Shown here one piece after another: positions 1-64,000 of a stretch of DNA of 64,000 nt. The notes below the pieces were generated by a model that saw nothing but the letters and a program-made list of their open reading frames with translations, was not told the DNA's origin and did no database searches. Position 1 is the stretch's first letter, and every line of letters begins with the position of its first letter. Made by a program: the position numbers and the translations under genes. Source of the DNA: Roseicyclus mahoneyensis (GTDB taxonomy: Bacteria; Pseudomonadota; Alphaproteobacteria; Rhodobacterales; Rhodobacteraceae); NCBI RefSeq assembly GCF_003148775.1, contig NZ_QGGW01000001.1, forward strand, positions 496,001 to 560,000, written 5' to 3'.

Positions 1-492
1 GCGATGTGGCTGGCCTTTGCGCTGGTGATCGTGCTGTCGATGCTCTTGGGCGATCTGCTCTACCTGCTGGCGGGGCTACCGCAGGGCGGGCCGCTGACGG
101 GACCGATGGGGTCCTCGGCGGTGGTCATGGGCGGCTTGCAGGCGGCGCTTCTCTACATGATGGCCCATGCGATCACGCAGATCGGGCGGCTGTTCGGCGG
201 CACCGGCCGCTTTGAAGAGGCGCTTTTGCTGATCGTTTGGCTGCAGTTCATTTTTTTGTGCGTGCAGGTGGTGCAACTGGCCGCACTGCTTCTCATCCCA
301 CCGGTGGCCGGGCTGATCACCATTCTGGCGCTCGGTCTGTTTTTGTGGCTGCTGGTCAATTTCATCGCGACGCTGCACGGCTTCACGTCGCTGGGGATGG
401 TCTTCGTGATGACGCTGCTGTCGGGGTTTGCGATCCTTGTTTCCCTGAGCCTGGTTCTCACCATGCTCGGCATCACCTTCGGGACGGTCTGA
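1..492 (+). CDS. YIP1-family integral membrane protein, 5' end outside window
   Basis: The reading frame is open from the first base of the window, so the true start probably lies upstream and only the C-terminal part is seen. The visible 160 or so residues are very hydrophobic and form about five membrane spans, with a Gly/Pro-rich loop near residue 30, as in Yip1-domain proteins. Its stop codon abuts the ATG of sufS. In Rhodobacterales a YIP1-type gene is typically found between sufD and sufS, so this is probably the tail of a suf iron-sulfur assembly operon. The role of the membrane protein in that operon is not known. Family assignment rests on hydropathy and context and is moderately secure. 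Confidence 0.7.
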   Translation, partial: AMWLAFALVIVLSMLLGDLLYLLAGLPQGGPLTGPMGSSAVVMGGLQAALLYMMAHAITQIGRLFGGTGRFEEALLLIVWLQFIFLCVQVVQLAALLLIPPVAGLITILALGLFLWLLVNFIATLHGFTSLGMVFVMTLLSGFAILVSLSLVLTMLGITFGTV

Positions 493-1716
493 ATGAGCTA
501 TGACATCGCAGCGATCCGCGCCGATTTCCCGATCCTGTCACGGCAGGTGAACGGCAAGCCGCTGGTCTATCTCGACAATGGCGCAAGCGCGCAAAAGCCG
601 CAGGTGGTCATCGACGCGGTGACGCAGGCCTATGCGCAGGAATATTCCAATGTGCATCGCGGCCTGCACTACCTGTCGACGCTGGCGACCGAGAAATACG
701 AGGGCGTGCGCGGCACCATCGCTCGGTTTCTGGGCGTGAAGGACGAGCACGAGATCGTGTTCACAAGCGGGGCGACCGAAGGGATCAACCTTGTCGCCTA
801 TGGCTGGGCCATGCCCAGGATGCAGGCGGGCGACGAGATCGTGCTGACCATTGCCGAGCATCACGCCAATATCGTGCCTTGGCATTTCTTGCGCGAACGG
901 CAGGGCGTGGTGCTGAAATGGGTCGAGGTCGACGCCAATGGCGATCTGGACCCGCAGGCGATGATCGATGCCATCGGTCCGCGCACGAAACTGGTGGCCA
1001 TGTCGCACATGTCGAACGTTCTGGGCACCGTCTTTGACGTGAAGCCCGTGATCGATGCGGCCCATGCGAGGGGCGTTCCGGTGCTGCTCGACGGCTCGCA
1101 GGCAGCTGTTCACATGGCCCTCGACCTTGATGCGCTGGGGGCGGATTTCTACGCCGTCACCGGCCACAAGCTTTACGGGCCCTCCGGGTCCGGCGCGATC
1201 CACATCAAATCCGCCCGCATGGCCGAGATGCGCCCCTTCATCGGCGGCGGCGACATGATCCGCGAGGTGCACCGCGACCGCGTGATCTACAACGATCCCC
1301 CGATGAAGTTCGAGGCGGGCACCCCCGGCATCGTCCAGCAGATCGGGCTGGGCGTAGCGCTCGATTACATGATGGGCGTGGGGATGGTGAATATCGCCGC
1401 CCATGAGGCGCGGCTTAGGGATTATGCCCGCGCGCGGCTCGACGGGTTGAACTGGCTGAACGTGCAGGGCAATTCGGCGACCAAGGGGGCGATCTTTTCC
1501 TTCACGCTGGAGGGTGCGGCGCATGCCCACGACATCTCGACCGTCCTTGACAAGAAGGGCGTGGCGGTGCGCGCGGGCCAGCATTGCGCCGGGCCGCTGA
1601 TGGAGCATTTGGGCGTTACGGCCACCTGCCGCGCGAGCTTCGGCATGTACAACACCGTAGGCGAGGTGGATGTGCTGATCGAGGCGCTGGAACTGTGCCA
1701 CGACCTGTTTTCGTAA
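493..1716 (+). CDS. sufS: Cysteine desulfurase SufS (group II)
   Basis: This PLP enzyme of 407 residues takes sulfur from cysteine as a persulfide and supplies it to the SufBCD scaffold for Fe-S cluster assembly in the cytoplasm. The PLP lysine is K226 in the motif TGHKLYGPSG, and the persulfide-carrying cysteine is C365 in RAGQHCAGP, both at the positions expected for group II enzymes. The length matches the family. It starts immediately after the stop of the YIP1 gene, so translation is probably coupled. Following genes are convergent, so this is the last gene of the suf operon in this genome. Confidence 0.97.
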   Translation: MSYDIAAIRADFPILSRQVNGKPLVYLDNGASAQKPQVVIDAVTQAYAQEYSNVHRGLHYLSTLATEKYEGVRGTIARFLGVKDEHEIVFTSGATEGINLVAYGWAMPRMQAGDEIVLTIAEHHANIVPWHFLRERQGVVLKWVEVDANGDLDPQAMIDAIGPRTKLVAMSHMSNVLGTVFDVKPVIDAAHARGVPVLLDGSQAAVHMALDLDALGADFYAVTGHKLYGPSGSGAIHIKSARMAEMRPFIGGGDMIREVHRDRVIYNDPPMKFEAGTPGIVQQIGLGVALDYMMGVGMVNIAAHEARLRDYARARLDGLNWLNVQGNSATKGAIFSFTLEGAAHAHDISTVLDKKGVAVRAGQHCAGPLMEHLGVTATCRASFGMYNTVGEVDVLIEALELCHDLFS

Positions 1717-1752
1717 CGCTTTGGCGCGCGGGACGGCGCACCGAGGTGACGA

Positions 1753-3249
1753 TCAGTCCCGCCGCCCCATCAACCGGTCGATCGGCGCGTAATCATCGGT
1801 CAGAACCATCCCCCGGTCGGCCGCCAGCGCAGCGACGAAGCGGTCGTCCAGCGCGCCGAAGGTCATCAGGTTCGGCGCGGGCGCGCTGAATGTGCCGACC
1901 GGCGTGGGCTCGGACCCCGCCACCACGGCAAAGACCATGCGCGAGCCCGGCGCGGGCTGCCCCGTCTGGGTCCAGACCTCGACCACCGGAAAGACCTCGC
2001 GCAGCGTCATCACGATCGAGCCGAGCGAGCCGAGCCTGTCCTCGTAATCGATCACCGTCATCAAGAAGGACCCGTCGGGCGTCATCCGGGCGGACACAAG
2101 CTCGAAGAATTCCCGCGTGACCAGATGCACCGGCACCACCACATCGGTGAAGGCATCGCCGATGATGATGTCGAAGCGCACCTCGGGGCGGGTCAGCAGG
2201 GCGCGGCGCGCATCCTCGTGCCAGATCTCGGCGCTGGCGGGGTCGAACCAGAACGCCGCTTCGGCCAACCGCGTCACCTCGGGGTCGATCTCGGACACGG
2301 TCATCGGCCCCGCGCCTTGCGCGATCAGGCTGCGCGGCACGGAAAACGACCCGCCGCCGATGACATAGGTGCTGAAATCCTCGCGCGGGGCGCGCAGACG
2401 CGTCAGCGTGTCGAGCATTGCGCCATGGACGGTGAACTGAACCTCGGGAAGGTCGCGCGCGCTGATCCCGTGGGCGAGATGGTCGATCACCATCAGGTGC
2501 ACCGGGCTGTTTGGATCGGCCGACAGGTCATCGACCCGCAGGCAGAAATAGCGGGTCTCCTCATGGCATTGTGCGGGCGCGGCCAGCGCAAGCCCTGCCA
2601 TTCCGGCAGCAGCGGCCCCGGCCAGAACCGCGACGGCCAACCCGCGAGATCGGCCGAGCCAAAAGAACAACAGGCCCGACAGGATATAGACCACCGTCAC
2701 CAGCACGAGCGTCAGCGCCGATCCCAGCCAGCCGATGAAGACGAACCCCGCCAGCAGCACGCCCGCGATCGCGCCGACTGCGCCCGAGGCGAACATGGCC
2801 CCCAGCGCCGGGCCGGAGCGGTCCTGCGTGGTGATGGCGATCTGGGCCAGCACCGGGGCAGGCACACCGGCAAAGAAGGACGGCAAGAAGAACACCACCA
2901 TGGTCAGCGCGGTGATGCCCCAGACCGGGTCTGTCACGGCGGCCAGTACGGGCGCTGCCACCGCGGGCAAGATCAAGACGGCGGCTGCCGTCGTCACCGC
3001 GGCGGCAAGCGTCGCGCCACCTGTCCATGCCAGCGCGTCGGGCGCCGGTTTCTCGGCCAGCCGCCCGCCCCACCAGTGCCCGGCCGAGAACCCGGCCAGA
3101 ACCACCGCGATCACCGCCGTCCATGTATAGAGCGACATGCCCACATGGGGCGCAAGCATGCGCCCCGCCACGATTTCCACCACCAGCGAGGCGGCCGAGA
3201 TGCCGCCTTGCAAGACCACCAACAGCCAAAGGGGTGTGGGTCGTGTCAT
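1753..3249 (-). CDS. Membrane protein fused to a spermidine/spermine synthase-like domain
   Basis: The protein has 498 residues. The N-terminal half (about residues 1-215) is a run of hydrophobic membrane segments. The C-terminal half has a Rossmann methyltransferase-like fold of the spermidine synthase family, with YVIGGGSFSVP as the nucleotide-binding glycine motif, an acidic SEIDPEV motif and IIIGDAF. This arrangement is known as fused MFS/spermidine synthase. Such proteins have the aminopropyltransferase fold, but their substrate is usually untested, so polyamine synthesis should not be assumed. It is convergent with sufS and divergent from the flavoprotein gene at 3394. Confidence 0.85.
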   Translation of the reverse strand: MTRPTPLWLLVVLQGGISAASLVVEIVAGRMLAPHVGMSLYTWTAVIAVVLAGFSAGHWWGGRLAEKPAPDALAWTGGATLAAAVTTAAAVLILPAVAAPVLAAVTDPVWGITALTMVVFFLPSFFAGVPAPVLAQIAITTQDRSGPALGAMFASGAVGAIAGVLLAGFVFIGWLGSALTLVLVTVVYILSGLLFFWLGRSRGLAVAVLAGAAAAGMAGLALAAPAQCHEETRYFCLRVDDLSADPNSPVHLMVIDHLAHGISARDLPEVQFTVHGAMLDTLTRLRAPREDFSTYVIGGGSFSVPRSLIAQGAGPMTVSEIDPEVTRLAEAAFWFDPASAEIWHEDARRALLTRPEVRFDIIIGDAFTDVVVPVHLVTREFFELVSARMTPDGSFLMTVIDYEDRLGSLGSIVMTLREVFPVVEVWTQTGQPAPGSRMVFAVVAGSEPTPVGTFSAPAPNLMTFGALDDRFVAALAADRGMVLTDDYAPIDRLMGRRD

Positions 3250-3393
3250 GTCTGTCCTCCCGTGTCGCGCGGCGCCATGTGATCCGACCCGGCGCGCCGT
3301 GGCAAGGGGCCGCGACCCTCGGCACGCGCTTGCGCCGCGCCGCCGCGCAAGGATAGGTCATGGGGCGCAAGACAAATTTTGGGGGGGTGGCAT

Positions 3394-4800
3394 ATGGCAG
3401 GCGTTGTGGATCTGTGGCGCAACGAGGACGGGATCGCTACAGCGATGGACATCTTGCGCCAACGCTTTGGCGCGCGGGTCGAAACCGGGCAGGCGCTGCG
3501 CGAACAGCACGCGCATACCACGACATGGCTGCGCAATCAGCCGCCCGATGCGGTCATCTGCCCCACCTCGACCGAGGAGGTGCAGGCGATCATGGCCATC
3601 TGTTCGCAATATCGGGTGCCGGTCATCCCCTTCGGCACGGGCAGCTCTCTGGAGGGGCACGTCAATGCTCCTGCAGGAGGAATATCACTTGATTTCAGGG
3701 ATATGAACGCCATCCTTCAGGTGAATGCCGAGGATATGGACGTCGTGGTCCAGCCCGGTGTGACGCGCAAGGCGCTGAACGCGCACCTGCGGGCGACGGG
3801 GTTGTTCTTTTCCGTCGATCCGGGCGCCGATGCCTCGCTCGGCGGCATGGCCGCGACGGGGGCCAGCGGCACCAATGCGGTGCGCTACGGGACGATGAAG
3901 GACAATGTGCTGGCGCTCAAGGCTGTGCTGCCCTCGGGCGAGCTGGTCCAAACGGCGGCCCGCGCGCGCAAGTCGAGCGCGGGCTACGATCTGACGCGGC
4001 TCATGGTTGGCTCGGAGGGGACGCTGGGGATCATCACGGAACTGACCCTGCGCCTGCGCGGCATCCCCGAGGCGGTCTCTGCCGCGACCTGTTCCTTTCC
4101 CGACGTGGCCGCTGCCTGCAACGCGGTGATCGCAACCATTCAGTATGGCATCCCGGTCGCGCGGATCGAACTGCTGGATGCGCTGCAGGTCCGGGCCGTC
4201 AACGCCTATTCGAAGCTGTCGCTGCCCGAAGCCCCCCTTTTGCTGCTGGAATTCCATGGCTCGGACGCTGGTGTGGCGGAAGATGCGGCGCGGTTTGGGG
4301 ATATCGCGGCCGAGACGGGGGGCAGCGGCTTTACCTTCACCAAACGCGAGGAGGACCGCAACCGCCTGTGGCAGGCGCGCCATGATGCCTATTGGGCGGG
4401 GCTGCAGTTGCGCCCCGGCGCCAAGGGACTGTCGACCGATGTCTGTGTGCCGGTCAGCCGACTGGCCGATTGCGTCAGTGCCGCGCAGGACCGGCTGGCC
4501 TCCATGGGCATGCTGGCGCCCATCGTCGGCCATGTCGGCGACGGCAATTTCCACTGCCTGCTGCTGGTCGACACAGACAACCCGGCCGAGGTCGCGCAGG
4601 CCGAAGGGTTCATCGGCTGGCTCAACGAGCTGGCGATTTCGATGGATGGCACCTGCACCGGCGAGCATGGCATCGGGCAGGGCAAGGCCCCCTATCTGGA
4701 ACGCGAACTGGGATCTGGCGCGATGGCGATGATGCGCGCGATCAAGCGTGGCATCGACCCGCACAACATCCTGAACCCCGGCAAGATGGGTCTGACCTGA
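3394..4800 (+). CDS. FAD-linked oxidase, D-lactate dehydrogenase (LDHD/GlcD)-like
   Basis: This flavoprotein of 468 residues has an N-terminal PCMH-type FAD domain (PFGTGSSLEGH, then SLGGMAATGASGTNAVRYG) and a C-terminal FAD-oxidase domain with the metal-binding motif GHVGDGNFHC and GEHGIGQGK near the end. These fit D-2-hydroxyacid dehydrogenases such as LDHD and GlcD, which oxidise D-lactate or glycolate and pass electrons to cytochrome c or quinone. The ATG at 3394 is chosen because a G-rich ribosome site (gggggggtgg) lies just before it; a TTG at 3379 is also in frame. The stop overlaps the start of the next gene by one base. Substrate is inferred only. Confidence 0.88.
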   Translation: MAGVVDLWRNEDGIATAMDILRQRFGARVETGQALREQHAHTTTWLRNQPPDAVICPTSTEEVQAIMAICSQYRVPVIPFGTGSSLEGHVNAPAGGISLDFRDMNAILQVNAEDMDVVVQPGVTRKALNAHLRATGLFFSVDPGADASLGGMAATGASGTNAVRYGTMKDNVLALKAVLPSGELVQTAARARKSSAGYDLTRLMVGSEGTLGIITELTLRLRGIPEAVSAATCSFPDVAAACNAVIATIQYGIPVARIELLDALQVRAVNAYSKLSLPEAPLLLLEFHGSDAGVAEDAARFGDIAAETGGSGFTFTKREEDRNRLWQARHDAYWAGLQLRPGAKGLSTDVCVPVSRLADCVSAAQDRLASMGMLAPIVGHVGDGNFHCLLLVDTDNPAEVAQAEGFIGWLNELAISMDGTCTGEHGIGQGKAPYLERELGSGAMAMMRAIKRGIDPHNILNPGKMGLT

Positions 4801-5519
4801 TGGCGCGCCCGACCCACCATGGCATCCCCTCGGCCCATGCCGAGCCGCACCTCTCGGGGCGCTCGGGCTGGTTGCGCGCGGCGGTCATGGGGGCCAATGA
4901 CGGCATCTTGTCGACCGCCTCCTTGATCGTGGGTGTGGCTGCCGGGGCAAGCGATCATGTCACCGTCATGCTGGCGGGCATCGCAGGGATGGTGGCGGGC
5001 GCGCTCAGCATGGCGGCGGGGGAATATGTCTCGGTCTCAAGCCAGGAGGATGTGGAGCAGGCCGACATCGCCAAGGAACGGCGGGAACTCAAGCTCAACG
5101 CAGAGGCGGAGCTGGACGAACTGGCCCAGATCTACGAAACCCGCGGCCTGCCGCCGCCGCTGGCCCGCGAGGTTGCCGAGCATCTGACCGAAGCGGACGC
5201 GCTTGGAGCGCATCTGCGCGACGAAATCGGGTTGACCGATCTGTCGCCGCCGCGCCCGTTGCAGGCAGCGGTTGTCTCGGCGCTGACCTTTGCCGCCGGG
5301 GCGTCGGTGCCGCTGACGGTGGGGGCAGTCGCACCGATGGAAAGTCTGCAGGTCTGGGTGGCGTCGGCGACGCTTGTGGCCCTAGGCACGCTCGGTGCGC
5401 TGGGGGCGCAGGCCGGGGGGGCGTCGCGGCGCCGTGGCGCGCTGCGGGTGATCATTTGGGGTGTGCTGGCCATGGCCGCGACAAGCGTCATCGGGTCTTT
5501 GGTGGGCGCGGCGCTTTAG
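4800..5519 (+). CDS. VIT1/CCC1-family iron/manganese transporter
   Basis: The protein has 239 residues. The N-terminal motif MGANDGILSTASLIVGVAAG and the downstream AGALSMAAGEYVSVSSQED are diagnostic for VIT/CCC1 transporters, which move Fe2+ or Mn2+ out of the cytoplasm. A charged, helical cytoplasmic domain (about residues 80-140, rich in Glu) lies between spans 2 and 3, and three C-terminal membrane segments follow. The ATG overlaps the last base of the preceding flavoprotein stop, so the two genes are probably co-transcribed. The 3' end overlaps by a few bases the convergent nagA gene. Confidence 0.9.
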   Translation: MARPTHHGIPSAHAEPHLSGRSGWLRAAVMGANDGILSTASLIVGVAAGASDHVTVMLAGIAGMVAGALSMAAGEYVSVSSQEDVEQADIAKERRELKLNAEAELDELAQIYETRGLPPPLAREVAEHLTEADALGAHLRDEIGLTDLSPPRPLQAAVVSALTFAAGASVPLTVGAVAPMESLQVWVASATLVALGTLGALGAQAGGASRRRGALRVIIWGVLAMAATSVIGSLVGAAL

Positions 5520-6640
5520 ATCCTTTGCCAGCCTTCGCCGGTGGCAAGCGACGTCAGCCGGTCCCCGGCCAGGCACAAAAGGCGGGCGGGCCGTCCCGGC
5601 GTGATCCGGTTGGGCTGTCCGGTCACAAGCCGGTGCGGCGCATCGAAGGCCAGGGGCAGAACCTCTGTAAGGGATGCACCCGTGGCCCTCGCCATATGGC
5701 GTACCGCGTCGATCATCGTGATGTCGGCCCCGGCCAGCGTGCCATCGGCCAGCGTCAGCCGCCCGCCCGCCCGCGTGATCCGCCGCCCCGCAAAGTTGAA
5801 ATGCGCCTTGGAGGTTCCGGCGACGGCCATGGCATCTGTCACAAGGATAAGCCGGTCGCGCGCCGTCGCCCAAGCCAGCCGCAGCCCGGCGTCATGAACA
5901 TGCACACCATCTGCGATCAAGCCGATCCATGGCGCATGATCCAGCGCCGCGCCCACCATGCCGGGTTCGCGGTGATGCAGGCCGGACATGGCGTTGAACA
6001 GATGCGTGACATGGCCCGCGCCCGCCGCATAGGCCGCTTTTGCGGCGTCATACCCAGCGCTGGAATGGCCCAGTGACACGGTCACGCCGGCCTCGGTCAG
6101 CGCCGCGATCTGCGCATGCGTCACCTGTTCCGGGGCCAGCGTGATCAAGAGATGCGGCAAGACAGCCGCCGCCGCCTTGTAGCGCATGAGGTCCGCATCG
6201 GTCATGGGGCGCAATTGCGCCGGGTCATGCGCGCCTGCGACGGCGATATGTGGCCCCTCCAGATGCAGGCCTAGGATAGCCGGATCATCGGTCGCGGCCT
6301 GCGCGACAAGGTCGATGATGCGCGTGATTTCAGACCCGCTGTCCGAGATCAGCGTCGGCATCAGGCCTGTGGTGCCACCCGCCCGATGCGCGGAGGCAAG
6401 GCGCGAGACATCGCCGGGTGTCGTGCACTCGCCCAGCATCAGCCCCGCGCCGCCGTTGACCTGAAGGTCCAGAAACCCGGGGCAGACCAGCGCGCGCTGG
6501 CCGTCTTGCGACAGGTCCACGGCCGGTTCGCCTGCCTGCCTGTGGCGGACCTCGGCAATCTGCCCCTCCGTGAGGCGCAGTGCCATGTCGGCCCGCAGCC
6601 CGTCGCCGTCCAGAATGTCGAGCCCGCTGTACAGTGTCAT
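5516..6640 (-). CDS. nagA: N-acetylglucosamine-6-phosphate deacetylase
   Basis: The 374-residue protein belongs to the amidohydrolase superfamily and removes acetate from GlcNAc-6-phosphate in the cytoplasm. Family motifs seen in order are DLQVNGGAG, LHLEGPHI (metal-binding Glu), VSLGHSSA, HLFNAMSGLHHREPG, LIADGVHVH and LVTDAMAVAG (catalytic Asp). The ATG at 6640 overlaps the kinase stop by four bases, which indicates translational coupling; an upstream in-frame extension runs through the kinase gene and is not used. A glucosamine-6-phosphate deaminase gene is absent from the window, so the route after deacetylation must be completed elsewhere. It is the last gene of the GntR-led minus-strand operon. 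Confidence 0.95.
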   Translation of the reverse strand: MTLYSGLDILDGDGLRADMALRLTEGQIAEVRHRQAGEPAVDLSQDGQRALVCPGFLDLQVNGGAGLMLGECTTPGDVSRLASAHRAGGTTGLMPTLISDSGSEITRIIDLVAQAATDDPAILGLHLEGPHIAVAGAHDPAQLRPMTDADLMRYKAAAAVLPHLLITLAPEQVTHAQIAALTEAGVTVSLGHSSAGYDAAKAAYAAGAGHVTHLFNAMSGLHHREPGMVGAALDHAPWIGLIADGVHVHDAGLRLAWATARDRLILVTDAMAVAGTSKAHFNFAGRRITRAGGRLTLADGTLAGADITMIDAVRHMARATGASLTEVLPLAFDAPHRLVTGQPNRITPGRPARLLCLAGDRLTSLATGEGWQRI

Positions 6641-7485
6641 GGTAACCCCCGCGCCAGTGACAGTGCCCCGTCCAGGGCGTTTCCCAACGGCTCTTGCAGG
6701 CCGGTCTGCATCGATCTGGCCCAGCGCGCAGCAAGGGCACTGGCAAAGCCGCCCGTCAGCGCCCAGGCGCCGCCCGCGGGATGGCCGATCTGGCGCAGGG
6801 CCACCACCACCTCGGCGCCGACACGTTCGAGCAGGTCTTTGGACCACGGGCTCCCGCAAGCGAGGATCACAGGCGCAAGTGCCGCGAAATCCTCGGGCCG
6901 GGCGTCACGCGCGAACAGCACCGGATGCAGGCCCATCGCCCCGCGCAGCACCCCGATCAGCGGGTCGGCCGCATAGCGCGACATCCGCCCATCCTCGATC
7001 CTGAGCAGTTCCGACAAGGCCATGCGCCCGAACCATGCCGCCGAGCCTTCGTCGCCCAGCACAAAGCCCCAGCCGCCCTGATGCGTGATCCCGCGCGCGT
7101 CGCGCCGGATGCAGAAGGATCCGGTGCCAAGGCTGACCAGCGTCCCCTCGGCCCCGGCGAATGCGCCCTCCAGCGCCGTGACACTGTCATCGACGACATA
7201 GGCAAGAAAGGGCAGGCGGGTGGCAAAGGCATCAGCCGCGCCGGCTAGCCGCCCGCCCGCCAGCCCCGCGCAGACGCGGGCATCGACCATCGCGTCGAAC
7301 CCGAGGCCCCGCGCGGTCAGTGCCTCGGTCAACGCGAGCCTGATCGCGGCCTCGGCCGCCGCCGGGTCGGTGACGATGTTGGCCGGGCCGCCCCGCGTCA
7401 GGGCGACCGGGCCACCCTCAAGCGACAGCGCCACCCGGCAGCCCGTGCCGCCCCCGTCGATGCCGATGTCGATGCGTCGCGTCAT
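6637..7485 (-). CDS. BadF/BadG/BcrA/BcrD-type sugar kinase, probable N-acetylglucosamine kinase
   Basis: The 282-residue protein has an ASKHA ATPase fold. The N-terminal phosphate motif is GIDGGGTGCRVAL, the second is SLGTGSF near residue 115, then EGSAAWFG, and an adenosine motif LTGGFAS near the C terminus. This matches eukaryotic-type GlcNAc kinases. Phosphorylation of GlcNAc at C6 would give the substrate of NagA, whose start codon overlaps this gene's stop. The gene lies 21 bp after the Gfo/Idh gene in the same operon. Substrate assignment follows from the NagA pairing, so another amino sugar remains possible. Confidence 0.85.
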   Translation of the reverse strand: MTRRIDIGIDGGGTGCRVALSLEGGPVALTRGGPANIVTDPAAAEAAIRLALTEALTARGLGFDAMVDARVCAGLAGGRLAGAADAFATRLPFLAYVVDDSVTALEGAFAGAEGTLVSLGTGSFCIRRDARGITHQGGWGFVLGDEGSAAWFGRMALSELLRIEDGRMSRYAADPLIGVLRGAMGLHPVLFARDARPEDFAALAPVILACGSPWSKDLLERVGAEVVVALRQIGHPAGGAWALTGGFASALAARWARSMQTGLQEPLGNALDGALSLARGLP

Positions 7486-7506
7486 GGCCAGACCCTACAC
7501 CGCCCG

Positions 7507-8592
7507 TCAGACGAGCGAAACGGCCTGGCCCGTGCACGCGCTCTCTTGCGCGGCGCGACCCATGCGCACAGCCGCCGCGCCATCGGCCAGCGTCACCTCG
7601 GGGCGGGCGCGGCCGTGGACGACCTCAAGAAAGCGCTCGTGCTGGTAGAAGGTCGACCCGTTGTGATCCCCCGCCGCCAACAGGCGCGGGTCCACCGGCA
7701 CCTCGTGTTCGACGGGGCCGGTCGGGTTGCGTGGGCTGACGATAACGCGGGGCACTGGCGCGGGGCCGATGTCGTGGTTCCAGAACCGCGTCGGTCCAGG
7801 CACCAGCGCCTCGATCTTGCCCAATGGCCCGACGGCGGAAATCTCCTCCTGATAGCGCGCCCCTTCGGCGAACATGCACAGCTCCAGCATCGCGCGCGCG
7901 CCACGGGCGAAATCGACGATGACATAGCCATGATCCCAGATGTCGGGCGTCTCGCCTTCGTAGCGTTCGTCCAGATGGTTCACGGCCTGCCCGGCGCTTG
8001 CCATCACGCGCACCGGCTCGTCTTGCACGATCAGGCGCATCAGGTCGAAGAAATGGCAGCACTTTTCCACCAGCGTTCCGCCGGTGTTGCGGTTGAACCG
8101 GTTCCAGTCGCCGACCTTTTCCAGAAAGGGAAAGCGGTGTTCGCGGATCGTCAGCATGCGGATGCCTCCGGTGGCCGCGTCGGCCATGTCGCGCAGGACC
8201 TGCACGGGGGGCATGTAGCGGTATTCCATCGCCACCCAGATCGGCGCCGGATAGTCGCGCGCCAACCGCTCCAGCGCGGGCAGTTGCGCCTCGTCGGTAT
8301 AGAGGGGTTTCTCGACCAGAACGGGCAGGGCGCGGGTGGCCGCGATCTGCTGCAACTGCGCGACATGCAGATGGTTGGGCGAGGCGATGACCAGCGCGTC
8401 GATGTCGCCGCGCGCCAGAAGCGCGGGAATGTCGGTGCAGCGCACCGCCTGCGGCATCAGGGCCAGCGTCGCCGCCGCCATCCCCGGATCGGGTTCGACA
8501 AAGGCCCCCAGCGTCGCGCCGGGCAACAGGGCGATGTTGCGGATATGCTCCTGCCCCATCATTCCGGAACCGATGATGCCGTATCGGGTCAT
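7507..8592 (-). CDS. Gfo/Idh/MocA-family NAD(P)-dependent oxidoreductase
   Basis: The 361-residue protein has an N-terminal Rossmann fold (GIIGSGMMGQEH), the family motif VEKPLYT near residue 95, and a C-terminal domain with VEKCCHFFDLMRL near residue 180, where Lys and His are the usual catalytic or substrate contacts. The family includes sugar dehydrogenases and NAD-dependent glycosidases (GH109, and the GH188 sulfoquinovosidases). Position between a GntR regulator and an amino-sugar kinase points to a sugar or glycoside substrate. The ATG at 8592 gives the correct Rossmann start; an in-frame upstream extension overlaps the regulator and is rejected. Whether it is a dehydrogenase or a glycosidase cannot be told from sequence alone. 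Confidence 0.88.
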   Translation of the reverse strand: MTRYGIIGSGMMGQEHIRNIALLPGATLGAFVEPDPGMAAATLALMPQAVRCTDIPALLARGDIDALVIASPNHLHVAQLQQIAATRALPVLVEKPLYTDEAQLPALERLARDYPAPIWVAMEYRYMPPVQVLRDMADAATGGIRMLTIREHRFPFLEKVGDWNRFNRNTGGTLVEKCCHFFDLMRLIVQDEPVRVMASAGQAVNHLDERYEGETPDIWDHGYVIVDFARGARAMLELCMFAEGARYQEEISAVGPLGKIEALVPGPTRFWNHDIGPAPVPRVIVSPRNPTGPVEHEVPVDPRLLAAGDHNGSTFYQHERFLEVVHGRARPEVTLADGAAAVRMGRAAQESACTGQAVSLV

Positions 8593-8630
8593 GCGCGTCT
8601 GTCTCCTTGCCCCAATGAAATTTGCCCGTG

Positions 8631-9329
8631 TCACGGAAGGCGCGCGACATAGGCCGCGCGATCGGGGTCGAACCATGTGGAGGAGACCTCGGCGATGCGC
8701 CCATCTGCCGCGAAGGCGCGGCGACGGGCAAGGGCCATGATGGTCCCGGGACGCGCGCCCAGCCGGTCGCCCGCCCAATCGGGCAGGGGGCCCGCGCCCA
8801 GCCTGTCCTCGGCCCGCGCGATGGTCAGCCCCATAAGGTCGCGGTAGCTGCGATAAAGCGATTCCGAGACCGTCGCGGGCGTGAGCCGCCCGTTGAACCG
8901 CCCGTCGAGCCAGATATCCTCGACCGCCACCGGCACCCCGTCGAGCGCGCGCAACCGGCGGATGTTCCACGCGTGGCGCGCCGTGCTGCCCAGATCGGGC
9001 AGGCCCTCGGGCTTTTCGCGGTGATCCAGCGCGATCAGCTCCGCCGTGGGCAAGCCACCCCCCTCGGGCCGCTCCAGCCGGAACAGGGCATAGACCGCTT
9101 GCCCGGTGTCGCCCGCCCGTATCGTGTTGCCCGATCCCTGCCGCCGCTCCAGTAGGCCGCGTTCGGTCAGCACCGCCAGCGCCTTGCGCAAGGTGGTGAC
9201 CGTCACGCCAAGCTCTGCCGCCATCGCCCTCTCGGGCGGCAGACGGTCACCGGGCGCAAGTCGACCGGCCGCAATGTCGCGGGTCAGCCGCTCGGCGATT
9301 CTGAGATAGGTGGGAAGGGCACCGCGCAT
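8631..9329 (-). CDS. GntR-family (HutC subfamily) transcriptional regulator
   Basis: The 232-residue protein carries an N-terminal winged helix (about residues 5-70: PGDRLPPERAMAAELGVT, then RKALAVLTERGLLERRQGSG) and a C-terminal UTRA ligand-binding domain (about residues 85-225), which defines the HutC subfamily. Members often sense sugar phosphates or other small metabolites and repress adjacent catabolic genes. It is the first gene of the minus-strand operon and faces the monooxygenase gene across a 90-bp gap, so it probably controls both directions. Confidence 0.92.
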   Translation of the reverse strand: MRGALPTYLRIAERLTRDIAAGRLAPGDRLPPERAMAAELGVTVTTLRKALAVLTERGLLERRQGSGNTIRAGDTGQAVYALFRLERPEGGGLPTAELIALDHREKPEGLPDLGSTARHAWNIRRLRALDGVPVAVEDIWLDGRFNGRLTPATVSESLYRSYRDLMGLTIARAEDRLGAGPLPDWAGDRLGARPGTIMALARRRAFAADGRIAEVSSTWFDPDRAAYVARLP

Positions 9330-9344
9330 CGCCTCGACACCGAT

Positions 9345-9361
9345 ATTGATCTACCATTGAT
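9345..9361. promoter_or_regulatory. Candidate operator: ATTGAT direct repeat in the divergent gap
   Basis: ATTGAT occurs at 9345-9350 and again at 9356-9361, eleven bases apart and therefore on the same face of the helix. The repeat sits just upstream of the GntR gene in the only gap between the two divergent operons. No convincing -35/-10 pair was found here. The link to the regulator is inferred from position. Confidence 0.3.
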
Positions 9362-9419
9362 ATACGTTGCCGTGAGCGGTAACCCTTGTCCAGTCCAAAG
9401 GCTTGGGAGGGCCTGCACC

Positions 9420-10574
9420 ATGACCATCGTTCCCGTCACATCCCCCGATCTCGACGCCGCCGAGGTCAGCTGGTTCGCTGCACTTTGCTCGGATGATTAC
9501 GAATATCTTGGCGTGCCCGACGGCGGGCTGCGTTCCAGCTGGGCGCATTGCTCTGGCATCGTGAAACGGGCCGAACGCCACGGGTTTCGCAACATCTTGT
9601 GCCCGTCCTCCTATCAGGTGGGGCAAGACACCCTCAGCTTCGTGGCGGGCTGCGCGCCGATCACCGACAAGATCAATTTCCTTGCCGCCGTGCGCTGCGG
9701 CGAGATGCAGCCGATCATGCTGGCGCGGACGCTGGCCACGCTCGACCACATGCTCGAGGGGCGGCTGACGGTCAACATCATCTCCTCCGACTTCCCGGGC
9801 GAAAAGGCCGACAGCGCGTTTCGCTACCAACGTTCGCGCGAGGTGGTCGAGATCCTGAAACAGGCCTGGACCCGCGACACGATCGACTACGAGGGCGAGG
9901 TCTACCAGTTCGCGGGCCTGACGACCGATCCCGCCAAACCCTACCAGACGGGCGGGCCGCTTTTGTATTTCGGCGGCTATTCCCCCGACGCGCTGGAGCT
10001 GTGTGGCCAGCATTGCGACGTCTACCTGATGTGGCCCGAACCCAAGGACCAGATCGCCGAGCGGATGCGCGCGGTTCACGCGGTGGCTGACCGCTACGGG
10101 CGCACGCTCGACTACGGGCTGCGCGTCCACATGATCGTGCGCGACACCGAAGCCGAGGCGCGGGACTATGCCGAACACCTCGTCTCGAAACTCGATGACG
10201 AGTTGGGCCAGCTGATCCGCGACCGCGCGCTCGACAGTGGCTCGCTCGGCGTCAGCCATCAGGCCAAGGCACGCGCTCTCGCCGACCAGTTCGGCTATGT
10301 CGAACGGCATCTCTGGACCGGGATCGGCCGCGCGCGCTCGGGCTGCGGGGCGGCGCTGGTCGGATCGGCCGATCAGGTGCTGTCCGAGATCGAGCAATAC
10401 CGGAAGATGGGCATCCGGGCCTTCATTTTCTCGGGCTATCCGCATATGGACGAATGCGATCATTTCGGGCGGCTGGTGATGCCGCATCTCAAGACCTGCT
10501 CGTTGCCCCATGCCTATGGGCGCGTGCCCGCCATACCGCCCGCCACACCGCTGGCAACAGGAGAAAGACGCTGA
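9420..10574 (+). CDS. SsuD-type flavin-dependent (LLM class) monooxygenase
   Basis: The 384-residue protein is a bacterial luciferase-like TIM barrel of the alkanesulfonate monooxygenase group, which uses FMNH2 and O2 to cleave C-S bonds of sulfonates, releasing sulfite and an aldehyde. Residues equivalent to SsuD Arg226, His228, Arg297 and Tyr331 are present (R235 and H237 in GLRVHMIVR, R306, Y340 in SGYPH). The loop bearing SsuD Cys54 differs (PSSYQVGQD), so the substrate is probably not a simple alkanesulfonate. The ATG at 9420 follows a good ribosome site (gggagg). Its stop overlaps the aldo-keto reductase start. No flavin reductase gene is present here. A sulfosugar substrate is inferred. 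Confidence 0.87.
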   Translation: MTIVPVTSPDLDAAEVSWFAALCSDDYEYLGVPDGGLRSSWAHCSGIVKRAERHGFRNILCPSSYQVGQDTLSFVAGCAPITDKINFLAAVRCGEMQPIMLARTLATLDHMLEGRLTVNIISSDFPGEKADSAFRYQRSREVVEILKQAWTRDTIDYEGEVYQFAGLTTDPAKPYQTGGPLLYFGGYSPDALELCGQHCDVYLMWPEPKDQIAERMRAVHAVADRYGRTLDYGLRVHMIVRDTEAEARDYAEHLVSKLDDELGQLIRDRALDSGSLGVSHQAKARALADQFGYVERHLWTGIGRARSGCGAALVGSADQVLSEIEQYRKMGIRAFIFSGYPHMDECDHFGRLVMPHLKTCSLPHAYGRVPAIPPATPLATGERR

Positions 10575-11464
10575 TGGACCGTGTGAAGCTGGGGCCGCTG
10601 GAGTGTTCGCGCATAGTTTACGGAATGTGGCGGTTGGGCGATGACGCCGACACCTCGCCCGCCCATGTTCAGGCCAAGATCGAGGCCTGTCTGGCGCAAG
10701 GCATCACCACGATGGACCAGGCCGATATCTACGGCGGTTATACCGCCGAGGCGATCCTGGGCGACGCGCTCAAGGCCGCTCCGGGCTTGCGTGACCGGAT
10801 CGAGATCGTGACCAAATGCGATATCATCGCCCCCGTGGGCCGCTATGCCGACCGCAGGGTGAAATACTACGACACCTCCGCCCATCACATCACCGCCAGC
10901 GTCGAACACTCGCTCAAGGCGATGGGGATCGAGGTGATCGACCTTTTGCTGATCCACCGTCCCGATCCCCTGATGCATCACGAGGAAACGGGCCTTGCGC
11001 TCGACACGCTTGTCGCAGCGGGCAAGGTGCGCGCGGTGGGCGTGTCGAACTTCAAGCGTCATGACTGGTCGCTGTTGCAATCGGCCATGGAAACACCACT
11101 CGCCACCAACCAGATCGAGCTGAGCGTCTTGCACCACACCCCCCTGACCGACGGCGAGGTCGCCTGGATGCAGGAAAAATCCGTGCCGGTCATGGCGTGG
11201 TCGCCGCTGGCGGGTGGGCGCTTGTTCGGACCCGAAGGCGCGCCCGTGCGCGATGTCCTGACCCGGATCGGCGCGCAGGCAGGCGTCGGCCCCGATGCCG
11301 TGGCCGTGGCCTGGCTCTTGCGCCATCCGGCGCTGATCTTGCCGGTGATGGGCACCAACAGCCTGCGTCGGATCACCGGCCTTGGCGATGCGGCCAAGGT
11401 GTCGCTCGACCGCCAAAGCTGGTTCGAGATCTACACCGCCGCCTTGGGCCGCGAGGTCGCCTGA
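10574..11464 (+). CDS. Aldo-keto reductase (YdhF/SmoB-like)
   Basis: The 296-residue (beta/alpha)8 NADPH-dependent reductase has the catalytic tetrad residues D48 and Y53 (MDQADIYGGY), K81 (VTKCD) and H128 (LLIHRPDP). It most resembles the group containing E. coli YdhF and the 6-oxo-glucose reductase SmoB of the Agrobacterium sulfoquinovose monooxygenase pathway. The start overlaps the monooxygenase stop by one base, so the two products are made together; an aldehyde released by the monooxygenase is the obvious candidate substrate. The actual substrate is inference. Confidence 0.87.
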   Translation: MDRVKLGPLECSRIVYGMWRLGDDADTSPAHVQAKIEACLAQGITTMDQADIYGGYTAEAILGDALKAAPGLRDRIEIVTKCDIIAPVGRYADRRVKYYDTSAHHITASVEHSLKAMGIEVIDLLLIHRPDPLMHHEETGLALDTLVAAGKVRAVGVSNFKRHDWSLLQSAMETPLATNQIELSVLHHTPLTDGEVAWMQEKSVPVMAWSPLAGGRLFGPEGAPVRDVLTRIGAQAGVGPDAVAVAWLLRHPALILPVMGTNSLRRITGLGDAAKVSLDRQSWFEIYTAALGREVA

Positions 11465-11471
11465 AGCCCTG

Positions 11472-11493
11472 CTTCATCTTTCCCTAAATATGC
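11472..11493 (+). repeat. Short dispersed element, half-copy (CTTCATCTTTC...AAATATGC)
   Basis: These 22 bases, just after the aldo-keto reductase stop, match 56381-56402 at 19 of 22 positions. They resemble the A/T-rich arm of the larger gap repeats at 14916, 25901 and 34110. The GC-rich hairpin arm is missing here. Confidence 0.5.
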
Positions 11494-11622
11494 AAGCCCT
11501 GCCAAAGCCCATCAGGCGCTGGGGACCGGTTTGGGCCCCGCGCCTGTTTGACACGGTCAATCCGATGTGAAGCGATGCCGCATCCTATTGGCGCGGGGGG
11601 CGGCAGGGCCTAAGGTAGGGAC

Positions 11623-13608
11623 ATGATCGTAGAACTCGGACATTTCGCCCTGATCCTCGCCTTCATGGTGGCGGTGTTTCAGATGATCGTGCCGCTGGTC
11701 GGCGCACATCGCGGCAATGCCGCCTGGATGGCTGTGGCGGATCCCGCCGCGACCACGCAATTCTTGCTGACGGCTTTCAGCTTTGCCGCGCTGACCTATG
11801 CCTTCGTCACCTCGGATTTCTCGCTGAATCTGGTGACGGCCAATTCGCACACCGACAAGCCGATGCTCTACAAGATCTCGGGCGTCTGGGGGAACCACGA
11901 GGGGTCGCTCTTGTTGTGGGTCTTGATCCTGACACTGTTCGGGGCTTGCGCCGCGTGGTTTGGCTCGAACCTGCCGCCCAGCCTCAAGGCGCGTGTGCTG
12001 GCGGTGCAATCCTCGGTCTCGGTGGCCTTCTTCGCCTTTATCCTCTTCACCTCCAACCCGTTTCTACGGCTGGAGATCCCTCCCTTCGACGGGCAGGATC
12101 TGAACCCGCTTCTGCAAGACCCCGGCCTCGCGTTTCATCCACCGTTTCTCTACCTCGGCTATGTCGGCCTTTCGATGGCGTTTTCCTTTGCCGTCGCCGC
12201 GCTGATCGAGGGGCGGGTGGATGCCGCATGGGGCCGCTGGGTGCGCCCCTGGACGCTGGCGGCTTGGGTCTTTCTGACCATAGGCATCGGTCTGGGGTCG
12301 TGGTGGGCCTATTACGAACTTGGCTGGGGCGGTTTCTGGTTCTGGGACCCGGTCGAAAACGCCTCGCTCATGCCGTGGCTGATCGCTGCCGCGCTTTTGC
12401 ATTCCTCCATCGTGGTGGAAAAGCGCGAGTCGCTGAAAAGCTGGACGATTTTGCTCGCGATCCTCGCCTTCGGCTTCTCGCTCATCGGCACCTTCATCGT
12501 GCGCTCGGGCGTGCTAACATCAGTTCACGCCTTCGCCAATGACCCCGAACGCGGCGTGTTCATCTTGATGATCTTGTGTTTCTTCATGGGCGGTGCGCTG
12601 CTGCTCTTTGCCTTCCGCGCGGGCGCGATGGAGGCCAAGGGGGTGTTCTCGATGGTCAGCCGTGAAAGCGGGCTGGTCGTGAACAACCTGCTGCTGGCGG
12701 TGTCCACCTTCGTGGTCTTCATCGGCACAATCTGGCCCTTGATTGCGGAAATGTTCTGGGACCGCACCCTGTCGGTCGGCCCGCCCTTCTTCAACATGGC
12801 CTTCACGCCCTTTGTCTTCGCCCTTGCCGTGGCCTTGCCCATCGGGGCGATGATGCCCTGGAAACGGGCCAAGCTGGGCCGGGCGCTGGTGGCGCTGGTG
12901 CCTGCCTTCGTGTTGGCCGTCGCAGTGGGTCTTTTGACTTGGGCGGTGTTCACCGGCCAGTCGGCGCTGTCGCCCCTAGGCGTCGCGCTGTCGGTATGGC
13001 TGGTCGCGGGGGCTGTGGTCGATCTGTGGTCGCGCACCGGGCGCGGGTCCGCTGGTGGGCGCTTTGGTCGTCTGTGGCGCCTGCCGCGGGCGGATTGGGG
13101 CAAGACGGTCGCCCATGCGGGTGTCGGTATCACCATGTTCGGCGTGGTGGCCCTGACCGGCTATCAGGTGGAGGATATACGCGTGGCCCAGGTGGGTCAG
13201 CCCTACCGTGTCGGCGCCTATGAGATCGAGCTTTTGAGCGTGGACGAGAATGCGCGCGGGCCCAACTACCTGTCGACCATGGCCCATGTCGCCGTGCGCA
13301 ATGCCGAAGGGCGGCAGATCGCGCTGCTGCATCCCGAGCGGCGATTCTATCCCGTTGCGGGCATGCCGACCACAGAGGCGGGGATCGACAGCGGGTTCAC
13401 CCGTGACGTCTACCTTGCACTTGGCGATCCGCAGACGGGTGGCGGCTGGGCGCTGCGCACATGGATCAAGCCCTTCGCCAACTGGATCTGGGGTGGCACG
13501 ATCATCATGGCGCTTGGCGGCTTCCTGAGCCTGAGCGACCGGCGCTACCGTTTTGCCGCCGGTGCCGCCAAGGCCCCGGCCCAGCCGCAAGGGGTGCCCG
13601 CGGAATGA
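11623..13608 (+). CDS. ccmF: Cytochrome c heme lyase subunit CcmF
   Basis: The 661-residue protein is a polytopic inner-membrane protein that transfers heme to apocytochrome c in the periplasm (System I maturation). The family signature [11 protein letters not shown] lies near residue 90 and the tryptophan-rich heme-handling WWD motif ([16 protein letters not shown]) near residue 240. Conserved histidines flank the motif. Length is typical. The stop overlaps ccmH by four bases. In many Alphaproteobacteria ccmE precedes and ccmI or cycH follows; neither is adjacent here. Confidence 0.97.
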
Positions 13609-14060
13609 GGGCGCTTCTGCTTGCCCTTCTGCTTGCGCTGGCCGCGCCCGCGGGCGCCGTGCAGCCGGACGAGATCTTGCCCGATCCCGCGCTGGAGGAA
13701 CGCGCGCGCGACATCTCGGCGGGGCTGCGATGTGTCGTGTGCCGCAACGAGTCGATCGACGAATCGAACGCCGAACTGGCCCGCGATCTGCGTCTTTTGG
13801 TGCGCGAACGCTTGGTGGCGGGCGACAGTGACGAAGAGACGGTCGCCTATATCGTGGACCGCTACGGCGAATACGTCCTGCTGCGCCCGACGATGAGCGG
13901 GTCGAACGTGGTCTTGTGGCTGGCGCCCGCGCTGATGCTGCTTGTGGGGGGTGGGTTGTCGCTGGTCTACATCCGCCGTCGCGCGGCCTCGACCACGCCG
14001 ACCGAGGCGGCGCTGAGCCCCGAGGAACAGGCGCGCCTCAAGGATCTGCTGCACGAGTGA
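13605..14060 (+). CDS. ccmH: Cytochrome c maturation protein CcmH (CcmH/CycL)
   Basis: The 151-residue protein has an N-terminal signal sequence (residues 1-18), the thiol-redox motif LRCVVC with C43 and C46, and one C-terminal membrane span (about residues 103-122). It keeps the CXXCH cysteines of apocytochrome c reduced before heme attachment by CcmF. The ATG lies inside the ccmF stop (ATGA), so a longer in-frame extension into ccmF is rejected. It lacks the TPR domain of the fused E. coli CcmH. Confidence 0.95.
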
Positions 14061-14130
14061 CGCGGCGTTTCGGCTTTTCGGGGCCGGGGCGCGCGTCTAG
14101 TCTGCGCCCGTCACCACCGGGGAGCGGACC

Positions 14131-14907
14131 ATGATCTACCAGACCATCACGCGGCACGATCACGACGGGATGGCGGTCATCACGCTGAACCGGCCCGAGG
14201 TGATGAATGCGCTGAACACCCAGATGCGCGCCGAGATCACCCATGCGGTGCAGGAGGCGGGCAAGGCGGCGCGGGTCGTGGTCTTGACCGGGACCGGGCG
14301 CGCCTTTTGTTCGGGGCAGGATCTGGGGGATCGGGCCAGCTTGTCGAACATGAACCTTGAGCGGACCTTGCGCGACGAATACGTGCCAATGCTGATGGCG
14401 ATCGTGGATTGTCCGGTGCCTGTGATCGCGGCGGTCAACGGCACGGCGGCGGGGGCGGGGGCGAATCTCGCGCTGGTCTGCGACATCACCATCGCGGCGG
14501 AAAGCGCCACTTTCATCCAGGCCTTCACCCGGATCGGGCTGATCCCCGACGCGGGTGGCACATGGGTCTTGCCGCGCACAATCGGGATGCAACGCGCGAT
14601 GGGGGCGGCTTTGTTCGCAGACAAGATCAGTGCGGCGCAGGCCGCCCAGTGGGGCATGATCTGGGAAGCCATCCCCGATGAAGGGTTCGAGGCAGCGTGG
14701 CGGGCCCGGGCGACCCATCTGGCGAGCGGTCCGACCGAGGCCTTCAAGCGCATCAAGCAGGTGATGCAGGCCAGCACCGGCAACGCGCTGCAGGAGCAGT
14801 TGATGCTGGAGGGCCAGATGCAGGGCCAATGCGGCCAGACGCGCGATTTCAAGGAAGGGGTGATGGCCTTTCTCGACAAGCGCCCGGCGCGGTTCGAGGG
14901 GCGCTAG
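14131..14907 (+). CDS. Enoyl-CoA hydratase/isomerase, PaaG-like
   Basis: The 258-residue crotonase-fold protein has the oxyanion-hole motifs AFCSGQDLGD (near residue 60) and NGTAAGAGANLAL (near residue 105). The Asp of PDAGGTW (near residue 145) takes the place of the hydratase Glu, as in PaaG-type isomerases of the phenylacetate pathway. No other paa genes are near, so the physiological substrate is uncertain. It begins 70 bp after ccmH. Confidence 0.85.
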   Translation: MIYQTITRHDHDGMAVITLNRPEVMNALNTQMRAEITHAVQEAGKAARVVVLTGTGRAFCSGQDLGDRASLSNMNLERTLRDEYVPMLMAIVDCPVPVIAAVNGTAAGAGANLALVCDITIAAESATFIQAFTRIGLIPDAGGTWVLPRTIGMQRAMGAALFADKISAAQAAQWGMIWEAIPDEGFEAAWRARATHLASGPTEAFKRIKQVMQASTGNALQEQLMLEGQMQGQCGQTRDFKEGVMAFLDKRPARFEGR

Positions 14908-14915
14908 GCCTGTCA

Positions 14916-14975
14916 GGGGGCTCTGCCCCCCGGCGCCTGCGGCGCCTCCCCCCGGGATATTTTTGAAACAGAGAA
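14916..14975 (+). repeat. Dispersed GC-rich hairpin repeat, copy A
   Basis: The element starts with a hairpin (GGGGG ctct gCCCCC, 14916-14930), then a second hairpin GGCGCC tgc GGCGCC, then CCCCGGGATATTTTTGAAAC. The same outer modules recur at 34110 in the same orientation and at 25901 inverted. It lies after a gene end and before a terminator hairpin. Confidence 0.7.
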
Positions 14976-14977
14976 GA

Positions 14978-15010
14978 GGGGCGTTAACCTTGATGTGGGG
15001 TTAACGCCCC
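14978..15010 (-). terminator. Hairpin terminator of the livM end
   Basis: A perfect 12-bp stem (GGGGCGTTAACC at 14978-14989 with GGTTAACGCCCC at 14999-15010) encloses a 9-base loop, eight bases beyond the livM stop. On the minus strand the stem is followed by a T-rich tract (TCTTCTCTGTTTC) rather than a pure U run. It may also stop transcription from the enoyl-CoA hydratase gene. Confidence 0.65.
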
Positions 15011-15017
15011 GACTGTT

Positions 15018-16328
15018 TCAGCGTTCCGGGATCAACCCGCGTGGGCTGAAGCGCAGGACCACGAGCAAGATCACACCCATGGTCAACAGTCGCATATGTG
15101 CGACCGCGTCCATCAGGTGACCGCGCAGCCAGGCGTCCGGGTCCATGCCCGCCGTGATGCCCTGCATGACGAAGGCGCCGATGGGTTCCACCTGGATCCA
15201 GAGCCACCAGATCAGGAATCCGCCCAGAACAGCGCCCCAATTGTTGCCCGATCCGCCCACGATCACCATCACCCAGATCAGGAAGGTGAAGCGCAAAGGC
15301 TGGTAGGTGCCGGGCACCAGCTGGCTGTCGAGGGTGGTCATCATTGCGCCTGCCATGCCGATGATGGCCGAGCCGAGGATGAAGACCTGCAGGTGACGCG
15401 CCTTGACGTTCTTGCCCATTGCCGAGGCCGAAACCTCGTTGTCGCGGATCGCGCGCATCATCCGGCCCCAAGGCGAATTCCATGCCTTTTCGCTCAGCCA
15501 GATCAGCGCCAGCAGCACCACGATGAAAAGCGCCGCGTAGCAAAGCTTGACGAAGATCGATGAGAAGATGACCGGGCTTGCGCCCATCCGGGCGGCGAGA
15601 TCGAGGAACCACTCGGTCTGCTGCAGGTCTACCTCGTAGGGGACGGGACGGGGAATGCCGGTGACGTTCTTGACGCCGCGCGCCAGCCAATCCTCGTTCT
15701 TGAGGACAGCGATGATGATCTCGGCGATGCCCAGCGTGGCGATGGCAAGGTAATCCGAGCGCAGGCCAAGGGCCGTCTTGCCGATGATCCAGGCCGCCCC
15801 GGCCGCCAACAAGCCGCCCACGGGCCAGGCCAGGATGACGGGCAGGCCAAGCCCGCCCAAATAGCCCGCCGCGGACGGGTTCACCGCCTCCACCGCCGCA
15901 ACGCCGGTGTCGAAGACGGAGCGGAAAAGGAAGAATCCCCCCACGAGGATCACGATCATGGTGAGCGCGCGCATGCGCCCCGCAGGGAGTTTCGACCATG
16001 CAAGGATGGCCAGAACGATCGTCGCGGCGCCGAGCACCAGCCCCAACAGGACCTGCACGCCGCCCGCCGCCCAAGCGTCTTGTTGCGGCGGCATGGAGAC
16101 CAGCACGGCGGCCAGCCCGCCGAGCGCGGCAAAGCCCATCACGCCGACGTTGAACAGGCCAGCGTAGCCCCATTGCATGTTTACGCCCAAGGCCATGATC
16201 GCGCTGATCAGCCCCATGTTGAAGATGCCGAGCGCGATGTTCCAAGACTGCACGAAGCCCGTGCCGACAAAGAGCATCCCTACGAGGGCGAACATCAGGA
16301 GCGCGCGGGTGTCGAGGCTGCGGGTCAT
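15018..16328 (-). CDS. livM: Branched-chain amino acid type ABC transporter permease LivM
   Basis: The 436-residue protein has about ten membrane spans and the EAA-like cytoplasmic loop (GRMMRAIRDNEVSASAMGKNV near residue 285) that couples to the ATPases. It is one of two permeases of an HAAT-family importer. At 436 residues it is longer than typical LivM (about 320-420), with extra spans in the N-terminal third. Its start overlaps the livH stop by four bases. Substrate could be branched-chain amino acids, other amino acids, urea or short amides; sequence does not decide. Confidence 0.92.
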   Translation of the reverse strand: MTRSLDTRALLMFALVGMLFVGTGFVQSWNIALGIFNMGLISAIMALGVNMQWGYAGLFNVGVMGFAALGGLAAVLVSMPPQQDAWAAGGVQVLLGLVLGAATIVLAILAWSKLPAGRMRALTMIVILVGGFFLFRSVFDTGVAAVEAVNPSAAGYLGGLGLPVILAWPVGGLLAAGAAWIIGKTALGLRSDYLAIATLGIAEIIIAVLKNEDWLARGVKNVTGIPRPVPYEVDLQQTEWFLDLAARMGASPVIFSSIFVKLCYAALFIVVLLALIWLSEKAWNSPWGRMMRAIRDNEVSASAMGKNVKARHLQVFILGSAIIGMAGAMMTTLDSQLVPGTYQPLRFTFLIWVMVIVGGSGNNWGAVLGGFLIWWLWIQVEPIGAFVMQGITAGMDPDAWLRGHLMDAVAHMRLLTMGVILLVVLRFSPRGLIPER

Positions 16329-17335
16329 ACCGATTTCCCCTTCATGATGCCGGTGGGCCGGAACAGGAGCACGATCAGCAAGATGCCGAAGCTGACGGCG
16401 AATTTGTAGTCGGTCGACAAAAGCTGCATCAGGCCATCGGGCGACCAGCCTTCAGGCCCGAGGTATTCGACGACCTTGCGGAAGGCATAGGTCACGCCGA
16501 CCTCGGAAAAGGCGATGAGAAAGCCGCCAAGGATCGCGCCGACCGGGTTGCCCAAGCCGCCGACGATGGCCGCCGCAAAGATCGGTAGCAAAAGCTGGAA
16601 ATAGGTGAAGGCCTTGAACGACTTGTCGAGGCCGTAGAGCGTGCCGGCCGTGGTCGCGAGCGCCGCCACGATCAGCCAGGTGATCATCACGACGCGCTCG
16701 GGGTTGATGCCGGACAGAAGCGCCAGATCCTCATTGTCGGAAAAGGCGCGCATCGACTTGCCTGTGCGGGTGCGGTTGAGGAACCAGAACAACAGGCCCA
16801 TGGCGATCAGGGCCACTACGATGGTGATGCCCTGACTGGTGCGGAAGGCCAGACCTTCCTCCAGCCCCGTGAGGTCGCGGAAGGTGCGCGCCGAGATGAT
16901 GAACCGCTCGCCATCGGCAAAGCGCTGGTCATCGACGCCGATGATGAAGCGCACGATGCCGTTCATGATGAACATCACGCCCAGCGACGCGATCACATAG
17001 ATCACCGGCTTGGCCTTTTGTCTGCGGTAGAAGCGGTAGACCACGCGGTCGGTGCCGATCACCAAAAGACCCGTCAGCGCGATGCCGACCGGCAGGGCCA
17101 GAAGCGCAGTGGGCAATGGCCCGAAGGTGACGCCCGCGCCCTGAAGGCCCCATGTGCACAAGATGACGATCATGGTGCCGAAGGCCATCGTGTCGCCATG
17201 GGCGAAGTTCGAAAAGCGCAGGATGCCATAGATCAGCGTGACGCCCAGCGCGCCGAGCGCGAGTTGCGCGCCATAAGCGGTGGCGGGGATGATGACGAAA
17301 TTCAGCAGCGTTACGAAGGCATTGAGAATATCCAT
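16325..17335 (-). CDS. livH: Branched-chain amino acid type ABC transporter permease LivH
   Basis: The 336-residue protein is an integral permease with about eight spans and a cytoplasmic coupling loop (MRAFSDNEDLALLSGINPERV near residue 198). It pairs with LivM to form the channel. The start is directly preceded by the stop of the small secreted protein gene with no gap. The conserved LGALGVTLIYGILRFSNFAHGD stretch near residue 26, shortened here, is typical of LivH. Operon order is binding protein, LivG, LivF, small protein, LivH, LivM. Confidence 0.93.
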   Translation of the reverse strand: MDILNAFVTLLNFVIIPATAYGAQLALGALGVTLIYGILRFSNFAHGDTMAFGTMIVILCTWGLQGAGVTFGPLPTALLALPVGIALTGLLVIGTDRVVYRFYRRQKAKPVIYVIASLGVMFIMNGIVRFIIGVDDQRFADGERFIISARTFRDLTGLEEGLAFRTSQGITIVVALIAMGLLFWFLNRTRTGKSMRAFSDNEDLALLSGINPERVVMITWLIVAALATTAGTLYGLDKSFKAFTYFQLLLPIFAAAIVGGLGNPVGAILGGFLIAFSEVGVTYAFRKVVEYLGPEGWSPDGLMQLLSTDYKFAVSFGILLIVLLFRPTGIMKGKSV

Positions 17336-17707
17336 TCAGGTCAGCCCCTCGCAGGTTCCGAAATAGGTCAGGACGGCGGCGGTTCCGTCGAAGATGTGCA
17401 GGCTGAGGATCGCGGTCCGGTCCCCCTCGATCGTCAGCAGTTCCGCGATGCCGTCGCGCCCCGCACCTGCATAGGTGGCGGGCAGGGCACCCTCCCTGGT
17501 CAGGCGGATCACCGGGCTGTCGCCCATCGCGGTCGACAGGAACAGGTCGCCCGCATGATCGGCTGCGATGACCTGCGCGTCGAAGCCCACGCTGTCGCAG
17601 CCTTCGGTCAGGTCACATTCGACGGTAAATGCGCAGCCCCAGGGCTCGGACAGCGCTGGGGTCGCGGCAAGGCAGAGCAGGGCGGGCAGCATGCGCAGGC
17701 CCCTCAT
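17336..17707 (-). CDS. Small secreted protein of unknown function within the liv operon
   Basis: The 123-residue product has a signal peptide (cleavage probably after ATPALS, near residue 20) and a mature part with four cysteines, three close together near its N terminus and one near the C terminus. These could form two disulfides in the periplasm. I do not recognise the family. Its ATG overlaps the livF stop (ATGA) and its stop abuts the livH start, so it is translated as a coupled member of the transporter operon. A role with the binding protein or channel is possible but not shown. Confidence 0.75.
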   Translation of the reverse strand: MRGLRMLPALLCLAATPALSEPWGCAFTVECDLTEGCDSVGFDAQVIAADHAGDLFLSTAMGDSPVIRLTREGALPATYAGAGRDGIAELLTIEGDRTAILSLHIFDGTAAVLTYFGTCEGLT

Positions 17708-18537
17708 CCGCCGAGGAAACTGCGGCGGACCTGTTCGTCAGCCAGCAATTCCTTGCCGGTGCCGGTATGGGCGTTGCGGCCCTGCACCAGCACATAGCCC
17801 TTGTCGGCGATCTCCAGTGCCTGCCGGGCGTTTTGTTCGACCATCAAGATCGGGATGCCGGTGCGGCTGACCTCGATGATACGGTCGAAAAGTTCATCCA
17901 TCACGATGGGGGAGACGCCGGCGGTGGGTTCGTCCAGCATCAGCACCTTGGGCTGGGTCATCAGCGCGCGGCCCACGGCCACCTGCTGGCGCTGGCCGCC
18001 GCTGAGTTCGCCTGCGGGCTGGCGGCGCTTGTCCTTGAGGATGGGGAAAAGGTGATAGACCTGTTCCATCGTGGCGCGGATGTCGTCGCGGCGGATGAAG
18101 GCGCCCATCTCGAGGTTTTCCTCGACCGTCATGGAGGCGAAGATGTTGTTGGTCTGGGGGACAAACCCCATGCCCTTGGCGACGCGGGCCTGCGGGCTGA
18201 GATCGGTGATATCCTCGCCATCGAGCCGGACGGAGCCTTGGCGGACGTTGAGCATGCCGAAAACGGCCTTCATCGCGGTGGATTTGCCGGCACCATTGGG
18301 CCCCACGATCACCGCGATCTCGCCGGGGTTCACGGCGATGGTGCAGGCGTGCAGAATGTCGGGGCCGTTGCCGTAGCCGCCCGTCATCGTGTCGCCGATC
18401 AAGAAGGCCTGACTGGTGTTCATCGCGTGTTTCGTCCCGGGCGAAGCGGTCAGGGTGCCGCCACCGGGCTTGCCGATCGACAGGTCCTTGTTGCCGCGGT
18501 CGTTTTGGTAGGGGTTGGCTGTGTCGCTGCCACTCAT
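17704..18537 (-). CDS. livF: ABC transporter ATP-binding protein LivF
   Basis: The 277-residue ATPase has Walker A GPNGAGKST (near residue 80), signature LSGGQRQQVAVGRAL and Walker B VLMLDEPTAG. It energises the liv importer with LivG. The N terminus carries about 40 extra polar residues before the usual LivF start; an internal ATG (MNTSQAF) near residue 39 could be the real start, but the upstream ATG overlaps the livG stop by four bases, as other joints in this operon do. The shorter start cannot be excluded. Confidence 0.92.
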   Translation of the reverse strand: MSGSDTANPYQNDRGNKDLSIGKPGGGTLTASPGTKHAMNTSQAFLIGDTMTGGYGNGPDILHACTIAVNPGEIAVIVGPNGAGKSTAMKAVFGMLNVRQGSVRLDGEDITDLSPQARVAKGMGFVPQTNNIFASMTVEENLEMGAFIRRDDIRATMEQVYHLFPILKDKRRQPAGELSGGQRQQVAVGRALMTQPKVLMLDEPTAGVSPIVMDELFDRIIEVSRTGIPILMVEQNARQALEIADKGYVLVQGRNAHTGTGKELLADEQVRRSFLGG

Positions 18538-19325
18538 GCGCCTGCGCCCTCCAGCTTGTCCTTGTTCTTGAGGCCGGTGCCCAGATAGGCCTCGATCACG
18601 GCCTCGTTCGCCTTGATCTCGTCGATCGTGCCCTTGGCCAGCACATGCCCCTCGGCCATGACGATCACGGGGTCGCAGAGGCGGCCGATGAAATCCATGT
18701 CATGTTCGATGACGCAAAACGTGTAGCCGCGTTCGCGGTTCAGCCGGATGATCGCGTCGCCGATGGTGTTGAGAAGCGTGCGGTTCACGCCCGCGCCGAC
18801 CTCGTCGAGGAACACGATTTTGGCGTCGACCATCATGGTGCGCCCCAGTTCCAGCAGTTTCTTCTGCCCGCCCGAGATCTGGCCCGCGGGGTGGTCGGCC
18901 AGATGTTCGACGGTCAGAAACTCGAGCACCTCGTCGGCCTTGGCGCGCAGTGCGCGTTCCTCGTCTGCGATGCGCTTGCGCCCGAACCATGTGTTCCAAA
19001 GCGTCTCGCCGGTTTGCCCCGGCGGGACCATCATCAGGTTCTCGCGGCAGGTCATGGAGTGAAACTCATGCGCGATCTGGAAGGTGCGCAGAAGGCCCTT
19101 GGAAAACAGCACATGCGGCGGCAGGCCGGTGATGTCCTCGCCGTCCATGACGACGCGCCCCGAGGTGGGGGGCAACACGCCCGCGATGACGTTGAACAGC
19201 GTGGTCTTGCCCGCGCCATTGGGACCGATCAGGGCGGTGATCGAGCCCGTCTCGATGGTCAGGCTCGCGCCGTCAACGGCGTGGAAACCGCCGAAATGCT
19301 TGTGCAGGTCTTCGACAACGATCAT
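18534..19325 (-). CDS. livG: ABC transporter ATP-binding protein LivG
   Basis: The 263-residue ATPase has Walker A GPNGAGKTTLFN (near residue 35), signature ISGGQKKLLELGR and Walker B AKIVFLDEVGAGVN, with Val in place of the more usual Pro after the catalytic Glu. It pairs with LivF. The gene begins 77 bp after the binding-protein gene, and that gap contains a strong hairpin. The stop overlaps livF. Confidence 0.93.
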   Translation of the reverse strand: MIVVEDLHKHFGGFHAVDGASLTIETGSITALIGPNGAGKTTLFNVIAGVLPPTSGRVVMDGEDITGLPPHVLFSKGLLRTFQIAHEFHSMTCRENLMMVPPGQTGETLWNTWFGRKRIADEERALRAKADEVLEFLTVEHLADHPAGQISGGQKKLLELGRTMMVDAKIVFLDEVGAGVNRTLLNTIGDAIIRLNRERGYTFCVIEHDMDFIGRLCDPVIVMAEGHVLAKGTIDEIKANEAVIEAYLGTGLKNKDKLEGAGA

Positions 19326-19350
19326 GCGCCGCGCCCCTTAATAGTGCGAA

Positions 19351-19375
19351 ACAGCCCGGCTCACGACCGGGCTGT
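19351..19375 (-). terminator. Intercistronic hairpin between the binding-protein and LivG genes
   Basis: ACAGCCCGG and CCGGGCTGT form a perfect 9-bp stem around a 7-base loop. There is no long U run after it, so partial termination or 3'-end protection of the binding-protein message is more likely than full stop. This would give more binding protein than membrane subunits, as is common in ABC operons. Confidence 0.6.
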
Positions 19376-19402
19376 CTGCCTGTCAACGATGGAAGGCCGC
19401 GA

Positions 19403-20587
19403 TCAGCGGAAATTGACTGTCTGGATAACGCCGTCGACGACCTCGATCTCGCGGTACGCACCCGCGGATTCGCCGCCACCGATAAGTTCAACAGCCGTTG
19501 CGCCGATGTAGTCGATGTCCTGACCTGCCGCGAGCAGTTCAAGTGCGCGTCCCAGCTCTCCCGGCAGGATCGGCTCGCCCGGGGCATTGGCGACATCCAT
19601 GATATGCGCCGCATATTCGGCCGGCACCGTCGATCCGGCGGCCTGCATTGCCAGCATGATCAAGGCTGCAGCGTCGTAGGCTTCGGCCGAGAAAGCGGCG
19701 GTTCCGTCAAAGCCGGCTGCGGTGGCAAGATCGAAATACATCGCTGCGCCTTCGCTGTCGGTTCCGGGGAACTGTCCGAAAGAGCCGTTGATCTCCGTTC
19801 CGAAGCGTTCTGTGATCGCATTGCCGACCATGCCATCGGGCAGCACGAACGTGTCGAAGGCGCCGGTGTCGAGCGCTGCGCGAATGATCCCCGGACCACC
19901 TTGATCGATATATCCCGCAACGACGAGAACATCCCCACCGGCGGCAGCGAGCGCGCCAACTTCGGCAGAATAATCGGCACGGCCATCTTCATGGGACGCG
20001 ACCAAGGTGACCGTCCCACCAAGCTCCGCGAATGCGGCGGCGAAACTGTCGGCCAGGCCCCGCCCATAGTCGTTGTTGGTGTAAGTGACGGCCACGGTGT
20101 CAAAGCCGCGATCCAGAATGTTCTGGGCCATCACGACACCCTGCCGTGCGTCAGACGGTGCGGTGCGGAAAAAGAGGCCATTGTCCTCGAGCGTAGACAA
20201 GGCCGGGCTGGTGGCCGACGGAGACACCATGACCATGCCGTTGGGCATTGCAACGTTTGTCAGAGCTGGAATGGTCGCCCCCGAACACAAGGCACCAATA
20301 ATGCCGTTCACGCCAGCAGAGGTGATGAGGCGTTCGGCAGCGGCTACAGAAAGGGTTGCATCACAGGCCGAGTCGCCGCGAACGGAGACCACCGTCGCCC
20401 CGCCCAAAAGCGCGCCGCTTTCGGTCACTTCCGCCATTGCCAGCTCGGCGCCATCAGCCATGCCGGGGGCCAACGATTCTGCCGGGCCAGTAAAGCCGAG
20501 CAGCACGCCAAGTGTAATGGTGTCCTGTGCGGATGCCGCACCGGCCAGCGCCATCGTGGCCGCAGAGGCCAGAAGGATTTTCTTCAT
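19403..20587 (-). CDS. Periplasmic substrate-binding protein of the liv-type ABC transporter
   Basis: The 394-residue protein begins with a classical signal peptide (MKKILLASAATMALAGAASA), followed by the Peripla_BP_6 (LivJ-like) fold: ITLGVLLGFTGPAESLAPG at the mature N terminus and the YTNNDYGRGLADSFAAAF stretch near residue 175. A ribosome site (GGGAG) precedes the ATG at 20587; a longer in-frame extension upstream has no such site. It is the first gene of the operon. Ligand is unknown; the fold binds amino acids, amides or urea. Confidence 0.92.
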   Translation of the reverse strand: MKKILLASAATMALAGAASAQDTITLGVLLGFTGPAESLAPGMADGAELAMAEVTESGALLGGATVVSVRGDSACDATLSVAAAERLITSAGVNGIIGALCSGATIPALTNVAMPNGMVMVSPSATSPALSTLEDNGLFFRTAPSDARQGVVMAQNILDRGFDTVAVTYTNNDYGRGLADSFAAAFAELGGTVTLVASHEDGRADYSAEVGALAAAGGDVLVVAGYIDQGGPGIIRAALDTGAFDTFVLPDGMVGNAITERFGTEINGSFGQFPGTDSEGAAMYFDLATAAGFDGTAAFSAEAYDAAALIMLAMQAAGSTVPAEYAAHIMDVANAPGEPILPGELGRALELLAAGQDIDYIGATAVELIGGGESAGAYREIEVVDGVIQTVNFR

Positions 20588-20881
20588 TGGTAGTCTCCCG
20601 AGTTGGACAATTTCTGTCTTATGGCGTGGAACGGTAGCCGGAGGTTTTGAGGAAGAAAAGAGATATCCGCATTCCGCGGCGTCAACGGCGATCTGTCCCG
20701 CAGCCGCCATCCTGAGCGGGACAAAGTCCCGGCCTGCCGCATCTGGCAGACCATCTTCCTGTCAACGCTTCGAAAGCCCGCCGCTCCGGGCTCTCTTGCG
20801 CCCGGTGGCGGTTCGTCGGATGCTCCAAGCGCGCGGCTCAGGGCCTCGGGCAGGCGCGGTGACGGCACGACCGGAGGAAAG
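20588..20881. other. Divergent intergenic region, liv operon versus puuD
   Basis: This 294-bp gap must hold the promoters for the liv-type operon and for puuD. No clear -35/-10 pair, palindrome or RNA structure could be singled out by eye. Confidence 0.5.
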
Positions 20882-22108
20882 ATGGACGCGACGATCCTTT
20901 TGCATTGGGCGGAGTTTGCCGCGCGCTGGCTGCATGTCATCACCGCCATCGCCTGGATCGGGTCGAGCTTCTATTTCATTGCGCTGGATCTGGGGTTGAA
21001 CCGCAACATCCCCGGCCCCGCCGATGGCGAGGAATGGCAGGTCCATGGCGGCGGGTTCTACCATATCCAGAAATACATGGTCGCGCCCGAGGCGATGCCC
21101 GAGCACCTGACGTGGTTCAAATGGGAAAGCTACGCGACATGGCTGTCGGGGGTCGCACTTCTGGCGCTGCTCTACTGGGTCGGCGCGGAGATGTACCTGA
21201 TCGACTGGCGGGTGATGGATCTGTCACCGTGGCAGGCCATCGTGATCTCGGCCCTGTCTTTGGTGGTGGGCTGGGTCGTCTATGACCTCTTGTGCAAGTC
21301 GAAGCTGGGGGAAAGCCCCACAGCGCTGATGGTGCTGCTGTTCGGGGTGCTGGTGGCGCTGTCCTGGGGCTATGCGCAGGTCTTTTCGGGCCGCGCGGCG
21401 CTTTTGCATCTGGGTGCGCTGACCGCCACGATCATGACGGCCAATGTGGCGATGATCATCATCCCCAACCAGAAGATCGTGGTGGCCGACCTCAAGGCCG
21501 GGCGCACCCCAGATCCCAAATACGGCAAGATCGCCAAGCTGCGCTCGACCCACAACAATTACCTGACGCTGCCGGTGATCTTCTTGATGCTGAGCAACCA
21601 CTACCCGCTTGCCTTCGCGTCGGAGTGGAACTGGCTCATCGGGGCGCTGGTGTTCCTGATGGGCGTCACGATCCGGCATTTCTTCAACACGATGCACATG
21701 CGCAAGGGGATGCCCTGGTGGACCTGGGGCGCGACGGCGGCGATCTTTGCGGTCATCGTCTGGCTGTCCGTCCTGCCGCTGATGCGCGATGATCCGATGG
21801 AAGAGGCGGCGCTGTCGCCGGGGCTGCAGCGTTTCGCGGCGCATGCCGAGTTTCCGCAGGTCGCCGATCTGGTCTACGGCAACTGCGCGTCGTGCCACGC
21901 GGCCGAGGTTTTCATGCCGGGGCTGGCAGCCGCTCCCGGCGGCGTGATGCTCGACAGCGATACCCGCATCGCCCATCACGCGCAGGCGATCTACCTGCAG
22001 GCGGGCGCCAGCCACGCGATGCCGCCCGGCAATTTCGCCTTTCTGACCGAGGAAGACCGCGCGCTGATCCGCCGTTGGTACCGTGAGGCCGTGGGCGGGG
22101 CGCTTTGA
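20882..22108 (+). CDS. puuD: Membrane-bound urate oxidase PuuD with C-terminal cytochrome c domain
   Basis: The 408-residue protein has about eight N-terminal membrane spans with several conserved histidines (HWAEFAARWLHVITAIAWIG at the start, RHFFNTMHMRKG near residue 265), and a C-terminal cytochrome c domain with heme motif C335-A-S-C338-H339 and a distal Met in HAMPPGN. PuuD oxidises urate to 5-hydroxyisourate and passes electrons to the respiratory chain. Other purine-degradation genes are not adjacent, which is unusual. It opens a plus-strand run with the aldolase gene 29 bp downstream. Confidence 0.92.
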   Translation: MDATILLHWAEFAARWLHVITAIAWIGSSFYFIALDLGLNRNIPGPADGEEWQVHGGGFYHIQKYMVAPEAMPEHLTWFKWESYATWLSGVALLALLYWVGAEMYLIDWRVMDLSPWQAIVISALSLVVGWVVYDLLCKSKLGESPTALMVLLFGVLVALSWGYAQVFSGRAALLHLGALTATIMTANVAMIIIPNQKIVVADLKAGRTPDPKYGKIAKLRSTHNNYLTLPVIFLMLSNHYPLAFASEWNWLIGALVFLMGVTIRHFFNTMHMRKGMPWWTWGATAAIFAVIVWLSVLPLMRDDPMEEAALSPGLQRFAAHAEFPQVADLVYGNCASCHAAEVFMPGLAAAPGGVMLDSDTRIAHHAQAIYLQAGASHAMPPGNFAFLTEEDRALIRRWYREAVGGAL

Positions 22109-22137
22109 GACAACAGGGGCAGGAAAGGGACAAAATC

Positions 22138-22899
22138 ATGCCGGCACCGAAGAACACACTTAAACAGGCCATGGCAGAAGGGCGGCTGCTGCGCGGACTC
22201 TGGCTCGCGCTTGGGTCAGAGACGGTGACGGACATCGCCGGACGCGCGGGGTTCGACTGGTGCCTGATCGACGGTGAACACGGGCCATGGGACCCGACCG
22301 GCATTCGCCGACAGTTGATGGTGCTCGCGGGCACGCCGACAGCCGCCGTCGTCCGCGTGCCGGTAGGCGAGGCTTGGGTGCTGAAACAGGCCCTCGATCT
22401 GGGCGCGCAGACAATCATGGTACCGATGATCAATTCCACCGCCGAGGCCAAGGCGGCCGTCGCCGCCTGCCGCTACCCGCCACAGGGCATTCGTGGCAAT
22501 GGCGGGGCCACGATGCGGGCAGGCGGCTATGGCGGCATCGCCGACTATTCCGCCAGCGCCAATGACGAGGTCTGCGTCATCGTGCAGGCCGAAAGCCGCG
22601 CCGCCATGGCCGATCTGGCGGGCATCGCGTCGGTCGAGGGGGTCGATTGCGTCTTCATCGGCCCCGCTGATCTGGGCGCTGACATGGGGTTCCGCGACAA
22701 CCTCGCCGCGCCTGAGCTGTGGGAGGAGATCACCCGAGGCATCAAGGTCATCACCGACGCAGGCAAGGCCGCAGGCATCATCGTGTCGCCCGCGATGGCG
22801 CCCCGGATGGAGGCGGCGGGCATCACCTTCCTCGGGCTGGGATCGGACAGCAACGTGCTGGCCGAGAACCTGAGCGCGCTGGCGCGGGGCGCTCGGTGA
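22138..22899 (+). CDS. HpcH/HpaI-family class II 2-keto acid aldolase
   Basis: The 253-residue TIM-barrel enzyme has the family signatures FDWCLIDGEHGPWD (catalytic region near residue 42), VPMINSTAEAKAAV and a metal-binding segment QAES...FIGPADLGADMG. Members reversibly cleave 4-hydroxy-2-oxo acids to pyruvate and an aldehyde; the best known substrates are 4-hydroxy-2-oxoheptanedioate and 2-keto-3-deoxy sugar acids. The ATG at 22138 follows aggaaaggg; a TTG at 22105 overlapping the puuD stop is less likely. It overlaps the next gene by four bases. Confidence 0.9.
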   Translation: MPAPKNTLKQAMAEGRLLRGLWLALGSETVTDIAGRAGFDWCLIDGEHGPWDPTGIRRQLMVLAGTPTAAVVRVPVGEAWVLKQALDLGAQTIMVPMINSTAEAKAAVAACRYPPQGIRGNGGATMRAGGYGGIADYSASANDEVCVIVQAESRAAMADLAGIASVEGVDCVFIGPADLGADMGFRDNLAAPELWEEITRGIKVITDAGKAAGIIVSPAMAPRMEAAGITFLGLGSDSNVLAENLSALARGAR

Positions 22900-23933
22900 T
22901 CTTGCTGCGCCACGGCGACACGGCCCTGAGCCTTGACCCGTCCGTGGGCAATATCCCCCACTGGCAGGTCGGCGCGCGGCATCCGTTGCATGTGGCGCCG
23001 TGGCGCGACGAGGCTGAGGTGCAAGACGACCCTGCCATCCCGCTGGTCAACAAGCGGCTGGCGGGAGATTTCTTGTGCATGCCTTTTGGCCGTGATGACG
23101 TGGCGGGCGACCCTCCCCACGGGCATCCGGCCAACAGCCCGTGGCAGGTCATCCGGCAAGACATCGCCGAGGCGCATCTACGCCTGTCGGTGCCCGTGCG
23201 CGGCGCCACCGTCGACAAGCTGATCCGCATCACCGGCCCGGTCCTCTACCAGACCCACCGGGTCGAAGGGGGCACCCGCGCGGTCAGCTTCGCCCACCAC
23301 CCGATGACCCGCATGGCCGAGGGTGGGCGGATGTCCTTTTCCCCCAAGCGCGCCGCCCTGACCGATCCGGTGGCGCAATATGAGGGCCGCAACCTCTGGG
23401 CGCTGAACCAGATCCAGCCGGACCCGATCCTGCGCTGCGAAGATGGCAGCGACTGGGACCTGGGCACCTATCCCGCGGGTCACGCGGTCGAGGATTTCTG
23501 CCTGCTGGTCGAGGCTCGCGGCGCGCGCATCGGCTGGACCGTCGTGATGCGCAACGCCGAGGATGACATGCTGGTGGTCCTCAAGGATGCGCGGATGATG
23601 CCGGTCACGATGCTGTGGGTGTCGAACGGCGGGCGTGATTTCAGCCCATGGAACGGGCGGCACACCGGCGTTCTGGGGATCGAGGATGGCTGCGCGGCGG
23701 GCGGCACGGGTCTTGCCGCAGCGCTGGCCGACAACCGCCTGACCGCGATGGGCGTGCCGACGGCGCTGCCCCTGGGCGGCAGCCAGATGATCCGCCACGC
23801 GATGATCGCGCTGCCGCGCCCGCCCGGCTGGGCCGAGGTGCGCGACATCACCATTGCCAAAGGCCAGATCACCCTGACCGAGGCGGGCGGCGCGCAGATC
23901 GTGGTGCCCTTCGATGACGGGTTCTTCCCATGA
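22896..23933 (+). CDS. Uncharacterised protein, galactose-mutarotase-like fold suspected
   Basis: The 345-residue protein starts with GTG overlapping the aldolase stop (GTGA). The N-terminal part shows features seen in aldose epimerase-like beta-sandwich proteins: GNIPHWQVGARHPLHVAPWR, then GDFLCMPFG and HGHPANSPW near residue 65. I am not certain of the family. Coupling to an HpaI-type aldolase suggests handling of a sugar or sugar acid, perhaps as an epimerase or lactonase-like partner. It has no signal peptide or membrane span and is coupled to the downstream yaiI gene. Confidence 0.7.
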   Translation: MILLRHGDTALSLDPSVGNIPHWQVGARHPLHVAPWRDEAEVQDDPAIPLVNKRLAGDFLCMPFGRDDVAGDPPHGHPANSPWQVIRQDIAEAHLRLSVPVRGATVDKLIRITGPVLYQTHRVEGGTRAVSFAHHPMTRMAEGGRMSFSPKRAALTDPVAQYEGRNLWALNQIQPDPILRCEDGSDWDLGTYPAGHAVEDFCLLVEARGARIGWTVVMRNAEDDMLVVLKDARMMPVTMLWVSNGGRDFSPWNGRHTGVLGIEDGCAAGGTGLAAALADNRLTAMGVPTALPLGGSQMIRHAMIALPRPPGWAEVRDITIAKGQITLTEAGGAQIVVPFDDGFFP

Positions 23934-24376
23934 TTCTCGTCGATGCCGATGCCTGCCCGGTGAAGGACGAGATCTACACCGTCGCCTTTCGCCACAAGTG
24001 CCCCGTGCGTCTTTTCGCGGGGCAATACCTGCGCCACCCCGATCACCCGCTGATCACCATGACCATGGCGGGCGACGCCTTCGACGCCGCCGACGACCTG
24101 ATCGTCGCAGAGTCAGGCCCCGGCACCCTCGTCATCACCACGGATCTGCCGCTGGCCGACCGCGCGCTCAAGGCGGGGGCCGCCGTGCTGACCCCCAAGG
24201 GCGAGGTGCTGAACGCGCAGAACATCGGCGTGCGGCTGGCCACGCGCGACCTGATGGTGGACCTGCGCGCGGGCATCGAGGGGCAGGGCATCGGCGGCCC
24301 GCGCCCCTTCACCAAGGCCGACCGCAGCACCTTCCTGCAAGCCCTTGACCGCGTGTTGCACAAGCTCGGGGCTTGA
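23930..24376 (+). CDS. YaiI/YqxD (DUF188, UPF0178) family protein
   Basis: The 148-residue protein shows the family hallmarks MILVDADACPVKDEI at the N terminus, LVITTDLPLADRAL in the middle and GPRPFTKADRSTFLQALDR near the C terminus. The conserved acidic residues suggest a PIN-like nuclease fold, but the function of the family is unknown. The ATG overlaps the upstream stop (ATGA). Confidence 0.9.
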   Translation: MILVDADACPVKDEIYTVAFRHKCPVRLFAGQYLRHPDHPLITMTMAGDAFDAADDLIVAESGPGTLVITTDLPLADRALKAGAAVLTPKGEVLNAQNIGVRLATRDLMVDLRAGIEGQGIGGPRPFTKADRSTFLQALDRVLHKLGA

Positions 24377-24430
24377 TGGCGGGGGGTGCATGGGGTATCT
24401 GCCGCGCTTCGCCAGATCGGAAGTGATCCC

Positions 24431-25885
24431 ATGAGCTTCGTCCTCGCCATCGTCGGCCGCCCCAATGTCGGCAAATCCACGCTGTTCAACCGGCTGGTGG
24501 GCAAGAAACTTGCGCTGGTCGATGACCAGCCCGGCGTCACCCGCGACCTGCGCGAAGGGGCTGCGCGTCTGGGCGACCTGCGCTTTACCGTGATCGACAC
24601 CGCGGGGCTCGAGGATGCGACCGACGACAGCTTGCAGGGCCGGATGCGGCGGCTGAGCGAACGCGCGGTCGAGATGGCCGATGCGGTCTTGTTCTTGATC
24701 GACGCGCGGGCGGGCATCACGCCCAATGACACGCTTTTCGGCGACATCTTGCGCCGGTCCGGCAAGCCGGTGATCCTGGCCGCCAACAAGGCCGAGGGGC
24801 GCGCGGGCGAGGCGGGCTACTTCGAGGCCTACAACCTCGGTCTTGGCGAGCCCATCGGATTGTCGGCCGAACACGGCGAGGGCATGGCGGAACTGGCCGT
24901 GGTGCTGCAGGACCTGATCGAAGGCGTCGACGAGCGCCTTGAGGAAGCCGAGACCGACATCGACGTGGATGTTGATGCGGAAGACGAAGAACGCCGCATA
25001 ACCCCTTCACGTCCTTTGCAGATCGCCATCGTGGGCCGGCCAAATGCTGGCAAGTCCACGCTGATCAACAAGATCATCGGTGAGGATCGCCTGTTGACCG
25101 GCCCAGAGGCCGGCATCACCCGCGACGCCATCTCCGTCCCCTTCACCTGGGACGGCACGCCGATGCGGATCTTCGACACGGCCGGCATGCGCAGAAAGGC
25201 CAAGATCCAGGAAAAACTGGAAAAGATGTCTGTCGCCGATGGGCTGCGCGCGGTGAAGTTCGCCGAGGTGGTCGTGGTGCTGCTCGACGCCGCCATCCCC
25301 TTCGAGACGCAGGATCTGCGCATCGCGGATCTGGCCGAGCGCGAGGGGCGCGCGGTGGTCCTCGCGGTCAACAAATGGGACCTCGAGGACGAAAAGCAGG
25401 ACAAGCTCAAGGCGCTCAAGGAGATGTTCGAGCTGCATCTGCCGCAACTGCGCGGCGCGCCGCTGATCACTGTCTCCGCCAAGACCGGCAAGGGGCTCGA
25501 CCGGCTGCAGGCCGCGATCCTTAAGGCGCATGACGTGTGGAACCGTCGCGTGACCACCGCGCAGCTCAACCGTTGGCTCGCAGCGATGATCGAGGCGCAT
25601 CCGCCGCCCGCCCCCTCGGGCCGCCGCATCCGGTTGCGCTACATGACTCAGGCCAAAACGCGCCCGCCCGGTTTCGTGGTCATGTGCTCGCAGCCCGACA
25701 AGCTGCCCGAAAGCTATTCCCGCTATCTGGTCAACGGCTTGCGGGACGATTTTGACATGCCCGGCACGCCGATCCGATTGTGGATGCGCAGCCAGGCAGA
25801 CCAGAACCCGTTCAAGGATCGCAAGAAGTCGATCCCGTCGCGCCTGACAAAGCATGTGCGCAAGGGTGAGACGAAAAAGTCCTAG
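24431..25885 (+). CDS. der: Ribosome biogenesis GTPase Der (EngA)
   Basis: The 484-residue protein has two tandem GTPase domains, with P-loops GRPNVGKST (near residue 9) and GRPNAGKST (near residue 201), G3 motifs DTAGLED and [10 protein letters not shown], and G4 motifs NKAEG and NKWD. A C-terminal KH-like domain follows (about residues 370-475). The first G4 is NKAE rather than NKxD. Der is needed for 50S subunit assembly. The ATG at 24431 is chosen over an upstream start because domain 1 begins at once after it. Confidence 0.96.
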
Positions 25886-25900
25886 AGGGCGCGCCGTCTC

Positions 25901-25955
25901 TTTTCTTCTCTGTTTCAAAAATATCCCGGGGGGTGCGGGGGGGCAGAGCCCCCCG
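25901..25955 (-). repeat. Dispersed GC-rich hairpin repeat, copy B (inverted)
   Basis: Read on the minus strand this is the GGGGGGCTCTGCCCCCC hairpin, a short GC spacer, and CCCCCCGGGATATTTTTGAAACAG, shown in parts. It matches copies A (14916) and C (34110). It sits between the convergent ends of der and grxD and lacks the second internal hairpin. Confidence 0.7.
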
Positions 25956-25984
25956 CGGATCGCCCGCACAGCGGGCGAAACACC

Positions 25985-26344
25985 TCAGGCGTTGGCTTCG
26001 CGGATCTTGTCGGCGGCGGCCTTGTCGAAGACGATGCCATGCTGCTCGAACAGCGTGTCCAGTTCCCCCGAGATCGTCATCTCGGTGACGATGTCGCAGC
26101 CGCCCACAAACTCGCCCTTTACATAAAGCTGCGGGATCGTCGGCCAGTCGGAATACTCCTTGATGCCTTGGCGCACCTCTTCGTCGGCCAGCACGTTCAC
26201 ATCGGCGAACTCGACGCCCATGTAATTCAGCACGCCCGCCACGCGGGACGAGAACCCGCATTGCGGCATCGACTTGGTGCCCTTCATGAACAGCACCACG
26301 GCGTTCTCGGTCACGGTCTTGCGGATGGTGTCTTCGGCGCTCAT
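25985..26344 (-). CDS. grxD: Monothiol glutaredoxin, CGFS type
   Basis: The 119-residue protein contains the active-site motif PQCGFS with the single cysteine C29, the GSH-binding [11 protein letters not shown] and the GGCD motif near residue 85. CGFS glutaredoxins hold a [2Fe-2S] cluster and act in cluster transfer and iron sensing, often with BolA proteins. BolA is encoded immediately upstream in the same direction. The ATG at 26344 gives the usual length and has a GGGAAA ribosome site; a TTG at 26362 would overlap bolA. Confidence 0.95.
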
Positions 26345-26358
26345 CTGGGATTTCCCTT

Positions 26359-26595
26359 TCAATCCGGGGCTTTGGTGGTCAGGGCCAAGGCATGCAGCTC
26401 ACCTTGGCTGCCGTCCATCTTGCCCTTCAGCGCGGCATAGACCGCGCGCTGCTGCTGCACGCGGTTCATGCCGCGAAAGCTCTCGTCGACGACCTGCGCC
26501 GCGAAATGCGCGCCATCATCGCCCTCGACCGTGATCTGGCCGTTGGGAAAACTCTCGCGCAGCATGGTCTCGATTTCGCGGGCGGTGATGGGCAT
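26359..26595 (-). CDS. BolA-family protein
   Basis: The 78-residue protein shows the BolA fold pattern: a helix IETMLRESF at the N terminus, then the invariant-histidine strand GAHFAAQVV, the [17 protein letters not shown] segment and the C-terminal [10 protein letters not shown] with a second conserved histidine. Small BolA proteins form [2Fe-2S]-bridged heterodimers with CGFS glutaredoxins. It lies 14 bp upstream of grxD on the same strand, which supports that partnership. Confidence 0.93.
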
Positions 26596-26670
26596 GGCCT
26601 GTCCTCGACTGTTCTTGTCGGAAATGTATGACGCCCAATCCCGGGCCGCAAGCGCAGCCTTGGGCGGTGC

Positions 26671-28836
26671 TCAGCCGAAATGCCCGGCAAAGGCCCCGCG
26701 CCAAATCGCCGACAGCTCGGCCAGTGGGGCCTCCGAGGGGCCGAGGCGGATGGCGTCGCCGCCGACCTTGCCCACGCTGGTCAGGCTCACCCCTGCCTGA
26801 CCGGCGGCCACCATCAGCGCCTCGGCCTTGTCGTAGCTGGTGGCGATCAGGTAACGGCCCTGATCCTCGCCGAAAAGCGTCCCGGTCTCGCCCGCGTCCA
26901 GCGTCACGCCGACATCGCCCGCCACCGCGATCTCGAAGGCGGCCAGAGCCAGCCCGCCGTCGCTCAGATCGGTGCAGGCCCCGATCCAGTGCCGGTTGGC
27001 CAGGATGAATTCGCCATGGCGGCGCTCGGCCTCAAGATCGACGGGGGGCGCGTCGCCGTCCTCGCGGTTGAAGACCTCGGCCAGAAGGGCGGATTGACCC
27101 AGATGGCCGCGCGTCTCTCCGACCAGCAGGAGCACATGGCCATCGCGCGCGGTGCCCGCGATCAGATCGTCGAGCGAGGACAAGAGCCCGACCGCCCCGA
27201 TGGTGGGCGTGGGCAGGATGGCCTGCCCGTCGGTCTCGTTGTAGAGGCTCACATTGCCCGAGACGATCGGCATGCCAAGCGCCGTGCAGGCTGCGCCGAT
27301 GCCTTTGATCGCGCCCACGAACTGGCCCATGATCTCGGGCTTTTCGGGATTGCCGAAATTGAGGTTGTCGGTTGTGGCCAGCGGTGTCGCGCCCACGGCG
27401 ATCAGATTGCGATAGGCCTCGGCCACCGCCTGCTTGCCACCCTCAAAGGGGTTCGCCTTGACGTAGCGCGGTGTGACGTCCGAGGTGAAGGCCAGCGCCT
27501 TGTCCGTGCCATGCACCCGCACCACGCCGGCGCCAAGGCCTGGGGCCACGACCGTGTCGGCCATGACCATGTGGTCATATTGCTCGTAGACCCAGGCGCG
27601 CGAGCAATAGTTGGGCGAGGCGATCAGCGCGCGCAGCGCGTCGATCGGATCGACCTGCGCGACCGGCTCCAGCGGCGCGGGGGCGGGCGTTTCCACCCAA
27701 GGCCGGTCGTATTCGGGGGCGGATGAGGAAAGTTTGGACAAGGGCAGGTCAGCCATCACGGCATTGCCATGCACGATCAGGAACCGGTCCTCGGGGATGG
27801 TCTCGCCCACAATGGCGAAATCGAGGTCCCATTTTTCAAAGATCGCGCGGGCCTCGGCCTCCATCGACGGCTTGAGGACCATCAGCATGCGCTCTTGCGA
27901 TTCGCTCAGCATCATCTCGTAGGCGGTCATGCCGGTTTCGCGCTGGGGCACATGGTCAAGCGTGAGCTTGATGCCCAAGCCGCCCTTGTCGCCCATCTCG
28001 ACCGCCGAACAGGTCAGACCGGCGGCCCCCATGTCCTGGATCGAGATGACGGCGCCCGATGCCATCAGCTCCAGACAGGCCTCGAGCAGGCGCTTTTCGG
28101 TGAAGGGGTCGCCGACCTGCACGGTCGGGCGCTTTTCCTCGATCGTGTCGTCAAACTCGGCCGAGGCCATGGTGGCCCCGCCCACACCGTCGCGCCCCGT
28201 CTTGGCACCCAGATAGACGACCGGCATGCCGACGCCCGAGGCGGCGGAGTAGAAGATCGCATCTGCATCGGCCAGACCGGCGGCAAAGGCGTTCACAAGG
28301 CAGTTGCCGTTGTAGGCGCGGTGAAACCGGACCTCGCCGCCGACATTGGGCACGCCAAAGCAATTGCCGTAGCCGCCCACGCCCTCGACCACGCCATGGA
28401 CCAGCTGGCGCGTCTTGGGATGGTCCTTTTCGCCAAAGCTCAGCGCGTTCATCGCCGCGATGGGGCGCGCGCCCATGGTGAAGACATCGCGCAGAATGCC
28501 GCCCACGCCGGTAGCAGCACCTTGATAGGGTTCGATGTAGGAGGGGTGGTTGTGGCTTTCCATCTTGAAGACCACGGCTTGACCATCGCCGATATCGACC
28601 ACGCCCGCATTCTCGCCCGGGCCGCAGATTACCTGCGGGCCGGTGGTCGGCAGGGTGCGGAGCCATTTCTTGGAGGATTTGTAGGAACAATGCTCGTTCC
28701 ACATGGCCGAGAAAATGCCAAGCTCGGTGAAACTCGGTGCGCGCCCGATGATCTCCAGGATGCGGTCATACTCGTCGGGCTTCAGCCCGTGGGCGGCGAT
28801 CAGCTCGGGCGTGATGGCTGGCTCGGTCATGGTCAT
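26671..28836 (-). CDS. purL: Phosphoribosylformylglycinamidine synthase, large subunit (PurL)
   Basis: The 721-residue ATP-dependent enzyme converts FGAR to FGAM in purine synthesis, with glutamine ammonia from PurQ and PurS. It is of the short, three-subunit type. Motifs include [15 protein letters not shown] near residue 50, [32 protein letters not shown] with the nucleotide-binding histidines, and the second-half repeat [13 protein letters not shown]. PurS and PurQ genes lie outside the window. Start at 28836 or the second ATG at 28830; a G-rich site precedes both. A longer open frame upstream is not supported. Confidence 0.97.
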
Positions 28837-28897
28837 GTCCCCCGTTTTGCGGCTGTTTACGTCACGTGCAAGGCCGGGGGAAGGGGGGCGCGTGCCC

Positions 28898-29374
28898 TCA
28901 AAGCGCGCGGCGGAAGGTGAGCGAGGTGGGCCGGTCGTAGCCTTCATGCGCGGTGGCAGCCGTCTGGACAAAGCCCATCGCGCCAAAGGCTGCGTGGTTC
29001 TCGACCAGTTCGATGCGCGATTGCAGCTCCAGCGCGGACAGGCCAAGCGCGCCGGCCCGTGTCGCCGCCGCCTCGACCAGCGCGCGGGCATGGCCGCGTC
29101 CACGCTGCGGCGCAGCAACGGCAAGCTTGCCGATGTAGTAGGCGTCAGGCCGGGCCGCGCCGAACAGGCAGGCTATCGGGCCGCCCGCATTGCGGACCAC
29201 GAACAGATCCTCGGTCCTTGATTTCTGGCGAAGGCCGGACACCGACAGGCGCGTCAGCGAGGAGGGCGGATCGATCCGCCCCTCCATATAGGCGAATGAC
29301 GTGGACAATAGCTGGTGAAGGGGTTCGAAATCGACAAAATCGATGGGGTTTGTTTCGACAAGTGAAACAGTCAA
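28898..29374 (-). CDS. GNAT-family N-acetyltransferase
   Basis: The 158-residue protein has the GNAT fold. The acetyl-CoA binding motif A is [21 protein letters not shown] near residue 90, with the expected QxxGxG pattern as QRGRGH, and motif B is [14 protein letters not shown] near residue 130. Substrate is unknown. No ATG is present at the 5' end. I chose the TTG at 29374 because AAAGGG lies six bases upstream; another TTG at 29401 lies inside a terminator and has no ribosome site. Confidence 0.75.
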
Positions 29375-29399
29375 CGCGCGCGACCCTTTGCCTGTGAGC

Positions 29400-29427
29400 A
29401 AAAAAAAGGCCGAGACGAATCTCGGCC
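29400..29427 (-). terminator. Rho-independent terminator of the small RNA
   Basis: On the minus strand GGCCGAGA and TCTCGGCC form an 8-bp stem around a 4-base loop, followed by eight T residues. It is the clearest intrinsic terminator in the window. It ends the small RNA and may isolate the LysR gene from the downstream acetyltransferase. Confidence 0.9.
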
Positions 29428-29475
29428 GAAGTCCAACAGGGAGGTAATGAAACGGCGATTGCTCGCTGATGTTCC
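29400..29475 (-). ncRNA. Candidate suhB/MmgR (alpha-r8) family small RNA
   Basis: On the minus strand a transcript of about 75 bases can be drawn. It contains the unpaired anti-ribosome-site motif TTACCTCCCTGTTGGACTT and ends in a strong terminator hairpin with eight U residues. This order (CCUCCCUGUUG-type loop, ACUUCG, terminator) matches what I recall of the alphaproteobacterial suhB/MmgR family; in Sinorhizobium MmgR is linked to carbon storage control. A promoter with 17-base spacing lies just upstream. Family membership is by eye only. Confidence 0.65.
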
Positions 29476-29484
29476 ATTGCCGCT

Positions 29485-29513
29485 GAAATAAGCGGCAGTC
29501 CTTGGCCGTTCAA
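29485..29513 (-). promoter_or_regulatory. Putative sigma-70 type promoter of the small RNA
   Basis: On the minus strand TTGAAC (29513-29508) and TATTTC (29490-29485) are separated by 17 bases. Transcription would start near 29477-29475, which fits the predicted 5' end of the small RNA. Confidence 0.5.
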
Positions 29514-29603
29514 GGCAAAACCCGCCGCGCTGCCGCAATGCGGCTATGTCTGTGGCGCATAACACACAGACACGGGCAGGTTTGGTCCGGGCTGGTGCAA
29601 GGG

Positions 29604-30518
29604 TCAGATCACCGGTTCGGCGTCGCTGTCGCGTTGCCTGCGGCGATAGGCGATGACCTCTTCGCTGACGAAATCGCGGAACACCTCGACCCGCTTGGAT
29701 TGCCGCAACTCCTCGGGATAGGCGAGGAATACCGGCACTTCCGCCGATTGCACATTGGGCAGGACGCGCACGAGATCGGGAAAATCCTGCGTCAGATAAT
29801 CGGGCAGAACGCCGATGCCCAGATCGTGGATCACCGCCTGCAGCACACCGAAGTAATTGTTCACCGTCAGACGCGAGCCGATGGTATGAGCCATGAGTTC
29901 GCGCACAAGGATCGCGCCCGCGCTGACCTGCGCCGAGGTTGCGTTCTGGCTGATCAGGCGATGTGTGCCGAAATCCTCGAGGGTCAGGGGCATGCCATGG
30001 AGCGCCAGATAGCGCGGCGTGGCGTAGAGGCGCATGTTGATGGTCATCAGTCGGCGGCGGATCAGGTCGGCTTGGCTGGGTTCCTTCATGCGGATGGCAA
30101 CATCGGCCTCGCGCATGGGCAGGTCGAGCAGTCGTTCCTCCAGCATCAGGTCGATCTTGAGGTCGGGGTATTTTTCGTAAAGCGCGGGCAGGCGCGGCGC
30201 GAGCCAGAGCGAGCCGAAGCCGATGGTGGTCGTCACCCGCAATTCGCCAAACACCTCCTCCTCGCTGTCGCGGATGCGGGCGGCGGCGGCGTCGAGCCTT
30301 TTTGACATGTGTTTGGTCGCGTCGAACAGCAATTCGCCCTGTTCGGTCAGGATCAACCCGCGCGCATGGCGGTGGAAGAGTGTCGTGTTCAAGCCTTCCT
30401 CGAGTGCGCGGATCTGGCGGCTGACGGCCGATTGCGATAGGTGCAGCGTGTCGCCTGCGTGGGTCAGGCTGCCCGCGTCGGCCACCGCGTGAAAGATGCG
30501 CAGCTTGTCCCAGTCCAT
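29604..30518 (-). CDS. LysR-family transcriptional regulator
   Basis: The 304-residue protein starts with a winged helix (MDWDKLRIFHAVADAGSLTH, then LHLSQSAVSRQIRALEEGL) and continues with a LysR substrate-binding domain (about residues 95-290). The second of two adjacent ATGs (30518) is preferred because GGAGG lies five bases upstream of it. The gene is divergent from the indolepyruvate oxidoreductase gene, so it probably regulates that gene; the palindrome in the facing promoter is a candidate site. Confidence 0.92.
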   Translation of the reverse strand: MDWDKLRIFHAVADAGSLTHAGDTLHLSQSAVSRQIRALEEGLNTTLFHRHARGLILTEQGELLFDATKHMSKRLDAAAARIRDSEEEVFGELRVTTTIGFGSLWLAPRLPALYEKYPDLKIDLMLEERLLDLPMREADVAIRMKEPSQADLIRRRLMTINMRLYATPRYLALHGMPLTLEDFGTHRLISQNATSAQVSAGAILVRELMAHTIGSRLTVNNYFGVLQAVIHDLGIGVLPDYLTQDFPDLVRVLPNVQSAEVPVFLAYPEELRQSKRVEVFRDFVSEEVIAYRRRQRDSDAEPVI

Positions 30519-30632
30519 CATGGCCTCCGTTACCTTGCGCGCATCTAGGCGTTCCCCAAAGCGCTTGCAAAGAGGGTTATCATGTTTTTCCAAAGGTTTC
30601 TTTACCAAGGCGCATCGGTGCCCGAAAATCCG

Positions 30633-30661
30633 TCGACAGGTCAACAATAATGACCTATACT
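30633..30661 (+). promoter_or_regulatory. Promoter of the indolepyruvate oxidoreductase gene with a palindrome in its spacer
   Basis: TCGACA (30633-30638) and TATACT (30656-30661) are each 5 of 6 matches to sigma-70 consensus and stand 17 bases apart. The spacer is itself an inverted repeat, GGTCA-N7-TGACC (30639-30655). A bound regulator would block RNA polymerase. Transcription would start near 30668, 38 bases before the chosen ATG. Confidence 0.65.
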
Positions 30662-30705
30662 TCATCGCAGATACAACGACCACGGCCAGCACGGGAGGGT
30701 CCGCC

Positions 30706-33700
30706 ATGGGGTTGCAGCAGGTGTCGCTCGACGACCGCTTTGATCTTTCCAAATCGCCGGTTCTGTTGAACGGAACGCAAGCTCTCGTGCGGCTTATGCT
30801 GATGCAAAAGGCCCGCGACCGGGCGGCGGGGCTGAACACCGCGGGGCTGGTAACGGGCTATCGCGGGTCGCCGCTGGGGGCTGTCGACATGCAGATGGCG
30901 CGGGCCAAGAGGCATCTGGAAGCGGCCGATGTCCTGTTCCAGCCCGGTCTGAACGAGGATCTGGCCGCGACCGCCCTTTGGGGGAGCCAGCAGGCGGAAC
31001 TGCGCGGTGAGGGGCGGTTCGATGGCGTCTTTGGCCTGTGGTATGGCAAGGGCCCCGGCGTGGACCGCTCGGGCGACGTGATGCGGCATGTCAACATGGC
31101 GGGCACGTCGCGCCATGGCGGTGTGCTGATGGCGATGGGCGATGACCATACGGGCGAAAGCTCGACCGTCTGCCACCAGTCCGACTGGGCGCTGGTCGAT
31201 GCCCATATGCCTGTCATCAGCCCCGCAGGTGTGCAGGAAATCCTCGATTACGGCCTCTATGGCTATGCGCTCAGCCGGTTTGCGGGGGTCTGGGTCGGGC
31301 TCAAAACGATGAAGGACACGGTCGAGGCCACGGCGGTCGTCGATGGCAAGCCAGACCGCATGACCTTTGTCACCCCGGATTTCCCGATGCCCGAGGGCGG
31401 ATTGAACATCCGTCTTGGCGATCACTGGATCCCGCAAGAGGAACGGCTGGTGGAGCACAAGCGCTTTGCCGCCGAAGCCTTTTCGCGCGCCAACGGCATG
31501 GACCGCCGGGTGTATGGAAAGCCCGGTGCCAAGATCGGTTTCGTGGCTGCGGGCAAGAACTGGCTTGACCTCATGTCGGCGATGGCGACGCTGGGGATCG
31601 ACGCGCTTGAGGCCGAGCGGTTGGGGCTGACCACCTACAAGATCGGCCAGACATGGCCGCTCGACATGAAAAGCTTCGCCGACTGGGCCGAGGGGCTAGA
31701 GCTGATCGTGGTGGTCGAGGAAAAGCGCAAGCTGATCGAGGTGCAGGTCAAGGAAGCGATATTCGACGACCGGCGTGGGCGGCGTGTCTATGGCTACCGC
31801 AAGGGCACGGAGGTGCTGTTCCCGGCGCATTTCGCGCTCGACCCCAGCGATATCGCGCTGAAACTGGGCCGCATCCTGATCGAGGAGGGGCGGGGCACCG
31901 ACCGCATCCGCGCAGGCATCGCCGCCGTGGAAGAGGCCGCACGCGCGGGCAACACGCCCGATCTGGCGGCGCGGACGCCGTGGTTCTGTTCGGGCTGCCC
32001 CCACAATACATCGACCAAGCTGCCGGACGGCGCGCGGGGCGGGGCGGGGATAGGCTGCCATTTCATGGTCAAATGGATGGACCGCAACACCGAGGCCTTC
32101 ACCCATATGGGCGGCGAAGGGGCCAACTGGATCGGCGAGGCGCCGTTTTCCACCCGCAAGCACATCTTCCAGAACATCGGCGAGGGCACCTATAACCACT
32201 CGGGTATCCTTGCGATCCGGGCTGCGGTCGCGGCCAAGGCCTGCATCACCTACAAGATCTTGTTCAACGATGCCGTCGCCATGACGGGCGGGCAGCACAA
32301 TGAGGGCGATCTGGACCCGGCGCGGATCGCGCGCGAGGTGCAGGCGATGGGGGTGAGCCACATCGCGCTTGTCTATGATCCCAAAGAGGAAATCGACTGG
32401 TCCGCATATCCGGCCGGGCTGGAAAAGCACCCGCGCGACGATCTGATGGCGGTTCAGGAGAAGTTTCAGGACATCGAGGGCGTGTCGGCGATCATCTATG
32501 TCCAGACCTGTGCTGCGGAAAAGCGTCGACGCCGCAAGCGCGGCACCTTCCCCGATCCCGATCGGCGCGTCTTCATCAACACCGATGTCTGCGAGGGCTG
32601 CGGCGATTGCGGGGTGCAGTCGAATTGCGTGTCCATCGTGCCGGTGGAGACGGAACTGGGGCGCAAGCGCGCCATAGACCAATCATCTTGCAACAAGGAT
32701 TTCAGCTGTCTCAAGGGGTTTTGTCCCAGTTTCGTAACGCTGGAGGGCGCAAGGATCCGCAAGCAGGCGACAGCGGCGGTCGATGTCTCGGGCTTGCCCG
32801 ATCCGGCCCTGCCTGCCATCCAAGGCACCCATAACGTGCTGGTCACGGGCGTCGGCGGGACCGGCGTCGTGACCATCGGCGCGGTCATGGCGCAAGCCGC
32901 CCAGATCGACGGCAAGGGCGTGGGCATGATCGAGATGGCGGGGCTGGCGCAAAAGGGCGGGGCCGTCTGGATCCACCTGCGGCTGGCCGAGCGCCCCGAG
33001 GATATCAGCGCCATCCGCGTTGGCTTGGGCGAGGCGCATGCGGTGATCGGCGGCGATCTGGTGGTGACGGGCGGGGCCAAGACGCTGGGGCTGATGCGCA
33101 CGGGCGTGACCGGGGCGGCGGTCAATGCCCATGAGATCATCACCGGCGAATTCACACGCAACACGGAATTCCGTATTCCCGGCAATGATTTGCAGATCGC
33201 GCTTCAGGCAAGACTTCAAGATCGCCTTCGGCTCTTCGATGCATCGGAACTGGCGCGAATATTGTTGGGGGATTCGATCTATTCCAACATGATGGTCTTT
33301 GGCGCGGCCTGGCAGATGGGCCTGATCCCGCTGAGCCATGACGCGATCTCGCAGGCCATTGTGCTGAACGGGGCGGCGGTAGAGCGCAACGCGCAGGCCT
33401 TCGAGATGGGGCGTTGGGCGGCGTTGAACCCGGAGGCGGCAGGGCGGCTGGTCTTGGCGGAGGTCGTGGACAAGCCCAAGTCGCTGCACGAAAAGATCGC
33501 CTTCCGCGAAGCCCACCTTGTCGCCTATCAGGGGCCGCGATTGGCGCGTCGCTACCGCAAGCTTGTCGATGGCATCAAGGACCCCCGGCTGCAAGAGGCC
33601 GTCGCCACAGGTTACCACAAGCTGTTGGCCTACAAGGATGAATTCGAGGTTGCCCGTCTGCACCTTGCGACCGAGGCCAAGGCGCGCGCGACATTCGAGG

Positions 33701-34110
33701 GGGATTTCAAGATGACATTCCATCTTGCCCCGCCGCTTTTGTCCGGGCGTGACGGCGCGGGGCGGCCCCGCAAACGCGCATTCGGTCCTTGGGTGATGCG
33801 CCTCTATCCTCTGTTGGCCCGGCTCAAGCCCTTGCGCGGGACGGCCCTGAACCCTTTTGGCCATACGGCCGAGCGAAAGATGGAGCATGCGCTGATCCGG
33901 CAGTTCGAGGCCGATATGGCTCAATGGCTGCCCAAGGCCGGGCAGGTCGATGCCGATGCGCTGCTGGCGCTGGCGGAACTGCCGCTGTCCATTCGCGGCT
34001 TTGGCCCGGTGAAGGAGGCCAATGCGGCCAAGGCTGCGGCGCGGCGCGAAGAGATACTGACGCGGTTGCGCGCGGGGCCCGACGTCCTGGCACAGGCGGC
34101 GGCGGAATAG
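30706..34110 (+). CDS. Indolepyruvate ferredoxin oxidoreductase, IorA-IorB fusion
   Basis: The 1134-residue cytoplasmic enzyme decarboxylates aryl-2-oxo acids such as indolepyruvate to acyl-CoA with reduction of ferredoxin. The N-terminal 400 residues match the IorA pyrimidine and CoA domains, CSGCPHNTSTK near residue 427 and the GGEGANWIG segment start the TPP-binding part, CEGCGDC near residue 628 and CNKDFSCLKGFC near residue 662 are Fe-S ligands, and the gamma (IorB) domain begins with TGVGGTGVVTIG near residue 712. Fused forms are usual in Proteobacteria. The ATG at 30706 follows a strong gggaggg site; an upstream in-frame extension crosses the promoter. It probably serves aromatic amino acid catabolism. 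Confidence 0.93.
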   Translation: MGLQQVSLDDRFDLSKSPVLLNGTQALVRLMLMQKARDRAAGLNTAGLVTGYRGSPLGAVDMQMARAKRHLEAADVLFQPGLNEDLAATALWGSQQAELRGEGRFDGVFGLWYGKGPGVDRSGDVMRHVNMAGTSRHGGVLMAMGDDHTGESSTVCHQSDWALVDAHMPVISPAGVQEILDYGLYGYALSRFAGVWVGLKTMKDTVEATAVVDGKPDRMTFVTPDFPMPEGGLNIRLGDHWIPQEERLVEHKRFAAEAFSRANGMDRRVYGKPGAKIGFVAAGKNWLDLMSAMATLGIDALEAERLGLTTYKIGQTWPLDMKSFADWAEGLELIVVVEEKRKLIEVQVKEAIFDDRRGRRVYGYRKGTEVLFPAHFALDPSDIALKLGRILIEEGRGTDRIRAGIAAVEEAARAGNTPDLAARTPWFCSGCPHNTSTKLPDGARGGAGIGCHFMVKWMDRNTEAFTHMGGEGANWIGEAPFSTRKHIFQNIGEGTYNHSGILAIRAAVAAKACITYKILFNDAVAMTGGQHNEGDLDPARIAREVQAMGVSHIALVYDPKEEIDWSAYPAGLEKHPRDDLMAVQEKFQDIEGVSAIIYVQTCAAEKRRRRKRGTFPDPDRRVFINTDVCEGCGDCGVQSNCVSIVPVETELGRKRAIDQSSCNKDFSCLKGFCPSFVTLEGARIRKQATAAVDVSGLPDPALPAIQGTHNVLVTGVGGTGVVTIGAVMAQAAQIDGKGVGMIEMAGLAQKGGAVWIHLRLAERPEDISAIRVGLGEAHAVIGGDLVVTGGAKTLGLMRTGVTGAAVNAHEIITGEFTRNTEFRIPGNDLQIALQARLQDRLRLFDASELARILLGDSIYSNMMVFGAAWQMGLIPLSHDAISQAIVLNGAAVERNAQAFEMGRWAALNPEAAGRLVLAEVVDKPKSLHEKIAFREAHLVAYQGPRLARRYRKLVDGIKDPRLQEAVATGYHKLLAYKDEFEVARLHLATEAKARATFEGDFKMTFHLAPPLLSGRDGAGRPRKRAFGPWVMRLYPLLARLKPLRGTALNPFGHTAERKMEHALIRQFEADMAQWLPKAGQVDADALLALAELPLSIRGFGPVKEANAAKAAARREEILTRLRAGPDVLAQAAAE

Positions 34111-34165
34111 GGGGCTCTGCCCCCGTCGCGGGCCGCGACTCCCCCGGGATATTTTTGAAACGAAG
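34110..34165 (+). repeat. Dispersed GC-rich hairpin repeat, copy C
   Basis: GGGGGCTCTGCCCCC is followed by a second hairpin GTCGCG ggc CGCGAC and then CCCCCGGGATATTTTTGAAAC. The first hairpin and the A/T-rich end match copy A exactly, while the second hairpin has a different sequence but still pairs. It directly follows the oxidoreductase stop. Confidence 0.7.
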
Positions 34166-34172
34166 ACGGCTC

Positions 34173-34187
34173 TTAACGCTTTCTTAG
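34173..34187 (+). promoter_or_regulatory. CtrA-like box upstream of the endolysin gene
   Basis: TTAA (34173-34176), seven bases, then TTAG (34184-34187) matches the CtrA consensus TTAA-N7-TTAA at all but one base. It lies 54 bases before the endolysin ATG, a normal promoter position. CtrA controls lysis genes of gene transfer agents in Rhodobacter. Functional binding is inferred. Confidence 0.5.
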
Positions 34188-34240
34188 CAATGGCGCGCTA
34201 GATCTGGGACATCGAAACCGGAGCAGGGAGGGGCGAACCC

Positions 34241-34852
34241 ATGCTGTCGGTTCGATCCATCGCAGAAGATATCGTGGCGCGTGAAGGCGGCTATGTGAAC
34301 GACCCGGATGACCCCGGCGGGGCGACGAATTTCGGGGTCACGATCCATACGATGCGCGCCTTGGGGCTCGACCTTGACGGCGACGGAGATGTCGATGCGG
34401 GCGATGTGCGCCTGCTGACGCGCGATCAGGCGGTCGACATCTTTGTGCGGCACTATTTCGAGCGGCCCCGGATCGGGATGCTGCCCGAGGCCCTGCAGCC
34501 GTCGGTCTTTGACATGCAGGTCAATGCAGGGGCGAATGCGGTGAGGATCCTGCAGCGACTGCTCAGGGACATGGGGCTTGATATCGCGGTGGACGGGGTG
34601 ATCGGGCCGCAGACCGCGCGCGCGGCCCATGCGGCGCTGGCCTCAGCCCCCGGGCATCTGGTCGATGCCTACGGGATCGCGCGGCGCAACTACTATTACG
34701 CCATCGGCGACCGGCGCCCTGCCAGCCGCAAGTTCGCGCGCCGCCGCGATGGCGGCAAGGGCGGTTGGATCACGCGCGCCGAGACCTTCATCTCGCCCCG
34801 CTTTCACCTGAGCGAGGCGGAGCATCGCGCGCGGGTGGCGACATGGGGCTGA
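34241..34852 (+). CDS. GH108-family endolysin (N-acetylmuramidase) with an EF-hand loop
   Basis: The 203-residue protein has the glycoside hydrolase 108 signature with catalytic E15 (VAREGGYVNDPDDPGGATNFG) and a C-terminal peptidoglycan-binding domain (DGVIGPQTARA near residue 122). It should cut peptidoglycan glycan strands. An insertion at residues 44-55 (DLDGDGDVDAGD) is a perfect EF-hand type calcium loop. There is no signal peptide, so it needs the holin encoded by the next gene, which starts ten bases before this stop. The pair resembles the endolysin-holin genes that release gene transfer agents in Rhodobacter capsulatus. Confidence 0.9.
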   Translation: MLSVRSIAEDIVAREGGYVNDPDDPGGATNFGVTIHTMRALGLDLDGDGDVDAGDVRLLTRDQAVDIFVRHYFERPRIGMLPEALQPSVFDMQVNAGANAVRILQRLLRDMGLDIAVDGVIGPQTARAAHAALASAPGHLVDAYGIARRNYYYAIGDRRPASRKFARRRDGGKGGWITRAETFISPRFHLSEAEHRARVATWG

Positions 34853-35406
34853 TCGGGCGCGCCATCGGGGTGGGGCAGGCGGCAGGCGCCATCGGAGAGG
34901 CGGCGCAGGGTCTGTCGGAGGTGTTTGTCGCCAATGCCACGCGCCAGATGGAGCTGGACGCGGAGATCCACCGCGCCACGATGGAAACGGCCGCGTCCGA
35001 GTTCCAGCATGCGGGCGCGGGCCTGTTCGACCGGGTCATCAACGGGCTGAACCGTCTGCCGCGGCCGATGCTGGCGCTTGGCACGCTGGGACTGTTCGTC
35101 TTTGCGATGGTCGATCCCGCGGCTTTCGCGGCGCGGATGGTCGGCCTGGATGCCGTTCCGGAGCCGCTCTGGTGGCTCTTGGGCGCCATCGTCAGCTTCT
35201 ATTTCGGGGCGCGGGAACTGCATTATGTGCGGCGCGCCCCTGTCGCGCGGGGAGGCGGCTTGCGCGCGCCGTGGCGGCGGGCGGGGGTGCAGCAGGCCCC
35301 CGCCGAGGATCCGGTCGCCCATAATCCCGCCCTGTCGGCCTGGCGGAACGCGGGGGCTCAGGACCCCAGCAGCGCCTTTTTGGAGGCTGCGCCCAGATCC
35401 CAGTAA
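34843..35406 (+). CDS. Holin-family protein
   Basis: The 187-residue protein has an amphipathic N-terminal region (residues 1-65), then two or three hydrophobic segments (about residues 67-90 and 102-122), and a basic, Ala/Pro-rich C-terminal tail. This pattern fits the 3TM-type holin family commonly encoded after GH108 endolysins in Rhodobacterales. The start overlaps the endolysin gene by ten bases. The last 49 bases overlap the convergent M20 peptidase gene, so the C-terminal tail is encoded antisense to that gene. Confidence 0.8.
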   Translation: MGLIGRAIGVGQAAGAIGEAAQGLSEVFVANATRQMELDAEIHRATMETAASEFQHAGAGLFDRVINGLNRLPRPMLALGTLGLFVFAMVDPAAFAARMVGLDAVPEPLWWLLGAIVSFYFGARELHYVRRAPVARGGGLRAPWRRAGVQQAPAEDPVAHNPALSAWRNAGAQDPSSAFLEAAPRSQ

Positions 35407-36746
35407 AGCCCGGCCATCAGCCCGGTCGCATCGGCGAAAAGATCGCGCGGCAGGTGTTCGTCGGGCGCGTGCTGGGAACAGCCGGGATAGGAATGAGGCA
35501 CCCAGACGGTCGGGATGCCAAGGATCTCGGTGAAGATGTCATTGGGCAGCGACCCGCCAAGCGAGGGCAGGACCACGGGGTCCGCGCCATGGGTGCGCGC
35601 GATCGAGGCGGCGGCGAAACGCGCGGCGGGATGGTCGACCGGCGTGGCCGAGGCGCGGAATTCCGCGCCTTGCCGCGTGATCGTGATGTCGCCATGGCCC
35701 TGCGCGTCGAGATGGGCGCGCAGCGCCTGTTCCAGCTTTGTGTCGTCGATGCCCGGCACATAGCGCAGCTGCACCACTGCTTGCGCCTCGTCCGGGATCG
35801 CGTTGACGGGCTGCGATATGTCGCCCGCGGAAAAGGCGAGGATCTCGGCCGAGTTCCAGGCGTGGATGCGTTCGGCGGGCGTCAGGCCCTCGGCGCCCCA
35901 ATCGGCGTCGACCTCGCCGCCCGCGGGCGTCAATCCGGCCAACGCGGCACGGGCGGCCTCGGGTACGCCCTCAGGCACCCAGCCAGGCACCCGCAACGCG
36001 CCGGTGGGGGTGGCGATGCTGGCCAGCGCATGGGCCAGTTCCATCGCAGGGTTCTTCAGCGCGCCGCCGAAATTGCCGGAATGCCGCCCGCCGTTGCGCC
36101 GTTTCAAGGTCAGCCGGAAGGTCGCGCCCCCGCGTGCACCCAGAAATATCGTGGGCGTGCCCGCGTCGATGCGAGGCCCGTCCGACGCGAGCAACAGATC
36201 GGCCTTGAGCCGGTCCTTCAGCCGTTCGCAGACCTTGGCCAGACCGGGCGAGCCGATCTCCTCGCCCATCTCGACGAGGACATGGATATTGAACCCCAAT
36301 GATCCGCGCGCGGTCAGCACGGCCTGCAGCGCCGTCATGTTGACCAGCATCTGCCCCTTGTTGTCGGCGATGCCGCGGCCATACCAGCGGCCCGTCGCAG
36401 GGTCCTCGGTCAGGGTCCAGGGGTCGCGGCCTTCGGCCCAGCGGCCCTCCATGCCCGGCACGGTGTCGCCATGGGCATAGCCAAGGACGGTGGGGCGGGT
36501 GGCATCCTCGACCCGTGAGGCGACAAGGAAGGGGCGCCCTTCGGAGGTGTAGCCCTGCGTCTCGAACCCCATCGCGGCGAAGCCTTGCGCGACATGGGCG
36601 AGATAGGCATGCAACGGTGCCTCGGCGCTTTTGGAATCGGTGGGAAAGGCGATCAGATCGGCCAGCGCGGCGCGGAAGGCGTCATCCGTGGCGATGGCGC
36701 GCGCCAGTGTCACGGCGGTGTCGCGATTGGTGGGCGTGTCGAGCAT
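35358..36746 (-). CDS. M20-family metallopeptidase (dipeptidase/carboxypeptidase)
   Basis: The 462-residue zinc enzyme has the metal-binding motifs GYAHGDTVP (near residue 88, His and Asp), GRGIADNKGQM (bridging Asp), EMGEEIGSPG (catalytic and metal Glu) and a final HSYPGCSQHAPDEHLP segment with the last ligand. A dimerisation domain lies at about residues 190-330. It hydrolyses small peptides or N-acyl amino acids in the cytoplasm. The ATG at 36746 follows GGGGA. The 3' end overlaps the holin gene. Confidence 0.92.
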   Translation of the reverse strand: MLDTPTNRDTAVTLARAIATDDAFRAALADLIAFPTDSKSAEAPLHAYLAHVAQGFAAMGFETQGYTSEGRPFLVASRVEDATRPTVLGYAHGDTVPGMEGRWAEGRDPWTLTEDPATGRWYGRGIADNKGQMLVNMTALQAVLTARGSLGFNIHVLVEMGEEIGSPGLAKVCERLKDRLKADLLLASDGPRIDAGTPTIFLGARGGATFRLTLKRRNGGRHSGNFGGALKNPAMELAHALASIATPTGALRVPGWVPEGVPEAARAALAGLTPAGGEVDADWGAEGLTPAERIHAWNSAEILAFSAGDISQPVNAIPDEAQAVVQLRYVPGIDDTKLEQALRAHLDAQGHGDITITRQGAEFRASATPVDHPAARFAAASIARTHGADPVVLPSLGGSLPNDIFTEILGIPTVWVPHSYPGCSQHAPDEHLPRDLFADATGLMAGLYWDLGAASKKALLGS

Positions 36747-36837
36747 GGTTATCCCCGGATGGTGTTGTCCAACCCTAAATCGCAAGAGCCCGGGGGCGCA
36801 ATGGGGCCTTCGGGCATCGGTTTCCGGTCTAGGGGGC

Positions 36838-37911
36838 TCAGCCGTCCCTGTCCGACCTGCGGCGCGTGGTGATCCCGAACAGCCGGGCGGCGACCGGCGC
36901 GCCGAGGATGATCAGGAACACCCGCGTGACATGGTGAAGGACGACATAGCCCAGATCGGCCCCCACGACGATGGCAAGGATCGCCATCTCCGCCTGTCCG
37001 GCGGGCACGAAGGCCAAAAACCCGTCCATCGGCGGGGCGAGACCGAACAAGATCACCGCCTCGGCGAAGACCGCCGCCACCGCCGCCACGATGACGACAA
37101 AGACCAGCCCCGCCACCACGTCGCGCCGGATCTCGGCCATCGTGATGCCGACATAGCCCGCACCAAGGCCCAGGCCGATGAAGAACTGCGCCGACAAGAT
37201 CGCCTCGGCAGGGGGGCGGACATGGATGATGTCCGCAAGCGAAAGGGCGGCGGTCAGCACCATGGGGCCGATGATGGGCGCGCCGAACAGACCGATCCGC
37301 TCTGCGCCTTTCCAGCCGAGGAGGGCGGCGACGGCCATGATCGCCATCTCGTGCGGCGGCAAGGTGGCGGCAGGCGCGCCGATCGGGTTGTCGAGCGAGG
37401 CCCCGAAGAGGTGGACCAGCACGAAGGGCGTGGCCATCACGATCAAGATCACGCGCGTCGCATGCACCAGCGTGAGCGATCGGACATTCGCCCCCGCTTC
37501 CTGCCCGAAAAGCGTCATGTCGGCGAGGCCACCGGGCATGGCGGCATACCAGGCCGTGGGCAGGTCATAGCCGTAGAACCGGCGAAAGAAGGGCACGCCG
37601 ATCGCCGCGATGGTCACGACATAAAGCGGCACCATGGCAAGCGTCACCATCATCTGCGGCAGGCGCGCGACAAGGTCGGGCGTGATCGAAGCCCCGATGG
37701 CGACGCCAAGGATCGTGCGCATAAGCTTGCCAAACGTGCCGCTGTCCTGGACCGGCACACCCGCCAACGCTGCGACAAGGCAGGCAAACAAGGGGCCGAG
37801 CAAGAAGGGCAGGGGCAGTTCCAGCGCCCAGAAGGCCAGAGTTCCCAAGATGCCGATGCCGATGGTCAGCGCGCGTCGCTTCAGCATGGCGGGAAAGGGC
37901 ATGGCGGTCAT
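36838..37911 (-). CDS. AbrB-family (ammonia monooxygenase-like) integral membrane protein
   Basis: The 357-residue protein contains two repeats of the AbrB-duplication membrane domain, each with several spans and the recurring PLPFLLGPL and PIIGPMVLTA type segments. The family is named after E. coli AbrB, a membrane protein unrelated to the DNA-binding AbrB; function is unknown, and older labels as ammonia monooxygenase are unsupported. It lies 13 bp downstream of the short-chain dehydrogenase gene and is probably co-transcribed with it. Confidence 0.88.
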   Translation of the reverse strand: MTAMPFPAMLKRRALTIGIGILGTLAFWALELPLPFLLGPLFACLVAALAGVPVQDSGTFGKLMRTILGVAIGASITPDLVARLPQMMVTLAMVPLYVVTIAAIGVPFFRRFYGYDLPTAWYAAMPGGLADMTLFGQEAGANVRSLTLVHATRVILIVMATPFVLVHLFGASLDNPIGAPAATLPPHEMAIMAVAALLGWKGAERIGLFGAPIIGPMVLTAALSLADIIHVRPPAEAILSAQFFIGLGLGAGYVGITMAEIRRDVVAGLVFVVIVAAVAAVFAEAVILFGLAPPMDGFLAFVPAGQAEMAILAIVVGADLGYVVLHHVTRVFLIILGAPVAARLFGITTRRRSDRDG

Positions 37912-37924
37912 GACCGCCCCCGCC

Positions 37925-38668
37925 TCAGGTCTCTTCCCCGCCGTTCACCGCGATCATCTGGCCGGTGACGAAGCGCGCCTCGGGCGAGGCGAGAAAGCCT
38001 GCGACCGAGGCGATGTCACCGGGCTGGCCCATGAAGCCCGCCGGGATGGACGGCGTGCGCTTTGGATCATCGGTGGTGGTGGTCTCGTTGCGGATCTGGC
38101 CGGGCGAGATGACGTTGGCGGTGATGCCATGGGGTGCGAATTCCGTCGACAGCGCCTTGGTCAGGCCCCAGACGCCATGCTTGGCCGCCGAGATCGGCGC
38201 GCCCTCGAAATAGCCGCGGATGGCCTTCATCCCCGCGAAATTGATGATGCGACCCCATTTGCGGTCCACCATGCCGGGCAGAAAGGCGCGCGCGGTACGG
38301 AAAGCGCCGGTCAGCGCCACGTCCACGACGCCGTGCCAATCGTCGTCAGACATCTCGAGAAAGGGCTTGTGCGGGCGCCGGGCGGCATTGTTCACCAAGA
38401 TGTCGACAGCACCGAACCGGGCCAGCGCGGCCTGCGTCACGCGCGCCACATCCTCGCGGCTGGCCATGTCACCCATCGCCACAAGCGCTTCTGTGCCGGC
38501 GGCGCGGATGCGGGCAGCGGTTTCCTCGCAAGCGTCAGAACTGGTCGAGCCGTTCACGACCACATGGCATCCCATCTGCGCCAGGCGCAGCGCCACAGCG
38601 CGCCCGATATTCTGACCCGAGCCCGAGACAAAGGCGGTCTTTCCGGCCAGTGGCCTGTCTGTCGTCAT
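37925..38668 (-). CDS. Short-chain dehydrogenase/reductase family protein lacking canonical catalytic Ser and Tyr
   Basis: The 247-residue protein has a Rossmann fold with a GSGQNIGRAVAL cofactor motif near residue 16, the NNAA motif near residue 93 and a C-terminal GQMIAVNGGE. In the catalytic segment the Tyr of YxxxK is replaced by Ile (I159 with K163 retained: ISAAK), and the Ser position 13 residues earlier is Gly146. Tyr153 is nearby and might substitute. It may bind NAD(P) yet use other chemistry, or be a regulatory homologue. The ATG at 38668 is preferred over an upstream in-frame start. Confidence 0.87.
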   Translation of the reverse strand: MTTDRPLAGKTAFVSGSGQNIGRAVALRLAQMGCHVVVNGSTSSDACEETAARIRAAGTEALVAMGDMASREDVARVTQAALARFGAVDILVNNAARRPHKPFLEMSDDDWHGVVDVALTGAFRTARAFLPGMVDRKWGRIINFAGMKAIRGYFEGAPISAAKHGVWGLTKALSTEFAPHGITANVISPGQIRNETTTTDDPKRTPSIPAGFMGQPGDIASVAGFLASPEARFVTGQMIAVNGGEET

Positions 38669-38808
38669 CGCGGAGCCCCCCTTTTTTCCGTTGTTTGGCA
38701 ATGCTTTGAGCGCGTTGGATCTGTTGCTCCCCAGACCCGTGCAGGCGCGCCGGTCATGGCGCCGTTGCGATACTGGCTACTCCGGGTGCTGCAGGCAATC
38801 AACAGAAT

Positions 38809-38820
38809 ATTGTTGACAAT
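38809..38820. promoter_or_regulatory. Inverted repeat ATTGT-TG-ACAAT, candidate GntR/FCD operator
   Basis: A 12-base palindrome lies 27 bases before the GntR start and contains a perfect TTGACA (38813-38818), which could serve as a -35 box. Eleven of its bases recur at 47668-47678 before the second FCD regulator. Palindromes with TTGT/ACAA arms are typical of FCD-type GntR sites. Confidence 0.5.
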
Positions 38821-38847
38821 CTACAATCCGAGGGCTGATGTAGCACG

Positions 38848-39624
38848 ATGGAAATGCGTCACGACATCAAGGAATCCGTAGCGCGCAGGCGGCAGCGTCC
38901 GCTTGTGCTCGAGGTGCGCGACGAGCTTGAGCGGATGATTCTTCTGGGCGAGATCGCGGCGGGCGAACGGCTGAATGAGGCGCTTCTGGCGGAGCGGCTG
39001 GGCGTAAGCCGGGGCCCCGTGCGCGAGGCGGCGCGCTCGCTGGAACGCGAGGGTCTGGTCGAGGCGGTCGCAAATGAAGGCGTGTATGTCCGCCTCCTTG
39101 CCCCGCAAGACGGGCTGGAACTGTATGACCTGCGCGCCATGATCGCGGGCTATCTGTGCGCCGCCCTTGCCGGGCGGGCGGATGACGCGATCAAGGCCGA
39201 GTTGCAGGCGTTCCTCGCGGCGATGGAGACCGCCATCGGCACCCAGGACGAGGCCGCCTATTTCGATCTCAACCTCGCCTTTCATGACCGCATCGCCGAA
39301 GCTGCGGACATGGGACGCGCACGCGCGCTTTATGTCTCGCTCGGCAAGGAAGTGCGCCTGATGCGTCTCAAGGTGCTGAGCGGTGCGGCGGCGCTGCGCC
39401 AGTCGAATGACGAACATGCCCGGATCGTTGCGGCGATCGTGGCGGGCGACGTGGAAGGGGCCCGCGCAGCAGGCGCGGCGCACCACACGAGCGGCAAACG
39501 CAAGCTGCTCGAACGGCTCCGGCGGGAGGGGGGTGCGTGCCACGCTCCGGCCGGTCACGCGGATCATGTCCCTCAGGAGGGGCAGACCGTGACGACGACA
39601 ACCGATCTAGGGAGGATCACATGA
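38848..39624 (+). CDS. GntR-family (FCD/FadR subfamily) transcriptional regulator
   Basis: The 258-residue protein has a winged helix at about residues 15-80 (AGERLNEALLAERLGVSRGP, then REAARSLEREGLVEAV) and an all-helical FCD ligand domain (about residues 95-225) with the metal-binding acid and histidines (D..R, H near residues 150-215). FCD regulators often sense organic acids. The C terminus has about 30 extra residues. The stop overlaps the TctC start (ATGA), so the regulator and the transporter are one operon and the transported acid is a likely effector. Confidence 0.9.
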   Translation: MEMRHDIKESVARRRQRPLVLEVRDELERMILLGEIAAGERLNEALLAERLGVSRGPVREAARSLEREGLVEAVANEGVYVRLLAPQDGLELYDLRAMIAGYLCAALAGRADDAIKAELQAFLAAMETAIGTQDEAAYFDLNLAFHDRIAEAADMGRARALYVSLGKEVRLMRLKVLSGAAALRQSNDEHARIVAAIVAGDVEGARAAGAAHHTSGKRKLLERLRREGGACHAPAGHADHVPQEGQTVTTTTDLGRIT

Positions 39625-40601
39625 CCAAACTCAACACCACGTTCAAGACCGGCGCATTGGCGCTGCTCGTTGCGGCCCCGCTGGCCGTAGCGACACCGGC
39701 AATCGCCCAGCAATACCCCGATCCGGCGCAAACGCTGGACTGGACCATCGCTTTCGGCCCGGGTGGCGGCAATGACATCATGGCCCGCACCATCGTCGAG
39801 ATCCTGAACACCTATGACCTCTATCCGGGCGACATCGCGCTGGAGAACCGGGCCGGTGGATCTGGTGCGGTCGGTTGGGGCTATCTCGCCAACCAGGCAG
39901 GATCGGCCTACGGCATCTCGACCACCTCGGGCAGCTTCATCACGACGCCGCTGCAAGCGGACACCGGCTGGGCGATCACCGATTTCACCCCCATCGCGCT
40001 GCTGGCCGCCGATGACCTCGTTCTGGTGGTGAACGGCGATTCTCCGATCCAGAACCTCGACGAATTCATCGCCTTTGCGCAGGCCAACCCGATCTCCATC
40101 TCGGGCATCGGCACGGTCAACGTGGACTTCATCGTCCCCGCTCTCTTCGCGCAAGAAGCAGGGTTCGAGTTCGAATACATCTCCTTCAACGCCATGGCAG
40201 ACCAGATCACCGCGGTGTTGTCGGGTGCGGTCGATGCGATGATGTCGAACCCCGGCGAAATCCTTGGTCTGATCGACTCGGGTGATCTGCGTCCGCTGGT
40301 CTTCACCGGGCGTTCGACCCCCGAGGCTCTGGCCGGCGTGCCGAACTTTGCCGAGCTTGGCATCGGGGTCGAAGTGTCGATGCCCCGCGGTCTGATCCTC
40401 GCCCCCGACGCCCCGGCAGAGGCGCAGGAGTTCTGGATCGAAACCATGCGTCGTGTGGTCGAGACGCCGGAATGGCAGGCGTATATCACCAACAACACGC
40501 TGACGCCGACCATCCTCTTCGGGGACGATTTCCGGGATTTCCTGGCCAACACCCAGGAAGATTTTGCCACCGTCCTGCGCGAGGTCGGCGCGATCGACTG
40601 A
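39621..40601 (+). CDS. Tripartite tricarboxylate transporter substrate-binding protein (TctC-like)
   Basis: The 326-residue periplasmic protein has a signal peptide (about residues 1-30, ending ATPAIAQQ) and the TctC/Bug fold, with the ligand-loop motif FGPGGGNDIMARTI near residue 48 and ENRAGGSGAVGWG near residue 75. It captures a carboxylate for the TctA/TctB membrane complex. The ATG at 39621 follows gggagg and overlaps the regulator stop. The ligand is unknown; CoA-ligase and CoA-transferase genes in the same region suggest a small dicarboxylate. Confidence 0.92.
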   Translation: MTKLNTTFKTGALALLVAAPLAVATPAIAQQYPDPAQTLDWTIAFGPGGGNDIMARTIVEILNTYDLYPGDIALENRAGGSGAVGWGYLANQAGSAYGISTTSGSFITTPLQADTGWAITDFTPIALLAADDLVLVVNGDSPIQNLDEFIAFAQANPISISGIGTVNVDFIVPALFAQEAGFEFEYISFNAMADQITAVLSGAVDAMMSNPGEILGLIDSGDLRPLVFTGRSTPEALAGVPNFAELGIGVEVSMPRGLILAPDAPAEAQEFWIETMRRVVETPEWQAYITNNTLTPTILFGDDFRDFLANTQEDFATVLREVGAID

Positions 40602-40623
40602 GGTCGACCGTTACCGCCACGCA

Positions 40624-40649
40624 ACCCGGGCGCCTTGGTGCGCCCGGGT
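40624..40649 (+). terminator. Intercistronic hairpin between tctC and tctB
   Basis: ACCCGGGCGC and GCGCCCGGGT form a perfect 10-bp stem around a 6-base loop, 22 bases after the tctC stop. No U run follows, so partial termination or message protection is likely, raising binding protein over membrane subunits. Confidence 0.6.
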
Positions 40650-40675
40650 AACTTTCCGCAAACTCAGGGGTGGTC

Positions 40676-41158
40676 ATGCGCATTGCCTTTCTTCTCACCG
40701 TACTCGGCGGTGCAATCTTCTACACCTACATCGCCTTCACGGACCTTGGCTTCATGACCCGTACGGGTCGGCTCGGGCCGGGTTTCTTTCCGCGCGTCGT
40801 GGGCTTGGGCATCGTGGTCTTTACCCTCTGGGCGCTCTTTGACGCGCTGCGCGATGCGAGGCTCAGCGCCCAAGGAGCGGCGGTGACCGGTCCGGGCGAT
40901 GCCCATTCGACGGGCCGCTGGCGCGATGCCGCGACGCTGATGGGGCTGGCGGTGGGCTACGGCATCCTTCTGCCGATCTTTGGCGGCTTTGTCGCAACGG
41001 TCATCTACATGCTGATCGCGCTGTCGATCATCAATTCGGGCAAGCACCTTTTGAACGTGATCCTCGCCATCGTCATCCCGGCGGGCGTCTATCTGCTGTT
41101 TGACCGCATCCTGAACGCGAGCATGCCGCCCGCGATGTTCGACATCATCCCGTTCTGA
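40676..41158 (+). CDS. Tripartite tricarboxylate transporter small membrane subunit (TctB-like)
   Basis: The 160-residue protein has four predicted membrane spans (about residues 4-22, 38-58, 82-120 as two, and 125-142), which is the TctB pattern. A GPGFFPRVVGLGI segment near residue 34 is typical. It assembles with TctA. ATG at 40676 is chosen; a GTG two codons earlier is possible. Confidence 0.88.
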   Translation: MRIAFLLTVLGGAIFYTYIAFTDLGFMTRTGRLGPGFFPRVVGLGIVVFTLWALFDALRDARLSAQGAAVTGPGDAHSTGRWRDAATLMGLAVGYGILLPIFGGFVATVIYMLIALSIINSGKHLLNVILAIVIPAGVYLLFDRILNASMPPAMFDIIPF

Positions 41159-41196
41159 CCTTTCTGTTGTCGCCGGCCGCCGTTCCGCCGTGGCCC

Positions 41197-41216
41197 GACC
41201 TGACCTGACCTGACCC
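41197..41216 (+). repeat. Short tandem GACCT repeat
   Basis: Four units (GACCT three times, then GACCC) lie just before the tctA ribosome site (gagggg). It may be a slippage-prone tract, but no function is evident. Confidence 0.5.
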
Positions 41217-41230
41217 GAGGGGCGCGCTAC

Positions 41231-42754
41231 ATGGACCTTTTCGCGAATCTTCTGATGGGGCTCGAGCTTGCCATCAACCCGATCAACATCGCCTATCTGC
41301 TGGTGGGATCGATGGTGGGCATGATCGTCGGCGTCATCCCCGGCTTCGGCCCGTCAGCCGGACTGGCGATCTTGCTGCCGATCACCATCGGCATGGATCC
41401 GGTCGGTGCCACCATGATGCTGGCCGCGATCTACTATGGCTCGATGTATGGTGGCACGATCACGTCGATCTTGCTCAACACACCGGGTGAAAGTGCGACC
41501 GTCGCCTCGACCTTCGACGGCTATCCGATGGCCAAGGCCGGTCGCGCCGGCCCCGCGCTCGTCATGCAGGCCGTCGCCTCCTTTGTCGGCGGCACCGTCG
41601 GCGTCATCATGATCACGCTGCTCGCCCCGGCCTTTGCCCAGGTCTCGCGCAGTTTCGGACCCCCGGAATACTTCCTTCTGGCCGCCATGGGCATGCTGAC
41701 GCTTGTGGTGATGATCGGGAACCACTGGAAGCTTGGGGTCATCTCGGCACTGATCGGCTTTGCGCTCGGCACGGTGGGTGTCGATCTGGAAACCGGGCAG
41801 GGGCGCTACACCTTCGGTTCGCCCGATCTGATCGGCGGCATCTACTTCATCCCGATCGCCATCGGCCTCTTCGGCCTGGGCGAGCTGTTCTACGCCTTCT
41901 ATTCCGGCATGCACAAATCCGAGAGCGGCGGCCTGATCGATTATTCCAAGGAAAAGGAGTTCTGGCCCAACCGCAACGACTTCCTGTCGACCCGCTGGAC
42001 CATGGTGCGTGGCTCGATCCTCGGCTTCGTCGTTGGCGTCATGCCCGGCGCAGGCGCGACCATTGCCTCGCTGATGGCCTATTCCACCGAACGATCGCTG
42101 TCCAAGACACCGGAAAACTTCGGCAAGGGCGAGATGGCGGGCCTTGTGGCCCCCGAGAGTGCGAATAACGCGGCATCCTCCGGCGCGATGATCCCGCTCT
42201 TGACGCTGGGCATTCCCGGCTCGGCATCGACCGCGGTACTGCTGGCGGCCTTCATCATGTGGGGCCTGCGTCCCGGCCCGCTGTTCATGGGGCAGAACCC
42301 GGAACTGGCCTGGGGTCTGATCGCATCGATGTATCTGGGCAATGTGGCGCTGCTGGCGATCTCGATCTTCGCCATCCCGCTCTTTGTGCAGATCATCAAG
42401 GTGCCCTATCGCATCCTTGGCCCGGTCATTGTCGTCATCTGCACCCTCGGCACGTTCGTGGTGCACGCAAGCTTCGTCGAGGTCGGCTTGATGTTCGCGG
42501 CCGGTATCGCGGGCTTCTTCATGCGGCTCTACGGGTTCTCGCCGGCGGCGCTGGTGCTGGCGCTGGTGCTGGGTCCTCTGGCCGAACAGGCGCTGCGCCA
42601 GACGCTGACGATCTCGCGCGGGTCTTTCGGGATCTTCCTCGACCGGCCGGCATCGGTCTGGATCATGGTGGTGACTGCGGCGTTGTTGCTGATCTTGCCG
42701 ATCATGGGCAAGATCGGGTCTCGCGCGGGCAAGGCCGAAAGGGCGGGTGGCTGA
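41231..42754 (+). CDS. Tripartite tricarboxylate transporter large membrane subunit (TctA-like)
   Basis: The 507-residue protein has about twelve membrane spans. Family motifs are GMIVGVIPGFGPSAGLAIL near residue 32, YYGSMYGGTITSILLNTPGE near residue 72, and the related second-half segment GVMPGAGATIASLMAY, with PESANNAASSGAMIPLLTLGIPGS shown in part near residue 305. The two glycine/proline motifs arise from an internal duplication. It forms the transport channel driven by ion gradient. Confidence 0.94.
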   Translation: MDLFANLLMGLELAINPINIAYLLVGSMVGMIVGVIPGFGPSAGLAILLPITIGMDPVGATMMLAAIYYGSMYGGTITSILLNTPGESATVASTFDGYPMAKAGRAGPALVMQAVASFVGGTVGVIMITLLAPAFAQVSRSFGPPEYFLLAAMGMLTLVVMIGNHWKLGVISALIGFALGTVGVDLETGQGRYTFGSPDLIGGIYFIPIAIGLFGLGELFYAFYSGMHKSESGGLIDYSKEKEFWPNRNDFLSTRWTMVRGSILGFVVGVMPGAGATIASLMAYSTERSLSKTPENFGKGEMAGLVAPESANNAASSGAMIPLLTLGIPGSASTAVLLAAFIMWGLRPGPLFMGQNPELAWGLIASMYLGNVALLAISIFAIPLFVQIIKVPYRILGPVIVVICTLGTFVVHASFVEVGLMFAAGIAGFFMRLYGFSPAALVLALVLGPLAEQALRQTLTISRGSFGIFLDRPASVWIMVVTAALLLILPIMGKIGSRAGKAERAGG

Positions 42755-42758
42755 GACC

Positions 42759-43781
42759 ATGCCGGTCCTGAGTGAACTTGAGGCGCGGGCGCTGGTCGCC
42801 CGCGCCTTTGTGCGTGCAGGCGTCATCCCGCCCGACATGGCCGAGGCCGCGGCCCACCATCTGGTACTGACCGAAATGATGGGGATTACGACACACGGTC
42901 TGGCACGCGTCGGATCCTATATCGGTCGGATCGCGGCGGGGGGCATCGACCCGTCAGCCGTGCCGGTCGTGACCGCGCCTGCGCCGGCGCTGTTGCAGAT
43001 GGACGGGCGAGATGCACTTGGCGCGGCGGTCGCACAGATCGCCACCGCCCGCACGTTGGAGGCCGCCCGCAAAACCGGCATCGCCGCGTGTTTCGTGCGG
43101 CGGGGGACCCATTTCGGCGCCGTCGCGCCCTGTCTGTGGATCGCGGCCGAGGCGGGGTTTGCCAGCTTCATCACCGCCAATTCCGCCCCGATGCTGGCGC
43201 CTCCGGGCGGGCGCGATGTGGCAGTGGGCAATGCGCCCACGGGCATCGGTCTGCCCCATGCGGGCGGGCGGCATGTGATGCTGGATATGGCCTTGTCGGT
43301 GGTCGCGCGCTCCAAGCTGCGCGGTGCGGCCGCGCGCGGCGAGACGATCCCGGAAACATGGGCGATGGACGCCGAGGGGCGACCCACCACCGATCCTGCC
43401 ACGGCCCTCAAGGGGGTGTTGCAGGCCATCGGCGGGCGCAAAGGGGCGGCGCTGGCTGTCACGCTCGACCTTTTCGCGGCGGGGCTGGCGGGGGCTGCGA
43501 TGCTGACGGATGTGGCCGACAACCACCGCGATCCGTCCGCGCTGCCTGATGTGGGCCATCTGTTCATCATGATCGACGCGGAAAAGCTCATGCCGGCCGA
43601 GGCGCTTGCCACCCGGCTCGATCACGCGAGCGGGATGGTGAGCAGTGCGCGGCCCGTGCCGGGAGGATCGCCGCCACGCCTGCCGGGCGCGCGGGCCATT
43701 GCGGCGCTGAAGCGCGCCCGTGCGGTCGGCATGGACGTATCTGCAGCCCTGTTGAACGAGCTGGAGGAGCTGGCGGGATGA
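42759..43781 (+). CDS. Ldh2-family (malate/L-lactate/sulfolactate) dehydrogenase
   Basis: The 340-residue NAD(P)-dependent enzyme belongs to the Ldh2/YlbC family, which is unrelated to classical lactate dehydrogenase. Motifs are GITTHGLARVGSYI (substrate Arg/His near residue 45), RRGTHFGAVAPC (catalytic His near residue 112) and ANSAPMLAPPGG (cofactor contact). Known members act on malate, ureidoglycolate, sulfolactate or 2,3-diketogulonate. It follows tctA by four bases and is in the same operon, so it may oxidise the imported acid. A GTG at 42747 overlapping tctA is an alternative start. Confidence 0.88.
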   Translation: MPVLSELEARALVARAFVRAGVIPPDMAEAAAHHLVLTEMMGITTHGLARVGSYIGRIAAGGIDPSAVPVVTAPAPALLQMDGRDALGAAVAQIATARTLEAARKTGIAACFVRRGTHFGAVAPCLWIAAEAGFASFITANSAPMLAPPGGRDVAVGNAPTGIGLPHAGGRHVMLDMALSVVARSKLRGAAARGETIPETWAMDAEGRPTTDPATALKGVLQAIGGRKGAALAVTLDLFAAGLAGAAMLTDVADNHRDPSALPDVGHLFIMIDAEKLMPAEALATRLDHASGMVSSARPVPGGSPPRLPGARAIAALKRARAVGMDVSAALLNELEELAG

Positions 43782-43800
43782 ACCCCGCCCGCTGCCGGCG

Positions 43801-45063
43801 TCAGGCCGGGACGCTTTCGGTGATCTCGCGCATCGCCTGAAGGAACTGTGCAACCTCGGCTTGCGTGTTGTAATGGCACATCGAGACCCGCACCGCGCCC
43901 TCAAGTCCCAGCGGGGTCAGCACATTGCCCGAATAGTGATCGGCCTTGCGCGTATGGGTCCGGATGCCGCGTTCGCGCAGCGCCGTCACCACATCGGGCG
44001 CGGCCATGCCCGCCACGGTCAGCGACACCAGCCCCTCGCGCGCCGGGTTCTCGACCCCGCCGAGGATCGAGACGCCCGGCAGTTCGGCCAGACCCTTGAG
44101 GTTGCCGGTGCCAAGGATCATCGCCTCGGTCAGCAGCGCCTCATGGGCATGGATCGCCTCGCCTGCGGCCACGATCCGCGCGCGACGGTCGGTGGCGTCG
44201 GACACCTCGCCGCCCAGCCAGTCGAAGTAATCGACCACATCGGAAAAGGTGACATAGGCCCCGGTGTCGCGCGTGCCGAATTCCCAAGGATTGCCGGGCG
44301 CATCGATCAGATGCTCGTGGCGGATCGCATGCAGACGGTCGCTGACCCAGGCCACCCCATAGCCGTGGCGCGAAAACACCTTGTAGGGTGAGACGACATA
44401 GCCGTCGATGTCGTAGCTTGCGATATCGAGCCGCCCGTGGGCTGCGTGCTGGATGCCATCGACGATGATGATGCATTCCGGCGCGGTCTTGCGGATTTCT
44501 GCCGCGATGCTTGCCACGTCCATGCCCATCCCGGTGACGGGCGAGGTATGCAAGATCGTGGCAACCCGCGTATCTGGCGTGATCTCGGGCGCATAGGCGG
44601 CAGCGCCCACGGTTCCGGTGTCATCGTCATGCGGCACGAGAATGTGCGGTTTGCCCGCCACTTCGGCCCAGTGATGCGCCGCACTGCGGGTGGCGGGATG
44701 TTCCAGCGTGGTGCCAAGAACACGGCCTTGGGGCGTTCCGACGATCGCCGTGCGGATCAGGCGGAACAGCAGTTCCGTCCCGCTTTCGCCGACGAAGAAC
44801 TGGCCATGGGGCGCGTTGAAAAAGACGCGCATGTCGTCCTTGGCCTTGTCGATCAGCGCCACCAGCGCCTTGGCCGCCGGGTTGTCGCGGCCCTGATTGT
44901 CCGGGATGGCCGCGAATTTGGCCGAGGTCGCCACCACGGAATTCAGCGTCAGCGCGCCGCCCGCGTTCTCGAAAAACACCCTGGGCCCCTCGAAGGGACA
45001 GGTGTCGACATGGGCGAAACGGGCGCGTACCGCGTCAAGCAGGCCGGGTTTGTCAGTCAGCAT
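43801..45063 (-). CDS. Class V aminotransferase-fold PLP enzyme (cysteine desulfurase-like)
   Basis: The 420-residue protein has the class V fold. The PLP lysine is K228 in SPYKVFSRHGYG, preceded by the cofactor Asp and His in IIVDGIQHAAHG; FVGESGTELLFRLI near residue 90 supplies phosphate contacts. It lacks an obvious C-terminal persulfide cysteine loop (the sole nearby cysteine is in VSMCHYN), so it may be a lyase or aminotransferase, not a sulfur donor for Fe-S assembly. It leads a minus-strand block converging on the Ldh2 gene. Confidence 0.85.
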   Translation of the reverse strand: MLTDKPGLLDAVRARFAHVDTCPFEGPRVFFENAGGALTLNSVVATSAKFAAIPDNQGRDNPAAKALVALIDKAKDDMRVFFNAPHGQFFVGESGTELLFRLIRTAIVGTPQGRVLGTTLEHPATRSAAHHWAEVAGKPHILVPHDDDTGTVGAAAYAPEITPDTRVATILHTSPVTGMGMDVASIAAEIRKTAPECIIIVDGIQHAAHGRLDIASYDIDGYVVSPYKVFSRHGYGVAWVSDRLHAIRHEHLIDAPGNPWEFGTRDTGAYVTFSDVVDYFDWLGGEVSDATDRRARIVAAGEAIHAHEALLTEAMILGTGNLKGLAELPGVSILGGVENPAREGLVSLTVAGMAAPDVVTALRERGIRTHTRKADHYSGNVLTPLGLEGAVRVSMCHYNTQAEVAQFLQAMREITESVPA

Positions 45064-45083
45064 TCACGGTCTCCATCCGGGGT

Positions 45084-45539
45084 TCAGCCGGGCATCTTCC
45101 AGGTTGCCGTGGCATGGGCGGCAAGCTTGCCGTCCTCGCCGTAAAGCTTGCTTTCCATGAAGGACAGGCTCCGCCCACGCTTGGAGAAGCTGCCCTCGAC
45201 GGTGACGGTGCCGTCCATCACGGGGCGCAGGAACTGGACCTTCATCTCGATGGTGGCGCCGGGGCCTGCGACCTTGGCCACCAGATGGCCCATCGAGATG
45301 TCCATCGCGCTGGCCATCATGCCCCCATGCAGCGCGCCCTGCGGATTGCGCAGCAGGTCGGTCATGGGGAATGTCAGGCGGCAGATTTCCGTGTCGGCAT
45401 CCGCCGCGCCCGCGGGCAGGTAGGCAAAGGACAGGTCCAGAAACCGCGCCAGAAAGAAGCGCTCGAACACCTGTTCATGGGTGTCGAGCGCGTCCGTGAG
45501 GCGCGCGGATGCAGTCGCATGGTCGATCCGTTGGCCCAT
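45084..45539 (-). CDS. PaaI-type hotdog-fold acyl-CoA thioesterase
   Basis: The 151-residue protein has the hotdog helix motif NPQGALHGGMMASAMDIS near residue 65, where His, Gly and Asp form the active site, followed by the strands VQFLRPVMDGTVTVEG. Such enzymes hydrolyse small or aromatic acyl-CoAs and can salvage CoA. It lies between the PLP enzyme and the enoyl-CoA hydratase in one block. Confidence 0.9.
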   Translation of the reverse strand: MGQRIDHATASARLTDALDTHEQVFERFFLARFLDLSFAYLPAGAADADTEICRLTFPMTDLLRNPQGALHGGMMASAMDISMGHLVAKVAGPGATIEMKVQFLRPVMDGTVTVEGSFSKRGRSLSFMESKLYGEDGKLAAHATATWKMPG

Positions 45540-45543
45540 CAGG

Positions 45544-46329
45544 TCAGGCGCCGACGAAATTCGGCTTGCGCTTTTCCATGAAGGCGCGGCGGCCCTCGAT
45601 GTAGTCCTGGCTGTCGAAACAGGCCTTCACGCGGACTTCACATCCCGTCAGATCGCGCGCGCTTTCCGGCGCGACGGTCTGGGCGACGATGTATTTCACC
45701 GAGCCCACCGTCATCGGCGCATTCTCGGCGATCATCCGAGCGGTTTCCAGCGCGGTTTCCGCCACCTGGTCATCGGGCACGACGCGGTTGACCAGTCCCA
45801 TTACGCGTGCCTCTTCCGCGGTGAAGCGGCGGGCGGTGAAGAAAATCTCCTTGGCGAAGGACGGCCCGACCACATCGACGAGGCGCTTGATCCCGGCAAA
45901 GCCGTAGCCAAGGCCCAGTTTCGCGGCGGGCACGGCAAAATTCGAGCCTTCGCCGCAGATGCGCAGGTCGCAGCACAGCGCCAGCGCCACGCCGCCGCCG
46001 ATGCAGAAGCCGTCGATCTGGGCGATGGTGGGTTTGGGAAAGGCCTCGACCAGATCATAGACGCGCTTTGTGGCGGCGTTGTAATGGGCGACGCCTTCTT
46101 CGCTGGCGCGTTCGCTTTCGAACTTGGAGATATCGGCGCCCGAGACGAAGGCCTTTCCGCCTGCGCCCGACAAGATCAGGATGCGCACCGATGCGTCCGC
46201 CTGAAAGCGGATCAGCGCGGCCTCGACCGCTTCCCACATCTCAAGCGAGACGGCGTTGCGCTTTTCGGGCTGGTTGAAGATGATCCGGGCGATGTCGCCG
46301 GACTGCTCGGTCAGGATCTTGTCGGTCAT
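45544..46329 (-). CDS. Enoyl-CoA hydratase/isomerase family protein
   Basis: The 261-residue crotonase-fold protein has oxyanion motifs KAFVSGADISKFE near residue 60 and IDGFCIGGGVALALCCD near residue 105. At the usual catalytic Glu positions the sequence is AAKLGLGYGFAG, where Gly and Gly-Tyr replace one or both acids of typical hydratases, so it may be a decarboxylase or isomerase. It lies four bases after the thioesterase start region and 24 bases from the CoA transferase gene, which points to metabolism of the CoA ester made by that enzyme. Confidence 0.88.
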   Translation of the reverse strand: MTDKILTEQSGDIARIIFNQPEKRNAVSLEMWEAVEAALIRFQADASVRILILSGAGGKAFVSGADISKFESERASEEGVAHYNAATKRVYDLVEAFPKPTIAQIDGFCIGGGVALALCCDLRICGEGSNFAVPAAKLGLGYGFAGIKRLVDVVGPSFAKEIFFTARRFTAEEARVMGLVNRVVPDDQVAETALETARMIAENAPMTVGSVKYIVAQTVAPESARDLTGCEVRVKACFDSQDYIEGRRAFMEKRKPNFVGA

Positions 46330-46353
46330 GTCTTCACGTGTCCCTTTGGGTTC

Positions 46354-47595
46354 TCAGATGGCGCCGGAGGCTTTCATCGCGGCGATCTCGGCCTCGGAAT
46401 AGCCGACTTCGGCCAGCAACTCGGCGGTGTGTTGCCCGGCCAATGGTGGTGGCGACGCGATGTGGCTGGGGGTGCGGCTCATGATGATGGGTTGGCCGAC
46501 CAGCTCGGTCGCGCCGCGTTCCTGACTGATCACGGGCTGGGCAAGGCCCAGATGGCGCACTTGCGGGTTGGCGAAGACCTGGGCGATGTCGTTGATCTCG
46601 CCTGCCGCGACACCGGCATCGTTGAAGATGTCGATCCATTCGGCAGTGGATCGTGTCGCGGTGATCGCTTCGATCTCGGCGTTCAGCGCGTGACGGTTCT
46701 CGGAGCGCGCGGCAGCGCTGGCGTAGCGCGCGTCATCCTTCCAGTCGGGGCGGCCCATGCTGTCGCAAAACTTGCCCCAGATCACGTTGCCGGTGACGGC
46801 GATGTTCATGTGGCCGTCGGCGGTCTTGAAGACGCCTGTCGGAATCGTGGTGGGGTGGTTGTTGCCCGCCTGTTTGGGGACGACGCCATCCATCAGCCAG
46901 CGCGCCGCCTGAAAATCGAGCATGAAGACCTGCGCTTGCAGAAGCGAGGTCTGCACCCACTGACCGCGGCCCGAGGATTGCCGTTCAAAGAGCGCGATCA
47001 AGATGCCCTGTGCGGCAAAGAGCCCGGCACAGAGGTCGGCGATCGGAATGCCCACGCGCATGGGACCGGTACCCGGCTCGCCGGTGATCGACATAAGGCC
47101 ACCCATGCCTTGCGCGATCTGGTCGAAACCCGGGCGGTCGGCCAGCGGCCCATCCTGTCCGAAGCCCGAGATGGAGGCGTAGATCAGGCCCGGATTGGTC
47201 TGGCTCAGGGTATCATAGTCGATTCCCAGCCGCGCCTTCACCCCGGGACGGAAGTTCTCCACGATGATGTCGGCCGTGTCGGCCAGACGCCGGAACGCCT
47301 CAAGCCCTGCTTCCGATTTCAGGTCCAGCGTGAGTGAGCGCTTGTTGCGGTGCAGGTTCTGGAAATCGGGGCCATGGCGGGGGCCGCCGAACTGCGCCTC
47401 GTCCACGGGCGCCTCGATCTTGATGACATCCGCGCCCCAATCGGCCAGCTGCCGCACGCAGGTCGGACCGGACCGCACCCGTGTCAGGTCGAGCACGCGC
47501 AGCCCCCTCAGCGCCGCGCTGGCGGCGGTCAGGGCGCCGCCCGTGTCCGAGGCGTCAGATGCGGCCGTTGCGGGCTGTCCTGAAGGCGGTGTCAT
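46354..47595 (-). CDS. CaiB/BaiF-family (class III) CoA transferase
   Basis: The 413-residue protein has class III CoA-transferase motifs: LRGLRVLDLTRVRSGPTC near residue 30, WGADVIKIEAP with the ribityl contact, NKRSLTLDLKS, ENFRPGVKARLGIDY and the catalytic Asp in GIPIADLCAGLFA near residue 185. It moves CoA between carboxylic acids, commonly dicarboxylates such as succinyl to another acid. It starts the minus-strand block and is divergent from the GntR regulator at 47708. The first 25 residues are Ala/Ser-rich and may be flexible or a start-site overcall. Confidence 0.92.
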   Translation of the reverse strand: MTPPSGQPATAASDASDTGGALTAASAALRGLRVLDLTRVRSGPTCVRQLADWGADVIKIEAPVDEAQFGGPRHGPDFQNLHRNKRSLTLDLKSEAGLEAFRRLADTADIIVENFRPGVKARLGIDYDTLSQTNPGLIYASISGFGQDGPLADRPGFDQIAQGMGGLMSITGEPGTGPMRVGIPIADLCAGLFAAQGILIALFERQSSGRGQWVQTSLLQAQVFMLDFQAARWLMDGVVPKQAGNNHPTTIPTGVFKTADGHMNIAVTGNVIWGKFCDSMGRPDWKDDARYASAAARSENRHALNAEIEAITATRSTAEWIDIFNDAGVAAGEINDIAQVFANPQVRHLGLAQPVISQERGATELVGQPIIMSRTPSHIASPPPLAGQHTAELLAEVGYSEAEIAAMKASGAI

Positions 47596-47633
47596 GCGGT
47601 CTCCCCCTTGGTGAAATTGTTGAAAGTGATGTA

Positions 47634-47678
47634 TGTCATCTGATGATGCATGACAATAAAAATGTTAATTGTTGACAA
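47634..47678. promoter_or_regulatory. Divergent control region: two candidate operators
   Basis: An inverted repeat TGTCAT-N10-ATGACA lies at 47634-47655 and the motif ATTGTTGACAA at 47668-47678. The second is shared with the region before the regulator at 38848. Both fall in the gap between the CoA transferase and GntR genes, so they could be sites for either FCD regulator. Confidence 0.5.
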
Positions 47679-47707
47679 AATATGGTGCGAGAGGTCAGGT
47701 GCTGGGC

Positions 47708-48406
47708 ATGATGAACGAAGGCAAGACATTCGGACCGCGCCGCGCGACGCTGGCCGTCGAGGTGCGCGGAGAGATTGAGCGCATGATCGTCGAAGGCGAC
47801 CTTGCGGCGGGTGAGAAGCTCAACGAATTGTCTTTGTCCACGATGATGGGCGTCAGCCGCGGCACCGTGCGCGAGGCGATCCGGTCACTGGCCGACAGCG
47901 GGCTCATCGACCTGATCGCCAATCGCGGGGCCTTTGTGCACGAAACGACGCTTGAAGAGGTGCGCAACCTTTACGAGTTGCGCGGCGCGATTTTCGGCAT
48001 GGCCTGCGCGGCGGCCGCGCGGCGGGTGGGTGCGGGGCAGGAGCCCCGTCTGTTGGCGCAGATCGAGCGCAACCTCGAGCAGATGCGCGCCACCCACGCC
48101 AAGGCCGACAGTGCCCGCTATTACGCGCTCAACATCGAGTTTCATGACCTTTTGTTGCAAGGCGCTGGCAATCCCAAGGCCAAGATGATGTATGACAATC
48201 TGGTCAAGGAGATGCATTTGTTCCGGCGCAGGGGCTTGTCGATCGCCAACAACATCGCGCGTTCGATCAAGGAACACGAAGTCATCGTGCACGCAGTCGC
48301 GCACGGCAATGCCGAGGGCGCGCGGCAGGCGGCGCTCGATCACATCACCAGTGGCTTTGGCCGCTACACCACCATGATCGACGCTGACCCCGCCGCGACC
48401 GGCTGA
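47708..48406 (+). CDS. GntR-family (FCD subfamily) regulator, MatR-like position
   Basis: The 232-residue protein has an N-terminal winged helix (AGEKLNELSLSTMMGVSRGT, then REAIRSLADSGLIDLI) and an FCD domain (about residues 75-215) with the metal-site residues in NIEFHDLLLQGAGN and IKEHEVIVHAV. It shares its plan with the regulator at 38848. In rhizobia the FCD regulator MatR stands beside matB and responds to malonate; here the malonyl-CoA synthetase gene follows 49 bp downstream, so a similar role is likely. The ATG at 47708 or 47711 is used; an upstream TTG falls inside the operator motif. Confidence 0.9.
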   Translation: MMNEGKTFGPRRATLAVEVRGEIERMIVEGDLAAGEKLNELSLSTMMGVSRGTVREAIRSLADSGLIDLIANRGAFVHETTLEEVRNLYELRGAIFGMACAAAARRVGAGQEPRLLAQIERNLEQMRATHAKADSARYYALNIEFHDLLLQGAGNPKAKMMYDNLVKEMHLFRRRGLSIANNIARSIKEHEVIVHAVAHGNAEGARQAALDHITSGFGRYTTMIDADPAATG

Positions 48407-48455
48407 GCGCCGGACGGGCCGGGCGGCCAAGGGACCAAGAGACAGGAAAAGACCG

Positions 48456-49979
48456 ATGACAAACCCGCTTTATGATGCGCTATTTGCCCCGCATACGGGA
48501 TCGGACAGGGTGTTCATGCATCTTTCCGATGGTGGCAAGGTGACCTATGCCGCCTTCCTGCAGATGGCCGACCGGACCGCGCAGGCGCTGGTGTCGTTGG
48601 GTGTTGCGCCGGGTGACCGGGTCGCCGTCCATGTCGAGAAATCGGTTCAGGCGCTGGCGCTTTATTCGGCCTGCATCAAGGCGGGCGTCGTGTTCTTGCC
48701 GCTGAACACCGCCTATACCGCCAAGGAACTGGAATATTTCGTCGGTGACAGCGGCGCGGCGCTGTTTGTCTGTGACCCGGGCGAGGCCGAGGCGGTGGCC
48801 CCCATTGCGCAGGCCACCGGTGCCATGCTCCGAACTCTGGCGGGAGATGGCAGCGGCACGCTGAGCGATCTGGCGGCCACGATGCCTGCACAGTTCGAAA
48901 CCGTGGCCTGCGGCGAGGACGATCTGGCGGCGCTTTTGTATACCTCGGGCACCACGGGGCGCTCCAAGGGGGCGATGCTGACGCAGCGCAACCTGTTGTC
49001 GAACGCGCAGGCGCTGGTCGCGTGCTGGCGCTTCACCGAAGGTGACGTGCTGTTGCACGCCTTGCCGATCTTCCACAGCCATGGGCTCTTCGTTGCCACG
49101 AACGTGACGCTTCTGGCTGGCGGCGCGCTGATCTTCTTGCCGAAATTCGATGCGGACACGGTGCTGCGCCTGTTGCCGCAAGCCACCACGATGATGGGCG
49201 TGCCGACCTTCTATACCCGCCTGCTCGATGATCCGCGGTTTGACCGCGCGCTGACGGCGCATATGCGGCTTTTCGTATCGGGTTCAGCGCCCCTTCTGGC
49301 CGATACCCATGTCGCCTTCGAGGCGCGCACCGGGCACCGCATCCTCGAGCGCTACGGGATGACTGAAACGTCGATGAACACCTCTAACCCCTATGACGGC
49401 GACAGGCGCGCGGGCACGGTGGGCTTTCCCCTGCCGGGCGTCGAGGCGCGCATCTGCGACCCCGAGACCCGGGCGGAACTGCCCCGTGGCGAGACAGGCA
49501 TGTTGCATGTGCGCGGGCCCAATGTGTTCAAGGGCTATTGGCAGATGCCCGAGAAAACGCGCGAGGAATTGCAAGATGACGGCTGGTTCATCACCGGCGA
49601 TCTCGCCCGGATTGACGCGGATGGCTATGTCACGATTGTCGGCCGGGGCAAGGACCTGATCATCTCGGGCGGCTACAACATCTACCCCAAGGAGATCGAG
49701 TTGTTCCTGGACGCCCAGCCCGGCGTCAAGGAAAGCGCCGTGGTGGGCGCGCCGCATCCCGACTTCGGGGAAAGCGTGGTGGCGGTGCTGGTGCCCGAGG
49801 CGGGCGAGACGATCGATCTTGCCACCATAGAGGCGGCGGCCCGCGCCGATCTGGCAGGATTCAAGCGCCCGCGCCATGTCGTGGTGATGGAAGACCTGCC
49901 GCGCAACACGATGGGCAAGGTTCAGAAGGCCGACCTGCGAAAGCAGTTCGCGGGCGTGTTCCAGCACAAGGCATCTTGA
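48456..49979 (+). CDS. matB: Malonyl-CoA synthetase MatB (acyl-adenylate ligase)
   Basis: The 507-residue ANL-superfamily enzyme makes malonyl-CoA (or methylmalonyl-CoA) from the free acid, CoA and ATP. It has the phosphate loop YTSGTTGRSKGAML near residue 163, the substrate motif LPIFHSHGLFVATNVTLL in part, ERYGMTETSMNTSNPY near residue 300, the hinge GRGKDLIISGGYNIYPKE and catalytic lysine in RNTMGKVQK. The pattern ERYGMTET-NTSNPY and VEKS near residue 57 closely follow rhizobial MatB as I recall it. MatA decarboxylase is not in the window. Confidence 0.9.
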   Translation: MTNPLYDALFAPHTGSDRVFMHLSDGGKVTYAAFLQMADRTAQALVSLGVAPGDRVAVHVEKSVQALALYSACIKAGVVFLPLNTAYTAKELEYFVGDSGAALFVCDPGEAEAVAPIAQATGAMLRTLAGDGSGTLSDLAATMPAQFETVACGEDDLAALLYTSGTTGRSKGAMLTQRNLLSNAQALVACWRFTEGDVLLHALPIFHSHGLFVATNVTLLAGGALIFLPKFDADTVLRLLPQATTMMGVPTFYTRLLDDPRFDRALTAHMRLFVSGSAPLLADTHVAFEARTGHRILERYGMTETSMNTSNPYDGDRRAGTVGFPLPGVEARICDPETRAELPRGETGMLHVRGPNVFKGYWQMPEKTREELQDDGWFITGDLARIDADGYVTIVGRGKDLIISGGYNIYPKEIELFLDAQPGVKESAVVGAPHPDFGESVVAVLVPEAGETIDLATIEAAARADLAGFKRPRHVVVMEDLPRNTMGKVQKADLRKQFAGVFQHKAS

Positions 49980-49991
49980 CGGGCAGGGGCG

Positions 49992-50408
49992 TCAGCCCCG
50001 CCCCTCGGCCGCTGCCGTGGCATCGCGCAGCTTGAAGAAGAAGCCGGTGATCTCGTCGGGCGTGGCCCGGTCGATCGCCCCGTCCGTCACCTCTTTTTGC
50101 GTCCAGATCCACGTCGCCGCGGGATCATGCAACATGTCCCAATCGCCGAACACCCGTTCGGCAAGCGGCTCCTCGATATGGAGCGTTACCTCGAGATGGC
50201 GGTCATCGCGCCGGATGCGGGCGATGGCCGCGCGCACCATGTCTTCAGGGCCTTCGAGCCATTGCAGATAGATGTCGGCCCGGCAGATCAGCGCGCCGGT
50301 GATGCCGTCCCGCAGGTTCGCGCGCCGGGCATCGGTGAGGATGCCGTTGAGCATGCCGGCATCATAGCCGAAGGGGCGCGAGGAATAGACGGCACGAAAC
50401 AAGGACAT
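49992..50408 (-). CDS. BLUF-domain blue-light photoreceptor
   Basis: The 138-residue protein is little more than a BLUF domain. It has the FAD-interacting residues Y8 (RAVYSSR), N31 (ANLRDGITGAL) and Q49 (YLQWLEGP), and W90-x-M92 in the F-x-x-W-x-M segment, all needed for the flavin hydrogen-bond switch. The C-terminal 35 residues are helical. No output domain is fused, so a partner protein must receive the signal. It is convergent with matB. Confidence 0.9.
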   Translation of the reverse strand: MSLFRAVYSSRPFGYDAGMLNGILTDARRANLRDGITGALICRADIYLQWLEGPEDMVRAAIARIRRDDRHLEVTLHIEEPLAERVFGDWDMLHDPAATWIWTQKEVTDGAIDRATPDEITGFFFKLRDATAAAEGRG

Positions 50409-50586
50409 GGATCAGGGATCTCCTGCTGGTCGATGGAAACAGGCGCCGTCCTGCCGGTGGGCGTCGGCGCAGCCTGCGCGAAGGCCTTCGAGCTGTCCCG
50501 TGCAGCCTAACACGTCCATTCGGCCGGCAGTAGCCTTCTGCACAGGCAAGCACAGGGCACAATGAGCAAGCCGCTTGCAAAGAAAG

Positions 50587-50676
50587 TGGCGGAGAGACAG
50601 GGATTCGAACCCTGGGTGGGCTTGCACCCACAACGGTTTTCGAGACCGCCCCGTTCGACCACTCCGGCACCTCTCC
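50587..50676 (-). tRNA. tRNA-Ser (anticodon CGA)
   Basis: The minus strand folds into a complete class II tRNA: acceptor GGAGAGG pairs with TCTCTCC, D arm GCCGGAGTGG, anticodon loop CTCGAAA giving CGA (reads UCG), a long variable arm GTGGGTGCAAGCCCAC typical of serine, and T arm CAGGGTTCGAATCCCTG. Discriminator G is followed by an encoded CCA (to 50585). Confidence 0.97.
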
Positions 50677-50868
50677 GCGCTTTGGGTCAGGGTCAGTGGG
50701 CGGGCGTTTAGCGGGCATGGCGCGGCTGCGCAAGGGGGATCGGCAGGGTATTTGAGCAAGACGGCGGGCGAGCCTCCGCTCACATTTGCGACAGCCCGGG
50801 CGCAGAGGTGGAAATCTTGCGCAAGCTGCGCCATCTATGGGCAAAGCCCTCCATGGATCGGAGCCCAG

Positions 50869-51762
50869 ATGCGTCTTACCCTCGTTCTTGTGCTGGCCGC
50901 CGCCCTTGCCGGGGGCACGGGCCCCGCCGCAACCGCCCAGACGGTGGAGCCGCAGCTTCCGGCACAGCTTTTGCCCGCCCAGGCCCGGCTGTCGGAATCC
51001 GCGCCCGAACTGCACAGGCTCTTCGACAGCATGGGGCTTTACGACATCTTTGCCGTCATGGCGGCCGAAGGCGTTGCCGCAGGCCCCGACATCGAGGCAG
51101 ACATGTTCCCGGGGCAGGGCGGCAGCGCCTGGTCGGCGGTGGTGGCCGGTATCTATTCGACCGACCGCATGACCTCGGCCTTCGAGGCGGCATTGCCCGC
51201 GGACCGCCTGACGCCCGCCATGATCGCGGAACTGCAGAGCTTTTACGACAGCGAGCTGGGTGCCCGCATTGCGACGGGTGAACTGGATGCGCGGCAATCC
51301 TTTCTGGAGCCCGACGTCGAGGATGCGGCGGGCGAACTGGCGCGAACCCGCGCCGCCGAAGGGCATCCGCGCGTGGGCCTTTTGACCGAGTTCATCGCCG
51401 TCAACGATCTGGTCGACCACAATGTCTCGGGCGCGCTCAATTCCAACTTCGCCTTCTATCGCGGTCTGTCCGACGGGGGCGCCTTTGCCGCCGAAATCCC
51501 AGAACAGCTGATGTTGACAGAGGTCTGGGGGCAGGAGGCCGAGATCAGGACCGACCTGACCGAATGGCTGTTCGCCTATCAGACGCTGGCCTATGAGGGG
51601 CTGAGCGACGCCGAGATGCGGGCCTATATCGATCTGACGGCAACCGAGGCGGGGCAGGTGCTCAACACCGTCCTGTTCCGCGCATTTGCCGATCTGTTCG
51701 ACGCGATCAGCTATGATCTGGGCGTGGCGGCCGCGCATTTCATCTCGGGGCAGGAAACCTGA
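50869..51762 (+). CDS. Exported DUF2059-like protein
   Basis: The 297-residue protein has a signal peptide (about residues 1-23: MRLTLVLVLAAALAGG...ATAQ) and an alpha-helical mature region with two related halves. Segments such as LHRLFDSMGLYDIFAVMAAEG near residue 45 and LTPAMIAELQSFYDSELGARI near residue 112 resemble DUF2059 proteins, whose function is unknown. It is probably periplasmic. The ATG at 50869 gives the signal peptide; an upstream extension would run into the tRNA region. Family call is moderate. Confidence 0.75.
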   Translation: MRLTLVLVLAAALAGGTGPAATAQTVEPQLPAQLLPAQARLSESAPELHRLFDSMGLYDIFAVMAAEGVAAGPDIEADMFPGQGGSAWSAVVAGIYSTDRMTSAFEAALPADRLTPAMIAELQSFYDSELGARIATGELDARQSFLEPDVEDAAGELARTRAAEGHPRVGLLTEFIAVNDLVDHNVSGALNSNFAFYRGLSDGGAFAAEIPEQLMLTEVWGQEAEIRTDLTEWLFAYQTLAYEGLSDAEMRAYIDLTATEAGQVLNTVLFRAFADLFDAISYDLGVAAAHFISGQET

Positions 51763-51967
51763 GCGGCGGCACCTTGATGCGCGCTTGACAGGCGGGCGGC
51801 ATTGAGGCACACGGCGGCTTCCGATGGGGCCTGATATGGTCCCGATACGGGCATCCATGACCAACCGCCCCGATCCGGGGGCGCGCAGCCCGAGGCGGGG
51901 AAAGACCCCGGCAACACCTGCACCGCAGGGGCCACAAGGCGCGGGAAACAAGAAGGAACAGATTGCG

Positions 51968-52600
51968 ATGTTCGCAGTCCTCAAGACCGGCGGCAAACAG
52001 TACCGCGTCCAATCAGGCGATGTCCTGCGCGTGGAGAAACTGGCCGCAGCGGCGGGTGACACCGTCCAATTCAACGATATCTTGATGCTCGGCGGCGACA
52101 CGCCGACCATCGGCAGCCCGATGATCATGGGCGCGGCGGTTCAGGCCACCGTGATCGACCAGATCAAGGGCGAGAAGCTGATCCACTACGTCAAGCGCCG
52201 CCGCAAGCATTCGTCGCAGCGCAAGAAGGGTCACCGCCAGAAGCTGACGCTGGTGCGTATCACCGACATTCTTGCCGCTGGTGCGGACAAGACAGGCATC
52301 ATGGCCGCGATCGGCGCAGGCTCTGCCCCGGCAGAGGCTTCCGCATCCGCCCCGGCGCCCAAGGCCGCCTCCAAGCCCAAGGCCAACAAGGCCGCAGCCG
52401 GTGGTGACGACCTCAAGGTGCTCTCGGGTGTCGGCCCGGCGCTGGAAAAGAAACTGCACGAGGCCGGTGTGACCAGCTACGCGCAGATCGCTGCATGGGG
52501 CGCCGAGGATATCGCTGCCTTCGACGAAAAGCTGAACTTCAAGGGCCGGATCGAGCGTGAAGGCTGGGTCGAGCAGGCCAAGACGCTGGCACAAGGCTGA
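51968..52600 (+). CDS. rplU: 50S ribosomal protein L21 with a C-terminal helix-hairpin-helix extension
   Basis: The 210-residue protein carries normal L21 in residues 1-103 ([30 protein letters not shown]), then an Ala/Pro/Lys linker and a helix-hairpin-helix domain ([21 protein letters not shown]) at about residues 150-208. This long form is usual in Rhodobacterales, while other bacteria have about 103 residues. It forms part of the large subunit; the tail could contact RNA or DNA. A TTGACA at 51785 may be the -35 of its promoter, leaving a leader of about 150 bases with a CGGGG-loop-CCCCG hairpin. Confidence 0.96.
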
Positions 52601-52612
52601 GGAGAGAGACAC

Positions 52613-52882
52613 ATGGCACATAAAAAAGCAGGTGGTAGCTCCCGCAACGGCCGCGATAGCGCGGGCCGTCGTCTGGGCGTGAAGAAGTTCGGCGGTCAAG
52701 AAGCGATCCCCGGCAACATCATCATCCGCCAGCGCGGCACGACCTGGCACCCCGGAACCGGCGTCGGCATGGGCAAGGATCACACGATTTTCGCCGTGGT
52801 CGAAGGCCGCGTGTCCTTTGCCAAGGGGCTGAAGGGTCGTACCTTCGTATCGGTCCTGCCGCAGGCCGAGGCCGCCGAGTAA
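52613..52882 (+). CDS. rpmA: 50S ribosomal protein L27
   Basis: The 89-residue protein has the canonical N terminus [20 protein letters not shown], which reaches the peptidyl transferase centre, and the conserved GVKKFGGQ and RQRGT motifs. No N-terminal cleavage extension of the firmicute type is present. It follows rplU by 12 bp and ends before a strong terminator. Confidence 0.98.
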
Positions 52883-52913
52883 CGCCGCATCCCCGATCGG
52901 ACAAGATTTCGAA

Positions 52914-52946
52914 GGGCCGGCGAAACAGCCGGCCCTTTCTCTTTTT
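52914..52946 (+). terminator. Rho-independent terminator of rplU-rpmA
   Basis: GGGCCGGC and GCCGGCCC form a perfect 8-bp stem with a 6-base loop, followed by TTTCTCTTTTT. It lies 31 bases after the rpmA stop. Confidence 0.9.
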
Positions 52947-53031
52947 CGTCATCTTCTTGTGCCAAAGGGCCGCTGTGCCCAAGTCACGGACAGAAAACGG
53001 CACGCGTACGGTTCGGAGGAGGACCGCACTC

Positions 53032-55831
<2,800 letters not shown>

Positions 55832-55843
55832 GAAAGATCCGCG

Positions 55844-56377
55844 ATGCATTGCCTGTTCTTCGACGTGCAGCCCAAACCCGGCCATATGGAGCATTATTTC
55901 GAGCATGTGGCGCGGCTCAAACCCGTGCTGGCCCGCCACGAGGGGTTGGTGTTTCTCGACCGCTACCGCCCGCTTGACGATGAAGGCGCGCTTTTGTCCC
56001 ACCAGCTCTGGGCGGACGAGGCGGCGATCACCGCATGGCGGGCCGATGCCACCCATCGCGCCAGCCAGTCGGCCGGGCGCAAGATCCATTTCGACGGCTA
56101 CCGCATCCGCGTGGGCGAGCAGGTCGCGCCGGCCGCGGTCGATGCGGAGCCCGGTCGCTTTCTTCTCGCCGCTTATGGCCGCGCCCCGGCCCGGCTCGAG
56201 GCTGCGCGCAGCTACGAGAGCGTCAACCATCCGGGCCGCTTCGTGACGCTGGCCAGCCATGACACAACGGCCGCTGCTGCCATCGCGGCCCAGGCCAGCG
56301 GCGCGGATGAGACCCGCGTCTTTCGCATCCTGCGCGACTATACCCTGACGGACAGGGCCGAAGCACCGCAGGTCTGA
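55844..56377 (+). CDS. Antibiotic-biosynthesis-monooxygenase-like (ABM) fold protein
   Basis: The 177-residue protein looks like a ferredoxin-like ABM or dimeric alpha-beta barrel protein. The N-terminal half ([31 protein letters not shown]) is the typical repeat, with [20 protein letters not shown] near residue 55. The second half may be a second such domain. No catalytic function can be inferred. It sits 12 bp after proB and before proA, in the same direction, so it is co-expressed with proline synthesis genes. Confidence 0.75.
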
Positions 56378-56380
56378 CCC

Positions 56381-56402
56381 CTTCATCTTTCTACAAATAT
56401 GC
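56381..56402 (+). repeat. Short dispersed element, half-copy (CTTCATCTTTC...AAATATGC)
   Basis: These 22 bases match 11472-11493 at 19 of 22 positions. They lie in the gap before proA and resemble the A/T-rich arm of the larger gap repeats without the GC hairpin. Confidence 0.5.
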
Positions 56403-56439
56403 CTATCCTTCCCCCTCCACCCGTTGCGTGAGGCTTGCC

Positions 56440-57720
56440 ATGAATGACCTGACCCTTGAGATCGCACAGGATGTTCCCGCCCTGATGCGCGGGCTGGGCC
56501 AGCGCGCGCGGAATGCAGCGGCGGAGCTGGCCTTTGCGGCACCCGAGGCCAAGCGCAGGGCGCTCGAGGCCGCGGCCGAAGCGGTGATGGCGCGGCTGGC
56601 CGACATCCTTGCCGCCAATGCCAAGGACATGGCCTTTGGCCGGGACAAGGGCCTGTCCGCTGCCATGCTCGACCGGCTGATGCTGGACGCGGATCGCCTC
56701 AAGGGTATCGTGGATGGTCTGCGCGCGGTGGCGGCGCAGGACGATCCCGTGGGCGCTGTCATCACCGAATGGGACCGCCCGAACGGTCTGCACATCCAGC
56801 GCGTGCGCACGCCGCTGGGCGTTGTAGGGGTGATCTACGAGAGCCGCCCCAACGTGACTGCCGATGCCGGCGCGCTGTGCCTCAAATCGGGCAATGCGGT
56901 GATCTTGCGCGGCGGATCGGAAAGCTTCCATTCCTCGGGCGTGCTGGTGGACTGCCTTCGCGCGGGTCTGGCCGCCGCGGGTCTTCCGGAGGATGCGGTC
57001 CAGCTGGTGCCGACGCGCGACCGGGCGGCGGTGCGCGAATTGCTCACCATGACCGAGTTTGTCGATGTCATCGTGCCCCGCGGCGGCAAGGGGCTTGTGG
57101 GCCTCGTCCAGACCGAGGCGCGGGTGCCGGTCTTTGCCCATCTCGAAGGCATCTGCCATGTCTATATCGACCGTGCCTGCGACCCCGCGATGGCGCTCAA
57201 GGTCGTGCTGAACGCCAAGACGCGGCGCACGGGCATCTGCGGGGCTGCCGAATGCCTGCTGATCCACCGCGACGTGGTGGACACGATCGGGCAGGGCGTG
57301 GTGCGCGCCCTGATCGACGCGGGCGTCGAGGTGCGCGGCGACGCGGCGCTTCAGGCGCTCCCCGGTGTCGTGCCTGCGCAAGACGACGACTGGGGCCGCG
57401 AATACCTCGACATGATCATCGCCGCCCGCGTGGTGGAGGATATCGATGCGGCCATCGCCCATATCCGCCGCTACGGCTCCAGCCATACAGAAAGCATCCT
57501 GACCGAGGATGACGCCGCCGCCGCCCGCTTCTTCCAGCGCCTCGATTCAGCGATCTTGATGCGCAACGCCTCGACCCAGTTTGCCGATGGCGGCGAATTC
57601 GGCATGGGCGGGGAAATCGGCATCGCCACCGGCAAGATGCATGCGCGCGGGCCGGTGGGGGCCGAGCAACTGACCTCGTTCAAATATCTCGTGACCGGAA
57701 ACGGCACGACCCGACCCTAG
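56440..57720 (+). CDS. proA: Gamma-glutamyl phosphate reductase
   Basis: The 426-residue aldehyde dehydrogenase-superfamily enzyme reduces glutamyl phosphate to glutamate semialdehyde with NADPH. Motifs are [20 protein letters not shown] in part near residue 135, [17 protein letters not shown] and the catalytic Cys in [13 protein letters not shown] near residue 265. The ATG at 56440 is favoured; a GTG at 56428 is in frame. It completes the proBA pathway with proC elsewhere. Confidence 0.97.
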
Positions 57721-57749
57721 GAAAACCCGTGCCGGATTTTCCACCCTGT

Positions 57750-57769
57750 GAATTTTCGCATGAAAATTC
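57750..57769. repeat. Perfect hairpin GAATTTTC-GCAT-GAAAATTC between proA and metC
   Basis: An 8-bp AT-rich stem with a 4-base loop lies 30 bases after proA and 24 bases before the metC start. It is a near-palindrome of 20 bases. It has no U run, so it may be a protein site or an RNA processing element rather than a terminator. Confidence 0.55.
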
Positions 57770-57793
57770 GCACCCTGACCCGATGGAGTTCCC

Positions 57794-58981
57794 ATGACTG
57801 ACCGCCGCAACGACCGCCCCCAGACCCTCGTGCGCAGGCATCCCCTGCGCGAAGGCGTCAGCCGGGCCGTGGTCACCCCGATCCAGCCCTCGGTGGTCTA
57901 TGCCTCGCCGTCGATCGACATGCTCCATGCCCAGTACGAGGGCCGCGCGCAGGGCTACACCTATGCCCGTGAAGGCCATCCGAACGCGACGCTGCTGGCG
58001 CAAAAGATCGACATGCTGGAGGGCGCGGAGGGTGGTTTGATCACCGGCTCGGGCATGGCCGCCGTGACTGCCGCGATCATGGGTATCCTCGGGGCAGGGG
58101 ACCACATCATCGGGGCCGACCAGCTTTACGGCCGCTCGCTGCGGCTGATGCATCAAGATCTTGCCCGTTTCGGCATCGCCACCACGGTCGTCGACCCCAC
58201 CAACCCCGAAGCCTTGCGTGCCGCAATCCGCCCCGAGACCAAGATGATCTTGATCGAGGTCGTGTCGAACCCCACGCTGCGCATCGCCGACATGGAGGGC
58301 ATTCTGGCCGTCGCCAAAGCGGCGGGCGTGCGCGTTGCGGTCGACAACACTTTCACCACGCCGATGGGCTACCGGCCTTTTGACCATGGCGCCGATATCG
58401 TGATCCATTCGGTCACCAAACTGCTTGCCGGCCATTCCGACGTGACGCTGGGCTATGTCGCCGCGCGCGACCCTGCCGACGCGAAGAAGATCTATGATTT
58501 CGCTGTCACCACCGGCATGACGCCCAGCCCCTATGACTGTTGGCTGGCCGAGCGGGGCCTCTACACCTTCCCGCTGCGCTTTGATCGGGCCGAGGCGAAT
58601 GCCGCGAAACTGGCCGACTGGCTGGCCGAGCAGCCCAAGGTGGCGCAGGTGCTTTATCCCGGTCGCCCCGATCACCCCGACCATGCACAGGCGCAGAAAC
58701 TGCTGGGTGGACGCAATGGCAACATGCTGAGCTTCCGCATCGATGGCGACGAGGAGGCGGCAAACCGGATGATCATGGCCATGCCCGAGATGGCCTTTGC
58801 CCCCACCTTGGGCGATGTCGGCACCACGGTCAGCCACCCGCCATCCTCGTCGCACCGGGGGCTGACGCCTGCAGGCCGTGCGGCGCTGGGGATCACGGAC
58901 GGGTTTTTCCGTGTCTCGGTCGGGATTGAGGATGTGGAGCTGTTGGTGGCAGATTTCGCGGCAGGTCTTGCCGCCGTCTGA
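57794..58981 (+). CDS. metC: Cystathionine beta-lyase (Cys/Met metabolism PLP enzyme)
   Basis: The 395-residue PLP enzyme has the family segments EGAEGGLITGSGMAAVTAAI near residue 78, ADQLYGRSL, DNTFTTPMGYRPFDHGAD and the PLP lysine K209 in HSVTKLLAGHSD. MetC cleaves cystathionine to homocysteine. Cystathionine gamma-lyase or synthase functions in the same family cannot be fully excluded, but the SVTKLLAGHSDVTLG pattern is usual for beta-lyases in Rhodobacterales. Confidence 0.87.
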   Translation: MTDRRNDRPQTLVRRHPLREGVSRAVVTPIQPSVVYASPSIDMLHAQYEGRAQGYTYAREGHPNATLLAQKIDMLEGAEGGLITGSGMAAVTAAIMGILGAGDHIIGADQLYGRSLRLMHQDLARFGIATTVVDPTNPEALRAAIRPETKMILIEVVSNPTLRIADMEGILAVAKAAGVRVAVDNTFTTPMGYRPFDHGADIVIHSVTKLLAGHSDVTLGYVAARDPADAKKIYDFAVTTGMTPSPYDCWLAERGLYTFPLRFDRAEANAAKLADWLAEQPKVAQVLYPGRPDHPDHAQAQKLLGGRNGNMLSFRIDGDEEAANRMIMAMPEMAFAPTLGDVGTTVSHPPSSSHRGLTPAGRAALGITDGFFRVSVGIEDVELLVADFAAGLAAV

Positions 58982-59014
58982 CGGCCTGCTGTGGCGGGCC
59001 GCTCCGGCGGCTCG

Positions 59015-59446
59015 TCACAGCGAATGCAGCGGCGTCGATCCGTCCAGCACGATGACATCGAAATTGATGTTGGGAGATTGGGCCGCCACCTCGCGCCGGA
59101 TCAGGTTGGCACTGGGCAGCCTGTCAACCAGCGCCAGATAGCGCCCGCGATAGCCGCATTGGGTCAGAATACGCGCCAGATCCAGCGCGTCGAATTCCGG
59201 CGTCAGCAACGGCGAGAGAACCAAACCCGGGGCATGCGGCCCGGTCATCAATTCGTCGGGCAATTCGGCAAGCCCGGTCCGACGGATGTGCGAGCCGGGT
59301 TGCAACACATGGCGGGGAAGGGCCAAAAGCGCGGCTTCGCTCAGGGCCAGCGACAGCACCTTGAGCGCTGCCTCATCAAAACTGTCCTCGGTCCGGTGGC
59401 CCGGCACCATCGGGCGCCTGTCTCGTCCGTCCATCATCGGCGTCAT
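59015..59446 (-). CDS. Uncharacterised protein, possible degenerate receiver-like fold
   Basis: The 143-residue product shows a pattern of hydrophobic strands ending VIVLDGSTPL, with alternating helices (LARILTQCGYRGRYLALVD), which resembles a receiver-type alpha/beta fold without the phospho-acceptor pocket. I do not recognise the family. It is convergent with metC and divergent from the PhoR-like kinase across about 200 bp, so a link to that kinase is possible. Confidence 0.6.
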   Translation of the reverse strand: MTPMMDGRDRRPMVPGHRTEDSFDEAALKVLSLALSEAALLALPRHVLQPGSHIRRTGLAELPDELMTGPHAPGLVLSPLLTPEFDALDLARILTQCGYRGRYLALVDRLPSANLIRREVAAQSPNINFDVIVLDGSTPLHSL

Positions 59447-59645
59447 GCCCGGGCAGGTCCGGTCGTTCCTCGGGGCACACCTTGGAACATGGCTGACGGT
59501 CGCCGCCTGCCACGCCAGCGCCGTGAACGAACCCTACACAGAAGCAAGGTCTTTGGCAAAGACAACTTTTGATAAAACAGGGAGTTTTCAACAAGATTGC
59601 CAAGCCTTGCAATTTGCGGCACTTCGTCCGGGGTGAGGCAGCGCC

Positions 59646-60752
59646 ATGGCAGGGGCGGGGGCAGGGATGACCGGGACGCAACTGATCGACGTGATGAATG
59701 CCGTGCCCGAGCCGATGCTGCACCTGTCCGCGACCGGGCAGGTCGAAGCCGCCAACGCGGCCGCCCGCGCGCTGCTGGGGGACTGGATCGAGGGGCGCAG
59801 CTGCGCCACCGTGCTGCGCCAACCCGGCCTTTTGAGCCGGATCGAGGCGGTGCAGGCGGGCGAGGCCGCCAGCGAAGCGCGGATGCAGATCACCGACCAG
59901 ACTGGCGAGACGCAATATCTGGTGCGGATCACGCCCTTGGGCGAAAGGTCGGCGCGGGCGGGAGGGCATGCGTTGTTGCTGCATTTCACCGACATCACCC
60001 ATCTGCGCGAAGCCGAGGAGATGCGCCGCGATTTCGTCGCCAACGTCAGCCACGAGCTGCGCACGCCGCTCACCGCCGTTCTGGGTTTCATCGAGACGCT
60101 GCGCGGCCCCGCGCGCGAGGATACCGCCGCGCGCGAACGGTTTCTGGGGATCATGGAGGGCGAGGCGCGACGCATGAACCGGCTGGTGTCGGATCTGCTG
60201 TCGCTCAGCCGGGTCGAGTCGCAAGAGCGTCAACGCCCCTCGGGCGAGGTCGATCTCAAGGCGGTTCTGGACGGCGTGATCGCCGCCCTCAGGCCTGCGG
60301 CCGAGGAACAGGGCTGCACCCTGGAACTGGAGGTGACACCGGCCGATCCCTCGCTGCTTTTGGGACCTGCCGGCGAGAGCTACCGCATGCGGGGCGACCG
60401 TGATCAGGTGATGCAGGTGTTCTTGAACCTGACCGAGAACGCGCTGAAATATGGCGGTACCGGAAAGCCCGTGACTCTGCGGCTGGGCTGGCAGGAAGGC
60501 AGCGGCAACCTCAAGGGTCCGGTGCTGCGCGCCGAGGTCGTGGATCGCGGCGACGGGATTGACCCGCTGCATCTGCCGCGTCTGACCGAGCGGTTTTACC
60601 GTGTCGACACGCATCGCAGTCGGGCAATGGGGGGCACGGGGTTGGGCTTGGCCATCGTCAAGCATATCGTCAACCGCCATCGCGGACGGCTCAGGATCGA
60701 GTCGGTGCAGGGCAAGGGCAGTACGTTCTCGGTGCTGTTTCCGCCAGAATGA
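59646..60752 (+). CDS. PhoR-like sensor histidine kinase
   Basis: The 368-residue protein has a PAS domain (about residues 12-120), a HisKA dimerisation domain with the phospho-acceptor in NVSHELRTPLTAVLGF near residue 137, and a HATPase domain with the N box NLTENALKYGG, G1 DRGDGI and G2 GGTGLGLAIVKH. There is no membrane span at the N terminus, unlike E. coli PhoR, so sensing would be cytoplasmic or through membrane partners. No response regulator, pst or phoU gene follows in the window. Assignment to phosphate control is inferred from domain plan. Confidence 0.88.
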   Translation: MAGAGAGMTGTQLIDVMNAVPEPMLHLSATGQVEAANAAARALLGDWIEGRSCATVLRQPGLLSRIEAVQAGEAASEARMQITDQTGETQYLVRITPLGERSARAGGHALLLHFTDITHLREAEEMRRDFVANVSHELRTPLTAVLGFIETLRGPAREDTAARERFLGIMEGEARRMNRLVSDLLSLSRVESQERQRPSGEVDLKAVLDGVIAALRPAAEEQGCTLELEVTPADPSLLLGPAGESYRMRGDRDQVMQVFLNLTENALKYGGTGKPVTLRLGWQEGSGNLKGPVLRAEVVDRGDGIDPLHLPRLTERFYRVDTHRSRAMGGTGLGLAIVKHIVNRHRGRLRIESVQGKGSTFSVLFPPE

Positions 60753-61061
60753 TCCATCGCGGGGTGGTTGACCGAGCTTGGTCCATTTATCCTGTAATCA
60801 AGATTATGTTAAATAAATTGATGAACGGACTGCAGATGCTGCGCCAGATCACACATCCGCGCAGCCTGTAATTTTACATCAAGCACAGCTGCCAAAGCAT
60901 TGTGATATCGTCAAAATGCATTGCCCGCACCAGAGTTGCACAACGGTTCGAAACAAAAGCTCCAAGGAAGCGCCACAGTCTACAAGTGCTTGACGCATCG
61001 CTGTTCTCGCCTCTTTCCCAACCCGCAAAGCGGCGTATAGTGATCTCCAAGGGGATAGCAC
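60753..61061. other. A/T-rich intergenic region between phoR-like gene and aroQ
   Basis: This 309-bp gap is visibly poorer in GC than the genes around it, with an A/T tract at about 60779-60822. A TATAGT at 61036-61041 could be a -10 box for aroQ but no good -35 stands at 16-18 bases. No open frame with a ribosome site and no clear RNA fold was found. Confidence 0.5.
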
Positions 61062-61505
61062 ATGAACATTCTGGTCCTGAACGGCCCGAACCTGAACCTG
61101 CTTGGCACGCGGGAGCCATCGATCTACGGGCACACGACCCTGCCCGACATCGAGGCGGCTTGCATCGCGCATGGCAAGACGCTGGGTCTTGCCGTCAGTT
61201 GCGCGCAATCCAACCATGAAGGCGCGCTGGTCGACCACCTGCATGCCGCGCGCGGCATGATGGCGGGCGTGGTGCTGAACGCCGGCGCCTACACCCATAC
61301 CTCGGTCGCGCTGCGCGACGCGATCACCGCCTGCGCGCTGCCGGTGGTAGAGTTGCACCTGTCAAACACCCATGCCCGCGAGGCGTTTCGCCATGTCTCG
61401 CTGATCGCACCAGTCTGCATCGGCGTGATCCAAGGGTTCGGCGCGCGCGGCTACCCGCTCGCGCTGAGCGCGCTTCACGGACATCTGCGCGGAGATACGG
61501 CATGA
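61062..61505 (+). CDS. aroQ: 3-dehydroquinate dehydratase, type II
   Basis: The 147-residue enzyme dehydrates 3-dehydroquinate in the shikimate pathway. It has the nucleotide-like motif LNGPNLNLLGTREPSIYG with catalytic Y22, the NAGAYTHTSVALRDA segment, and ELHLSNTHAREAFRH with the catalytic His. It usually forms a dodecamer. Its stop overlaps the LuxR-type gene (ATGA), so translation of the regulator is coupled to it. Confidence 0.96.
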   Translation: MNILVLNGPNLNLLGTREPSIYGHTTLPDIEAACIAHGKTLGLAVSCAQSNHEGALVDHLHAARGMMAGVVLNAGAYTHTSVALRDAITACALPVVELHLSNTHAREAFRHVSLIAPVCIGVIQGFGARGYPLALSALHGHLRGDTA

Positions 61506-62308
61506 AACGCTTGCGCCCCTATCTCAAGATGACCTCGGTCGAGGATCTCTGGGCCCATCACACAGCCGTCATGGCCGAGTTCGGATTTGACCGGCTGTTC
61601 TACGCCTTCAACGCCTTTCGCGGCGCCGGTCTTTATGACAACCCCGAGGATGCGTTGCTTCTGACCAACATGCCGACCGATTACATCGACGCCTATGTGA
61701 CAGGCGGCATGTTCCGCGACGGAATGATGATGCGGTGGGCGATCAAGAACACCGGCAGCGCCTCGTGGCACCGCGTCTATGCCGAAATGGCCAACCAGCC
61801 AATGACCGAAGGCGAGCGCGCCATGCGCGCGCTGAACGAACGCCACGGCATTCTGGCGGGCTACACGATCAGTTTTCCCATGGGCATAAAGAACGCCAAT
61901 GCCGGGATCGGCATGGCCGTGCGCCGTGATCTGACGCAAGCGGATGCCGATGCGATCTGGACTGAGCACGGTGCCGATATCGAGACGATCAACCACGTCG
62001 CCCATCTGTGCATCCTGCAACTGCCCGCCACCGGTCAGCGCACGCTGCTGACGCCGCGACAGGCCGAGGTGCTGGAACTGGTGGCCGACGGCAAGACGAT
62101 GCAGGACATCGCCATGATTCTCGAGCGCAACGTGGCGACCGTGGAGAAACACCTGCGGGGCGCGCGCGATGCCCTGGGCGTGGAGACGACCGCTCAGGCG
62201 GTGCGCAAGGCGTCGATCCTGAACCAGATCTTCCGTATCGAGGCCACTCCTGCCGCGCAACCGGGCGCTCCGTTGCACATGGCGGGAACGGTCGGCCAGA
62301 GCCGCTGA
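61502..62308 (+). CDS. LuxR-family transcriptional regulator with an autoinducer-binding-like domain
   Basis: The 268-residue protein has an N-terminal LuxR-type ligand domain (about residues 15-170) and a C-terminal LuxR helix-turn-helix (TPRQAEVLELVADGKTMQDI, then IAMILERNVATVEKHLRGARDALG). In the ligand-pocket segment DYIDAYVTGGMFRDG the Trp of TraR/LuxR is Tyr while the Tyr and Asp are kept. No luxI gene is present in the window, so this is a LuxR solo. Coupling to aroQ is by an ATGA overlap. Confidence 0.88.
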   Translation: MKRLRPYLKMTSVEDLWAHHTAVMAEFGFDRLFYAFNAFRGAGLYDNPEDALLLTNMPTDYIDAYVTGGMFRDGMMMRWAIKNTGSASWHRVYAEMANQPMTEGERAMRALNERHGILAGYTISFPMGIKNANAGIGMAVRRDLTQADADAIWTEHGADIETINHVAHLCILQLPATGQRTLLTPRQAEVLELVADGKTMQDIAMILERNVATVEKHLRGARDALGVETTAQAVRKASILNQIFRIEATPAAQPGAPLHMAGTVGQSR

Positions 62309-62559
62309 CCGGACCCGGTTTCCCTGAGGTAAGGATTCCCACCGTTTCCCCCGCGCCTCCTTCGCGGCACAGTCTGGGTGTTCCAAGAGTGACGGCGATT
62401 TTGCCGGGAACGCCGGGGATCAAAGCGGTTTAGTCCCGCCCCTGAGATCCCCTTCCGGGCAACCGGAAAGGCACGTGTCGGGGCGCGATTACGCCGCGGC
62501 ACGGGTCTGGAAATCGGGTCGGCGTGCTATCCCCATGTCCCTGCGTCCGGCCTGATGAG

Positions 62560-62590
62560 GCGGCGTTGTCCTGTCCCGGGGCAACGCCGC
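62560..62590 (+). terminator. Possible terminator after the LuxR-type gene
   Basis: GCGGCGTTG (62560-62568) and CAACGCCGC (62582-62590) form a 9-bp stem with a 13-base loop, followed by TTGTTTG. It is 250 bases beyond the gene, in a region without other genes. The U tract is weak. Upstream, 62309-62559 holds no gene that I can support. Confidence 0.4.
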
Positions 62591-62609
62591 TTGTTTGCGC
62601 ATGGAGGGC

Positions 62610-63060
62610 TCAGGCGTCCATCAATTTGGCAAGCGTCAGGATTTCTGTCATGGCGTGGCGTCCATAGGCGGCACCGGCTGTCGATCTCGAGGCAGACGTC
62701 GAACCGCTTGTGTTCGAGATACGGGGCATGGGCAAAGAAGCGCGGCGCCTCGACCCCCATCACCTCGATCCCGATGGCCTTGAGCGCCAGAACAAACTCC
62801 AGCGCATGACGGTAATCCGCGTGCAACACCGCATTCACAGCCTGATCGGACAAGGCAAATTCGCGGTCGTCTCGCTGCAAGGTCCATGGCACTGGCCGCA
62901 ACCACCCCGCCCCCTGAGGATCCGCGGGGTGTGGAGCGTCAGCGACACGGCAAAGTCGTATGAATGCGCGCCGAAGAGCCGCGAAATTTTGAGCGTGTTA
63001 AGCGTGGATCCCTCGCGGGTGACGTCCGATGAGGTCGCGGGGTCAGGATTTTTTTCGTAG
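62610..63060 (-). pseudogene. Frameshifted gene relic, family not recognised
   Basis: Three minus-strand frames each carry a natural-looking protein segment that continues the previous one. The first has ISRLFGAHSYDFAV, the second continues ADAPHPADPQGAGWLRPV through QAVNAVLHADYRHALEFVL and GVEAPRFFAHAPYLEHKRFD, and the third ends AAYGRHAMTEILTLAKLMDA before a stop at 62610-62612. Two frame changes, near 62956 and 62700, are needed to join them. No ribosome site is found at the 5' end. The original protein may have been a hydrolase-like enzyme, but this is a guess. Confidence 0.45.
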
Positions 63061-63086
63061 GGACCGGTTCGGTGGCCGTGCCGGGC

Positions 63087-63114
63087 AAGAAAAAGGCAGG
63101 GGTTGCCCCCTGCC
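63087..63114 (-). terminator. Rho-independent terminator of tsf
   Basis: On the minus strand GGCAGGGG and CCCCTGCC form a perfect 8-bp stem with a GCAA tetraloop, followed by TTTTTCTT. It lies 31 bases after the tsf stop. Confidence 0.9.
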
Positions 63115-63145
63115 CTCATGATCGCAGCATCTGGTTCGAAGGATC

Positions 63146-64000
63146 TCAGCCCTTGGCGGCCTTGGCCACTTCCTCGGCGAAGTTTTCCTTTTCCTTCTCG
63201 ATGCCTTCGCCCACTTCCAGCCGGACGAAACCGGTGATCGTGACGCCCGCTTCCTTGGCGGCGGCGCCGACCGTCAGGTCGGGGTTGATGACGAAAGCCT
63301 GGTTGACCAGCGTGATGTCGGCGAGGAATTTCTTCATCCGGCCGTCGATCATCTTTTCGATCACGGCTTCGGGCTTGCCCGACTCGCGCGCGATCTCGAT
63401 CTGGATCTTGCGCTCTTTTTCCACCAGTGCGGGGTCCACGGCATCCTCGTTCAGGGCAGCCGGGTTCACGGCGGCGACATGCATCGCGACCTGCTTGGCA
63501 AAAGCCTCGTCTCCACCGGTGATGGCAACCAGAACACCGATCTTGCCCATCCCGGCCTTGGCGGCGTTGTGGACATAGGACACGACGGTGTCGCCCGACA
63601 GCTTGGCCATGCGGCGCACGCCCATGTTCTCGCCGATTGTGGTGATCTTTTCGGTGACCAAGTCCGCGACCGACTTTCCGCCCATGTCGGCGGCCAGCAG
63701 CGCATCGAGATCGGCGGATTTCAATGCCGCATCCGCGATGCCCGACACCATGGACTGGAAATCCGCGTTCTTGGCGACGAAATCGGTCTCGGAATTCACC
63801 TCGACCGCGACGCCAACAGCCCCTTCGACCGCGACGGCCACAAGACCCTCGGCGGCGGTGCGGCCGGATTTCTTGGCGGCCTTGGCCAGACCCTTGGTGC
63901 GCAGCCAGTCGATGGCAGCCTCGAAATCGCCGTCCGTCTCGGTCAGCGCCTTCTTGGCATCCATCATGCCTGCGCCGGTGGTCTCGCGCAGTTCTTTCAC
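63146..64000 (-). CDS. tsf: Elongation factor Ts, start outside window
   Basis: The 284 visible residues are EF-Ts, the guanine-nucleotide exchange factor of EF-Tu. The N-terminal UBA-like domain begins [18 protein letters not shown], and the core contains the contact motif [11 protein letters not shown] near residue 75, followed by the dimerisation domain. About eight N-terminal residues and the ATG lie beyond the window edge; the first codon shown is an internal GTG. The rpsB gene would normally be next upstream. A strong terminator follows the stop. Confidence 0.97.

Follow-up and report, generated by a model that had tools for sequence, protein, structure and literature searches.

Plant and algal membranes contain the sulfonated sugar sulfoquinovose, whose turnover contributes a large flux to the sulfur cycle, with Roseobacters playing an important part in it. 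The sulfo-SMO (sulfo-ASMO) genes described in Agrobacterium and Novosphingobium are SmoA-SmoB-SmoC or SsuE-SquF-SquD in the available sections of PMC12890257 and PMC9594981, and co-localisation of SmoB with SmoC serves as the criterion for a sulfo-SMO gene cluster (PMC13372026, in part). Sulfo-SMO clusters lacking a flavin reductase are known, for example in Novosphingobium (PMC9594981, in part), and among Roseobacters GH188 is near-universal in sulfo-SMO clusters according to the accessible text of PMC10755693.

The window analysed here is the whole 64,000-nucleotide stretch of Roseicyclus mahoneyensis DNA, and it contains six genes of interest in two divergent units (Table 1). A first-pass annotation had described a divergent, GntR-controlled layout; all six genes are in place and Pfam agrees, with Bac_luciferase for the monooxygenase (5e-54), Aldo_ket_red for the aldo-keto reductase (AKR; 3.3e-49), GFO_IDH_MocA_C for the Gfo/Idh enzyme (6e-19), BcrAD_BadFG for the kinase (3.3e-15) and Amidohydro_1 for NagA (1.1e-9). 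The translational coupling proposed for the monooxygenase and AKR is reflected in a 1 base overlap of the smoC stop and smoB start; kinase and nagA overlap by 4 bases, and the GntR-GH188 and GH188-kinase gaps are 38 bp and 21 bp. A promoter and terminator scan gave nothing above shuffled sequences (1 vs 0.8; 2 vs 2.2). As in Agrobacterium and Novosphingobium, coupled SmoC and SmoB orthologues are present, from which C-S cleavage and then reduction to glucose would be expected; unlike those systems, the window lacks a flavin reductase and transporter, has GH188 in place of the GH31 sulfoquinovosidase, and adds a kinase and NagA. The GntR, GH188, SmoC, SmoB order and the operator-like repeat are shared with the Roseobacter sulfo-SMO cluster that carries GH188 (PMC10755693, in part), an example being that on the Ruegeria sp. 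TM1040 megaplasmid. Next in the clusters of relatives there is commonly a flavin reductase, along with a transporter of the TRAP or ABC type; the window's lineage instead has the kinase and NagA behind GH188. The earlier suggestion of a new combination finds no support for the core, given the near-universality of GH188 in Roseobacter sulfo-SMO clusters; the GntR-GH188-SmoC-SmoB core is already known there, and what is unusual is the kinase and NagA.

Table 1. Features of the locus at 5516-11464 of the window.
Feature	Position	Strand	Length and basis
nagA (N-acetylglucosamine-6-phosphate deacetylase)	5516..6640	-	374 aa; TIGR00221, 3egj match, clade
BadF/NagK-type sugar kinase, probable GlcNAc kinase	6637..7485	-	282 aa; Pfam BcrAD_BadFG, clade, fold
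GH188 NAD-dependent sulfoquinovosidase (Gfo/Idh), predicted	7507..8592	-	361 aa; 8zn9/8qc3 identity, ligand residues
GntR/HutC-type (UTRA) regulator	8631..9329	-	Pfam GntR + UTRA; next to SmoC in relatives
Operator-like direct repeat TTGATCTACCATTGATATA	9346..9364	+	between divergent gntR and smoC starts
smoC, predicted FMNH2-dependent sulfoquinovose monooxygenase	9420..10574	+	384 aa; 7oh2 match, active-site residues
smoB, predicted 6-dehydroglucose reductase, aldo-keto reductase	10574..11464	+	296 aa; 7bby/7bc0 match

The monooxygenase matches 7oh2 at 733 bits (313/383 identical) and SsuD at 196 bits (117/342). We take 7oh2 and 7olf to be SmoC, the PDB entries themselves carrying other names, and the enzyme groups with these and away from SsuD, as anticipated for an SMO monooxygenase. 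Also as anticipated, the SsuD-type Arg, His, Arg and Tyr are kept and the Cys is not: R235, H237, R306 and Y340 occupy the positions of what are presumably SsuD Arg226, His228, Arg297 and Tyr331 (88/88 rows), and V67 that of Cys54, in 7oh2 and 88/88 rows alike. The AKR, previously placed in a YdhF/SmoB type, goes with SmoB rather than YdhF, scoring 426 bits to 7bby/7bc0, which we take to be SmoB, versus 221 to YdhF (1og6). The two genes are adjacent, and hence co-localised. From their sequences these proteins are SmoC and SmoB of the sulfo-SMO pathway, with the corresponding activities predicted.

For the Gfo/Idh enzyme both GH188 and GH109 had been put forward. It is identical to 8zn9, whose PDB entry is titled 'A vast marine sulfonate-based carbon cycle fueled by novel sulfoquinovosidases', at 242/359 positions and to 8qc3 at 192/356. 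Its AF2 model (pLDDT 84.9) matches the sulfoquinovosidases 8zn9 and 8qc2-8qc8, with six GH188 entries at Z 41.5-44.6 and 51-66% identity, 8zn9 reaching Z 44.6 and 66%. A Gfo/Idh fold and a predicted NAD-dependent glycosidase mechanism are shared with GH109 alpha-N-acetylgalactosaminidase, but GH109 6t2b is far behind (Z 29.1, 14% identity), and a GH109 identity is ruled out by structure. The sulfonate triad Arg166, Leu170 (backbone) and Lys172, as given in the accessible parts of PMC10755693 and PMC11465081, corresponds to R153, L157 and K159, and Lys107, Tyr136, Glu189, His193 and His321 to K95, Y124, E176, H180 and H310; all eight are invariant in 86/86 rows, 2/87 loci having yielded no GH188 row. 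Glu163 as numbered falls in the column beside the Glu of an REHR stretch (Val in 8qc3, Arg in 85/86 rows), and the numbering is possibly one column off. The sulfoquinovose-binding residues are identical in loci with the kinase-NagA pair (15/15 rows). By sequence and model the enzyme is a GH188 NAD-dependent sulfoquinovosidase, with that activity predicted.

Conservation of this core was examined at 80 SmoC loci, roughly one for each genus with some extras, picked among the matches listed of 194 SmoC-positive genomes. The companions of SmoC are GH188 at 78/80 loci, GntR at 77/80 and SmoB at 76/80, far beyond chance; relatives' ORFs were picked by codon-position score, with no SmoC called in 3/80 loci, and neighbour counts are lower bounds because such calling still misses genes. 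Among 81 relatives' loci, at least 50 include a flavin reductase cluster and at least 44 a TRAP DctM cluster, their identities checked with one representative of each. Flavin reductase and TRAP genes, together with a 'putative sulfate exporter', are annotated in both Rhizobium sp. SL42 and Ruegeria sp. TM1040. Annotation is generic in the 20 plasmid-borne SmoC relatives listed of 29. The Roseicyclus locus, as had been noted, contains no flavin reductase SmoA, transporter or sulfite exporter. A short, 48-residue SmoA-type query found matches in 7/19 genomes, two of them weak, and none in the window's own genome, where three flavin reductase genes (PF01613) lie elsewhere.

The nearest solved chains to GntR are DasR (~65 bits) and YvoA (~63 bits). 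The pattern TTGATNYACNATTGATNYA, with at most one mismatch, is found in 96/97 GntR-SmoC intergenic regions (5/101 loci yielded no region), and in the window's own genome it occurs once, at the site in Table 1, with none for a reversed-pattern control. In G007, G069 and G079, which belong to one genus, the sole second copy lies ~180 bp upstream of an ABC sugar-binding protein, which shares 72-77% identity with one found within five SMO loci and has no close match among solved structures (best 34 bits). This placement supports a sulfoquinovose regulon with a putative unlinked importer in these three genomes. G009, G029, G119 and G296 have 8 to 18 operator-like sites, several beside unrelated genes, which weighs against the overall reading of the locus given below.

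NagA passes the TIGR00221 cut-off (241.1 bits, cut-off 225.65) and not that of PRK11170 (231.8 vs 483), and matches NagA 3egj at 181 bits. The kinase does not reach the NCBIfam NagK_SO3507 cut-off (90 vs 370 bits), and we therefore call it NagK-type rather than NagK. The nearest fold to its AF2 model (pLDDT 91) is the putative NagK 1zc6 (E 9.5e-21, TM 0.85); Sulfolobus hexokinase 2e2n-2e2q is also among the fold matches, as is human NAGK with ADP and glucose (2ch6). Members of the BadF kinase and NagA families occur as well in the alphaproteobacterial nag cluster, MurQ / NagK - GntR - NagB-II - NagA (e.g. L232, L237, L246); unlike these, the window proteins are encoded behind GH188 with no NagB-II or MurQ neighbour, and fall in separate clades centred on Roseicyclus and Roseibacterium (27 rows for the kinase and 22 for NagA, support 100/100 each). 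More distant kinases of the family are beside NagA in 34/55 loci and beside NagB-II in 23/55. In the window's own genome the locus kinase (E 1e-25) and NagA (E 1e-50) are the only matches at those thresholds, and a NagB-II-like gene lies elsewhere (C4:239218). Only NagB-II was used for scoring, because PF01182 hits (one similar match in 17/18 genomes, two in G244) do not distinguish classical NagB from 6-phosphogluconolactonase. A search for NagB-II in G125, G275, G016 and G232 gave none above GlmS-like level, and GlcNAc would therefore not be burnable there via NagB-II.

In 20/21 loci the pair follows GH188 at a distance of 2 to 43 bp, and from this spacing the kinase and NagA are probably co-transcribed with GH188. 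It is confined to one lineage in the sample searched, which together with the tight spacing could mean a closer biochemical link to SMO. The kinase is missing at 73/80 family SMO loci, ruling out the pair as SMO core. The pair is also separable from SMO: at L215, L218 and L225 it occurs with neither local SMO genes nor the operator. In L206, L207, L219 and L226 kinase and SMO are kept with NagA absent, and G296 has no NagA match anywhere in the genome at E 1e-50; a kinase only feeding NagA fits badly with these cases. Several of the L206-L230 loci come from the G-numbered genomes (L206 = G079, L226 = G296), and the two sets are thus not independent. With two matches apiece for the kinase and for NagA in G029 and in G119, the linked genes are not simply the housekeeping copy. 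A literature search, with the original SMO and Roseobacter sulfoquinovose papers outside its scope, found no paper linking the kinase or NagA with sulfo-SMO.

The locus is probably a Roseobacter-type sulfo-SMO operon pair with a GlcNAc-salvage branch, the kinase and NagA, under the sulfoquinovose regulator. The first-pass annotation had offered either a sulfonated or glycosidic amino sugar or two sugar pathways sharing one regulator; the latter fits better than a sulfonated amino sugar, since the pair is separable and the sulfoquinovose-binding residues are unchanged. It is unlikely that the kinase is a hexokinase-like BadF member phosphorylating SmoB-released glucose for SMO, with NagA a passenger. 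Such a role would suit the four loci that keep the kinase beside SMO without NagA, and the hexokinase and glucose-bound NAGK folds among its matches; however, a PF02685 glucokinase is present in 17/17 genomes tested (lying 0.9-1.0 kb from SmoC, immediately past SmoB, in eight genomes) and sets this aside as the main reading, the kinase occurs without local SMO at three loci and is lacking at most family SMO loci, and its closest fold is a putative NagK.

Considerably less probable is that the six genes form one pathway, fused in the Roseicyclus/Roseibacterium-area lineage, for an undescribed N-acetylated sulfohexose or sulfoquinovose-GlcNAc glycoside. GH188 would free the sugar, SmoC and SmoB would turn the sulfonated amino sugar into GlcNAc, and the kinase and NagA would yield GlcN-6-P; in the glycoside variant, sulfoquinovose would go to glucose, and GlcNAc, as the leaving sugar, through the kinase and NagA to GlcN-6-P. 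The tight GntR-GH188-kinase-NagA order with a single operator, seen at most of one lineage's loci, and the second kinase and NagA matches in G029 and G119, are in keeping with a single pathway, as is the oxidoreductive mechanism common to GH188 and GH109, with GH188 action on sulfoquinovose-bearing N-glycans a speculation of the authors in the available text of PMC10755693. Little otherwise favours an N-acetylated sulfosugar: the eight GH188 ligand residues, including the Tyr touching the C2 hydroxyl, are identical throughout lineage and family, the pair survives without local SMO, and the literature searched contained no mention of sulfoquinovosamine or similar terms. The kinase and NagA are also more divergent than SmoC and GH188 (median identity to the window across the lineage 60% and 55%), although this is a weak argument against coupling because the core regulator GntR diverges about equally (63%). 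Scarcely credible is a reading of the monooxygenase as a general alkanesulfonate monooxygenase and of the Gfo/Idh enzyme as an ordinary sugar or inositol dehydrogenase: both belong to large superfamilies and have SsuD and IolG as best NCBIfam models, but these hits are far below cut-off (241 vs 518 and 101 vs 355 bits), 7oh2 and 8zn9 have ~4x and ~8x the bits of SsuD and inositol dehydrogenase 4hkt, ruling out the former identity by scores, and the residues binding sulfonate are conserved.

In the favoured reading, a sulfo-SMO operon pair with a GlcNAc-salvage branch, GH188 would split the aglycone from a sulfoquinovoside, for instance sulfoquinovosyl glycerol, via transient NAD-dependent C3 oxidation, SmoC would cleave the C-S bond with FMNH2 and O2 to yield sulfite and 6-dehydroglucose, and SmoB would reduce the latter to glucose for a separate cellular glucokinase. 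Uptake and reduced flavin would be supplied by genes outside the locus. GntR may act as a repressor, bound at the direct-repeat operator between the divergent units until sulfoquinovose or a related metabolite releases it. In the Roseicyclus/Roseibacterium-area lineage, a GlcNAc kinase and NagA would have been joined behind GH188, such that salvage of GlcNAc to GlcN-6-P would be turned on alongside sulfoquinovose use; both sugars may occur together in decaying phytoplankton.

The sulfosugar core is a known pathway and the kinase-NagA addition a local variation. The locus of this marine-type bacterium extends the SMO-GH188 route to a further lineage, and the kinase-NagA pair would link the salvage of amino sugars with the use of sulfosugars; should the kinase and NagA prove to process something made by the SMO enzymes, a new natural sulfosugar would be indicated. 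The operator-like repeat points to a putative unlinked ABC importer in three genomes, and its family-wide occurrence may allow unlinked parts of the regulon to be found.

All six genes that the first-pass annotation had claimed for this locus lie where it placed them. smoC and smoB overlap by 1 base and the kinase gene and nagA by 4 bases, while gaps of only 38 bp and 21 bp separate gntR from the GH188 gene and the GH188 gene from the kinase gene, respectively. Because of these short gaps and overlaps, the arrangement reads as a single gntR-GH188-kinase-nagA unit divergent from smoC-smoB. Elsewhere in the window, an ORF run resembles by eye a branched-chain amino-acid ABC transporter with permeases, ATPases and a binding protein.

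Coordinates of the locus and neighboring features in the window
Feature	Position	Strand
VIT-family gene region	4800-5519	
NagA	6640-5516	-
BadF/NagK-type kinase	7485-6637	-
GH188 (Gfo/Idh enzyme)	8592-7507	-
GntR	9329-8631	-
Operator (direct repeat)	9346-9364	
SmoC	9420-10574	+
SmoB	10574-11464	+
ABC transporter-like ORF run	15018-20710	-

Compared with solved structures, the monooxygenase scores 733 bits with 7oh2 and 730 with 7olf, versus 196 with SsuD; we take both entries to be SmoC, under differing PDB names (alkanesulfonate monooxygenase, methanesulfonate sulfonatase) and with codes unconfirmed by text search. The aldo-keto reductase scores 426 bits with 7bby/7bc0, presumably SmoB, versus 221 with YdhF. 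Four SsuD-type residues of SmoC are kept in all 88 rows aligned. The Gfo/Idh enzyme matches 8zn9 (540 bits), 8qc3 (396) and 8qc2 (390); in the fold search 8zn9 is titled 'A vast marine sulfonate-based carbon cycle fueled by novel sulfoquinovosidases', and the 8qc entries are titled as NAD-dependent glycoside hydrolases or as sulfoquinovosidase, one of these structures containing bound sulfoquinovose. Eight of the nine sulfoquinovose-contacting residues of ArSqgA, as given in the passages covered of PMC10755693, are kept in the window and throughout 86/86 rows (the window plus 85 of 87 loci supplied), the ninth, Glu163, not being cleanly mappable.

At E 1e-100, 194 of 390 genomes sampled from the order carry SmoC. 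Among 80 loci of about 20 kb, drawn from the SmoC matches listed (roughly one per genus, plus extras), 78 contain GH188, 77 GntR, 76 SmoB, 7 a kinase of the window type and 4 NagA; with the window counted in, a flavin reductase cluster occurs in at least 50/81 and a TRAP DctM cluster in at least 44/81. The usual order is that of Ruegeria sp. TM1040 (VIT, GH188, GntR, SmoC, SmoB, flavin reductase, TRAP), shared by Rhizobium sp. SL42 without VIT. Since the passages covered of PMC10755693 describe GH188 as near-universal in sulfo-SMO clusters of Roseobacters, the core of GntR, GH188, SmoC and SmoB belongs to an already known system. In Ruegeria (NC_008043.1, L341), too, a VIT-family gene adjoins the SMO locus, with no kinase or NagA between, so that the VIT neighborhood may predate the arrival of kinase and NagA.

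The addition of the kinase-NagA pair is a genuine variation found across the lineage, and the literature passages covered make no mention of it at sulfo-SMO loci. Kinase scores over the same 390 genomes are bimodal: 15 genomes score at least 222 bits and the remainder 150 or less, and each of the 15 has its kinase on one contig with SmoC, 2–3 kb away. Eleven of the 15 also have a linked NagA; G007, G069 and G079 have it elsewhere only, and a genome search of G296 found none at E 1e-50. When named genomes were scanned with the kinase alignment, 80 out of 217 related loci were retained. The best 25 of these are window-type (14 named Roseicyclus or Roseibacterium) and have GH188 adjacent in 21, NagA in 20 and SmoC in 20; the remaining 55 have SmoC in none, NagA in 34 and NagB-II in 23. 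The kinase gene follows GH188 after 2 to 43 bp in 20/21 loci and after 87 bp in the other, and the 4-base kinase/NagA overlap recurs in 20/20. Window-type kinases form a clade of 27 rows and their NagAs one of 22 (each 100/100), both including Rhodophyticola L231, whose contig stops at the kinase; a second contig of that genome opens with GH188, GntR, SmoC and SmoB. The window kinase clusters with a neighboring genus (L206, L207, L214; 93/81) and the window NagA with its own (L230, L217, L211; sets 98/89 and 100/98), a tree pattern suggesting that a copy from a relative displaced the kinase gene in situ.

Neither the SMO genes nor the pair requires the other, because each occurs alone. At L215 and L218, GlcD, VIT, NagA, kinase and CcmF stand in line without SMO genes, and these two Roseicyclus genomes have a different, more distant TRAP-linked SMO cluster at another site (L296 and L297 respectively; SmoC 80%), so that one SMO cluster appears to have taken the place of another. 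The pair is sited elsewhere again in L225, and L214 still has kinase and SmoB, both in genomes without SmoC. L206, L207, L219 and L226 retain SMO and kinase but carry no NagA, and in G167 and G244 SMO lies near VIT without either. Median identity to the window over the lineage falls from SmoC (87%) through GH188 (77%), SmoB (75%), GntR (63%) and kinase (60%) to NagA (55%).

Glucokinase (PF02685) is present in 17/17 genomes tested, and in eight of one genus (G007, G009, G029, G069, G079, G119, G167, G244) it lies just past SmoB, 0.9–1.0 kb from SmoC. By eye, GH1-like and LacI-like genes accompany it at L214. The window's own genome has three flavin reductases (PF01613) and a NagB-II-like gene at C4:239218. 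The NagB-II search gave only GlmS-level matches in G125, G275, G016, G232 and G244; where NagB-II is absent, GlcN-6-P would go to cell-wall synthesis, not glycolysis.

The operator, pattern TTGATNYACNATTGATNYA, was derived from the gntR-smoC intergenic regions it was scored on (96 of 101 loci supplied, plus the window), and matches 60/97 without mismatch, 96/97 with at most one and 97/97 with at most two. The 80 loci together (1.57 Mb) hold 78 matches, 75 of them in this intergenic region, against zero for the reversed pattern. In several TRAP-type loci (L038, L040, L043, L044, L048) TTGATCTACATCAA, which we take to resemble an FNR-type box, lies across the second operator half. No operator was seen at up to 4 mismatches in the stretch before the kinase of L214, L215, L218 or L225. 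In genome scans, where the reversed pattern gave 0 matches in 14/15 genomes and 1 in G069, G232 had no site at the stringency used and the window's own genome exactly one, that of the window. G007, G069 and G079 have a sole other site about 180 bp upstream of an ABC sugar-binding protein gene, whose product is 72–77% identical to one within SMO loci L076, L086, L102, L107 and L109; this points to a putative unlinked importer in the regulon of these three genomes. That inference from site to regulon is weakened by G009, G029, G119 and G296, which have 12, 8, 9 and 18 operator-like sites (reversed control 0), several near or between unrelated genes (loci L311, L313, L316, L325, L327, L330, L335, L339); these may reflect a regulon, a paralogue or a dispersed repeat. 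The most economical account of the locus is that two sugar routes share one regulator.
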